Source of the DNA: Clostridiales bacterium
GTDB taxonomy: Bacteria > Bacillota > Clostridia > Christensenellales > Aristaeellaceae
Length of the DNA: 37,321 nt
Assembly: GCA_015056055.1 (NCBI GenBank)
Contig: SVHC01000029.1
Coordinates: 1-37,321, forward strand
Direction: 5' to 3'
Both the position numbers and the translations under genes were made by a program. Position 1 is the stretch's first letter; every line of letters begins with the position of its first letter. The notes beneath the pieces were generated by a model. The model worked only from the letters and a program-made list of their open reading frames with translations, ran no database searches and was not told where the DNA came from. Of this stretch, positions 1-37,321 are shown piece by piece.

Positions 1-1242
1 GTTTATGTAAATATTTCCCTCATAATTGTCATACAGCCCCAATACAAGCTTGACGATGGTGGTTTTTCCCGCGCCGTTCACGCCCACCAGCGCCACGGTG
101 CTGTTTTTTTCTATGGAAAAAGAGGTGTTGGCGAGAACCTTTTCCTCTTTCCCCGGATAGGAAAAGCTGACGTTTTCAAACACAATGGCTTCCGTTTCGC
201 TGCATCGCTCTTTTCCCGGCGCGACGGGCACGCATTTTTTGCCCTGCTCCTCGATGCCGTTCAGGATCGACCGATAGTTCTGAAGCATCTTCAGGGAAGA
301 TGGCAGAATCGCGCAGCCGTCCACCAGCTCCACGCACAGCCCCTGAATGCCCACACACGCCGAAAGCAGCATCGTAACGCTGCCAATGCCGATGTCTCCG
401 CAATAGGCCCTGTACAAAATCCAAAGGTAGATCGCCGCGCAGCCGCCATAGGACAATATCGCTGCCAGCACATATCGCACGCCATGCCTGCGGAAAATGC
501 TCCAGGCATTTTTCAGCTGAGTCTGCATGTTTTCATCATACTTTGCGCGGAAAAATCCCGCGCTGCCGTATGAGGCGATCTCCTCATAGTTCTCCCGCGC
601 CATCAGCAGGCCGGAATAGTATCCCATTTTTCTGCGCTCCAAGGACATGCCAAACAGGAAGGACATGACATTTTCCTCATATTGATTGTTCACTAGAAAC
701 AATATCAGCGCGGTTGCAATCAGAATCAGCGGCGCAATCCAGCTGAATTGCAGCAGAATCGCAAAATAGCCGATAACGCCCGCCAATTCCGTGATTATGC
801 CGAACATATTCATGAAAATGGAATTGGGCTGATTTTTGACAAGACTTCTCGCCTGTTCCAGCTTGTTCAGAAATTGCGGATCGTCCATCTGGGCAACGGT
901 TACCTTGTCCATCGCTTCCAAGATATTCTTTTCCAGCGAATATCCCACCTTGTCCGTAACCACGCGGTTCAATCCCATCAGCAGACGCGAAACAATTTTG
1001 TTTACCAACAGCCCCAACAGAATCAGCGCCGCACTCAGTGCAATCACCCAAAATTCACCGTTCATTTCAAGCTCATCAATGATGCGCTTCACAAACACGG
1101 CCTGCCCTACGCCATACAGACCCGACAGAATCGAGAAGAAAATGGCCAGAAAGAAATAGGTCCTTGAGGCCACCATTATCACCCTGAGCGCATAGGCAAA
1201 GTTTCTCACAAAGCTGCGTATGCCTGTGATTACCGTTTTCAT
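1..1242 (-). CDS. ABC transporter, fused membrane and ATP-binding domains (3' end outside window)
   Basis: The reading frame is open from the ATG at 1242 to the window edge (414 codons), so only the first part of the protein is present. The N-terminal 300 or so residues carry several hydrophobic segments (for example AIFFSILSGLYGVGQAVF and IALSAALILLGLLV), as in a type IV ABC exporter membrane domain. The ATP-binding domain follows, with a typical exporter entry (IVFENVSFSYPG) and the Walker A motif GVNGAGKTT near positions 60-90. Signature, Walker B and H-loop lie beyond the window. It should be a half-transporter that exports a peptide, lipid or drug; the substrate cannot be read. The start is supported by GGAGGAG 5 bases upstream. 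Confidence 0.85.
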   Translation of the reverse strand, partial: MKTVITGIRSFVRNFAYALRVIMVASRTYFFLAIFFSILSGLYGVGQAVFVKRIIDELEMNGEFWVIALSAALILLGLLVNKIVSRLLMGLNRVVTDKVGYSLEKNILEAMDKVTVAQMDDPQFLNKLEQARSLVKNQPNSIFMNMFGIITELAGVIGYFAILLQFSWIAPLILIATALILFLVNNQYEENVMSFLFGMSLERRKMGYYSGLLMARENYEEIASYGSAGFFRAKYDENMQTQLKNAWSIFRRHGVRYVLAAILSYGGCAAIYLWILYRAYCGDIGIGSVTMLLSACVGIQGLCVELVDGCAILPSSLKMLQNYRSILNGIEEQGKKCVPVAPGKERCSETEAIVFENVSFSYPGKEEKVLANTSFSIEKNSTVALVGVNGAGKTTIVKLVLGLYDNYEGNIYIN

Positions 1243-1327
1243 ATCGCACTCCTCCGTTTCCCGCTTCGCGGAATCCAATTTTTGCCATCCCTGTCGATCC
1301 GTCCGCAACCCTTAACGGATCCATTTC

Positions 1328-1333
1328 ATTATA
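1328..1333 (-). promoter_or_regulatory. Possible -10 box for the ABC transporter
   Basis: The minus strand reads TATAAT here, about 85 bases before the ABC transporter start. No good -35 box is seen at 16-18 bases, so this is a weak call. Confidence 0.35.
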
Positions 1334-1351
1334 TTACACTAAAAAAATCAA

Positions 1352-1390
1352 GCATTCGTGCGCAAAACGCTTCTTAGAAGCACGAAATGC
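1352..1390 (-). terminator. Second hairpin downstream of tkt
   Basis: An inverted repeat (GCATTCGTGC and GCACGAAATGC, one-base bulge) encloses a smaller palindrome, GCTTCTTAGAAGC. Read on the minus strand it is followed by a T-rich stretch (TTGATTTTTTT), so it could be a back-up terminator for tkt. It could instead be a regulatory palindrome of the ABC transporter promoter. Confidence 0.45.
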
Positions 1391-1423
1391 AAAAAAACAG
1401 GCCTCAGAAAATTCCGAAGCCTG
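1391..1423 (-). terminator. Intrinsic terminator of tkt
   Basis: A 12-bp stem with two G-T pairs and a two-base loop (1398-1423) is followed on the minus strand by seven T. It begins 18 bases after the tkt stop codon. Confidence 0.85.
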
Positions 1424-1441
1424 CTTTTTTGCCTATAAATC

Positions 1442-3415
1442 TTACTTCTTCAGCACTGCCATTGCCTTTTCAGCAACGTTTTCAGCGGTGAAGCCGAACT
1501 TTTCGAACAGGAGCTTGTAGGGAGCGGAAGCGCCGAAGCCGTTCATAGCTACGACTGCGCCGTCCAGACCAACGTACTTGTACCAGCACATATCGGAAGC
1601 AGCTTCAACTGCAACGCGTGCGCGTACACCCGCGGGCAGAACGGACTGCTTGTATTCCTCATCCTGCTCGTCGAACAGCTCGAGGGACGGCATGGAAACA
1701 ACGCGGGCATCCACACCCTTTTCCTTCAGCAGAGCCTTTGCGCCAACGCAGTACTCGACTTCGCTGCCGGAAGCCATGAGGATAACATCGGGGGTTTCCT
1801 TTTCGCTGTCTTCAACAATGTAACCGCCCTTGAGAGCAGCGGGGCCGCTCTTCTCGTACAGGGGCAGATCCTGACGGGTGAGAACCAGAGCAACGGGACG
1901 ATCGCCCTTCATTGCCTGATACCAGCCGGCAGCAACTTCCTTGGAGTCGGCGGGACGGAAAACGATCATGTTCGGGATAGCGCGCAGGCCGGCCAGATGC
2001 TCAACGGGCTGATGGGTCGGGCCGTCTTCGCCAACGCCGATGGAGTCATGGGTAAGAACATAAGCTACGTTCAGGCCCATGATAGCGGACATACGCATTG
2101 CATTCTTCATGTAATCGGAGAATACGAAGAAGGTTGCGCAGTAGGGACGCAGGCCGCCGTGCAGCTTCAGGCCGTTGCAGATAGCAGCCATAGCATGCTC
2201 GCGAACGCCGAAGTGCAGGTTTGCACCATCCGGAGTTTCAGCGGAGAAGTCGCCCTTGCCCTTCATGTTGGTCTTGTTGGAGGGAGCCAGGTCAGCGCTG
2301 CCGCCGATGAGGTTCGGGATGCGTGCAGCCAGGCGGTTGATAACTTCGCCGGAGGAGTTACGGGTAGCAGCCTTCTTATCGAATGCCCAGAAATCGGCAT
2401 CGTTCAGCAGGTCTACCGGCAGCTCGTCGCTGTGCCATACTTCGTATTCCTTGGCCAGTTCCGGATACTGAGCAGCATAGTCTTCCATGAGCTTCAGCCA
2501 TGCAGCGCGGGCTGCATCGCCGCGGCCGGTGGAAACTGCGGTCTGTGCATAAACTTCGTCCGGTACGCAGAAGGACTCTTCCGGCCAGCCCAGTGCCTTC
2601 TTGGTGGCAGCCAGGTTTTCCTCGCCGAGAGGCTCGCCGTGAACGCTTGCCTGACCGGCCTTCGGGGAACCGTAACCGATCTGAGTGTGGCAAACGATAA
2701 GAGTGGGCTTATCGGACTGCTTGGCCAGCTCGATAGCTGCGCAGATGGGCTCGTAATGATCGCCTTCCTTAACGTCGATCACGTTCCAGCCGTAAGCGCG
2801 GAAGCGGGCGGGTACGTCCTCACGGAAAGCGATATCGGTATCGCCTTCGATGGAGATCTCGTTGTCATCGTACAGAGCGATGAGCTTGTTCAGCTGCAGG
2901 GTGCCGGCCAGGGAGCATGCCTCGTGGGAAATGCCTTCCATCATGCAGCCGTCGCCCAGGATGCAGTAAGTATAATGGTCAACAACCGGGAAACCTTCGC
3001 GGTTGAACTTAGCAGCAAGGTACTTTTCCGCCATGGCGAAACCAACTGCATTTGCAATACCCTGGCCGAGCGGGCCGGTGGTGGTTTCTACGCCAACGGT
3101 GTGCTTGTATTCCGGATGACCCGGAGTCTTGGAACCGAACTGACGGAAGGACTTAAGGTCATCCATAGTCAGGCCGTATCCGAACAGGTGCAAAAGCGAA
3201 TACATAAGCATGGAGCCGTGGCCGCTGGACAGAACGAAACGGTCGCGGTTATCCCACTGAGGATCATTGCCGGTATGGATCATGTTCTCGCCCCATACTG
3301 CATATGCCATTGCTGCCGCACCCATCGGCATACCCGGATGACCGCTCTTGGCTTTCTGAACGCCTTCTGCAGACAGGATGCGGATCGCATTTACAACCTT
3401 CTGATTCATGCTCAT
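1442..3415 (-). CDS. tkt: Transketolase
   Basis: A thiamine diphosphate enzyme that moves two-carbon ketol units between sugar phosphates in the non-oxidative pentose phosphate pathway (cytosol). The 657-residue length is normal for full-length bacterial transketolase. Visible family features are the N-terminal SGHPGMPMGAA segment, the TPP-binding GDGCMMEG followed by DDNEISIEG, the pyrimidine-domain HDSIGVGEDGPTHQPVEHLA and the C-terminal NGFGASAPYKLL. The ATG at 3415 has GGGAGA upstream. The gene is transcribed alone from a promoter at 3448-3476 and ends at a strong terminator. It can supply pentose phosphates or reroute glyceraldehyde 3-phosphate made by the uronate genes further along. 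Confidence 0.97.
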   Translation of the reverse strand: MSMNQKVVNAIRILSAEGVQKAKSGHPGMPMGAAAMAYAVWGENMIHTGNDPQWDNRDRFVLSSGHGSMLMYSLLHLFGYGLTMDDLKSFRQFGSKTPGHPEYKHTVGVETTTGPLGQGIANAVGFAMAEKYLAAKFNREGFPVVDHYTYCILGDGCMMEGISHEACSLAGTLQLNKLIALYDDNEISIEGDTDIAFREDVPARFRAYGWNVIDVKEGDHYEPICAAIELAKQSDKPTLIVCHTQIGYGSPKAGQASVHGEPLGEENLAATKKALGWPEESFCVPDEVYAQTAVSTGRGDAARAAWLKLMEDYAAQYPELAKEYEVWHSDELPVDLLNDADFWAFDKKAATRNSSGEVINRLAARIPNLIGGSADLAPSNKTNMKGKGDFSAETPDGANLHFGVREHAMAAICNGLKLHGGLRPYCATFFVFSDYMKNAMRMSAIMGLNVAYVLTHDSIGVGEDGPTHQPVEHLAGLRAIPNMIVFRPADSKEVAAGWYQAMKGDRPVALVLTRQDLPLYEKSGPAALKGGYIVEDSEKETPDVILMASGSEVEYCVGAKALLKEKGVDARVVSMPSLELFDEQDEEYKQSVLPAGVRARVAVEAASDMCWYKYVGLDGAVVAMNGFGASAPYKLLFEKFGFTAENVAEKAMAVLKK

Positions 3416-3447
3416 AAGACATCTCTCCCTTTATATGTTATGGTATT

Positions 3448-3476
3448 ATTGTACCAGATACAGCGAAAAGCCGCAA
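3448..3476 (-). promoter_or_regulatory. Sigma-A promoter of tkt
   Basis: Minus strand: -35 TTGCGG (3471-3476), 17-base spacer, extended -10 TGG-TACAAT (-10 at 3448-3453). It lies between the preceding aldolase gene and tkt, so tkt is an independent unit. Confidence 0.75.
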
Positions 3477-3507
3477 GAGCAATTGTATGAAATCAACGTG
3501 CGCTTAA

Positions 3508-4167
3508 TCAAGCCCCGGTATATCCGCGCTTTTGCAGACGAATTTCCTCAATTGCCTCCGCCTCACCGTCCGGCAGTGCACATTCTCCGCCGCGCATACG
3601 CGCAGTGTGCAGCACCTTTGCGATGCTCTCGATGCCCTCGATGCGATAGACCGCATCCATGGCGTTATCGGCCACGCTCACAACACCGTGATTGGCCAGA
3701 AGGAACACATCATACTTTTTCAAAACTTCCGGCACATCCGCATTCACCGCTTCGGTGGACGGACGACCGTACCGGCATACCGGAGCCTTGCCGTACAGAA
3801 GGATCATTTCGGGATATGCGTTTGTTTCAATCGGTTCGCAACGCACCGCAAAAGAGGTGGCATACGGCGAATGCGTATGCGCAACGGCGCCGATATCATC
3901 GCGGCTGCGATAGCAGCACAGATGCAGCTTTACTTCGCTGGACGGTTTTCTTTCGTTGTGTGCAGAAAGCACCTCGCCCGTTTCCAGCGATACTTCCACC
4001 AGATCATCGGGAGTAAGGTCTTCCTTGCATACCTGCGAAGGCGTGATCCACACGGAATTGCCCACACGCACAGAAACATTTCCCTCGTAGGCATTTACAA
4101 GTCCGCGCGTATAAATCAGCCTGGCAGCTTTCAGACATTCAAAAATTTCTTTTCTGGTTTCCATCAT
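3508..4167 (-). CDS. Class II aldolase/adducin family protein
   Basis: A 219-residue zinc-dependent aldolase of the L-fuculose-phosphate/L-ribulose-phosphate epimerase family. Visible are the N-terminal GLVNAYEGNVSVRV fold segment, the SSEVKLH motif with the likely catalytic Glu, and the zinc ligands in HTHS and ANHG. Family members cleave ketose 1-phosphates to DHAP and an aldehyde, or epimerise pentulose phosphates; which one applies cannot be told. The start overlaps the stop of the DUF2461 gene (ATGA), which indicates translational coupling. It is the last gene of the operon that begins at 6384. A second class II aldolase is encoded at 34214-34867. Confidence 0.85.
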   Translation of the reverse strand: MMETRKEIFECLKAARLIYTRGLVNAYEGNVSVRVGNSVWITPSQVCKEDLTPDDLVEVSLETGEVLSAHNERKPSSEVKLHLCCYRSRDDIGAVAHTHSPYATSFAVRCEPIETNAYPEMILLYGKAPVCRYGRPSTEAVNADVPEVLKKYDVFLLANHGVVSVADNAMDAVYRIEGIESIAKVLHTARMRGGECALPDGEAEAIEEIRLQKRGYTGA

Positions 4168-4832
4168 TCATCCTCCTCGGGAATCAGTTCCTGAATAAAG
4201 GAATACATCGGCGCGATTCTGCGGAAATCCCTGCATACCACATCCACAATTTTCGGCGACATGAGCAGGTCAAAATCGTCCGTACTCTTTTCCACATAGA
4301 AACCGCGCAGCCTGTACCATTCATGCAGACTCTGCGGAACTTCTTCCGGCACCTTCATCTTTTTGATGGTATCGGGATGCATCGTAAAATCCGCAATATC
4401 CAGCGCACGCTCCGCATGCTCGGGATCCAGACGGATCTGCGTACGCAGGGCGTTCATCAGGGGCTTATTGGGGCTATAGAACCCCGCGCCGTAGCTCGCG
4501 CCCGATGGGCTGATGTCAAAATACAATCCCATCGTGGTTTTGCGTTCCTCGCCCGGACGGCGGAACGCCAGGAACATATAATCCCGGTACAGCGATTTGT
4601 CATTTGAAAATCGGATATCGCGGTTAATGCGCGAAACCACCTTATTCGGCCTGCGTTCCAGCAGCGGATCAATCTCCTCCACCGTTTCATTCAAAGCCTC
4701 CGCAAGGTCGTACAGCGGCTTGCGCACCGCATTCATATACCAGTCGTGATTGTCGTGAAAAAATTCCCGGTTGTTGTTAAAACCGATCGCCATAAAGAAC
4801 GAAAACGTATCTTCCGAAAAACCTTCGAACAT
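4164..4832 (-). CDS. DUF2461 domain protein (TIGR02453 family)
   Basis: A 222-residue soluble protein recognised from the family pattern: an N-terminal FEGFSEDTFSFF segment, then NREFFHDN, an SRINRDIRFSNDKSLYRD-like segment, and GLYFDISPSGASYGAGFY in the middle. The biochemical function of this family is not established. I chose the ATG at 4832, directly behind the stop of the upstream surface protein gene; an in-frame GTG 24 bases earlier falls inside the GGAGG and is less likely. The 3' end overlaps the next aldolase gene by 4 bases. Confidence 0.8.
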   Translation of the reverse strand: MFEGFSEDTFSFFMAIGFNNNREFFHDNHDWYMNAVRKPLYDLAEALNETVEEIDPLLERRPNKVVSRINRDIRFSNDKSLYRDYMFLAFRRPGEERKTTMGLYFDISPSGASYGAGFYSPNKPLMNALRTQIRLDPEHAERALDIADFTMHPDTIKKMKVPEEVPQSLHEWYRLRGFYVEKSTDDFDLLMSPKIVDVVCRDFRRIAPMYSFIQELIPEEDE

Positions 4833-4833
4833 A

Positions 4834-6384
4834 CTACTTTTTCTTTGCCTCCTCACGCAGTCTCCTGCGCTGTTTGCGCATGTTCTTCTCCCTATGCGTA
4901 CTTACAGCCAGAAGCGTTGTAAGAATTGCCAGCAGCGCAAGCGCGCCCGCGATCATATAGGGATAGACGTCCAACGTATCAGGACGGGTCGAATTTCCCA
5001 CAAGCATATTTCCGGACGATCTGTCCTCCAGCGGTGCCGGCGTCTCACCATCGGACGCGATGGTAATGGTTGTGGAATCCGAATAACCCGTATATTCCCT
5101 TCCCTCACCGTCTTTTACCGCATATCGGAACTGGAAATCGCGCGTTTCCGTCACAGGAAGCGAGGCATAATATACCGTTGTCTCTCCTGCGGGAATCACG
5201 GTAAAGCTGCGTATCTTTCCCAGTTCGCGTTCATAAATCTGCACATCCGCAACGCTGCCGAAGCCGCTGTTAATCAGTTGAATTTCAAACGTAACGCGTC
5301 CTGCACGGTTGATGCGCTGCATCTGGGGCTGGGTTCGTATCGAGAGGAATACCGCCGCCTCGTCACCTTCCACCTTCACGTCGACCTCATTGCTTTTTGC
5401 GATCACCTCATTGCCGCTGGGCGAATATGCATAGGCCGTGACCTGGAACTGCCTGTCACTAAACAGAGTGACCATGCGGGTAAATTCCACCGTTTCGCCC
5501 ATCTCAAGGGAGAACGGTTTTTCGGTAAACATGCCGATATTCCCATCCGTCAGCGAAATTCCGTTCAAACGCACGTTGCCCGTATTTTTCACGCGGACGG
5601 TGAGTTCCGTCTGACCGCCGTAATACACGCTGCTCGCTGCGGATATCAGCTGCACACTGAGCCGTTCCTGCGAAAGATAGATATCCACCGGCTCCAGAAT
5701 CTGGCTATGGGCAATGCGTTCTGTCTGGGGTACATATTCCACCGATGCATTGGACTGCGTATTCGCCGTAATGCGCACCGTGTTCAGAATCGTTTTGGTT
5801 TCGCCGGGTGCAAGCACGCTGATGCGCGATTCATAATCCCCCAGCGTATCACGCACGATTATCTGCCTGAGTTCCACATTGCCCTGATTGCGCACCTGAT
5901 AGGCAACCGTAACCTTGTCCCCACGGGCAGCATACTGCCCGGAAAGCTGGCGTGTGAACTCCATTTCCACTGTTGCTTCCGCTTTGGTGATCGGGATCCC
6001 GATATTTCCGGAGCCGTTCACCACGCCTTCTTCCCCGCCGGAATTGCTGAAAATCGTATATTCGCCGCGATTGAGTTGGGCCTGCGATATCTGCACGGAC
6101 AGAACCAATTCGATCGTTTCCCCTGCAGGTATGGATTCCACTCTGCCGATTTCCTCCGGCTCACCCGACAGCGGCTGTACGAATATTCGTACATTATCAA
6201 TCGCCTTATCGGATGTATTCTGCAAAAAGACCGTAAGCGTAGCGCTTCCGGGCACGACCATTTCCCCCGGCGACATCATGCCGCTCATAATAAGCCGGCC
6301 TTCCTCTTCGCCGAGCGCCGGCGTCATAATAAACAGGAAAAAAAGCGTTGCCATAATACACGCGCATTTCAAATATTTCATCAT
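4834..6384 (-). CDS. Membrane-anchored extracellular protein with CARDB/COG1361-like repeats
   Basis: The 516-residue product starts with a signal peptide (MMKYLKCACIMATLFFLFIM, cleavage probably after PALGE). The body is a series of beta-rich modules of roughly 100 residues with repeated phrases such as VRNQGNVELRQI and VRVKNTGNVRLNGISL, as in CARDB/NEW3-type Ig-like domains. Near the C-terminus lies one hydrophobic helix (YMIAGALALLAILTTLLAV) and then a very basic tail, so the protein should be displayed outside and anchored in the cytoplasmic membrane. The function is unknown; binding or structural roles are usual for such proteins. It is the first gene of a three-gene operon with a strong promoter. 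Confidence 0.8.
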   Translation of the reverse strand: MMKYLKCACIMATLFFLFIMTPALGEEEGRLIMSGMMSPGEMVVPGSATLTVFLQNTSDKAIDNVRIFVQPLSGEPEEIGRVESIPAGETIELVLSVQISQAQLNRGEYTIFSNSGGEEGVVNGSGNIGIPITKAEATVEMEFTRQLSGQYAARGDKVTVAYQVRNQGNVELRQIIVRDTLGDYESRISVLAPGETKTILNTVRITANTQSNASVEYVPQTERIAHSQILEPVDIYLSQERLSVQLISAASSVYYGGQTELTVRVKNTGNVRLNGISLTDGNIGMFTEKPFSLEMGETVEFTRMVTLFSDRQFQVTAYAYSPSGNEVIAKSNEVDVKVEGDEAAVFLSIRTQPQMQRINRAGRVTFEIQLINSGFGSVADVQIYERELGKIRSFTVIPAGETTVYYASLPVTETRDFQFRYAVKDGEGREYTGYSDSTTITIASDGETPAPLEDRSSGNMLVGNSTRPDTLDVYPYMIAGALALLAILTTLLAVSTHREKNMRKQRRRLREEAKKK

Positions 6385-6407
6385 ATTTATCCTCCGCTTC
6401 TGTATTT

Positions 6408-6436
6408 ATTGTACCCGGATTCCAGGTCCGCGTCAA
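6408..6436 (-). promoter_or_regulatory. Sigma-A promoter of the surface protein operon
   Basis: Minus strand: TTGACG (6431-6436), 17-base spacer, TACAAT (6408-6413), 24 bases before the start codon. GGAGG lies in between. Confidence 0.85.
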
Positions 6437-6508
6437 GATGCAGCGCCAAACGAATTGCACCCAAATATGCACTCTTCAGGCATCTTTTCCCCACTGTTCA
6501 CGCAAGTA

Positions 6509-6537
6509 TTGACTTTTCTCCAACATGTCCGTATAAT
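6509..6537 (+). promoter_or_regulatory. Sigma-A promoter of the TRIC-family gene
   Basis: TTGACT (6509-6514), 17-base spacer, TATAAT (6532-6537). GGAGG at 6573-6577 sets the start at 6585. Confidence 0.88.
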
Positions 6538-6584
6538 AAAATTGGATATGATTATATTCTCTTCTGCAACATGGAGGAATACCA

Positions 6585-7235
6585 ATGCACCAGTTTACAC
6601 AGCTGATCGAGCTGATCGAACTTGTGGGTACCATTGCCTTCGCCATTTCCGGTGCAATGACCGGTCTGCGCAAGGGCATGGATATGTTTGGCGTATGCAT
6701 GCTTGGCATTACTGCGGCAACCTGCGGCGGTATCATCCGCGATATTATGATGGGCGTTACTCCGCCGTATATTTTCACAAACCCGCGTTTTTTTGTAACC
6801 TCTCTGATCACATCACTGATCGTATTTTCGCCAAGAGTTCGGTATCATCTTTTTTCCAATCGAAAAAGGTATGATATGACGCTTCTGATCACCGACTCGG
6901 CGGGTCTGGGGCTTTTCACCTATTACGGCGTAGAGGCTGCTATCAATGCCGGTTTTATTTCCAACCCCTTCCTCGTAGTCACGGCAGCCGTTATCACCGG
7001 TGTCGGCGGCGGTATGCTGCGCGATATTCTGGCAGGCGACCGACCCTATATCTTCGTAAAACATATTTACGCCTGCGCCGTTCTGATCGGCGCCATCGTG
7101 TGCTACCTGATATGGAACGTCGTTTCACAAACCGCATGCATTTTCATTACATCCGCACTTGTATTTGCCATCCGCATGTTCTCTGCCTATTATCACTGGA
7201 GCCTGCCGAAGGCAAGAGATCTCGACAATCTGTGA
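6585..7235 (+). CDS. TRIC (UPF0126/YicG-type) membrane protein
   Basis: A 216-residue integral membrane protein built of two repeats of three helices. Each repeat carries a glycine-rich kink and an arginine-aspartate pair: CGGIIRDIMMG in the first and VGGGMLRDILAG in the second. This is the signature of the bacterial UPF0126/TRIC family, which form trimeric channels; cation, glycine or other small-solute transport has been suggested for members. The gene stands alone between its own promoter and terminator. The substrate cannot be inferred from context. Confidence 0.88.
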   Translation: MHQFTQLIELIELVGTIAFAISGAMTGLRKGMDMFGVCMLGITAATCGGIIRDIMMGVTPPYIFTNPRFFVTSLITSLIVFSPRVRYHLFSNRKRYDMTLLITDSAGLGLFTYYGVEAAINAGFISNPFLVVTAAVITGVGGGMLRDILAGDRPYIFVKHIYACAVLIGAIVCYLIWNVVSQTACIFITSALVFAIRMFSAYYHWSLPKARDLDNL

Positions 7236-7246
7236 AAGCATATATG

Positions 7247-7280
7247 AAGGCGCTGTTTCGCAATGAAACAGCGCCTTTGT
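7247..7280 (+). terminator. Intrinsic terminator of the TRIC-family gene
   Basis: A perfect 13-bp stem (AAGGCGCTGTTTC, five-base loop) runs 7247-7277 and leads into TTTGTTTTG. It lies between two convergent genes and may also stop the fucosidase transcript from the other side. Confidence 0.85.
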
Positions 7281-7284
7281 TTTG

Positions 7285-8586
7285 TCAAATATAATTTTCC
7301 GGCTTGTCCCAGCCCTGATGGAACTGCGGATAGCGGGATGCGAACAGTGTTTTCGGCGCGCCATCAAATTCCATAACGATGACGCTGGCGCCGCAGATTT
7401 TATCCGGAGCCTTTTCCGGCAGATTTTTGAACGTGATCCTCTGGCCTTCAAATTCAAAATCAATCGGCGTTCCATCCTGCAGAAGGTAAACCTTCTTAGG
7501 AGCTTCCAGATAGCCGCCCATGCTCATTGTACCGCCCTTGGGCCAGATGAACGTCCACAGATAGGCATTGTTCTCATCGCTCGTAGCAAAAGCGAGTCCG
7601 TTTCCGAGAACGCCCGTGCGGCTGATCGGCACCTTTTTGCCGTAAACCGCTTCCCCGTTTTTCTCCAGCCACTGTCCGACCTTCGTAAGCGGTTCCACCG
7701 CATCCGCAGGAACAGAGCCATCCGGTCCGGGTCCGATATTCAGAAGCAGGTTTCCGCCGCTGGAAGTGCATTTCTGCAGCATATGCAGAATCTGCTGCGC
7801 AGAATAGCTGAACGGAGCCGCCTGCTCGGGATCCACATAGCCCCAGCTGATTCCGTTGAAGGTCATGCATGCTTCCCAGTCGCGGTCCTCGGCTTTCAGA
7901 TTTTCTTCCGGCGTGCCGAAGTCCTCCGGCAGTCTGGAACGGTTGTTGATGATAATGTCCGGCTGCAGCGAGCGCAGATACTGATTGCGCGCAACGGAAT
8001 CCCAACCTTCCCAGCTCTCCATGGGCAGCGATACATCGTACCACAGGATATCAATTTTGCCGTAATTCGTCAGAAGCTCGGTATTCAGATCGGTGATATA
8101 CTGATTAAAACGCTTTCGAGCCTCCAAATCATAGGCGCATTTCCAGCCGTCGGGATGGTGCCAATCCATAAGCGAAGTATAAAAGCCGATCTTCAGCCCG
8201 AATTCACGGCATGCATCCACAAATTCGCGGACGATATCCCTGTGCGGCCCATAATTCACGGAGTTGTAAGGGTTTACCTTGGAATCCCAAAGAGAAAAAC
8301 CTTCATGATGGCGCGTAGTAAGCACGGCATACTTCATGCCCGCAGCCTTCGCCAGCTTGATCCATTCCCTCGGTGCGCCTTCTTTGGGCTGAAACTGGTC
8401 TGCCAGCTTTTCATACTCCTCATGGGGAACATTTTCATACACCTGCATCCATTCGTGCCGCCCCGGCGTAGAATACAGGCCAAAATGAATGAACATGCCA
8501 AAGCGCGCTTCGCGCCACCACTGCATGCGTGCATCCCGGGTTGAAGCCGTCCATTCCTCATACTGCGGTTTGCTCATTAGTTTCAT
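7285..8586 (-). CDS. Alpha-L-fucosidase (GH29), cytoplasmic
   Basis: The product (433 residues from the chosen start) matches glycoside hydrolase family 29: WWREARFGMFIHFGLYS near the N-terminus, YAVLTTRHHEGFSLWDS, WHHPDGW, and DILWYDVS with the likely nucleophile Asp. GNLLLNIGPGPDGSV follows. It should remove terminal L-fucose from glycans by a retaining mechanism. There is no signal peptide, so it acts on imported oligosaccharides. I chose the ATG at 8586 because AAAGGA lies 10 bases upstream and a -10 box at 8624-8629 overlaps the more distal start at 8625. No transporter or fucose pathway gene lies beside it. Confidence 0.9.
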   Translation of the reverse strand: MKLMSKPQYEEWTASTRDARMQWWREARFGMFIHFGLYSTPGRHEWMQVYENVPHEEYEKLADQFQPKEGAPREWIKLAKAAGMKYAVLTTRHHEGFSLWDSKVNPYNSVNYGPHRDIVREFVDACREFGLKIGFYTSLMDWHHPDGWKCAYDLEARKRFNQYITDLNTELLTNYGKIDILWYDVSLPMESWEGWDSVARNQYLRSLQPDIIINNRSRLPEDFGTPEENLKAEDRDWEACMTFNGISWGYVDPEQAAPFSYSAQQILHMLQKCTSSGGNLLLNIGPGPDGSVPADAVEPLTKVGQWLEKNGEAVYGKKVPISRTGVLGNGLAFATSDENNAYLWTFIWPKGGTMSMGGYLEAPKKVYLLQDGTPIDFEFEGQRITFKNLPEKAPDKICGASVIVMEFDGAPKTLFASRYPQFHQGWDKPENYI

Positions 8587-8623
8587 GCTGCCATTTTCCT
8601 TTCCCCTGCGGTTGTTTTTTATC

Positions 8624-8652
8624 ATTATATATCACGCGAAGCAAAAAGTCCA
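8624..8652 (-). promoter_or_regulatory. Sigma-A promoter of the fucosidase
   Basis: Minus strand: TGGACT (8647-8652), 17-base spacer, TATAAT (8624-8629). It sits just downstream of a short sequence resembling the 5' end of the dispersed repeat (8681-8710). Confidence 0.65.
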
Positions 8653-8680
8653 CATCCGCATACAAAAAGGATGCCCCACG

Positions 8681-8710
8681 CACGCCGCCGCTGCGGATTT
8701 TGATTTTTAT
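8681..8710 (-). repeat. Possible remnant of the dispersed structured repeat
   Basis: Read on the minus strand, ATCAAAATCCGCAGCGGCGG and the following GTG closely match the 5' end of the repeat copies at 29614 and 37162. Only about 30 bases match, so it is either a truncated copy in the opposite orientation or a chance GC-rich similarity. Confidence 0.4.
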
Positions 8711-8734
8711 ATCCCATCATGCATTTTCAAGTAC

Positions 8735-8766
8735 GCAAAAAGGGTGCCGCACACACGGCACCCTTT
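8735..8766 (-). terminator. Intrinsic terminator of the HPr-like gene
   Basis: A perfect 11-bp stem (AAAGGGTGCCG) with a six-base loop, 8739-8766, is followed by TTTTTGC on the minus strand. It lies 13 bases after the HPr-like stop codon. Confidence 0.88.
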
Positions 8767-8779
8767 ATAATAAAAGATT

Positions 8780-9010
8780 TTAGCCGACCATGAAGGGCTT
8801 GATTTCTTCCATCAGGTCGTCGCAGTTATCTTCGTATACTTCAAGAGTAATCGTCTTGGAAAGATCGAGGCTGAAAATGCCAAGGATAGACTTTCCATCC
8901 ACCACATGTCTGCCCACACGCAGGTCAATGTCATAAGAGTAACGGTTCGCAATGTTTACAAAAGCCTTTACATTCTGTGCAAGGCTCAATTTAATGTTTA
9001 CGGCCTTCAT
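8780..9010 (-). CDS. HPr-like protein lacking the phosphorylated histidine
   Basis: A 76-residue protein with the HPr fold pattern (KAFVNIANRYSYDIDL, then DGKSILGIFSLDLSKTITLEVY, then an acidic C-terminal helix). Canonical HPr carries GLHARPA around residue 15; here that stretch is SLAQNVKAF and residues 1-34 contain no histidine, so it cannot carry a phosphoryl group from enzyme I. The segment around the regulatory Ser (KSILG, Ser41 here) is kept. Divergent HPr-like proteins of this kind occur in Clostridia and their role is unknown; a Crh-like regulatory role is conceivable. The ATG at 9010 is preferred over an upstream one that overlaps the -10 box. Confidence 0.85.
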   Translation of the reverse strand: MKAVNIKLSLAQNVKAFVNIANRYSYDIDLRVGRHVVDGKSILGIFSLDLSKTITLEVYEDNCDDLMEEIKPFMVG

Positions 9011-9053
9011 AGAGATCCACACACATCCTTTCGCGCCGATATTAGCCTCATAT

Positions 9054-9082
9054 ATCATAGTAAACGAATGTTATACCCGCAA
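9054..9082 (-). promoter_or_regulatory. Sigma-A promoter of the HPr-like gene
   Basis: Minus strand: TTGCGG (9077-9082), 17-base spacer, TATGAT (9054-9059). Confidence 0.7.
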
Positions 9083-9158
9083 GTAAAAAAAGCTTATTTA
9101 CCAATATTTAATTGCCATTTCACCATTCACCGGATCCCTTCTGTTAAAACCGCAGCAC

Positions 9159-9201
9159 AAAAAACACCCCCTTAACACAGCCGTTTAGCCGTATTAAGAG
9201 G
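9159..9201 (-). terminator. Intrinsic terminator of dnaB
   Basis: An imperfect long stem (CCTCTTAA with TTAAGGGG plus an inner GC helix, 9168-9201) is followed by GGTGTTTTTTG on the minus strand. It starts 11 bases after the dnaB stop. Confidence 0.8.
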
Positions 9202-9211
9202 ATGAAAATTT

Positions 9212-10552
9212 CTAATAAGTAGCTTCGTTCGGACGTGCAGAAGGATCCTGGAACCACGTGCTCTCGCCATGCCAGATCAGATTTACCGTTCCCAGGGAAC
9301 CGTTTCTCTGCTTGGCGATAATAACCTCCGCAATGTTGGTCGGCTCCTGCCCGGGATTGTAGTAATCCTCGCGGTGCAGGAACATAACCACGTCGGCATC
9401 CTGCTCAATAGCACCGGAATCTCGAATATCCGAAAGCACAGGGCGGTGGTCGCTTCGGCCCGCCGTCGCACGCGAAAGCTGCGAAAGCGCGATGACCGGA
9501 ACATTCAGTTCCTGCGCCAGTGCCTTGATCATTCGGGAAATCGAGCTGACTTCTTCCTGACGACTGCCATGCTTTCCATCGGCTGCCATCAGCTGCAGGT
9601 AGTCGATCATGATAAGATCCAGTCCGCTTTCCATCTGCAATCGGCGCGCCTTGGAACGCACCTGCGCAACAGACAGGCCGCTGGTAGCATCGATATGGAT
9701 GGATGCCGCATTGATCAGGGCCATTGCCTCAGAAAGCTTGAACCACTCATCATCCTGAATCCTGCCTCGGCGGATATTATGCATATCAAGCCTTGCTTCC
9801 GTACACAGCATACGCAGAACCAGCTGCTCGGCAGGCATTTCCAGCGAGAATACCGCCGCCTTTTTGCCGCAGCGGATGGCCGCGTTTTCAACGATGTTCA
9901 TTCCGATGGCTGTTTTACCCATGGACGGGCGCGCAGCAATCAGAATCATTTCACCGCCGTGCAGGCCGGTGGTCATATCGTCCAGTTCGGTATATCCGGT
10001 AGGTACGCCGTTGATACGTCCCTTGTTCACATACAGATCGGTGATGATCTGATATGTATCCACCAGAACGGGCTGAATGGGAACAAGCTGTTCGCCGCCG
10101 CGCCGCATGGTAATATCGTAAATACGTTTTTCCGCGCCCTGCAGAATTTCTTCGGTTTCACTGCTCTGATTGTAGCATTCCTCGGTAATTTCATCGCAGG
10201 CTCGAATAAGCTTGCGCAGAGTCGAGCGGGAATCCACAATCTTGACATAAGCGCCCACGTTGGCTGCACTCGGCACAGACCGGCTCAGTTCAATCAGCGC
10301 GTCCAGGCCGCCCAAAGCTTCCAGCCGTCCACGCTTGCGAAGTTCTTCATCCAGCGTAATGACGTCCACAGGACGACCGCTTGTCGAAATTGCAAGCATG
10401 GCAGAATAGAGCTCTGCGTTGGCAGGCTCGTAAAAATCCTCTGCTTTCAGCGTTTCCTGAACGAGCATCACCGCATCGTTGCTGCGGAGCATGGCTCCCA
10501 GAACGGCGCGTTCAGCCTCCAGGTGACAAGGCGGGATGCGGGCTGATTCCAT
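9212..10552 (-). CDS. dnaB: Replicative DNA helicase
   Basis: A 446-residue hexameric 5'-3' helicase that unwinds DNA at the replication fork (called dnaC in Bacillus subtilis). The N-terminal helical domain (PCHLEAERAVLGAML) is followed by the RecA-like domain with Walker A ARPSMGKTA, the LDLIMIDYLQLM Walker B region, ALSQLSRA, and the C-terminal arginine finger region (EIIAKQRNGSLGTV in related forms, here EVIIAKQRNGSLG). The length is standard and no intein is present. It follows rplI by 20 bases, the usual Firmicute order. Confidence 0.97.
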   Translation of the reverse strand: MESARIPPCHLEAERAVLGAMLRSNDAVMLVQETLKAEDFYEPANAELYSAMLAISTSGRPVDVITLDEELRKRGRLEALGGLDALIELSRSVPSAANVGAYVKIVDSRSTLRKLIRACDEITEECYNQSSETEEILQGAEKRIYDITMRRGGEQLVPIQPVLVDTYQIITDLYVNKGRINGVPTGYTELDDMTTGLHGGEMILIAARPSMGKTAIGMNIVENAAIRCGKKAAVFSLEMPAEQLVLRMLCTEARLDMHNIRRGRIQDDEWFKLSEAMALINAASIHIDATSGLSVAQVRSKARRLQMESGLDLIMIDYLQLMAADGKHGSRQEEVSSISRMIKALAQELNVPVIALSQLSRATAGRSDHRPVLSDIRDSGAIEQDADVVMFLHREDYYNPGQEPTNIAEVIIAKQRNGSLGTVNLIWHGESTWFQDPSARPNEATY

Positions 10553-10572
10553 GATTTTCTATCCTCTTGCTC

Positions 10573-11019
10573 TTATTCGGCTACAACGTTTACGATCATG
10601 CGCGTGGCAACGCCGGCGGACAGGCGGATGTTTGCCATTACCTGACCGACATTCTTGATTGCCTCTTCGGGCTCGATCTTTCTCTTATCGACTTCCACAC
10701 CGTGCTGTTCAAGAAGCGCTGCAGCAATCTGCTCGTTGGTTACCGAGCCGTAGAGCTTGCCGCCCTCGCCCGCACGTACGCGCACGATGATGACCTTGCC
10801 CTTCAGGGCGCGTGCCTTCTGCTCGGCTTCCTCACGCTTTACGTCCTCACGGTGCTTGGCAGCACGCTTGGCAGTGTCGATTGCATTCAGAGCCTCGTTC
10901 GTGGCTTCCTGCGCCAGCTTGCGGGGCAACAGGAAATTGCGTGCGTATCCGTCGGATACTTCCAGAATCTGATCTTTTTTACCGGTTCCTTTTACGTCTT
11001 TCAGCAGAATAACTTTCAC
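10573..11019 (-). CDS. rplI: 50S ribosomal protein bL9
   Basis: A 148-residue ribosomal protein with the family N-terminal signature ([36 protein letters not shown], given here in part: [19 protein letters not shown]), a long connecting helix and a C-terminal RNA-binding domain. The start is GTG and overlaps the stop of the upstream membrane protein gene as GTGA, so the two are probably translationally coupled. AGGAG lies just upstream. Confidence 0.97.
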
Positions 11020-12116
11020 AGCTTATACTCTCCTTCATCGCGATTGTCTTCTTCTATCGGAGGCAGATTCATATTCTGCTCCTTCATAGCTTCCTTGATT
11101 TTGCTCACGCGTTTCAGCGTGATAATTCCCTTTGTGCCCCACAGCGCGCTTGCAAAGCCCAGAAGCGGCAGCACGCTCATGCCCATGAAATTCAGCACAA
11201 ACAGAATCGAAACCATCGTCCTGCGGCGACCGTCCGTCCAGCCGCTGCGGCGGCACATACGGCTGATTACGCCCGTTCCCTGCACGGTGAACAGCGCACT
11301 GCTCGCCAGATTGCAGGTGAACATCATGGGAGCCGCATAATCGCTCTGCGTCATAAATGCAAATACCATGCCCGTTACAAACAAGAGCGATGCGATTACA
11401 GTAACATTCGTACCGATGCGCCATTCGCTGATGGAATGGTGCTCATGCTCGCCGCCGGCTCTTGCATATGCATCCGAACCCCAGTGCGCGGTAAGCACGC
11501 CCGAATAAATGCAGGAATTCACGATCAGTCCGGGCAGGTTGACCTTGTAGGCCAGTGTCTGCACCTCAAACGCACTCGCGAGCATTGCGGCACGTTCTTC
11601 CGCCGTGAGGAATCCGGTGAGAATGTTGATTTCGTCCGTCGGGAGCGTAGTCTGCCCCATCATGGCAAGGTAATAATCCACAAACCCTGCAGGCATCGAG
11701 GCAACCTGATTGTACATGGCCTGCGAAAGCGCATCCGCCAGATTCTGCCCTACAAGCATATATGCCGCCAGGAAAAATGCCCCGATTCCAACGCCCTGTG
11801 CAAGCAGCGCCCAGCGCAAACGGCTGAAATACCGCTTTTTCTTTGCCAGAAGGAAGCAGTCCACCGCGGCAGGGAGAACGCATACAAGCAGCATTCCATA
11901 CATGCCGACCGCGCCGAACACTGAATTCACGGTGACCGTTGAGGCAAGGGCCGTAAACAGCGCAGCCACCCAACCGAATTTTGCAAATACCACGACCAGA
12001 ATGGCCGTCAGTGCAATGAACAGCATCGAAAACGGCAAAAGCATCGGTGCGAGAAGCGACGTCGCAATTCCGATTGCGCAGCCCGCCAGGATACTGCCAA
12101 ATCCCTGTTTTTTCAC
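11016..12116 (-). CDS. DUF2232 (YybS-like) membrane protein
   Basis: A 366-residue polytopic membrane protein with about eight hydrophobic stretches (for example [23 protein letters not shown] and [18 protein letters not shown] in parts) and a charged cytoplasmic tail ending in [12 protein letters not shown]. It is assigned to DUF2232/YybS mainly from topology and position: yybS precedes gdpP-rplI-dnaB in many Firmicutes. In this genome the gdpP gene is missing from between it and rplI, and the two overlap by 4 bases. The GTG start at 12116 has an ideal AGGAGG 6 bases upstream. The function of the family is unknown. Confidence 0.75.
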
Positions 12117-12156
12117 ATTGAACCTCCTGCGGCATACCGCCGCCCTTTATCACTGT

Positions 12157-12185
12157 AGTATATCACAGTTTTCCAAATCATACAA
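12157..12185 (-). promoter_or_regulatory. Sigma-A promoter of the yybS-rplI-dnaB operon
   Basis: Minus strand: TTGTAT (12180-12185), 17-base spacer, TATACT (12157-12162). The next terminator on this strand lies after dnaB, so the three genes form one unit. Confidence 0.78.
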
Positions 12186-12263
12186 GCATGCCACAGGAAA
12201 AACGCAGTCGTTTCCCCGCTTCGTCACAAAGTCCAAAACAGGCTTTTCTCTTAACCCTTTTTC

Positions 12264-12272
12264 TGATATAAT
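12264..12272 (+). promoter_or_regulatory. Extended -10 promoter of the ABC-F gene
   Basis: TGA-TATAAT with the -10 at 12267-12272. The -35 region (TTTTCT, 17 bases upstream) is weak, which fits an extended -10 promoter. GGAGG at 12302-12306 precedes the ATG. Confidence 0.65.
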
Positions 12273-12310
12273 AGAAGAATAGTGTAGATTTTTTTTACCC
12301 CGGAGGACAT

Positions 12311-14233
12311 ATGGTACTTTTATCGCTAAACGGCGTTCAGAAATCGTTCGGCATGCATGACATCGTGCGGGATGCAACGCTTTCCCTCAAGGAAGGCGAC
12401 CGGCTCGGTCTTGTCGGCGTAAACGGCAGCGGCAAAACTACGCTGCTTAAAATGATCAACGGTGACATGCCCATTGACGGCGGCAGCATATCTCTTGCGA
12501 GGGATATCCGCATAGGCTTTTTGACGCAGCACGCGGATATTGACGGCGAGCTCACCATCATGGAGGAACTCACCCGCGTTTTCGACCCTGTGATCGAAAT
12601 GGAAAAGCGTCTGCGCGACATGGAGGCCGAAATGGCGGGCGCACATGAGGACGAGGCGCGCTTCAATAAGCTTTGCAGCGATTATGACAAGCTGATGCGC
12701 CGCTTTGAGGACGCGGGCGGCTACGAATGGCCCAGCCGCGTACAGGGTGTTCTTGCCGGACTCGGCTTTGCAAAGGACAGGCGCGACATGCCCTCCAAGC
12801 TGCTCTCCGGCGGCGAGAAGACGAGACTCTGTCTTGCACGCATTCTGCTGCTGCAGCCTGATATTCTGATGCTGGACGAACCGACCAACCATCTTGACCT
12901 TGAAGCTGTCAACTGGCTGGAAGAAACGCTCAAAAAATACCCCGGCACCGTCATCGTCATTTCGCATGACCGCTACTTCCTGAATTCTGTATGCAACTGC
13001 ATGGCCGAACTTTCCATGGCCCGCCTTACCTATTACACCGGCAATTATGATGCCTTCATTCGCAAGCGTCAGGCCAATCTGGAACGGCAGATCAAGGAAT
13101 ACGAACTCCAGCAGGTGGAAATCGCGCGTCAGGAAGCCATCATTGAACGCTACCGCATGTTCAACCGCGAAAAGTCCATCAAGGCCGCCGAAAGCCGCGA
13201 AAAGAGGCTTGAAAAGCTGGTGCGCCTTGAAAAGCCCGTCAGCGAAGAAAAGGTCCGCTTTTCCTTTGAAGCGCGCCGCCGCACAGGCGAGGATGTTCTG
13301 ATTGCCAAGGATGTCAGCAAATCCTTCGACGGCAAAAAGCTTTTCGAACACTTTGATCTGCACCTGCGTGCTGGCGACCGCGTGGCCGTTATCGGCGGAA
13401 ACGGCGTAGGCAAAACCACGCTTCTGCGCATCTTCGTAGGTGAGGAAACCTCCGATTCCGGCTCGGTCAAATACGGCGCCAACGTGGACGTCGGCTATTA
13501 CGACCAGCATCAGGCCGGTCTGCACCCGGAAAAGGACGTGCTCAACGAGCTTTGGGATGATTTCCCGCAGATGGAAGGCACGCGCGTTCGCGGTGTGCTG
13601 GCACTGTTCCTCTTCACCGGTGACGACGTATATCAGAAAATCACCACCCTTTCGGGCGGCGAACGCGGCAGGCTCGCGCTGGCAAAGCTGATGCTCCGGC
13701 GCGACAATCTCCTGTTCATGGACGAACCGACCAACCACCTCGACATGGACTCCCGCGAAGTTCTTGAATGTGCGCTTGACGATTTCGACGGCACGCTGCT
13801 CGCCGTATCGCATGACCGCTACTTCATCAACCGCGTGGCAAACCGAGTGATTGAGATGCGTCCGGACGGCGTAAGCGAATATATCGGCAATTACGACGAT
13901 TATCTGGAAAAAAAGCGCGCCGCAGCCCTGTCATTCGAGGATGAACTCCCCGGCATGACGCAGACGCAGCGCGACAAAATCAAACGCAAGGAACGGCTCG
14001 CGCGCGAATCGCGCAAGCAGCTGGAAAACCGCGTGCGCGAAACCGAAGCAAACATCGCACGCACGGAAGAAAAGATTGCCTCCCTTGAAGCGGATATGGC
14101 TTCCCCCGAAGCATGGCAGGATGCGGACCGCGCCCGCGCCATCACCGAGGAGCATACCGCCGCACAGCAGCTGCTGGAAACCCTCTATGATGACTGGGCA
14201 ACCCTTTCGGAACTTCTGGAAGAGCAGGCGTAA
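12311..14233 (+). CDS. ABC-F family ATPase (Uup/YdiF-like)
   Basis: A 640-residue soluble protein with two ABC domains and no membrane domain. Domain 1 has GVNGSGKTT, LSGGEKTRL and LMLDEPTNHLD; domain 2 has GGNGVGKTT, LSGGERGRL and LFMDEPTNHLDMDS. The interdomain linker (KRQANLERQIKEYELQQVEI) is helical and charged, and a C-terminal coiled coil of about 80 residues follows the second domain, as in Uup. ABC-F proteins bind the ribosomal E site or act on stalled ribosomes or replication-transcription conflicts; some give antibiotic resistance. The domain set is closer to housekeeping Uup/YdiF than to resistance types, but this cannot be settled by eye. Confidence 0.92.
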   Translation: MVLLSLNGVQKSFGMHDIVRDATLSLKEGDRLGLVGVNGSGKTTLLKMINGDMPIDGGSISLARDIRIGFLTQHADIDGELTIMEELTRVFDPVIEMEKRLRDMEAEMAGAHEDEARFNKLCSDYDKLMRRFEDAGGYEWPSRVQGVLAGLGFAKDRRDMPSKLLSGGEKTRLCLARILLLQPDILMLDEPTNHLDLEAVNWLEETLKKYPGTVIVISHDRYFLNSVCNCMAELSMARLTYYTGNYDAFIRKRQANLERQIKEYELQQVEIARQEAIIERYRMFNREKSIKAAESREKRLEKLVRLEKPVSEEKVRFSFEARRRTGEDVLIAKDVSKSFDGKKLFEHFDLHLRAGDRVAVIGGNGVGKTTLLRIFVGEETSDSGSVKYGANVDVGYYDQHQAGLHPEKDVLNELWDDFPQMEGTRVRGVLALFLFTGDDVYQKITTLSGGERGRLALAKLMLRRDNLLFMDEPTNHLDMDSREVLECALDDFDGTLLAVSHDRYFINRVANRVIEMRPDGVSEYIGNYDDYLEKKRAAALSFEDELPGMTQTQRDKIKRKERLARESRKQLENRVRETEANIARTEEKIASLEADMASPEAWQDADRARAITEEHTAAQQLLETLYDDWATLSELLEEQA

Positions 14234-14244
14234 CTCCTGCGCAC

Positions 14245-14694
14245 TTATTCAAAGCGCGCATTCTCCATGCGCACAAAAAGTCCGCGGTGTTCAACGCCTT
14301 CATCCCATGTGACTTCACCTGTCGGCTCGAAACCAAATCTGGCATAGAAACCCATTGCCGGAATCTGCGAAGAAATGGAAACATCCGGCGCATTGAGTTC
14401 CTTTGCACGGCGAAGCAGCATGCGCAGCACAAGGTCGGCATAGCCCTGACCCCTGTACGCCTTCAGCGTGCACACGCGTCCGATGGTGAATTTGTTATCC
14501 TCTCCGACGAACAGACGCCCCGTGGCGACCGGCTTTCCATCCTCGTCCATCGCCAGCGCATAGACGGATACATCATCGAACCGATCCCTCTCCAGCTCGG
14601 CGGAATAGCCCTGTTCTTCCACGAATACGGCATACCGAACCGCAAGCACCTGCGAAATATCATCCGCCGAGGTCAGATACTTTCCCCGAATCAT
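14245..14694 (-). CDS. GNAT family N-acetyltransferase
   Basis: A 149-residue GNAT-fold enzyme that transfers acetyl from acetyl-CoA to an amine; the acceptor is unknown. Visible are the first helix region (LAVRYAVFVEEQGYSAE), the acetyl-CoA loop VCTLKAYRGQGYADLVLRML (Q/RxxGxG/A type) and PAMGFYARFGFEPTGE near the C-terminus. I chose the second possible ATG (14694) because GGAGG stands 4 bases before it. It is divergent from the DUF896 gene and convergent with the ABC-F gene, whose stop lies only 11 bases away. Confidence 0.88.
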   Translation of the reverse strand: MIRGKYLTSADDISQVLAVRYAVFVEEQGYSAELERDRFDDVSVYALAMDEDGKPVATGRLFVGEDNKFTIGRVCTLKAYRGQGYADLVLRMLLRRAKELNAPDVSISSQIPAMGFYARFGFEPTGEVTWDEGVEHRGLFVRMENARFE

Positions 14695-14735
14695 AGTACC
14701 TCCAACAATTACATCACCCAAAGGAGTGAATTTTC

Positions 14736-14966
14736 ATGGATAGACAGTCCATCGACCGCATCAACGAACTCGCCCGCATTGCAAAGACCCGCCCGCTGAC
14801 GCAGGCAGAACTCACCGAGCGCGATAAGCTGCGCAAGGCATACGTCGCCGCTTTCCGCGCAACCACCCTGCAGACCCTGAAGGATACCAAGGTGGAATAC
14901 GAGGACGGCTCCAAGAAATCCCTGCGCGAACATCTGGATACGCTGAATTCTCAGAAAAAGAACTAA
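14736..14966 (+). CDS. DUF896 family protein (YnzC-like)
   Basis: A 76-residue protein of two helices: IDRINELARIAKTRPLTQAE and TERDKLRKAYVAAFRA, then an IKDTKVEYEDG-like loop (TLKDTKVEYEDGS) typical of UPF0291/DUF896. YnzC of Bacillus subtilis lies in the SOS-regulated yneA operon, but here the gene is alone and no LexA box was seen. The function is unknown. AAAGGAG precedes the ATG. Confidence 0.9.
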   Translation: MDRQSIDRINELARIAKTRPLTQAELTERDKLRKAYVAAFRATTLQTLKDTKVEYEDGSKKSLREHLDTLNSQKKN

Positions 14967-14973
14967 AGCAATT

Positions 14974-14997
14974 GCCTCCGAAAAACGGAGGCTTTTT
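14974..14997 (+). terminator. Intrinsic terminator of the DUF896 gene
   Basis: A perfect 7-bp GC-rich stem (GCCTCCG, loop AAAAA) at 14974-14992 followed by TTTTTATTTT. The T-tract overlaps the end of the convergent cca gene. Confidence 0.9.
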
Positions 14998-16336
14998 ATT
15001 TTCCCGTCTGCCGAACACTATCCTCATACTCGCGCACGACCAGACGAAGCGCGGACCTTTTATCATGTCCGCTGAAGTGCAGCCGCCTTGCGCGTGCCAC
15101 CAGCTCAGCCATATGCGGTCCTGCCGGAATGCCCGCCGCGATCAAATCACGCCCGAGCACCATAGGCTTTTCCATAATGGCATAGTAATCGTCGAGCGCT
15201 GCACGAAGCGGCGCTTCGCATTTTTCATCGCCCTTATCCGCCACGGACAGAAGAATCAGGTCCTCCGGGCACAGCGCCTCGTCATACATCCTGCGGAATG
15301 CCGCCGGGCGGCTCTTATCCTGCACATACAGATTGGGCCGCATGTGCAGAAGCACCATATTTTCCACATACGCCAGCAGCGCGCGGTCGCTCGTCAGTTC
15401 CTGCAAAAATGCCTTTGCCAGGGGCGCACCGGTATCCGCATGCTCGGCGGAGGTGATTTTTCCGTTTTTCAGCTTGGTGGAAACCGTCTTTCCCATATCG
15501 TGGCACAGCGCCGCCAGCATAAAATCCCGCGGTCTCTGCGCACGGCTACGCAGTTTCGCAGCTCGGTCAAGCACCTGCATCGTGTGAACAAGTACATCGC
15601 CCTCCGGATGATACTCCGGATTCTGAGGCGTATTTTCCATCCGAATCAGAATTTCCGGCAGCTTTCCGAATGCTTTCAGGCAGGAAAAATAGACGCTCGG
15701 CGTTTCCGCCTGCAAAAGCGCCTTTTCCATCTCCGCAAATACACGCTCGCGCGAAAGAGCGCCCGTTTCCATGCTGCGGCACAACTCTACCGTTTCCGGC
15801 GCAACCTGTGCATTAAGACGCGCCGCAAACTGCGCAGCCCTGTAAACGCGCAGCGCATCATCCGCAAAGGTTGCATCGTTCACATGCCGGATAATGCGGT
15901 TTTCAAGGTCCTCTTTTCCGCCGAAAAGATCGATAATTTCGCCCGTGAGAATATCCATCATCATGGCGTTTATCGTGAAATCGCGCCTGGAAGCGGCAAT
16001 TTCCTTCGGCAGGAACGGGTCAACCGTCACGGCAAAATCCCTGTGCCCTTCGCCGATTCGGCTTTCGCTGCGCGGCATGGCAATATCAATATCCGTATGC
16101 CTGAGACCAAACACACGGAACGCCGCGCCCTTTTCGTACACCTCGCCGAAACCGTCCAAAAGCGCGCCCAGTTCATCCGGCATCAGCCCGTAGACCTCAA
16201 TATCCACGTCCTTGCTTTTTACGCCCATCAGATGATCGCGCACAAAGCCGCCTACAAAATACGCACGTCCGCCCCGGCGGGCAACCTCACCGGCAATCGC
16301 ATGCGCCCTTTCTAGGTCGCTTCCGTATACCGGCAC
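14996..16336 (-). CDS. cca: CCA tRNA nucleotidyltransferase with HD domain
   Basis: Adds or repairs the 3' CCA end of tRNA. The 446-residue protein begins with the class II nucleotidyltransferase core (AYFVGGFVRDHLMG, then KDVDIEVYG holding the metal-binding Asp pair, then RRDFTINAMMMD) and the RNA-binding neck (FADDALRVYRAAQFAARL). It continues with an HD phosphohydrolase-type domain (HTMQVLDRAA and ALCHDMGKT), as in the multifunctional CCA enzymes. The start is a GTG at 16336, inside the end of the dCMP deaminase gene (25-base overlap), so expression is probably coupled. An ATG further in is out of frame. Confidence 0.92.
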   Translation of the reverse strand: MPVYGSDLERAHAIAGEVARRGGRAYFVGGFVRDHLMGVKSKDVDIEVYGLMPDELGALLDGFGEVYEKGAAFRVFGLRHTDIDIAMPRSESRIGEGHRDFAVTVDPFLPKEIAASRRDFTINAMMMDILTGEIIDLFGGKEDLENRIIRHVNDATFADDALRVYRAAQFAARLNAQVAPETVELCRSMETGALSRERVFAEMEKALLQAETPSVYFSCLKAFGKLPEILIRMENTPQNPEYHPEGDVLVHTMQVLDRAAKLRSRAQRPRDFMLAALCHDMGKTVSTKLKNGKITSAEHADTGAPLAKAFLQELTSDRALLAYVENMVLLHMRPNLYVQDKSRPAAFRRMYDEALCPEDLILLSVADKGDEKCEAPLRAALDDYYAIMEKPMVLGRDLIAAGIPAGPHMAELVARARRLHFSGHDKRSALRLVVREYEDSVRQTGK

Positions 16337-16767
16337 AGTTCGACACCGCCCTCTTTCATGATCTCCACGCCGAACTCATCCGGATAACCCTTTTCGTAAA
16401 CCACGCGCACAATACCCGCATTTACAATCATTTTCGCGCACACGGCGCAGGGCTGATGCGTGCAGTACAGCGTAGCTCCGTCGATGGAGATACCCAGCTT
16501 TGCCGCCTGAATGATGGCGTTCTGCTCCGCATGGATAGCGTAGCAGTATTCCTGACGCGTACCGGAGGCGACATTATCCCTGCGGCGGATGCATTCGCCG
16601 CGTTCCTTGCAGGTCTTGACGCCTGCGGGTGCACCGTTGTATCCGGTGGTCATAATGCGCTTGTTTTTCACGATAACGGCGCCAATCTGGCGTTCCGTCT
16701 GATAGCAGCTTGCCCACGTTGCAACCAGGCGAGCAGTTTCCATAAATCTCTTATCCCACTTATCCAT
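16312..16767 (-). CDS. dCMP deaminase (ComEB-type)
   Basis: A 151-residue zinc enzyme that converts dCMP to dUMP for thymidylate synthesis. The cytidine deaminase fold motifs are present: HAEQNAI (zinc His and catalytic Glu) and PCAVCAKMI (two zinc Cys), with the family ETARLVATWASC N-terminus and TGYNGAPAGVKTC. The start overlaps the end of trmO by 8 bases and its end overlaps cca by 25 bases, so it is the middle gene of a tight three-gene operon. Confidence 0.95.
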   Translation of the reverse strand: MDKWDKRFMETARLVATWASCYQTERQIGAVIVKNKRIMTTGYNGAPAGVKTCKERGECIRRRDNVASGTRQEYCYAIHAEQNAIIQAAKLGISIDGATLYCTHQPCAVCAKMIVNAGIVRVVYEKGYPDEFGVEIMKEGGVELCRYTEAT

Positions 16768-17479
16768 GCGTTACACTCCTTTTCCCCTCGGGAATTTTAT
16801 CGATAGCGCAGACGCGCAGAACGCCGTCCGCCACCGTGAATCGAATATCCTGATTTCCAAAAGGCATACCGTAAATGCGCGTATCGTCCTTCTGATAGGA
16901 CGGTCTGGGATCCTGCGAAAGCACATCGATCAGGCTTTCGCGCGCTTCCTCCTCAATCAGAGAAAGAAGTTCTTCCGGGAAATCGACCTCCAGCGCCTTT
17001 CCTCGCACGCCGTCCGCAAAGCCGCCCTGCGCATCGGGATGACTGTCCGCAAAAGGAAGATACGGCTTGATATCAAAAATCGGCGTTCCGTCCATCATAT
17101 CCACGCCGGATACGAGCAGCACCGGACCATCCTCCGCATCCCAGTCAATTCCGTCCAGACGGAGCGAAGAAAGACCCATCGCATTCGGACGAAACGGTGA
17201 GCGCGTGGCAAAAACACCCATGCGCGTGTTTCCGCCCAGCCGCGGCGGACGCACCGTTGCCGTCCAGCCCTGACGCACTGCCTCGGAAAATTGCCATATC
17301 AGCCAGATATGCGAAAATCCTTCCAGCCCTCGCACCGCATCCGGATTGCGAAAAGGCGGTTCGAACACAATTCTGCCTCTCAGTCCCTCTACCAGCGAGC
17401 TTTGGCGCGGTATGCCGAATTTCGTGGGAAAATCCGTGCGAATCCGCGCGATAATCTCCATATTAACCGTGTTCCCCAT
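16760..17479 (-). CDS. trmO: tRNA (N6-threonylcarbamoyladenosine37-N6)-methyltransferase TrmO
   Basis: Uses S-adenosylmethionine to methylate t6A37 in tRNA-Thr, fine-tuning decoding. The protein (239 residues from the chosen start) has the UPF0066/TsaA beta-barrel pattern: IARIRTDFPTKFGIPRQSSL, RGLEGFSHIWLIWQF, GVFATRSPFRPNAMGLS and GTPIFDIKPYLPFAD, plus the C-terminal domain typical of longer members. I chose the ATG at 17479 because GGGAG lies 9 bases upstream; ATGs at 17488 and 17461 are also in frame. It is first in the operon with dCMP deaminase and cca. Confidence 0.93.
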   Translation of the reverse strand: MGNTVNMEIIARIRTDFPTKFGIPRQSSLVEGLRGRIVFEPPFRNPDAVRGLEGFSHIWLIWQFSEAVRQGWTATVRPPRLGGNTRMGVFATRSPFRPNAMGLSSLRLDGIDWDAEDGPVLLVSGVDMMDGTPIFDIKPYLPFADSHPDAQGGFADGVRGKALEVDFPEELLSLIEEEARESLIDVLSQDPRPSYQKDDTRIYGMPFGNQDIRFTVADGVLRVCAIDKIPEGKRSVTHG

Positions 17480-17512
17480 GCACTTCATCTCCCGCTTAAA
17501 TATCTATCTGCA

Positions 17513-17541
17513 ATTATATCGGTTTTCCCATGCTGTGTCAA
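17513..17541 (-). promoter_or_regulatory. Consensus sigma-A promoter of trmO-dCMP deaminase-cca
   Basis: Minus strand: TTGACA (17536-17541), 17-base spacer, TATAAT (17513-17518). Both boxes match the consensus exactly. Confidence 0.92.
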
Positions 17542-17580
17542 TCGAAAGGCCGTGTTTCGCAAAACGTCACAAACAGACGC

Positions 17581-17610
17581 TTGAACCCATTTCCCTTCCT
17601 ATGATATAAT
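17581..17610 (+). promoter_or_regulatory. Sigma-A promoter of the XRE-family gene
   Basis: TTGAAC (17581-17586), 18-base spacer, extended -10 TGA-TATAAT (17605-17610). Confidence 0.75.
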
Positions 17611-17641
17611 AGAGTCCAGCATTTTTGTATGAGGTTACTGT

Positions 17642-18301
17642 ATGAACGATATCAAGGCAACCGTGGCACGCAATATCGCTTCGCTCCGCCTGGCGCACGG
17701 AATGACGCAAAGCGAGCTTGCCGAAAAACTGAATTATTCTGACAAGGCTATTTCCAAATGGGAACGCGCCGAATCCATGCCCGATATTTCCGTGCTGGTA
17801 AAAATCGCAGAAATTTTTGGCATTTCCCTGGATGCGCTTGTGCTCGGCGCAGCTTCCGAAAAGCCGGAAGAAACACCCGCAGAGCCGGAAACCGCATCTG
17901 AGGAAATCGCAGCGGAAGAACCTGTTCCCGCCCCTGTTCCTTCCCCGTACGCAAAGCACAATCACCGTCTTTTCACGCAGATGAGCATTATGCTGGTGTG
18001 GATTGCGGCGCTCGTAACCTTTGTTCTGATTTCTATCCTCGCGCCGGAGGTTCGCCTGCCCAAATACCTTTCGTTTGCATACGCCGTTCCTGCATCCATG
18101 ATCGTGTGGCTGGTCTTTAACAGCATCTGGTTCACCAGACACCGGAATTATCTGATCATCTCGCTTCTGATGTGGTCGCTCCTTCTCGCCCTGTGCCTGA
18201 CGCTCGTTCCGCTTTCTGCCTCCGTATGGCAGCTTCTGCTGTTGGGTCTCCCCGGTCAGGCTATCATCTTCTTCTGGTCAAAACTAAAAAAGCGCAGCTA
18301 G
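17642..18301 (+). CDS. XRE-family HTH regulator with membrane C-terminus
   Basis: A 219-residue protein. Residues about 1-70 form an XRE/Cro helix-turn-helix (IASLRLAHGMTQSELAEKLN, DKAISKWERAESMPDI). A Pro/Glu-rich linker follows (residues about 80-100), then three to four hydrophobic segments (MSIMLVWIAALVTFVLISIL, SFAYAVPASMIVWLVF, YLIISLLMWSLLLALCL, LLLLGLPGQAIIFFW). It should be a DNA-binding protein tethered to the membrane, a common arrangement in Clostridia whose signals are mostly unknown. It stands alone between promoter and terminator; the divergent trmO operon is the nearest possible target besides itself. Confidence 0.85.
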   Translation: MNDIKATVARNIASLRLAHGMTQSELAEKLNYSDKAISKWERAESMPDISVLVKIAEIFGISLDALVLGAASEKPEETPAEPETASEEIAAEEPVPAPVPSPYAKHNHRLFTQMSIMLVWIAALVTFVLISILAPEVRLPKYLSFAYAVPASMIVWLVFNSIWFTRHRNYLIISLLMWSLLLALCLTLVPLSASVWQLLLLGLPGQAIIFFWSKLKKRS

Positions 18302-18302
18302 T

Positions 18303-18339
18303 AAAAAACTCCTTCCGCCAGTCCCGGAAGGAGTTTTTT
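18303..18339 (+). terminator. Intrinsic terminator of the XRE-family gene
   Basis: Stem ACTCCTTCCG / CGGAAGGAGT (18308-18334), extended by A-T pairs and followed by six T. Confidence 0.9.
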
Positions 18340-18342
18340 ATC

Positions 18343-18651
18343 TACGCAAAGCACAGCCGCTATAGCCATTTTTTCAATCCGCAGAATCGGCTTTGCCGGT
18401 TCGAGGAGCATATTTTTTCGTAGGTAAGCCTGCGCACCGAAGAAAAAATTGCTTCCTTGCAGATTTCACGCCCGGAATCTGAAGGATTTCAGTGAAATCT
18501 GGTGAGGGGACGAACGAAGTGCGCGCCCAGTGGGCGAAAACGTGCGGCGAGAGTCCAATGAGCAAGGAAGTACACCAAGTAAAAGCGATGGCGGACGACC
18601 ATTGCGAATTGTGGTCGGCAGTGGCGGGAGAGCTTGCTTTCCCGCCACAAC
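18343..18651 (+). repeat. Dispersed structured repeat, copy 1 (about 309 bp)
   Basis: Non-coding. Shared with the copies at 29614 and 37162. Elements in order: TACGCAAAG entry; ATCCGCAG plus a GC-rich stretch; stem A, a long A/T-rich helix (GGAGCA...TTTTTTCG with CGAAGAAAAAATTGCTTC) capped by GTAGG-TAAG-CCTGC; stem B, a perfect helix CAGATTTCAC/GTGAAATCTG with an inner helix; a middle module GGTGAGGGGACGAACGAAG with hairpin CGCCC-AGT-GGGCG closed by GGAC/GTCC; a helix CGACCA/TGGTCG; and a 3' hairpin GTGGCGGGA/TTTCCCGCCAC. It lies between two convergent genes, right after a terminator. The nature of the element is unknown; it could be a MITE-like element or a structured RNA. Confidence 0.8.
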
Positions 18652-18787
18652 GAAGTTATGTATCCTGCGGCGGCGGTGCTTTCGTAAGGGGATAAACCAT
18701 TCCTGCCGGGGAATGCCGCCGCTATAAAAACCGTCTGCGGTGAGGCGGTAGGACAATTCCGGCGCGGGTGCACCGGTGAGAATGGAT
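18652..18787. other. Intergenic stretch with GC-rich inverted repeats
   Basis: Between repeat copy 1 and the stop of the cysteine-rich gene. It contains a long-range GC-rich inverted repeat (GCGGCGGC with GCCGCCGC) and the weak terminator listed at 18726-18749. No open reading frame is convincing. Confidence 0.5.
18726..18749 (-). terminator. Possible terminator of the cysteine-rich gene
   Basis: Minus strand: a short stem ACCG(C)CT / AG(A)CGGT with one mismatch followed by TTTTTAT, about 40 bases after the stop codon. Weak. Confidence 0.4.
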
Positions 18788-19822
18788 CTACATGTTGGTC
18801 GTCATCGCACTGCCGCAGCGCGGACAGGAGGATGATGCGCCTGCGCAGGTGGTACCGCAGCTGGAGCAGGTTGAACAGGTCGAACTCCGGCAGCCCAGAT
18901 TCGTGATGCAGCCGCTTTGGCAGTTTGTGCAGGAGGACCATGTCGTGCTGCCGTTTGACGCAGTATTCACTGCTGCCGTACCGTTTGCGCATTCACAACC
19001 GCTGATCGTGGTGAACGCTGCCGACTGCTGCGGGAACAGCGGCAGAGAGAAGAATTCATCGCACACATTTTCCGCGAATTCCTCGCAGGGCGGGATTTCG
19101 CAGTAGCCATAGGACGGGATCATCAGCTCCACCTCGGCCAGAATTTTGAGCACGATGGTGACGCAGATGGTGATCTCGAACTGGCAGTTGCCGATGTAAG
19201 TCCCGGATACGCAAATCGCGCTGACAAGGCTTTCCAGAGTAAACGGAACGATGGATTCATCCGGAATCGCCAGAAGCACATCCTTCACAACGGATACCGT
19301 GCCGCGTCCCATCCATTCCTGGCATCGCTGATCGGTGAACAGAATATCAATCGGGATGGATACGGTACCCTTTACGCGCGCGAACTGCGGGCGGTCGCAC
19401 AGGCGGTCAATCGTCAGATTGGAAATGGTGCCGGCAGTGGTCGAGGAGCGGCAGCTTTCAAAGGTCCACTGTCCGCACGGCTGCGGCAGCGGGCAGGTAG
19501 CATTTTCCGCATTTTCGACCGCCTCCTGATACGTAAGCGGTGAAGAACAGCCTCCGCAGCTGCAGTTGCAGGTATTTCCCTGGCATGCGCAATTGCAGGG
19601 GCGCGAGTTGCTCTCAGGGCGGCAGGGCGACGTATTGTTCAGCACGGGAACAATATCCGACACGGTAATCACCACATCGTCCAGCTGCTCCTGCTGCAGG
19701 CAGCTGTCATATACGTTCTTCGTCTGAATACAGATGCGCTGGTTCAGTCCATCAAGCGCATTGGTGCAGATGCAGCCGGGCGAAGACTGTGCATTTGCGT
19801 TTTTGTAGCTATAGAATGACAT
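18788..19822 (-). CDS. Cysteine-rich protein, probably of the spore surface
   Basis: 344 residues from the chosen start, with 35 cysteines (about 10%). The N-terminal part has CICTNALDGLNQRICIQTK and KNVYDSCLQQ; a Cys-dense segment follows (NCACQGNTCNCSCGGC). A cysteine-poor beta-rich core (VKGTVSIPIDILFTD, GRGTVSVVKDVLLAIPDESI, FEITICVTIVLKILAEVELM) comes next, and the C-terminal tail is built of Cys/Ser/Thr repeats (CRSSTCSTCSSCGTTCAG). No signal peptide or membrane segment is seen. This resembles clostridial cysteine-rich coat or exosporium proteins, which cross-link by disulfides; I infer that role and have not proved it. The second ATG is chosen because GGGGG lies 7 bases upstream. Confidence 0.75.
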   Translation of the reverse strand: MSFYSYKNANAQSSPGCICTNALDGLNQRICIQTKNVYDSCLQQEQLDDVVITVSDIVPVLNNTSPCRPESNSRPCNCACQGNTCNCSCGGCSSPLTYQEAVENAENATCPLPQPCGQWTFESCRSSTTAGTISNLTIDRLCDRPQFARVKGTVSIPIDILFTDQRCQEWMGRGTVSVVKDVLLAIPDESIVPFTLESLVSAICVSGTYIGNCQFEITICVTIVLKILAEVELMIPSYGYCEIPPCEEFAENVCDEFFSLPLFPQQSAAFTTISGCECANGTAAVNTASNGSTTWSSCTNCQSGCITNLGCRSSTCSTCSSCGTTCAGASSSCPRCGSAMTTNM

Positions 19823-19909
19823 GTTCATTCCCCCTTGGATGTTTTGCCCCGCGGATTCCGAGCGCCCGAAACCCGCACTGCATCTTATGCCCGGCAGAAA
19901 AAAGGTGAC

Positions 19910-19936
19910 AAAAAACAGGCCCGTGAAACGAGCCTG
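19910..19936 (-). terminator. Intrinsic terminator in the intergenic region
   Basis: Minus strand: CAGGCTC-GTTTCAC-GGGCCTG followed by TTTTTT. The stem needs a G-T pair that works only in RNA of the minus strand, so it acts leftward, about 90 bases before the cysteine-rich gene. Confidence 0.75.
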
Positions 19937-20146
19937 TCAAATCGTTGACAAAGGCGACGATTTGACAGAGCCTGAAAAAGCCTGCAAGGCAAGGAAGCAA
20001 ACTTGCAGTCAAGGGAGCTTACATGGACGTAAGTGACCGCAGCCTGCAAGTCCTGCTGACACAGCAAGAATACCGGCGTATTCCTTCGAATCCGCCGGTC
20101 CGCGCGACGACGCTGCGCGTCCGTCCGCTATTCTTGACACAGCAAG

Positions 20147-20186
20147 AAAAAAATCCTTACGACTCTTTTACTGTTCGTAAGGATTT
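20147..20186 (-). terminator. Intrinsic terminator of trxA
   Basis: A perfect 12-bp stem (AAATCCTTACGA / TCGTAAGGATTT) with seven T on the minus strand, about 75 bases after the trxA stop. T-rich on both sides, so it may work in both directions. Confidence 0.88.
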
Positions 20187-20259
20187 TTGCGTTTGCAGGG
20201 TTTGTCAGAGGTCTGACAGGCTCGTGAAAAGAGCCCGTTTCAAAATTCAAACCTTCTTA

Positions 20260-20586
20260 TCAGAGTACGCCGGCTTCCTTCAGCCAGCCTTCGACCTTTT
20301 CAAGAGGCATATAGCCGAGGGTCTTTGCGACCATTTCGCCGCCCTTGAATACCATAAGGGTGGGGATGCTTGCGACGGAGAACTTCACGGCAAGCTCCAT
20401 CTCTTCATCCACATTGACTTTGCCGACGGTCAATTTGTCCTCATACTTTTCGGCAAGCTCTTCCAGAACGGGCGCGATCATTCTGCACGGACCGCACCAG
20501 GTTGCCCAGAAATCCACAACCACGGGCTTTTCGGAAGCAAGCACCTCGGAAGCAAAATTTTCTTTCGTAACTTTGATTTCAGCCAT
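20260..20586 (-). CDS. trxA: Thioredoxin
   Basis: A 108-residue disulfide reductase of the cytosol with the active site WCGPC in VVVDFWATWCGPCRM, the cis-proline in SIPTLMVFKGG, and the usual length. It starts 2 bases after the stop of the FTR-like gene, and its AGGAGA lies inside that gene's last codons, so the two are co-translated. It probably receives electrons from the FTR-like partner or from a thioredoxin reductase encoded elsewhere. Confidence 0.97.
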   Translation of the reverse strand: MAEIKVTKENFASEVLASEKPVVVDFWATWCGPCRMIAPVLEELAEKYEDKLTVGKVNVDEEMELAVKFSVASIPTLMVFKGGEMVAKTLGYMPLEKVEGWLKEAGVL

Positions 20587-20588
20587 GG

Positions 20589-20807
20589 TTATTCTCCTTC
20601 TTTTTTATAGCTTTTGTAGTACAGGAAGCAGTGGCAGAATCCCTCGAAATTGGGATCTTCGATCTGCTCGCGGAATTCCTTGCAGATGCACTTGGTATCC
20701 TCGGAATTCGTCAGGCGGCAGGGGCAATATCCGCCGCGCTGCTTGAGTCCTTCCTTTACAGCCTTTACGACCTCCGCATCGGGATTCAGGGTGATGACCG
20801 GTTTCAT
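20589..20807 (-). CDS. Ferredoxin:thioredoxin reductase catalytic-subunit-like protein
   Basis: A 72-residue protein with the FTR catalytic (beta) chain pattern: GYCPCRL, then CICKEFREQ, then GFCHC. In the family these CxC motifs bind a 4Fe-4S cluster beside an active-site disulfide, so electrons can pass from reduced ferredoxin to thioredoxin. The plant-type variable subunit is not seen. AAAGGAG 8 bases before the ATG at 20807 decides the start. Directly upstream of trxA in the same transcript. Confidence 0.88.
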   Translation of the reverse strand: MKPVITLNPDAEVVKAVKEGLKQRGGYCPCRLTNSEDTKCICKEFREQIEDPNFEGFCHCFLYYKSYKKEGE

Positions 20808-20863
20808 AATACCGCTCCTTTCAAACCTTCTGTCTATACATACGCCTTGCTGCACCGCTTGTA

Positions 20864-21496
20864 TCAGCGGGCGGCAAAATAATTCCGGCGCGCCTCAAGG
20901 CACAGCGCGGTGATCTTTTCAAAATTGCCTGCGGAGATATCCGCCTTGGAGCAGACCCAGCTGCCGCCTACGGCATAGATAAACGGGGAAGCTGCATAGT
21001 CCGCGATATTTTCGGTATTCACGCCGCCGGTGGGAATAAATTTGATGCCTCCGAAGGGAGCGGAAAGATTCTTCATTCCGTTCAGGCCGCCGTAGATGTT
21101 GGCCGGGAAGTATTTCAGCACGGTAAGCCCGTAGCTCATGGCGGTCATGATCTCGGTGGGCGTTACGCAGCCGGGTGTAACGGAAATACCCTTCTCCACG
21201 CACCAGCCGACGACCTCGGCTGAAAAACCGGGAGACACGATGAATTTCGCGCCCGCATCCACGGCACGCTTGCACTGTTCCAGATTGATCACGGTGCCCG
21301 CTCCGACCACCATATCAGGGCAATTTGCCGCAACGGCGCGGATGGATTCCTCGGCAGCAGCAGTGCGGAACGTGATTTCCATCACGCCGATGCCACCTGC
21401 GAGCAGCGCATTCGCAGTTGCAACCGCATCCTTTGCATCTTCAAGCACGACAACCGGCACAATGCCGGAAGCGGCAATGGATTCCATAACAGTCAT
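20864..21496 (-). CDS. eda: KDPG aldolase (2-dehydro-3-deoxy-6-phosphogluconate aldolase)
   Basis: Cleaves KDPG to pyruvate and glyceraldehyde 3-phosphate, the last step of hexuronate breakdown. The 210-residue class I aldolase has VMEITFRT with the catalytic Glu40 and the substrate-binding Arg, GAGTV, FIVSPGF, TPGCVTPTE and LTVLKYFPA with Schiff-base Lys128. All match the canonical enzyme. AGGAGG lies 8 bases before the ATG at 21496. It is the last gene of uxuA-uxuB-kdgK-eda, 19 bases after kdgK. Confidence 0.95.
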   Translation of the reverse strand: MTVMESIAASGIVPVVVLEDAKDAVATANALLAGGIGVMEITFRTAAAEESIRAVAANCPDMVVGAGTVINLEQCKRAVDAGAKFIVSPGFSAEVVGWCVEKGISVTPGCVTPTEIMTAMSYGLTVLKYFPANIYGGLNGMKNLSAPFGGIKFIPTGGVNTENIADYAASPFIYAVGGSWVCSKADISAGNFEKITALCLEARRNYFAAR

Positions 21497-21515
21497 CGTT
21501 TTGTCCTCCTCAAAA

Positions 21516-22538
21516 TCAGCGCTGTACGCGGCCGGAGCCGTCGCCGCCTGCAAGCTTTTCAACCTCACTTACGGAAACGCGGTTGAAGTCACCCTCCACG
21601 GAATGCTTCAGCGCGGAAGCTGCCACAGCAAACTCGATGGCCTGCTGCGAGGTTTTTCCGTTCAGAAGCGAATAGATCAATCCTGCGCCAAAGCTGTCGC
21701 CGCCGCCTACGCGGTCAACGATATGCAGGTGATATTCCTTGGAGAAGCAGAAGTCCTCTCCGTCATAGAGCATACCCGCCCAGTCGTTATCGCTGGCGGA
21801 AATGGAGGTGCGCAGCGTGATGGCTACCTTTTCGAAACCGAACTTGTCCATAAGCTGCTTTGCCACAGATTTGTACGCTGCATGGTCCAGCTTGCCGCCG
21901 TAAATATCGGTATTCTCAGCCTCAATGCCGAAAACGTCCTTGGCATCCTCCTCGTTGGAGATACATACATCCACATATTGGCACAGGTCGCTCATTGCCT
22001 CGCGTGCCTCGGCTCTGGTCCAGAGCTTGCCGCGATAGTTGAGGTCACAGGAAATTTTGATTCCCTTTGCCTTTGCAGCCTTGCAGGCTTCGCGGCAGAT
22101 TTCCACCAGATTTGCGCCCAGCGCCGGGGTGATTCCGGTGAAATGGAACCAGTCCGCGCCTTCAAAGATGGCGTCCCAGTCGAAATCCTCGTTTTTTGCC
22201 TCCGCAATCGCGGAATGCGCGCGGTCATAAATGCATACGCTGCCGCGCTGGGCAGCACCCTTTTCAAGGAAATAAATACCCACTCTGTCGCCGCCGCGAA
22301 CAATTTTTGACGTATCCACGCCGAAATAGCGCAGGGAATCCACAGCGCCCTGACCAATGGCATGCTTCGGCAGTTTGGTTACATACACGCTGTCCATGCC
22401 GAAATTGGCAAGCGATACGGCAACATTGGCTTCGCCGCCGCCGAAAGTCGCCTGCATCTGATCATTCTGGAAAAAGCGATAATACCCGTTCGGGGCAAGG
22501 CGAAGCATCAGCTCGCCGAAAGTAACGATTTTAGCCAT
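21516..22538 (-). CDS. kdgK: 2-dehydro-3-deoxygluconokinase (PfkB family)
   Basis: Phosphorylates KDG to KDPG with ATP. The 340-residue ribokinase-fold protein has the sugar-binding GGGEANVAVSLA (Asn38), ITPALG, CDLNYRGKLW, NEEDAKDVFG, and the signature VDRVGGGDSFGAG with the catalytic base Asp281. It sits between uxuB and eda, the expected place for this step. It is clearly paralogous to the protein at 33179-34198 (shared DADWFH/GADWFH, YVDVCI-NEEDA and an SGRV C-terminus), but unlike that protein it keeps all catalytic residues. Confidence 0.95.
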   Translation of the reverse strand: MAKIVTFGELMLRLAPNGYYRFFQNDQMQATFGGGEANVAVSLANFGMDSVYVTKLPKHAIGQGAVDSLRYFGVDTSKIVRGGDRVGIYFLEKGAAQRGSVCIYDRAHSAIAEAKNEDFDWDAIFEGADWFHFTGITPALGANLVEICREACKAAKAKGIKISCDLNYRGKLWTRAEAREAMSDLCQYVDVCISNEEDAKDVFGIEAENTDIYGGKLDHAAYKSVAKQLMDKFGFEKVAITLRTSISASDNDWAGMLYDGEDFCFSKEYHLHIVDRVGGGDSFGAGLIYSLLNGKTSQQAIEFAVAASALKHSVEGDFNRVSVSEVEKLAGGDGSGRVQR

Positions 22539-22549
22539 GATAGTTCTCC

Positions 22550-23401
22550 TTATACCCCGGAATAGGCCGAGAAGCCGCCATCCACCGGAATCACAACGCC
22601 GGTGATGAAGCCGGCCGCCTTTTCATTGAGCAGGAACAAAAGTGCGCCTTCCAGTTCCTCCGGCTGACCGAATCGTCCCATGGGCGTTGCGGAGAGAATC
22701 TTGCCGGTGCGTGCCGTCGGGGTACCGTCATCGTTCCAGAGCAGCTTTGCATTCTGCTTGCTGGAGAAAAAGCCCGGAGCAATGCCGTTTACGCGGATGC
22801 CGACCTTGGAAAAATGCACCGCCAGCCACTGGGTAAAGTTCGAAACAGCTGCCTTTGCGCCGGAATAGGCCGGAATCTTGGTCAGAGGCGTATATGCATT
22901 CATGGAGGAAATATTCAGAATGCTGCATCCCTCACGTCCCACCATCTGCGCGGCAAAAATCTGCGTAGGAATCAGTGTGCCGAGGAAGTTCAGATTGAAT
23001 ACGCCGCCGACTGCCTCCTCGTCCAGATCGAAAAAGCTCTTGGTATCCGCATCGATATCGCCCGGCTCGTAGTACTCCTTATCGGTGGTACCGCCGGGAT
23101 TGTTTCCGCCCGCGCCGTTGATGAGAATATCACAGGGGCCGAAATCCTTTTTGATTTCTTCCGCAACCTCGCGGCAGCGTGCCTTATCCAGCACGTTGCA
23201 GGCATATGCCTTTACCACGCCGCCTTCTGCGGTAATCTGGTCAACCACGCTCTGCGCATTTTCCAGCGAACGGCCCAGCATGGCAACCTTTGCGCCCGCG
23301 CGGGCAAGAGCCACACAGAAACGGCTGCACAAAACGCCGCTTGCACCGGTAACAACAGCAACCTTGCCGGTCAGATCGGTATTCAGAATGTTCTTTTCCA
23401 T
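22550..23401 (-). CDS. uxuB: D-mannonate oxidoreductase, SDR type (fructuronate reductase)
   Basis: Interconverts D-fructuronate and D-mannonate with NAD(H). The 283-residue short-chain dehydrogenase has the Rossmann motif VVTGASGVLCSRF (TGxxxGxx), NGAGGNNPGG, the catalytic NISSMNAYTP serine and YSGAKAAV (YxxxK), and PVDGGFSAYSG at the end. It is of the Bacillus UxuB (YjmF) type and is unrelated to the long-chain E. coli UxuB. The start is immediately behind the stop of uxuA, so the two are translationally linked. Confidence 0.92.
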   Translation of the reverse strand: MEKNILNTDLTGKVAVVTGASGVLCSRFCVALARAGAKVAMLGRSLENAQSVVDQITAEGGVVKAYACNVLDKARCREVAEEIKKDFGPCDILINGAGGNNPGGTTDKEYYEPGDIDADTKSFFDLDEEAVGGVFNLNFLGTLIPTQIFAAQMVGREGCSILNISSMNAYTPLTKIPAYSGAKAAVSNFTQWLAVHFSKVGIRVNGIAPGFFSSKQNAKLLWNDDGTPTARTGKILSATPMGRFGQPEELEGALLFLLNEKAAGFITGVVIPVDGGFSAYSGV

Positions 23402-24463
23402 TTATTTTGCCTCCTGCTGCACTTTTTCGCACGCCTCAAAAAGGCCGTTAATGTATGTCGCACCCAATGCGCGGTCAAAAAGACCGTAACCGGGTTTGCC
23501 CGTTTCGCCCCAGATCATTCTGCCGTGGTCAGGGCGCACATAGCCGTCAAATCCGTTTTCCGCCAGTGCGCGAACCACTTCGAACACATCCAGGCTTCCG
23601 CAGGAGGAAAGATGCGCGCGTTCTTCGAACGAGCCATCCTCCATGATCTTGATATTGCGGATGTGCATGAACGCGATGCGGTCCATTTCGGCATACTTGC
23701 GCACCATGGCCGGAATGTCATTCGATGCCGCGCAGCCAAGACTGCCCGTGCACAGGCACAGGGAATTTGCGGGGCTGTCATAGAGTTTCAGGAACCTGTC
23801 CAGATTTTCCTCGCAGGTAATGATACGCGGCAGACCGAAAATCGGATACGGCGGGTCATCCGGATGGATCGCCATGCGAACACCGCACTCCTCCGCCACG
23901 GGAACAACCTTCTTCAGGAACGTTTCCAGATTGCTCCAAAGACCTTCTTCGCCCAGTTCGCCGTAAGCCGTGATCAACTCGCGAACCTCCGCCTGCGTAT
24001 AGCTTGCATCCCAACCGGGCAGATGGATGTCGTCTTTCAGAGGATCCAGCCCGCGCATCTGATCCCAGTACATGACAAGGCTTGTAGAACCGTCTTTGGC
24101 CTTCTTATCCAGCTGCGTGCGCGTCCAGTCAAACACGGGCATAAAATTGTAAGTAACGCATTTTACGCCGTATTTTGCGCATCGGCGCACATTTTCGCAG
24201 TACACTTCCAAAAGCTCGTCCACATTGCCGCGACCCAGCTTGATGTCCTCATGCACCGGGATGGATTCCACCACATCAAACACCAGACCGTGCGCATCGC
24301 ACTGTGCCTTCATCTTTGCAAGGCTTTCCTCGGGCCATACTTCACCCGGCTTTACATCATACACCGCCGAAACGATCGAGCGCATGCCCGGAATCTGCGA
24401 AATATATTCCAGAGATACCGGGTCGCTTTCACCATACCAGCGGAAAGACATCTTCATATTCAT
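23402..24463 (-). CDS. uxuA: Mannonate dehydratase
   Basis: Dehydrates D-mannonate to 2-keto-3-deoxygluconate (Mn/Fe dependent, cytosol). The 353-residue protein matches UxuA throughout: MSFRWYGESDPVSLEYI at the N-terminus, ESIPVHEDIKLG, NFMPVFDWTRT, MAIHPDDPPYPIFGLPRI, CLCTGSLG, FMHIRN, and YVRPDHGRMIWGE with the metal-binding His and Asp. GGAGG is 8 bases before the ATG at 24463. First gene of the uronate operon, with its own promoter and a nearby palindrome that may be the operator. Confidence 0.96.
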   Translation of the reverse strand: MNMKMSFRWYGESDPVSLEYISQIPGMRSIVSAVYDVKPGEVWPEESLAKMKAQCDAHGLVFDVVESIPVHEDIKLGRGNVDELLEVYCENVRRCAKYGVKCVTYNFMPVFDWTRTQLDKKAKDGSTSLVMYWDQMRGLDPLKDDIHLPGWDASYTQAEVRELITAYGELGEEGLWSNLETFLKKVVPVAEECGVRMAIHPDDPPYPIFGLPRIITCEENLDRFLKLYDSPANSLCLCTGSLGCAASNDIPAMVRKYAEMDRIAFMHIRNIKIMEDGSFEERAHLSSCGSLDVFEVVRALAENGFDGYVRPDHGRMIWGETGKPGYGLFDRALGATYINGLFEACEKVQQEAK

Positions 24464-24526
24464 ATTTTCAGCCTCCGTCTGCAGCAGAGCATTTCAATCC
24501 AGTGGCAGCCCATGTGCGCCAGTATT

Positions 24527-24555
24527 ATTATAGAATATTTCCCCGGCAAATTCAA
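24527..24555 (-). promoter_or_regulatory. Sigma-A promoter of the uxuA operon
   Basis: Minus strand: TTGAAT (24550-24555), 17-base spacer, TATAAT (24527-24532). Confidence 0.8.
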
Positions 24556-24559
24556 TTGC

Positions 24560-24576
24560 TTTTGCATATCGCAAAA
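24560..24576. promoter_or_regulatory. Inverted repeat next to the uxuA -35 box (possible regulator site)
   Basis: TTTTGC-ATATC-GCAAAA, a perfect 6+6 palindrome with a five-base centre, 4 bases upstream of the -35 box. The position suits an activator or a repressor of the uronate operon. Which regulator binds is not known; no uronate regulator gene is in the window. Confidence 0.55.
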
Positions 24577-24628
24577 CAGAATGATACCCCTGTTTTTTCC
24601 ATAGACTATACTTAAGGGGGTGTTCTGC

Positions 24629-25099
24629 TTGAAAATCAATAAAAAGCATTTAATTCTCTGCCTTGTAATTCCGCTTGCAGTGGGAGGCATTGCCGCACTG
24701 CTCACCGGCAGCGGAATGGATACGTTTGAAACGCTCAACAAACCGCCGCTGTCGCCGCCCGGATGGCTGTTTCCGGTGGCATGGACAATCCTGTACATCC
24801 TGATGGGCATTGCATCCTATCTTGTTCTGACATCCGGAAAATCGCAGGAAACCATCCACAATGCCCTCATTCTGTACGCCATCCAATTGTTTTTCAACTT
24901 CCTGTGGCCCATCTTCTTTTTCGGTCTGTCAGCCTACCTGTTCGCCTTCGCCTGGCTGCTTCTTCTGTGGGTGATGATTCTTGCGACCACGGTTTCGTTT
25001 TACCTTCTTTCGCACACGGCCGGCCATCTCATGCTCCCCTATCTTCTGTGGGTGGCATTTGCCGGATACCTGAATATGGGTATCTATCTGCTGAATTAG
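24629..25099 (+). CDS. TspO/MBR family protein
   Basis: A 156-residue membrane protein of five helices. Family markers are LNKPPLSPPGWLFPVAWTIL in the first loop and helix 2, LFFNFLWPIFFFG in helix 3, and a final helix with YLLWVAFAGYLNMGIYLLN (given in part). TspO proteins bind porphyrins and may help with their breakdown or with stress responses. The start is probably the TTG at 24629 with AAGGGGG 8 bases upstream; a GTG at 24620 falls in that ribosome binding site. No strong promoter is seen (a TATACT at 24606-24611 lacks a good -35). Confidence 0.9.
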   Translation: MKINKKHLILCLVIPLAVGGIAALLTGSGMDTFETLNKPPLSPPGWLFPVAWTILYILMGIASYLVLTSGKSQETIHNALILYAIQLFFNFLWPIFFFGLSAYLFAFAWLLLLWVMILATTVSFYLLSHTAGHLMLPYLLWVAFAGYLNMGIYLLN

Positions 25100-25104
25100 A
25101 TATA

Positions 25105-25141
25105 AAGATCCCCTCGGAGCATTGTATTCCGAGGGGATCTT
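25105..25141. terminator. Hairpin between convergent tspO and UROD-like genes
   Basis: A perfect 14-bp stem (AAGATCCCCTCGGA / TCCGAGGGGATCTT). The U-tract is short on both sides, so it is either a bidirectional terminator or a barrier hairpin. Confidence 0.6.
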
Positions 25142-25156
25142 CTGCGTAAACCTGTG

Positions 25157-26245
25157 TTACTTTTTCCCTGCCAGATAGTCTGCGGGCAGCTTCAGCTGAT
25201 GCTGCGTGACACTCGGCGGGCAGCTGTCGGAATTTGCAAGCATCAGGCGGCGTCCCGCGCATTTGGAAAGCAGATAGTCAATGCGGCGGGTAAGTTCCTC
25301 ATCCGTACATCCCGTATAAAACACGGGCTCAATACCGCCGATGAGGGCAATATCTTCCCGAATCATGCCGAATGCTTCCGGAAGGTCGATGTTGCCCGTA
25401 GGCGGAGGAGAGATGGATTCAATCGCATCGATGGGCAGTTCGCTCATCAGCGGCAGAAGACCGCGCAGATGACCGCACGCATGGTGCAGAAGCATTTTGC
25501 CCGCAGCATGAATCTTATTGCCCCACATGGTGATTTCCGGCATCACAAACCGGCGGAACATAGCCGGATTGATATTTGTGGTGGAGGTATCCTCCCAGAA
25601 GATAAAGGCATCGGCAAGGCTGTTCACTGAATGGTCGATGGTCTTCTCGGAGGCGCGCCACATTACCTGCAAACATTCCTCCAGTGCTTCCGGCTCATCC
25701 AGCGCCATATAGGCAAGGTTTTCCGTACCGATCCATTTTTCCACAAAGGACTGGAAGCAGGTCTTGCCTTCGCTGCCGACCAAGGGAACAATAAGACCCC
25801 TGTCCCCCGCCTCGCGCACGGCTTCATCGGCGTTGGTATTATATGTAACCACAGCGCGCTCGTACATCCACATCAGGATTTTAAGCTGCTCGGCATCCTC
25901 GATAGGATGCTTCGTAATGAACCAGGTATTTCCGGCTTTGGAATAGCTATGCTCCATTTCAAGCGTGCCAACCGGCGTTTCCCAGGTATTATACCGCTTG
26001 TTGCCGCGCACAACTTCACGCGTCTGCGTATCTTTGAAGGCGATATCCCACGCCAGTCCGCCGCCGCGAATCAGAGGGTCGGCACCGATGCCGTCCAGAA
26101 ACTCCAGCATGCTCATGGAATTTGAAAGCTCCGGATGTTCCTCCCACCAGTATGCCAGAAAAGGCGACCACGTAGGCCTATCAATCTCCTGCCCGCGCAG
26201 CGCTGCAAGAAGTCTTTCTTTCGCCGTCATGGATTGTGTTGCCAT
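25157..26245 (-). CDS. UROD-like family protein, probable zinc methyltransferase type
   Basis: A 362-residue TIM-barrel protein of the uroporphyrinogen decarboxylase superfamily (TAKERLLAALRGQEIDRPTW at the start, FIFWEDTSTTNINPAMFRRF in the middle, ISPPPTGNIDLPE, and LANSDSCPP near the end). It contains His255-x-Cys257 (HHACGH) and Cys342, the H-x-C...C zinc pattern of methylcobamide methyltransferases such as MtaA, which heme UROD lacks. That suggests methyl transfer, perhaps from a methylated sugar or corrinoid protein, rather than heme synthesis; there are no heme genes nearby. Divergent from the GH106-type glycosidase. The substrate is unknown. Confidence 0.82.
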   Translation of the reverse strand: MATQSMTAKERLLAALRGQEIDRPTWSPFLAYWWEEHPELSNSMSMLEFLDGIGADPLIRGGGLAWDIAFKDTQTREVVRGNKRYNTWETPVGTLEMEHSYSKAGNTWFITKHPIEDAEQLKILMWMYERAVVTYNTNADEAVREAGDRGLIVPLVGSEGKTCFQSFVEKWIGTENLAYMALDEPEALEECLQVMWRASEKTIDHSVNSLADAFIFWEDTSTTNINPAMFRRFVMPEITMWGNKIHAAGKMLLHHACGHLRGLLPLMSELPIDAIESISPPPTGNIDLPEAFGMIREDIALIGGIEPVFYTGCTDEELTRRIDYLLSKCAGRRLMLANSDSCPPSVTQHQLKLPADYLAGKK

Positions 26246-26279
26246 AGAGCACCTCCGGATTCATTGTATATACACGATC

Positions 26280-26300
26280 CATTCCACGTTTCGCGGAATG
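26280..26300. promoter_or_regulatory. Palindrome between promoter and start of the UROD-like gene (possible operator)
   Basis: CATTCCACG-TTT-CGCGGAATG, 8 of 9 positions symmetric. It lies just downstream of the -10 box, where a bound repressor would block transcription. It is LacI-operator-like in size. Confidence 0.5.
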
Positions 26301-26310
26301 CTTTTATTGC

Positions 26311-26339
26311 AGTATAGCACGCCAGCATATTCGCCGCAA
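26311..26339 (-). promoter_or_regulatory. Sigma-A promoter of the UROD-like gene
   Basis: Minus strand: TTGCGG (26334-26339), 17-base spacer, extended -10 TGC-TATACT (26311-26316). Confidence 0.75.
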
Positions 26340-26383
26340 GACACATTCAAATAAAAAAATTTTACGCGCAAGCCTTTGCACCA

Positions 26384-26412
26384 TTGCGTTGCGACGCGAT
26401 GTGATTTACAAT
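26384..26412 (+). promoter_or_regulatory. Sigma-A promoter of the GH106-type gene
   Basis: TTGCGT (26384-26389), 17-base spacer, TACAAT (26407-26412). AAAGGAG lies before the ATG at 26447. Confidence 0.7.
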
Positions 26413-26446
26413 ATAGGCAGCCTACTCTAATAAAGGAGCAACACAT

Positions 26447-29400
26447 ATGCTTTACAAGAAAAATCATACTCCGAAGCTGGACATGGCTCTGTTTGAAAAT
26501 CCCACTGCGGAATACCGCGGAACGCCCTTCTGGGCATGGAACTGCAAGCTGGAAGAGAAGGAACTGACCTGGCAGCTGGAAGTTCTGAAGAAAATGGGCT
26601 TTGGCGGCGGTCACATGCACGTGCGCACCGGTATGGCTACGCCCTATCTGAGCGACGAATATATGGCGCTGATCAAGGCATGCGTCGAAAAGTGCAAGAG
26701 CGAAGATATGCTCGCATGGCTGTACGACGAGGACCGCTGGCCCTCGGGCGCTGCGGGCGGCCTTGTAACGAAGGACAAGGAATTCCGCGCAACGCATCTT
26801 CTGTTCACGCCGACTCCCTACAGCAGGGATGCCAGCGGCGCACAGAAAGTAGAGTGCTCCTCCGCCGCATCCGGACGTACCGAAAACGGCTATCTTATCG
26901 CCTGCTACGATATCGAACTGGACGAGGAAGGCTATCTCGTATCCTCCCGCATGATCGAAAAGGACGAAGAGGCCGCTCACGACAAGTGGTATGCTTACAT
27001 TGAGCAGGCCGGCGAAAGCGCATGGTTCAACAACCAGACCTACGTAAACACGCTGGACAAGAAGGCCATGCAGCGCTTCATCGACGTTACATATGAAAGC
27101 TACAACCGCACCATCGCGGATGAATTCGACAAGGTTGTCCCCTCCATCTTCACGGACGAACCGCAGTTCAACGGCAAGCAGACCCTGCGCTTTGCAACGG
27201 ACAAAACCGACGTTCTGCTCCCCTGGACGGGTGACCTCGCCGAGACCCACGCCGCAGCATACGAGGGCGAAGACCTGATCGCTGCCATCCCGGAACTCAT
27301 CTGGGATCTCGCAGGCGGCGCGATCTCCCTTGCACGCTATCACTATCACGATCACATCTGCGAACGCTTCACCGAGGCATTTGCCGACCAGTGCGGCGCA
27401 TGGTGCCGCGAACACGGCATTGCCCTGACCGGTCACATGATGGAGGAGCCCTCTCTGCACAGCCAGACCGCCGCACTCGGCGAGGCTATGCGTTCCTATC
27501 GCGGATTTGATCTGCCGGGTATCGACATGCTCTGCGCATTCTTTGAATATACCACCGCCAAGCAGGCACAGTCTGCCGTTCACCAGTTTGGCCGCGAAGG
27601 CATGCTGAGCGAACTGTACGGCGTAACCAACTGGGACTTTGACTTCCGCGGTCACAAGCTGCACGGCGACTGGCAGGCAGCCCTGGGCGTAACCATCCGC
27701 GTGCCGCACCTTTCCTGGGTATCCATGGCAGGCGAAGCAAAGCGCGACTACCCCGCATCCATCAACTATCAGTCCCCGTGGTGGGACCACTACCGCCTGG
27801 TGGAGGACCACTTTGCCCGCGTGAACACCGCAATGACCCGCGGCGTGCCGGTGGTCAAGGTCGGCGTTATCCATCCCGTTGAAAGCTACTGGCTGCACTG
27901 GGGTCCTGCGGAGCAGACCGCCATGGTCCGCAACGAGATGGACATGAACTTCCAGAACCTGACCAAGTGGCTGATCTTCGGCGGCGTTGATTTCGACTTC
28001 ATCAGCGAATCTCTGCTGCCCACGATGTGCGAAAAGGCCTCCAACCCCATGCAGGTCGGCAAGATGGCCTATGACGTGATCATCGTTCCGGGCTGCGAAA
28101 CCCTGCGCACCACCACGCTGGAACGTCTCTCCGATTTCGCCGCAGCGGGCGGAAAGATCGTATGGGCAGGCAATATCGCAACCCTGCGCGATGCAAAGCC
28201 CTGCTCCTGGGCATCCGAGCTCGCCGAAAAGGGACTCAAGGTATCCCTGACCAAGGGCGCAATCCTGCAGTCCGTCGAAAGCGCACGCATCATCGATATC
28301 CGCGGCAAGAGCGGCTCCCACACCGAAAATCTGCTGCACCAGATTCGTCAGGACGGCGACACCCGCTGGGTATTCATCGCCCACGGCACCGAGCCGTATA
28401 ACAAGGACGTCAATCGTTTCCAGGATCTGCGCATCCGCATCAAGGGCACCTGGAAGCCCACCGTATATAACACGATGAACGGCACCACCGAGGCCATCAA
28501 CTATAAGATCGCCGCCGGTCAGACCGAAATCACCTGCCGCCTGTACGATTATGACAGCCTGCTTCTGAACCTTGAACCCGCCGAGTCCGGTTCCTATCAG
28601 GTTCCCAATGCAGATGCTGCCGCAGGCACTGCACTGAATATCCCGGTTCGCGTAGCCTATACCCTGAGCGAGCCGAACGCACTGCTCCTTGACCAGGCCG
28701 AATACGCACTGGACGATCAGCCGTGGCAGCCGCAGGAAGAAATTCTCCGCCTGGACAACGAATGCCGCAAGGCACTCGGCTGGCCGCTCCGCGGCGAAGC
28801 CTTCGCGCAGCCCTGGGTCGTTCCGGCTGAAACGATCACGCATTCCGTGCGCCTGCGCTTCAACATCGTATCCGAAATCGACTATACCGGCGCATCCCTC
28901 GCCATCGAGGATGCAGAGTGCCTGAAGCTGACCTGGAACGGTGAAGCTGTTTCGAACGAACTGACCGGCTGGTATACCGATAAGTCCGTTAAGACCGTCG
29001 CGCTTCCGCCCATCCGCAAGGGTGTGAACGTGCTGGAAGTGGTCGCTCCCTTCGGCCGCTGCACCAATCTGGAATGGGCCTACCTGCTGGGTGATTTCGG
29101 CGTTGAGGTAAACGGCCGCGATGCACACATCATCGCAAAGCGCGATATGCTGGCTTTCGGCGATTACACCCGTCAGGGGCTGCCCTTCTACGGCGGCAAC
29201 ATCACCTATCACATTCCCGTTACCACCGAAGGCGGCAGCCTGACCCTGCGCTCCGCTCAGTATCGCGGCGCACTGCAGACGGTATCCGTGGACGGCGGCG
29301 AGGAACTGCCCGTTATCTACACGCCCTATACCGTATCCCTCGGCGCCCCCGCAGCCGGTGAGCATCAGGTCGACCTGACCCTGTACGGTCACCGCCGCAA

Positions 29401-29545
29401 TGCTTTCGGCCCGGTACACCTTACCGACCTCAACGAAAGGTGGATCGGCCCCGGTGCATGGCGTTCCGAAAATGAAAAGTGGTGCTACGACTACCGCATC
29501 TGCGAAGTGGGCGTTCTCTCCACTCCGGCAATTGTAGAAAAATAA
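26447..29545 (+). CDS. Glycoside hydrolase, GH106-type (probable alpha-L-rhamnosidase)
   Basis: A 1032-residue cytoplasmic enzyme (no signal peptide). The N-terminal FENPTAEYRGTPFWAWN, LKKMGFGGGHMHVRTG and AWLYDEDRWPSGAAGG are characteristic of the GH106 family; IALTGHMMEEPSLHSQT and SELYGVTNWDFDFRGHKL follow in the catalytic barrel. A glutaminase-like nucleotide or amidotransferase fold stretch (YDVIIVPGCETLRTTTLE) and C-terminal beta domains end with a jelly-roll-like domain (GKGVNVLEVVAP-like, WNGEAV, LPPIRKGVNVLEVV). Known GH106 enzymes release L-rhamnose, mostly from pectin; clostridial members are often of unproven specificity. It is transcribed alone, divergent from the UROD-like gene. 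Confidence 0.82.
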   Translation: MLYKKNHTPKLDMALFENPTAEYRGTPFWAWNCKLEEKELTWQLEVLKKMGFGGGHMHVRTGMATPYLSDEYMALIKACVEKCKSEDMLAWLYDEDRWPSGAAGGLVTKDKEFRATHLLFTPTPYSRDASGAQKVECSSAASGRTENGYLIACYDIELDEEGYLVSSRMIEKDEEAAHDKWYAYIEQAGESAWFNNQTYVNTLDKKAMQRFIDVTYESYNRTIADEFDKVVPSIFTDEPQFNGKQTLRFATDKTDVLLPWTGDLAETHAAAYEGEDLIAAIPELIWDLAGGAISLARYHYHDHICERFTEAFADQCGAWCREHGIALTGHMMEEPSLHSQTAALGEAMRSYRGFDLPGIDMLCAFFEYTTAKQAQSAVHQFGREGMLSELYGVTNWDFDFRGHKLHGDWQAALGVTIRVPHLSWVSMAGEAKRDYPASINYQSPWWDHYRLVEDHFARVNTAMTRGVPVVKVGVIHPVESYWLHWGPAEQTAMVRNEMDMNFQNLTKWLIFGGVDFDFISESLLPTMCEKASNPMQVGKMAYDVIIVPGCETLRTTTLERLSDFAAAGGKIVWAGNIATLRDAKPCSWASELAEKGLKVSLTKGAILQSVESARIIDIRGKSGSHTENLLHQIRQDGDTRWVFIAHGTEPYNKDVNRFQDLRIRIKGTWKPTVYNTMNGTTEAINYKIAAGQTEITCRLYDYDSLLLNLEPAESGSYQVPNADAAAGTALNIPVRVAYTLSEPNALLLDQAEYALDDQPWQPQEEILRLDNECRKALGWPLRGEAFAQPWVVPAETITHSVRLRFNIVSEIDYTGASLAIEDAECLKLTWNGEAVSNELTGWYTDKSVKTVALPPIRKGVNVLEVVAPFGRCTNLEWAYLLGDFGVEVNGRDAHIIAKRDMLAFGDYTRQGLPFYGGNITYHIPVTTEGGSLTLRSAQYRGALQTVSVDGGEELPVIYTPYTVSLGAPAAGEHQVDLTLYGHRRNAFGPVHLTDLNERWIGPGAWRSENEKWCYDYRICEVGVLSTPAIVEK

Positions 29546-29553
29546 TCGCAACT

Positions 29554-29594
29554 AAAAACTGCTTCGCGGGAGATTCCCGCGAAGCAGTTTTTTT
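29554..29594 (+). terminator. Intrinsic terminator of the GH106-type gene
   Basis: A perfect 18-bp stem (AAAAACTGCTTCGCGGGA, loop GAT) ending in seven T. Confidence 0.95.
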
Positions 29595-29613
29595 GTTTGT
29601 CGAAAAAAGCAAA

Positions 29614-29896
29614 TTACGCAAAGAAACAAAATTCAAAATCCGCAGTGGCGGCATGTACGCCACGAGGAACGTATTTTTTCGCAGGTAAGCCTGCGTGCCG
29701 AAGAAAAAATCGTTTCATTGCAGATTTTACGACCGGAATCTGAAAGCTTCCAGTAAAATCTGGTGAGGGGACGAACGAAGCGCGCGCCCTGTGGGCGAAA
29801 CAGCACGGCGTGAGTCCAATAAGCAAAGGAGCACAGCTAGCTTAGCGACGCTGGGCGACTATTGCGCATTGAGGAATGTTTACTTCCCCGCCACAA
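29614..29896 (+). repeat. Dispersed structured repeat, copy 2 (about 283 bp)
   Basis: Same orientation and module order as copy 1: TACGCAAAG entry, ATCCGCAGTGGCGGC, stem A capped by GCAGG-TAAG-CCTGC, stem B (CAGATTTTAC/GTAAAATCTG), the GGTGAGGGGACGAACGAAG module with hairpin CGCCC-TGT-GGGCG and GAGTCCAAT, and a 3' end CCCCGCCACAA. The 3' hairpin is broken compared with copy 1. It begins 19 bases after the GH106 terminator and ends 3 bases before the stop codon of the convergent LUD gene. With copy 1 it accounts for the whole gene-free stretch 29546-29899. Confidence 0.8.
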
Positions 29897-29899
29897 TTT

Positions 29900-30511
29900 T
29901 TAATACCCCAGATGTTCGTCAATCAAAATGATCTCATATTCCGCGCCGGTGGGTTTGATCCACAGAATCGAAAGATTCCTGCAAATTCGCTCCGGACTTT
30001 TGCAGTCATAGCATTTATCGCCATTTGCCGTGCAGGGCGTTTTGCGGTTCAGGCGCTTTGCATTAAGCGGCGCTGCAACATTACGCGCGCGGAAAAGTGC
30101 TGCCTCGCAGTCCGCCGCCACCTTGTTGGAGCCAACCACTAGATAAACTTTTTCGGGCCCGTACGAAATCGCAGCAACGCGGTTGCCCGTATTATCGATA
30201 TTGACAATCTCGCCTTTTTCCGAAATTCCGTTGACGGAGCTGATGTAAATTTCGGCCCGGGCAGCGGCCGTGCGCGTTTCCATGGCAGTCATATTTTCCG
30301 GCTTTTCATCGTGCCAATATACCATATTGTGGCTTGCCAGCAGTTTGAATAAGCCCATCTCATGCAGGGTCACAGACCCGCCAAAGCCTACGGTTTTTCC
30401 ATCGATCTGACTGTCTATGTACTCTGCGGCTTTTTCCTTCGTATCAAAAACGGATACCTTGTATCCCTTTTCTTCCAGATTGCTTTTCAGATTCGTGAAA
30501 TCAAAGCTCAT
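29900..30511 (-). CDS. LUD domain protein (lactate utilization LutC-like)
   Basis: A 203-residue soluble protein of the LUD/DUF162 family: DGKTVGFGGSVTLHEMGLF near residue 40, VNGISEKGEIVNIDNTGNRV, and GPEKVYLVVGSNKV. A C-terminal cluster Cys160-x6-Cys167-x2-Cys170-x6-Cys177 (TPCTANGDKCYDCKSPERIC) is typical of this stand-alone subgroup and could bind a metal. LutC is part of an L-lactate oxidising complex, but lutA and lutB are absent here, so the role is open. Its start overlaps the upstream gene by 11 bases. Confidence 0.87.
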   Translation of the reverse strand: MSFDFTNLKSNLEEKGYKVSVFDTKEKAAEYIDSQIDGKTVGFGGSVTLHEMGLFKLLASHNMVYWHDEKPENMTAMETRTAAARAEIYISSVNGISEKGEIVNIDNTGNRVAAISYGPEKVYLVVGSNKVAADCEAALFRARNVAAPLNAKRLNRKTPCTANGDKCYDCKSPERICRNLSILWIKPTGAEYEIILIDEHLGY

Positions 30512-31871
30512 TGTATTTCCCCTTCGTTTCTTTCAATGCATATCGTCTATAATGCGTTTTTTGCCGGTATATCGCTTCTTTGAACCAGCACACGAAACCG
30601 CCCTTTTCTTCCCTCTCCAAGCCTATTTTTTCGCATATCCGCTTCAATGCAGCACAGGATTCCGGAATATCGATATATGCCCCTTGCCCGGCGACTGAAA
30701 AGGCAAACTCCATCAGGCGCGTACCAAACCCATTTTTCTGGTATTGTCCTTCGATATATATATTATCTATATGGCCGCCTTCTACCGTAACGATTCCGAT
30801 TGTCCGTCCAAAGGATATTGCGTATATTTTTCCGCCTCGCAAAAGCACGCTGCTTATCCCATCCCGGATGATTGCCTCTTCGCGAGCGTATTTTTCTTCA
30901 TTTTCCTCTCTGGAAAGCCGGTAATCAAATCTTCCATACCGATTTGCCAGTCGGCAGATAGCAAACGCATCTTCCAGCGTACCGTTGTACTCATGGCATT
31001 TGATCTGCATTCCCATAGCAGCAACCAGATGCGAATCGGGGTTGTTTTCAGGCCTGTTGATGGCCCAGTAAATAGCATTGCCTTCGCGAACCACAAAATC
31101 CGCAAGCAAATCTTTCCGGTTGCAAATGACCTTATAATCTCTCTTTTTGAAGTAAAACAGATTGCTTTCACAGGTGAATGAGGAAGACATCTGCACTCCC
31201 TGATGAATCATTGCATCTTTCAGACCGGAAACATCCGGATTTTCCGGAACCGTATCGAAAAAACCATCAAACAGACGAAAGCAAGCCCAATAATCTTTTA
31301 CCTCAGGAACGATTCTGGACGTCCAGCTTGCATAGCAATGAACGAGCTGCATCAGTACATACTTTCCATCAAGACCGTGAAATTCTTCCTCCGAAAGCGG
31401 ACGCCGGTTAGCCTGGGTATATTGTTTCCCTGCCGTTTGAAGCCGGACGGCAACAATATCTCCGTCTGCAAAAATCCTTTCCGTCTGCACATTGGGTTTG
31501 ATCTTCTTTTTCGGTGGCTGCGGCGAAAGAAGCTTTTCCCTGAATTCGCCAAGCTTCTTTTTTCTGTTCTCCAGCGCCTTTTGCCCCGCCTCGGCCCATG
31601 CATCCAGCCCGAATTCGCCGTCGATCATTTCAACTGCTTTATTCCTGACAGAATCGGTCAAAATGCCTTTTTTCCACATGAAGTCGGCAAGGGAATAAAT
31701 ATAATTGCACCACTCCGCCGCATCCGATTCGTCAAACATTTCCCGTCTGACATAGCTGTCGATTTTTTCCAACGCTTCTTCCACGTCATACCGAAAAAAC
31801 GCGGCGGCATACTCAGTCTGCAAATCCATCGCGGTATCATTTGCCTCAATACCGTTATTCCATGTTCCCAT
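30501..31871 (-). CDS. DUF4259-like N-terminus fused to a GNAT-like C-terminal domain
   Basis: 456 residues from the ATG at 31871 (GGAGGAG 9 bases upstream). The first 100 residues read MGTWNNGIEANDTAMDLQTE..., the DUF4259 pattern, with acidic helical continuation. A basic linker (KKLGEFREKLLSPQPPKKK) leads to a middle domain of unknown type. The last 130 residues look like a GNAT acetyltransferase: GIVTVEGGHIDNIYIEGQYQ and KNGFGTRLMEFAFSVAGQG (acetyl-CoA loop QxxGxG/T). The substrate is unknown. It is co-transcribed with the LUD gene, whose start it overlaps. Confidence 0.72.
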   Translation of the reverse strand: MGTWNNGIEANDTAMDLQTEYAAAFFRYDVEEALEKIDSYVRREMFDESDAAEWCNYIYSLADFMWKKGILTDSVRNKAVEMIDGEFGLDAWAEAGQKALENRKKKLGEFREKLLSPQPPKKKIKPNVQTERIFADGDIVAVRLQTAGKQYTQANRRPLSEEEFHGLDGKYVLMQLVHCYASWTSRIVPEVKDYWACFRLFDGFFDTVPENPDVSGLKDAMIHQGVQMSSSFTCESNLFYFKKRDYKVICNRKDLLADFVVREGNAIYWAINRPENNPDSHLVAAMGMQIKCHEYNGTLEDAFAICRLANRYGRFDYRLSREENEEKYAREEAIIRDGISSVLLRGGKIYAISFGRTIGIVTVEGGHIDNIYIEGQYQKNGFGTRLMEFAFSVAGQGAYIDIPESCAALKRICEKIGLEREEKGGFVCWFKEAIYRQKTHYRRYALKETKGKYNEL

Positions 31872-31948
31872 GCTGTATCTCCTCCGGATTTCATCAATCC
31901 CTGATTTTATAATCTGATACAACAGCAAAATTGAACCAGTGATTACAG

Positions 31949-31981
31949 AAAAAGGGCTGTTTCCTGTCGGAAAACAGTCCC
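31949..31981 (-). terminator. Intrinsic terminator of the six-gene sugar-acid operon
   Basis: Minus strand: GGGACTGTTTTCC-GACA-GGAAACAGCCC (one bulged A) followed by five T, 25 bases after the aldolase stop. Confidence 0.85.
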
Positions 31982-32006
31982 ATGCATTTGTATCCAAGAG
32001 TAGCTG

Positions 32007-32687
32007 TTACGGAATGATCGGCAGATCTTTCTTTGCTTCCGCAATGATATCGATGAATTTCTTCACCTGATTGGTCACGGAAATCAGGCCTTCGCGTTCG
32101 ATCTTTTCAAAGTCCATGAAGGTACGTGCGCCGGATACTGCACAGGCACCGCACTTGATGAATTCCGCCGCATTGTCCGGGGTAATGCCGCCGGAGGGAA
32201 TCAGATTCACTTCGGGGAATACCATCTTGAGGTTGGTCATATACTTTGCTCCGCCGAGTGCGCCGGGGAAAATCTTTACCATCGTTGCGCCCTTGCGCAT
32301 TGCATTGAATACCTCCGTCGCCGTGAATGCGCCGCTGAATACGGGCACATTGTAACGGTTGGCCAGGTCGATAACATCATCCACCACGCAGGGATTTACG
32401 ATAATGCTGCCGCCGTGCATAATGACCTCGCGGGCGGACGTAGGATCCAGAACCGTTCCTGCAGCCACAAGCAGCTTATCGCCAAAGTGGGAAGAAATGG
32501 CTTCGATCGCTTCCAGCACGCCGGGAGTGGTCATGGTTACTTCGATAACCCTTGCGCCGCCATCGTACATAGCCTGTGCGTAGGCAATATAATCGTCCTT
32601 CTTATGCAGCTTGATGCAGGGGAGAATGCCCGTATCCTTGGTATATTTAATAACTCTTTCCTTCAGGGAAATATCGCTTCTGTTCAT
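32007..32687 (-). CDS. KDPG/KHG-type aldolase, second paralogue
   Basis: A 226-residue class I aldolase with Schiff-base Lys138 (ATMVKIFPG), catalytic Glu49 (VIEVTMTT), AAGTVLDP and IPSGGITPDN. The substrate-binding Arg found in the sister enzyme at 20864 (ITFRT) is Thr here (VTMTT), and it has a longer N-terminus, so its substrate is probably not plain KDPG; another 2-keto-3-deoxy sugar acid (phosphate) is likely. Last gene of the operon starting at 36932, followed by a good terminator. Confidence 0.88.
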   Translation of the reverse strand: MNRSDISLKERVIKYTKDTGILPCIKLHKKDDYIAYAQAMYDGGARVIEVTMTTPGVLEAIEAISSHFGDKLLVAAGTVLDPTSAREVIMHGGSIIVNPCVVDDVIDLANRYNVPVFSGAFTATEVFNAMRKGATMVKIFPGALGGAKYMTNLKMVFPEVNLIPSGGITPDNAAEFIKCGACAVSGARTFMDFEKIEREGLISVTNQVKKFIDIIAEAKKDLPIIP

Positions 32688-32713
32688 GTTCTTTCTTCCT
32701 TTCTGATCAGGGA

Positions 32714-33160
32714 TTAATCCAACTCAATCTTGGCAACAAGCTTTGCGCACAGAACGCTTTCGTTCTGCTTTACACACGGCATATGGGCATCATCCGGGAA
32801 AGTGATCATAAAATCCCCTGCATTCAGCGGGATATTGACGCCGCTGCCTTCCAGATAGATCATATCCTTTTCAACGTCCTCACGGGTAACTTTCAGGGTA
32901 CCCACGGGCGCATATCCAATCATTTCACAGCCGGACACCACAAAATGAATATCCGCAAAGCGCTTATGCGCCTCAAAAGCACATTCGCTTTCTGCCTTGG
33001 TCATGTAGGGACGGCATTTTACCATTACCTTTTCACTTACCGGCAGGTCCGCCTTGACGGTTGCGGTATCGGAATAATTTTTGAGGAACGTCAGCGCCTC
33101 TTCAAAGCCCTTGCCCAGGCCGAAATACAAGTGTGCATTTTTGATATTATCAATAATCAT
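32714..33160 (-). CDS. YhcH/YjgK/YiaL family (DUF386) protein
   Basis: A 148-residue cupin-type beta-barrel. Family markers: VMVKCRPYMTKAESECAFEAHKRFADIHFVVSG (in part: FEAHKRFADIHFVV), EMIGYAP and FMITFPDDAHMPCV with metal-ligand His residues. Relatives are TabA, EbgC, and YhcH of the sialate operon; anomer or epimer handling of sugar acids is suspected but not settled. It sits between the PfkB gene and the aldolase, which supports a sugar-acid substrate. Confidence 0.9.
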   Translation of the reverse strand: MIIDNIKNAHLYFGLGKGFEEALTFLKNYSDTATVKADLPVSEKVMVKCRPYMTKAESECAFEAHKRFADIHFVVSGCEMIGYAPVGTLKVTREDVEKDMIYLEGSGVNIPLNAGDFMITFPDDAHMPCVKQNESVLCAKLVAKIELD

Positions 33161-33178
33161 ACAACTTCTCCTGTTCCG

Positions 33179-34198
33179 TCAGCGGCTTACGCGACCCGAT
33201 GCATCGCCGCCCATGAGCTTTTTGACCTCATCCAGCGTCGCAAGGTTGAAATCGCCGGTAATCGTCTGCTTAAGCGCAGAAGCTGCCGTTGCAAATTCGC
33301 AGGTATCCGCCAGCGACATACCGTTCAGCAAGCCATAAATCATGCCCGCCGCAAAGGAGGCGCCGCCGCCGCCCCTGTCCACCAGATGAATATCGTATTT
33401 CTTCGAGTGATAGAACTCGTTGCCGTCGTAAATCATGGTAGACCAACCGTTATCGGAGGCAGAGAAGCTTTCACGCAGAGTGGAACCGATGTACTTGAAG
33501 CCGAAGCGCTCCTTCAGCTTTATGAACACCTCTTTATAGGCCTCGATATCCAGCTGACCTTTGGTGATATCCGTGTTTTCCGGCTTGAAACCGAGAACCT
33601 TTTCCGCATCCTCCTCGTTGCCGATGCAAACGTCCACATACTGCATCAGCGGAATCATAACGCTCTGTGCCTTTTCCGGGCTCCAAAGCTTGCTGCGGTA
33701 GTTCAGGTCGACGCTGACGGTCACACCATGGCGTTTTGCCGCCTTCATGGCCTCTTCCACCAGTACGGCTGCCTTTTCACTGATGGCGGGGGTAATTCCC
33801 GCTACATGGAACCAGTCTGCATCGGAAAAAATACCGTCAAAATCAAATTCCTCGGGGTCAGCCTGGGAAATTGCGGAATATTTTCTGTCATAGACTACGT
33901 TCGATGCCCTGACCGATGCACCGTTTTCATAGAAATTCAGACCCAGCCGCTCGCCGCCGCGAACGATGAACCGGGTATCTACGCCCTGTTCACGCAGCTT
34001 GTTCAGCGCCGTCTGGCCCAGCGGATTCAGAGGAAGCTTGGTAACGTATCGGACGTCCAGACCGAATCTGGCCAGCGAAACCGCCACGATCGATTCGTCA
34101 CCGCCGTAATACGCCTCAAACTCCGTCGCCTGTTCAAACCGAAGATTGTTTTTCGGCATGAATCGGATCATCATTTCGCCCATCGTAACGACTCTCAT
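33179..34198 (-). CDS. PfkB-family protein without the catalytic Asp (possible pseudokinase)
   Basis: A 339-residue ribokinase-fold protein, paralogous to KdgK at 21516-22538 (same length; shared DADWFH, GITPA, DLNYRSKLW, YVDVCIGNEEDA, SGRVSR). Two key residues differ. The signature reads VDRGGGGASFAAG, so the catalytic base Asp (281 in the sister) is Ala280, codon at 33359-33361. The sugar-binding GGGEANVA is GGDESIVA, so Asn38 is Ile37, codon at 34088-34090. The Arg of DLNYR is kept. It may be inactive as a kinase and serve as a sensor or partner, or use other chemistry. The frame is intact and it sits in an intact operon. Confidence 0.88.
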   Translation of the reverse strand: MRVVTMGEMMIRFMPKNNLRFEQATEFEAYYGGDESIVAVSLARFGLDVRYVTKLPLNPLGQTALNKLREQGVDTRFIVRGGERLGLNFYENGASVRASNVVYDRKYSAISQADPEEFDFDGIFSDADWFHVAGITPAISEKAAVLVEEAMKAAKRHGVTVSVDLNYRSKLWSPEKAQSVMIPLMQYVDVCIGNEEDAEKVLGFKPENTDITKGQLDIEAYKEVFIKLKERFGFKYIGSTLRESFSASDNGWSTMIYDGNEFYHSKKYDIHLVDRGGGGASFAAGMIYGLLNGMSLADTCEFATAASALKQTITGDFNLATLDEVKKLMGGDASGRVSR

Positions 34199-34213
34199 GG
34201 TTCATTCCTCCCG

Positions 34214-34867
34214 TCAGGATTTGCCGTATTTATTTAGAAAATAATCGCGTCCGCGAAGCACATTTTCCTCAGAAATGGTCTGAATGCCGCCCGCAGCCAG
34301 AAGATGTATGTACATTTTGCAGCTCTTTTCCAATACCTGGCAGCAGACCTTTGCTTCTTCAAGGTTCGCACCGAAGCAGATCGGACCGTGGTTTCGGATC
34401 AGAATCGCATTTGCATCCGTAACGGATTCCGAAACCACCGTTCCCAGTTCCTCGTGCATATCCGAGGGGACAAAACGGCTGGAAATCGGGATCGCACCGC
34501 CCAGCAGCTGGCACATTTCCTCCGAAATTGCGGGAACACCCTCGTCCCTTGCCGCAGCTGCCATGCCGTAAGTGGAATGCATATGAATGATTGCGCCGAC
34601 ATCGGGGCGCTTGTTCATAATCTTTCTGTGAATTTCGCGTTCGCTGGTGGAAAGTCTGGTTCCCTTTACCTGTGTTCCGTCCGGTGCCAGTACCACCAGA
34701 TCCTCAGGCTGCATGCTCTCATATGCCACGCGGGAAGGCGTAATCAGAATATTTCCATCGTCCAGACGCACGCTGATGTTGCCCCACGTAGAAAACACCA
34801 GTCCCTGCGCCTTCAGCCACAAACAGGTATCAATAATATCCTGCCGCGCTTTAATGCAGTCGTTCAT
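34214..34867 (-). CDS. Class II aldolase/adducin family protein (fuculose-phosphate aldolase-like)
   Basis: A 217-residue zinc aldolase: GLVFSTWGNISVRLDDG near the N-terminus, STSEREIHRKI with the likely catalytic Glu, zinc ligands in IIHMHSTYG and IRNHG. Relatives act on L-fuculose 1-phosphate, L-rhamnulose 1-phosphate, or four-carbon acid phosphates (OtnC type). Inside a sugar-acid operon the OtnC-like role, decarboxylation or retro-aldol of a keto acid phosphate, is as plausible as a fuculose-phosphate role. It is third in the operon, 14 bases after the dehydrogenase gene. Only distantly like the class II aldolase at 3508. Confidence 0.87.
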   Translation of the reverse strand: MNDCIKARQDIIDTCLWLKAQGLVFSTWGNISVRLDDGNILITPSRVAYESMQPEDLVVLAPDGTQVKGTRLSTSEREIHRKIMNKRPDVGAIIHMHSTYGMAAAARDEGVPAISEEMCQLLGGAIPISSRFVPSDMHEELGTVVSESVTDANAILIRNHGPICFGANLEEAKVCCQVLEKSCKMYIHLLAAGGIQTISEENVLRGRDYFLNKYGKS

Positions 34868-34881
34868 AGGTCAGCGCCTCC

Positions 34882-35871
34882 TTAAAGATGGTTCTTATAA
34901 TCCGGGTTGAGAATGGTTTTGACCACCCGTCCGCCGAGAAAGTCCGCCATATTTTTCGCAGCCATCATACCGGCGCGTTCATGGCTTTCGATGGTGCATG
35001 CGCCCGTATGCGGAAGCAAAAGCGTATTTTTTGCCGTGAGCAGCGGATTGTCCGCCTCCGGCGGTTCGGGCGTAAATACGTCCATACCCGCACCTGCGAT
35101 AACGCCGTTGTTCAGTGCGTCCGCAAGGTCCTGCGCTACCACCAGGCGCCCACGGGCTGTATTGACCAGAATGGCATTTTTCTTCATTCCCGCCAGGAAT
35201 TCCTTATTGATCATGCCGTTTGTTTCCGGCGTAGAGGGGATATGCAGGCTGATAATATCCGCTTCGCTGCGGATGGTGTCTATATCGGCATACTCCACAT
35301 GGAGCTGCTCTGCCGCCGCTTCATCCCAGCGGATATCGTAAGCCAGAATCCTGCATCCGAAGCCGGAAAGCATCTTTGCCAGCGCTTTGGATATATCGCC
35401 AAAGCCAATGATGCCTACGGTTTTGCCCTCGATCTGCGTTCCGGTACGGCTTTCAAAAAAGCGGCTCCAGTCATTGTTTCGAACCTCCGCATCCGATTCC
35501 GGAATGCTGCGCAAAAGTGAAAGGATGATACCCATGGCGAGTTCCGCAACCGCTGTCGAAAGCGATCCCGCCGCATTGCACACGGCAATACCATTCTCCG
35601 CCGCAGCCACCTTATCAATTTCATCCGTTCCCACACCATAGCGGGAAAGAAGTTTCAGACTGCCGCGAAGCTGATCAAACACCTCTTTCGGGAATTTTTC
35701 GCCCGCCGAGATCACGCCGTCGTATCCTTTGAGCGCATCCGTCCAATCCAGAGCGTTTCGCGTCGGCATATACAGAATATCCGCCGCATATCCCTGCGAT
35801 TCCAGATACGCTTTCATGCGTTCGCGAATGACCAGCGGCTGCTGTTTTCCAATAATCGCTACTTTATACAT
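34882..35871 (-). CDS. D-isomer 2-hydroxyacid dehydrogenase (SerA-like)
   Basis: A 329-residue NAD-dependent dehydrogenase. It has LLSRYGVGTDEID, the dinucleotide motif VGIIGFGDISKALA (GxGxxS), ISLHIPSTPETNGMIN, NTARGRLV with the catalytic Arg, MDVFTPEPPE with the Glu, and LLLPHTGACT with the catalytic His. It should oxidise or reduce a 2-hydroxy sugar acid or hydroxyacid phosphate; the ACT domain of full SerA is absent. The start is taken at 35871, with AAGGAG 8 bases before it inside the end of the alcohol dehydrogenase gene; a GTG at 35880 is also in frame. Confidence 0.9.
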   Translation of the reverse strand: MYKVAIIGKQQPLVIRERMKAYLESQGYAADILYMPTRNALDWTDALKGYDGVISAGEKFPKEVFDQLRGSLKLLSRYGVGTDEIDKVAAAENGIAVCNAAGSLSTAVAELAMGIILSLLRSIPESDAEVRNNDWSRFFESRTGTQIEGKTVGIIGFGDISKALAKMLSGFGCRILAYDIRWDEAAAEQLHVEYADIDTIRSEADIISLHIPSTPETNGMINKEFLAGMKKNAILVNTARGRLVVAQDLADALNNGVIAGAGMDVFTPEPPEADNPLLTAKNTLLLPHTGACTIESHERAGMMAAKNMADFLGGRVVKTILNPDYKNHL

Positions 35872-35876
35872 ACCGG

Positions 35877-36932
35877 TCACTCCTTATGAATTTTGACCGC
35901 GATCTTCACCGCGTCAGGATAGTTTTTGCGGAAGAATCCCGGAATACAGTCTTCAAACGGAAGCTCATCCGTTATGATCGGCAGAATATCCGGCTGATAT
36001 TTTTCCAGAATCGCCAGCGCACCGGTCATGTTGTCAAATTCGCCCATCACGCCGTAAATCTGCAGCGCCTTTGAAACCATGGAACTGACGTCCACACCAT
36101 CCTCCCGGTTCTCATAAAAGCCAATGAGAGAAATCGTCCCGCGGAAGGCTACCATGTCCAGAGCCTGCTCAAAGGTTCCCGGCATACCGGAGCATTCCAC
36201 CACAAACTCCGCTCCATTGCCGCCGGTAAGCTCCTTTACAAAGGCAATGGGATCCTGCCGGCGGATATTGACCGACCGTGCGCCAAGCCGTTCTGCAACC
36301 TCAAGTTTTTTCGGATTGCGGCCCACCATGATCACATTCTTTGCACCCAGGCATTTTGCCAGTACCACAGCTGCCATGCCAATGCATCCCGTTCCGATAA
36401 CCACGACCGTGGATTTATCGGTAATGTTCATTTTCTTTATGCCGCCGTATGCCACGGAAAGGGGTTCCGCCAGCGACGCCGCTTTCAGAGAAATCCCTTC
36501 CGGAATCTTATGCAGATGATAGTGCGGAATGATATAATACTCCGCAAATGCACCGTCATAAACCGGGTCAATGGTGCCGACATTCAGCATGTGACTGCAG
36601 CGGTCATATGCGCCCATTTTGCATGCTTCGCACGTACCGCAGGCAACCGCATTGTCGCCGACCACGGGATCGCCCTTTTTGAAACCGGTGACATTTTTAC
36701 CCACCGCTTCCACCACGCCGGACCATTCGTGCCCCAGCCTGACAGGATAGGTCACTTCCCCGTTTTCGGCAAAACTGCATTCACTGGAATACAGATCCTG
36801 ATCCGTACCGCAGATGCCGCAGTAACAGATTTTTACCAGGACCATATCGTCCGCCACTTCCGGAATCGGCATATCCACAATGGAACCCTTGCCGTATCCC
36901 TCGCTCAAAAGGACTTTCATCTTATTTTCCAT
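35877..36932 (-). CDS. Zinc-binding medium-chain alcohol dehydrogenase (sugar/polyol type)
   Basis: A 351-residue dehydrogenase of the sorbitol/threonine dehydrogenase type. Catalytic zinc ligands lie in CYCGICGTD and RLGHEWSG; the structural zinc lobe is CGTCEACKMGAYDRC; the NAD(P) motif is VIGTGCIGMAAV. It probably oxidises a sugar, a sugar alcohol or an aldonate hydroxyl (for example L-idonate or L-galactonate in known relatives). The ATG at 36932 has AAAGGAG 8 bases upstream; the frame is open further upstream but runs into the promoter. First gene of a six-gene operon whose other members handle sugar acids. Confidence 0.93.
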   Translation of the reverse strand: MENKMKVLLSEGYGKGSIVDMPIPEVADDMVLVKICYCGICGTDQDLYSSECSFAENGEVTYPVRLGHEWSGVVEAVGKNVTGFKKGDPVVGDNAVACGTCEACKMGAYDRCSHMLNVGTIDPVYDGAFAEYYIIPHYHLHKIPEGISLKAASLAEPLSVAYGGIKKMNITDKSTVVVIGTGCIGMAAVVLAKCLGAKNVIMVGRNPKKLEVAERLGARSVNIRRQDPIAFVKELTGGNGAEFVVECSGMPGTFEQALDMVAFRGTISLIGFYENREDGVDVSSMVSKALQIYGVMGEFDNMTGALAILEKYQPDILPIITDELPFEDCIPGFFRKNYPDAVKIAVKIHKE

Positions 36933-36970
36933 GGTGTCAGCTCCTTTTCCATGGTCAAATCCATTCACAG

Positions 36971-36985
36971 AAAAAACGCTTTCTA
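36971..36985 (-). promoter_or_regulatory. Weak cre-like site in the leader of the sugar-acid operon
   Basis: Minus strand TAGAAAGCGTTTTTT fits the catabolite-responsive consensus WTGNAANCGNWNNCW at all but two fixed positions. It lies downstream of the promoter, a usual place for repression by CcpA. Low certainty. Confidence 0.3.
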
Positions 36986-36992
36986 TGCACAT

Positions 36993-37006
36993 CCGGCATA
37001 TACCGG
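36993..37006. promoter_or_regulatory. CCGG-N6-CCGG palindrome in the operon leader (possible operator)
   Basis: CCGGCATATACCGG lies between the promoter and the start of the six-gene operon; within it TGCCGG also occurs twice as a direct repeat on the minus strand. A repressor site is possible. Confidence 0.35.
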
Positions 37007-37035
37007 CATTTATCTGTGTCCATTTCATAGTTTTT

Positions 37036-37063
37036 ATTATACACAGTACCACCGCATTGTCAA
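37036..37063 (-). promoter_or_regulatory. Strong sigma-A promoter of the six-gene sugar-acid operon
   Basis: Minus strand: TTGACA (37058-37063), 16-base spacer, TATAAT (37036-37041). Both boxes are consensus. The leader to the first ATG is about 100 bases. Confidence 0.88.
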
Positions 37064-37098
37064 GCAGCGATCTTGCTTCGCGCCCGATCATGTAAAAC

Positions 37099-37123
37099 AG
37101 CCGCCCACATACTGTGAGCGGCT
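37099..37123. terminator. Hairpin upstream of the sugar-acid operon
   Basis: An 11-bp stem with one mismatch (AGCCGCCCACA / TGTGAGCGGCT, loop TAC). On the minus strand it is followed by GTTTTAC, so it may end a minus-strand gene lying to the right of the window. Confidence 0.5.
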
Positions 37124-37161
37124 TTGATTGTCAAAAAACGCGAATATCGTTTAGGCTAGAA

Positions 37162-37321
37162 AAGAAAAATCCAATCCGCAGCGGCGGCGTGTACGGCGCG
37201 AGGAGCGATTTTTTCGAAGGAGAGCCAGCGAACCGAAGAAAAAATCGCTACATTGCAGATTTCACGCCCGAAATCTTTATGATTTCAGTGAAATCTGGTG
37301 AGGGTGGCAGTGGCGGGGGAG
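37162..37321 (+). repeat. Dispersed structured repeat, copy 3 (runs off the window)
   Basis: Same orientation as copies 1 and 2. It has AATCCGCAGCGGCGGCGTG, stem A (GGAGCG...TTTTTTCG with CGAAGAAAAAATCGCTAC) and stem B (CAGATTTCAC/GTGAAATCTG, perfect inner helix GAAATC/GATTTC). Directly after CTGGTGAGGG it jumps to TGGCAGTGGCGGGGGAG, which in copy 1 belongs to the 3' hairpin; the middle module is missing. No gene is seen from 37064 to the end of the window apart from this copy and the hairpin at 37099. Confidence 0.75.

Follow-up and report, generated by a model that had tools for sequence, protein, structure and literature searches.

The window, the whole stretch of 37,321 nucleotides analysed here, is one complete contig from the draft genome of a Clostridiales bacterium (G000, below the home genome; 80 contigs, 95% complete). 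It contains three copies of a structured intergenic element, all on the + strand. Copy 1 (18376-18648) lies between a helix-turn-helix gene and a gene with no Pfam match, and copy 2 (29637-29894) between a 1032-aa gene, also with no Pfam match, and a LUD-domain gene. Copy 3 (37124-37321) is cut by the contig end. The initial annotation had placed at least three copies here, and all three were found and aligned; the start of the third, given as 37162, is most likely 37124, where its terminal repeat begins. Copies 1 and 2 share 82% identity over 204 nt in the alignment of the window repeats, and a 97-nt block is common to copies 1, 2 and 3 at 88% identity. The G+C content of the copies is 48.5-53.8%, compared with 53.3% for the window.

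Each copy contains a core of three hairpins, H1 to H3. The window copies score 147-160 bits with R1, a covariance model made from 31 cores of the home genome, the three window copies among them. In copy 1 the core (18376..18509, + strand, 147.4 bits; also delimited by the alignment of cores) is followed by a nested B repeat (18509..18614, +), identified by blastn and B repeat comparison, and by the distal hairpin H4 (18620..18648, +). A terminator-type hairpin lies directly 5' of this copy (18308..18334), and no duplicate of it was found on the 3' side in the flank comparison (L001). Hairpins of this type, to which no strand is assigned, were read from the sequence, as were H4 and the terminal repeat of copy 2.

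Copy 2 stands directly 3' of a terminator-type hairpin (29558..29588) that follows the 1032-aa gene. A degenerate 5' terminal repeat (29593..29608, +), the core (29637..29770, +, 156.2 bits) and a nested B repeat of subtype 2 (29770..29874, +; sequence and B repeat comparison) precede the 3' half of H4 (29875..29894, +), where, according to the gene calls, the - strand LUD-domain gene has its stop codon 5 nt beyond the element. Copy 3 is abutted by a terminator-type hairpin (37099..37123), the expected left duplicate by analogy with loci L017-L019; any right-hand duplicate would fall past the contig end. Its 5' terminal inverted repeat (37124..37138, +) is near-identical at the same loci, and is followed by the core (37173..37305, +, 159.7 bits) and the start of H4 (37306..37321, +). 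A repeat search of the window also returned a decayed fragment on the - strand (8680..8702), which consists of the 5' half of H1 only and gives no match with R1.

Family size and module anatomy

The genome-wide family supposed in the initial annotation is borne out by at least 52 matching pieces in the home genome (blastn, copy 1 as query; 40 of the 52 candidates were scored), and copies also occur well outside the window in other genomes of the taxonomic family. Several pieces lie at contig ends, as expected, because a repeat breaks the assembly. The 31 home cores were aligned with MAFFT, and a simple codon-usage gene caller placed no gene inside any of these copies, in agreement with the earlier reading that they lie outside genes. 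The same caller assigned both neighbours for 26 of the 31, with 10 copies between convergent genes, 16 between co-directional genes and none between divergent genes. Several copies within one genome are 96-99% identical.

From 5' to 3' the modules are an outer end, a spacer of about 30 nt, the core of about 134 nt, H4, H5 and CTG. The 5' outer end reads TTG(A/C)TTGTCAAAAAA or CAGNYTGTCAAAAAA. Within the core, the loop of H1 is often GTGTAC or ATGTAC, H2 has an A/U-rich stem and H3 follows CCTTGCAG or a similar sequence. The distal H4 is G/C-rich, and H5 is a 3' palindrome built from two facing terminal repeats. The ends of the element are CAG/TTG...CTG and form an imperfect 15-bp terminal inverted repeat, which was identified in the home genome, the sister species G001, G018 and G021, and not in every other genus. 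The pattern AGNYTGTCAAAAA occurs 19, 47, 29 and 35 times in the home genome, G001, G018 and G021, against 2, 0, 2 and 5 occurrences of the reversed pattern. All 19 occurrences in the home genome fall inside matches to the 3' end of the element; the 5' ends escape the pattern because they read TTG. At L019:1408-1468, the outer side of the left terminator copy bears an inverted copy of the terminal repeat, an arrangement that amounts to a near-perfect palindrome of about 60 nt.

Length classes were measured on the 15 copies that have a hairpin at either side. The hairpin-to-hairpin distance is 227-248 nt in 10 of these, 320-355 nt in four and 458 nt in one. The longer classes (320-458 nt) carry one or two nested B repeats. 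The B repeat, of about 105 nt, is also found alone (L034, L035, L036 and L039) and has many matches in the sister species, and is for these reasons regarded as a second repeat family nested in the element. The common order of blocks described earlier for the three window copies holds, except that GACGAACGAAG and GAGTCCAAT, found in copies 1 and 2 only, belong to the separate B repeat. This repeat often stands after AGG/GGG, ends in ATTGCGAATTGAGG and has two subtypes.

Reduced forms were also seen. At L076 (G000:C14, about 32130) and L089 (C49, about 93770) the core sequence between H1 and H4 is missing, and GCAGCGGCGG adjoins the H4 stem directly. At L098 (G001:C121, about 12930) a lone H5 palindrome without a core directly follows a hairpin; it may be the smallest form that moves, or a remnant left by deletion.

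Terminator hairpins duplicated at the flanks

The 140 nt left of the core were compared with the 140 nt right of H4, with the flanks of other copies as controls. Both flanks were available for 27 home copies, and 52 mismatched pairs served as controls. In 17 of the 27, the true pair scores above every control. A complete stem-loop of the intrinsic-terminator type, different at each locus, is spanned by 14 of these 17 matches, and the two duplicates of a locus are identical or almost identical and unlike those of other loci. The flanking hairpins were considered as parts of the element and rejected as such, because they are locus-specific and matched within each locus. The match covers only one arm at L030, part of the hairpin at L009 and 14 nt between two diverged hairpins at L016. 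The duplicate at L003 takes in the end of H4, and tandem duplication is as likely there as insertion.

The flank match does not rise above the controls in 10 of the 27 copies (L001, L004, L007, L012, L021, L024, L025, L027, L032 and L033). Seven of these 10 have H4 only as their end, and the right-hand gene has its stop codon 3-14 nt away. Older copies should lose their flank duplicates.

Sixty sites in relatives were tested against 118 controls each, a pass being at most one control at or above the true pair. Twenty of the 60 pass, or 18 after discounting L062 and L131, which were left out for matches away from the element ends. The 18 belong to the genera g1 (that of the home genome), g18, g21, g12 and g72, and to the MAG S32M, whose genus is unassigned. 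L078 ties with its best control, and at L129 the palindrome is similar to the terminal repeat. At least one site was counted twice among the 60, as L064 and L137 coincide. No convincing duplicate was found at 42 of the 60.

Twenty duplicates, 15 from the home genome and five from relatives, were trimmed by eye, with L009 and L030 excluded. They are 20-35 nt long, and at least five of the six terminal positions are paired in 19 of the 20; L013 has three. The mean terminal pairing is 5.75 of 6, compared with 3.37 in shuffles for which the same trimming was allowed (n = 20).

The sequences beside the hairpins were compared in 15 copies. The mean number of T residues is 4.07 of 8 after the left hairpin, where the element 5' end begins, and 4.33 of 8 after the right one. 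An arrangement in which insertion splits the terminator, and the transcript of the neighbour must cross the element, found no support, as the left hairpin is followed by a T-rich tract contributed by the 5' end of the element. The mean number of A residues is 2.73 of 8 at the element 3' end, compared with 3.87 of 8 on the native left side, and this less A-rich 3' end may weaken termination in the other direction.

A conserved fold and its distribution

RNAalifold predicts 35 pairs for the 31 home cores, 11 of them with compensatory changes, from a MAFFT alignment that is not fitted to a model but is itself the source of the structure. Searched with R1, 62 relative loci gave 52 matches with E values of 0.01 or less, a few of which are antisense or weak. 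Among 45 distinct rows of relatives, 95.1% of cells pair, changes on both sides are seen at 32 of the 35 pairs and covariation scores 0.466, compared with 0.148 for shuffled and 0.039-0.082 for slid alignments, figures that lean toward R1 because this alignment was fitted to the model and favours its pairs.

If both strands folded alike, equal numbers of G-U and A-C cells would be expected. Read on the + strand, the home copies have 16 G-U cells and one A-C cell (29 distinct rows). The relatives have 34 and 15 in 34 rows without helix 1, 55 and 15 with helix 1, and 68 and 23 over all 45 rows. One-sided binomial values are 0.0001 for the home copies and 0.005 for the relatives, both rough since the rows are related. 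The G-U excess indicates that one strand folds, and on this sequence comparison the + strand is the predicted folding strand, as RNA or ssDNA.

A known RNA family was looked for and rejected. Rfam gives no match at gathering score in the window, consistent with the initial annotation, which recognised no such family. A permissive search of seven loci gives eight matches up to E 1, all of them to microRNA models and below their gathering scores.

The core is present in 64 of 151 genomes and 25 of 50 genera of the taxonomic family (R1, E up to 1e-4), and R1 matches per genome reach at least 22 (22 candidates were scored there). A covarying fold in half of these genera argues against mere debris and for an element under selection. 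Copies in other genera retain the core, with different ends and distal hairpins. The exact H5 pattern was found at 14 loci, in Candidatus Alectryocaccomicrobium excrementavium, Candidatus Faecivicinus avistercoris and one Clostridia MAG.

In the sister species G001, the ortholog of the 1032-aa gene next to copy 2 ends in a single terminator without the element, which is likewise missing from the conserved sequence to the right of copy 1. Neither of the two orthologous stretches gives an R1 match up to E 1, and none was seen by eye. The gene on the other side differs, so both comparisons are one-sided, and a two-sided empty site was not seen in G001. Spread by plasmids or phages was rejected, as blastn against plasmid and phage collections gave no match at E 1e-3 and an exact match to the 3' palindrome was not found in viral contigs.

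Proposed mechanism, rival readings and known systems

The reading preferred here, with a probability of about three in four, is that of a non-autonomous mobile element that targets intrinsic terminators for insertion and makes a second copy of their stem-loop, with an enzyme presumably acting in trans and a fold presumably under selection. Insertion is the best account of locus-specific duplications together with inverted ends, and, since the duplicated unit is a hairpin, the hairpin would be the target. An enzyme supplied in trans would most likely bind the ends CAG/TTG...CTG and would recognise the terminator as a hairpin, not by its sequence. Judging from where the duplicates end, one strand would be cut at each foot of the stem. 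Gap repair would then copy the hairpin, leaving one on each side of the element. As a hairpin is left on both sides, insertion probably does little harm. The core would fold as the + strand, and its selected fold would be that of an RNA read from the neighbouring gene or of ssDNA handled by the enzyme.

The initial annotation had offered two alternatives, a non-autonomous element moved in trans and a conserved small RNA. The element looks like both, being mobile and carrying a conserved fold. The flank duplications and terminal inverted repeats support mobility, though searches did not find the trans-acting enzyme; covariation and the asymmetry between G-U and A-C support a conserved single-strand fold. 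Neither of the outcomes named in that annotation as refuting it was observed, there being no Rfam match at gathering score and copies well beyond the window. Terminator duplication, the nested B repeat, the family-wide spread and the decayed - strand fragment are additions to that annotation.

The home genome has no match to PF13751, PF05598, PF01609, PF00665 or PF01797, an absence that carries little weight because drafts lose repeats and the search covered these five families only. Eighteen transposase loci were taken from relatives (three PF05598, eight DDE_Tnp_1, PF01609, and seven rve, PF00665). With two mismatches or fewer allowed, none has its transposase enclosed by a facing pair of element ends; when a third mismatch is allowed, six of the 18 contain facing pairs, a count uncontrolled for chance. 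Neither the five domain families nor the end searches, in drafts that break at repeats, yielded an autonomous partner or a parent insertion sequence with the same ends.

The element could also be a miniature inverted-repeat transposable element (MITE) whose parent is an ordinary insertion sequence of the DDE type that makes long duplications, for example from the IS1202 long-duplication group or IS1182-like, and for which terminators are simply a preferred sequence. This is less likely than not. IS1182 members make long target duplications of variable length, and the ends of the element are inverted repeats containing TGTCAAAAAA. The IS1202 family consists of autonomous elements of 1.3-2.5 kb with one duplication length listed for each, and its long-duplication subgroup makes target duplications of 16-28 bp with no known target (PMC10132070). 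The element resembles this subgroup in its long duplications and differs from it in that a homologous transposase was not found here, the TnsB-like type (rve) being represented by no PF00665 match in the home genome and by seven relative loci without facing ends at up to two mismatches. Such a parent is also at odds with duplications whose length tracks the hairpin (20-35 nt) and shows no fixed stagger, with the lack of PF00665, PF01609, PF05598 and PF13751 in the home genome and with the 18 relative loci, none enclosed by facing ends at two mismatches or fewer. An IS1182-type parent was rejected on the absence of PF13751 and PF05598 from the home genome and of enclosing ends from the three relative PF05598 loci, at one of which (L103) weak end matches face each other at a distance of 624 nt, with the transposase stretch not between them. 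DDE_Tnp_1 and rve parents were rejected likewise, with none in the home genome and no facing pair at up to two mismatches at the eight and seven relative loci.

A conserved small RNA or 3'-UTR element that does not move, spread by rare segmental duplication and kept by a regulatory job, would account for the strong covariation across genera, the strand asymmetry, the family-wide presence and those copies that seem, by eye and uncounted, to start a few nucleotides after a stop codon (L119, L120, L126 and L127). It is improbable in view of the locus-specific hairpin duplications, the terminal inverted repeats, the several copies of 96-99% identity in one genome and the absence of the element at two orthologous flanks in G001. 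A REP-like element moved as ssDNA by a Y1 (RAYT/IS200-type) transposase, which a hairpin-rich, intergenic element with a fold specific to the + strand might suggest, is very improbable and was rejected, since Y1 is absent from the home genome and nine others of the 17 element-bearing genomes searched (present in seven) and present in one of four element-free ones, 18 of 19 Y1 loci have no adjoining element, the match at L195 is at chance level (E 0.1), and flank duplication does not fit the usual Y1 transposition mechanism.

For the preferred reading, insertion into terminators with copying of the hairpin, hairpin-long duplications of variable length, unlike a short fixed stagger, point to integration chemistry steered by DNA or RNA structure. 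A further and decidedly tentative proposal is a class of structure-targeting elements, in which the enzyme would recognise the extruded terminator hairpin, cut both feet of the stem and duplicate the hairpin, and the + strand fold would serve as the enzyme's handle in a SINE-like manner. The duplication of the CRISPR repeat on spacer uptake offers an analogy for that of the hairpin. If true, the element would be a bacterial analogue of SINEs, and each jump would add a terminator on either side of it. Insertion into terminators with copying would explain tens of copies without gene breakage, and the ends, fold and target provide a handle for hunting the enzyme.

Among known systems, the element is MITE/BOX-like, of a new variety. 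Group IIC introns, which move by means of a ribozyme and a reverse transcriptase, insert after terminator stem-loops, and to our knowledge the hairpin is not duplicated. The element shares their terminator hairpin target and differs in duplicating it. MITEs are described as short, multi-copy and non-coding, with terminal inverted repeats, target duplications and stem-loops (PMC10969869). The element is likewise short (227-458 nt, n = 15), multi-copy (at least 52 pieces) and non-coding (no gene in 31 copies), with terminal inverted repeats and a target-site duplication. It differs in lacking A+T richness, which is typical of MITEs and not essential, in having a 20-35-nt hairpin as its duplication and in having no known parent insertion sequence.

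The BOX, RUP and SPRITE repeats of Streptococcus pneumoniae are small, intergenic and folded, and can insert within each other. BOX has a modular build whose inner module is optional and repeatable, terminal inverted repeats and target duplications are present in BOX and RUP, and SPRITE is enriched 3' of genes (PMC3049150). The order of core, zero to two B repeats and H4, with its three length classes, resembles BOX A-(B)n-C, the likeness being one of design. What sets the element apart from these repeats is a duplicated target that consists of a terminator hairpin and varies in length, together with a fold that shows covariation in many genera. BrickBuilt of Porphyromonas gingivalis is a repeat-containing MITE; 10 of 19 copies are flanked by predicted Rho-independent terminators and/or polyadenylation sites, and duplications, found in three of four copies examined, differ in length and sequence and are not described as a terminator in the available text (PMC4596501). 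The element is terminator-flanked like BrickBuilt, and differs in that the duplicate is the terminator hairpin itself. Terminator-like or terminator-flanked repeats are already known (PMC10969869, PMC4596501, PMC3049150). No description of an element that duplicates terminators was found in a literature search whose scope left out most subscription papers, and, as far as these sources extend, what is new is the duplication of the terminator itself.

Two other intergenic regions of the window are structured. An inverted-repeat-rich region between two - strand genes (19905-20260) has inverted arms at 19913-19952 and 20201-20240 that are 75% complementary. A sequence resembling its CGTCCGCTATTCTTG stretch recurs upstream of the element in L028, and the region may be a third repeat family. 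The stretch 18667-18748 (L168), 3' of the gene at 18788-19828, is 78% conserved in the sister species G001 and carries the inverted repeat GGCGGCGG...CCGCCGCC, possibly the 3' structure of that gene itself.
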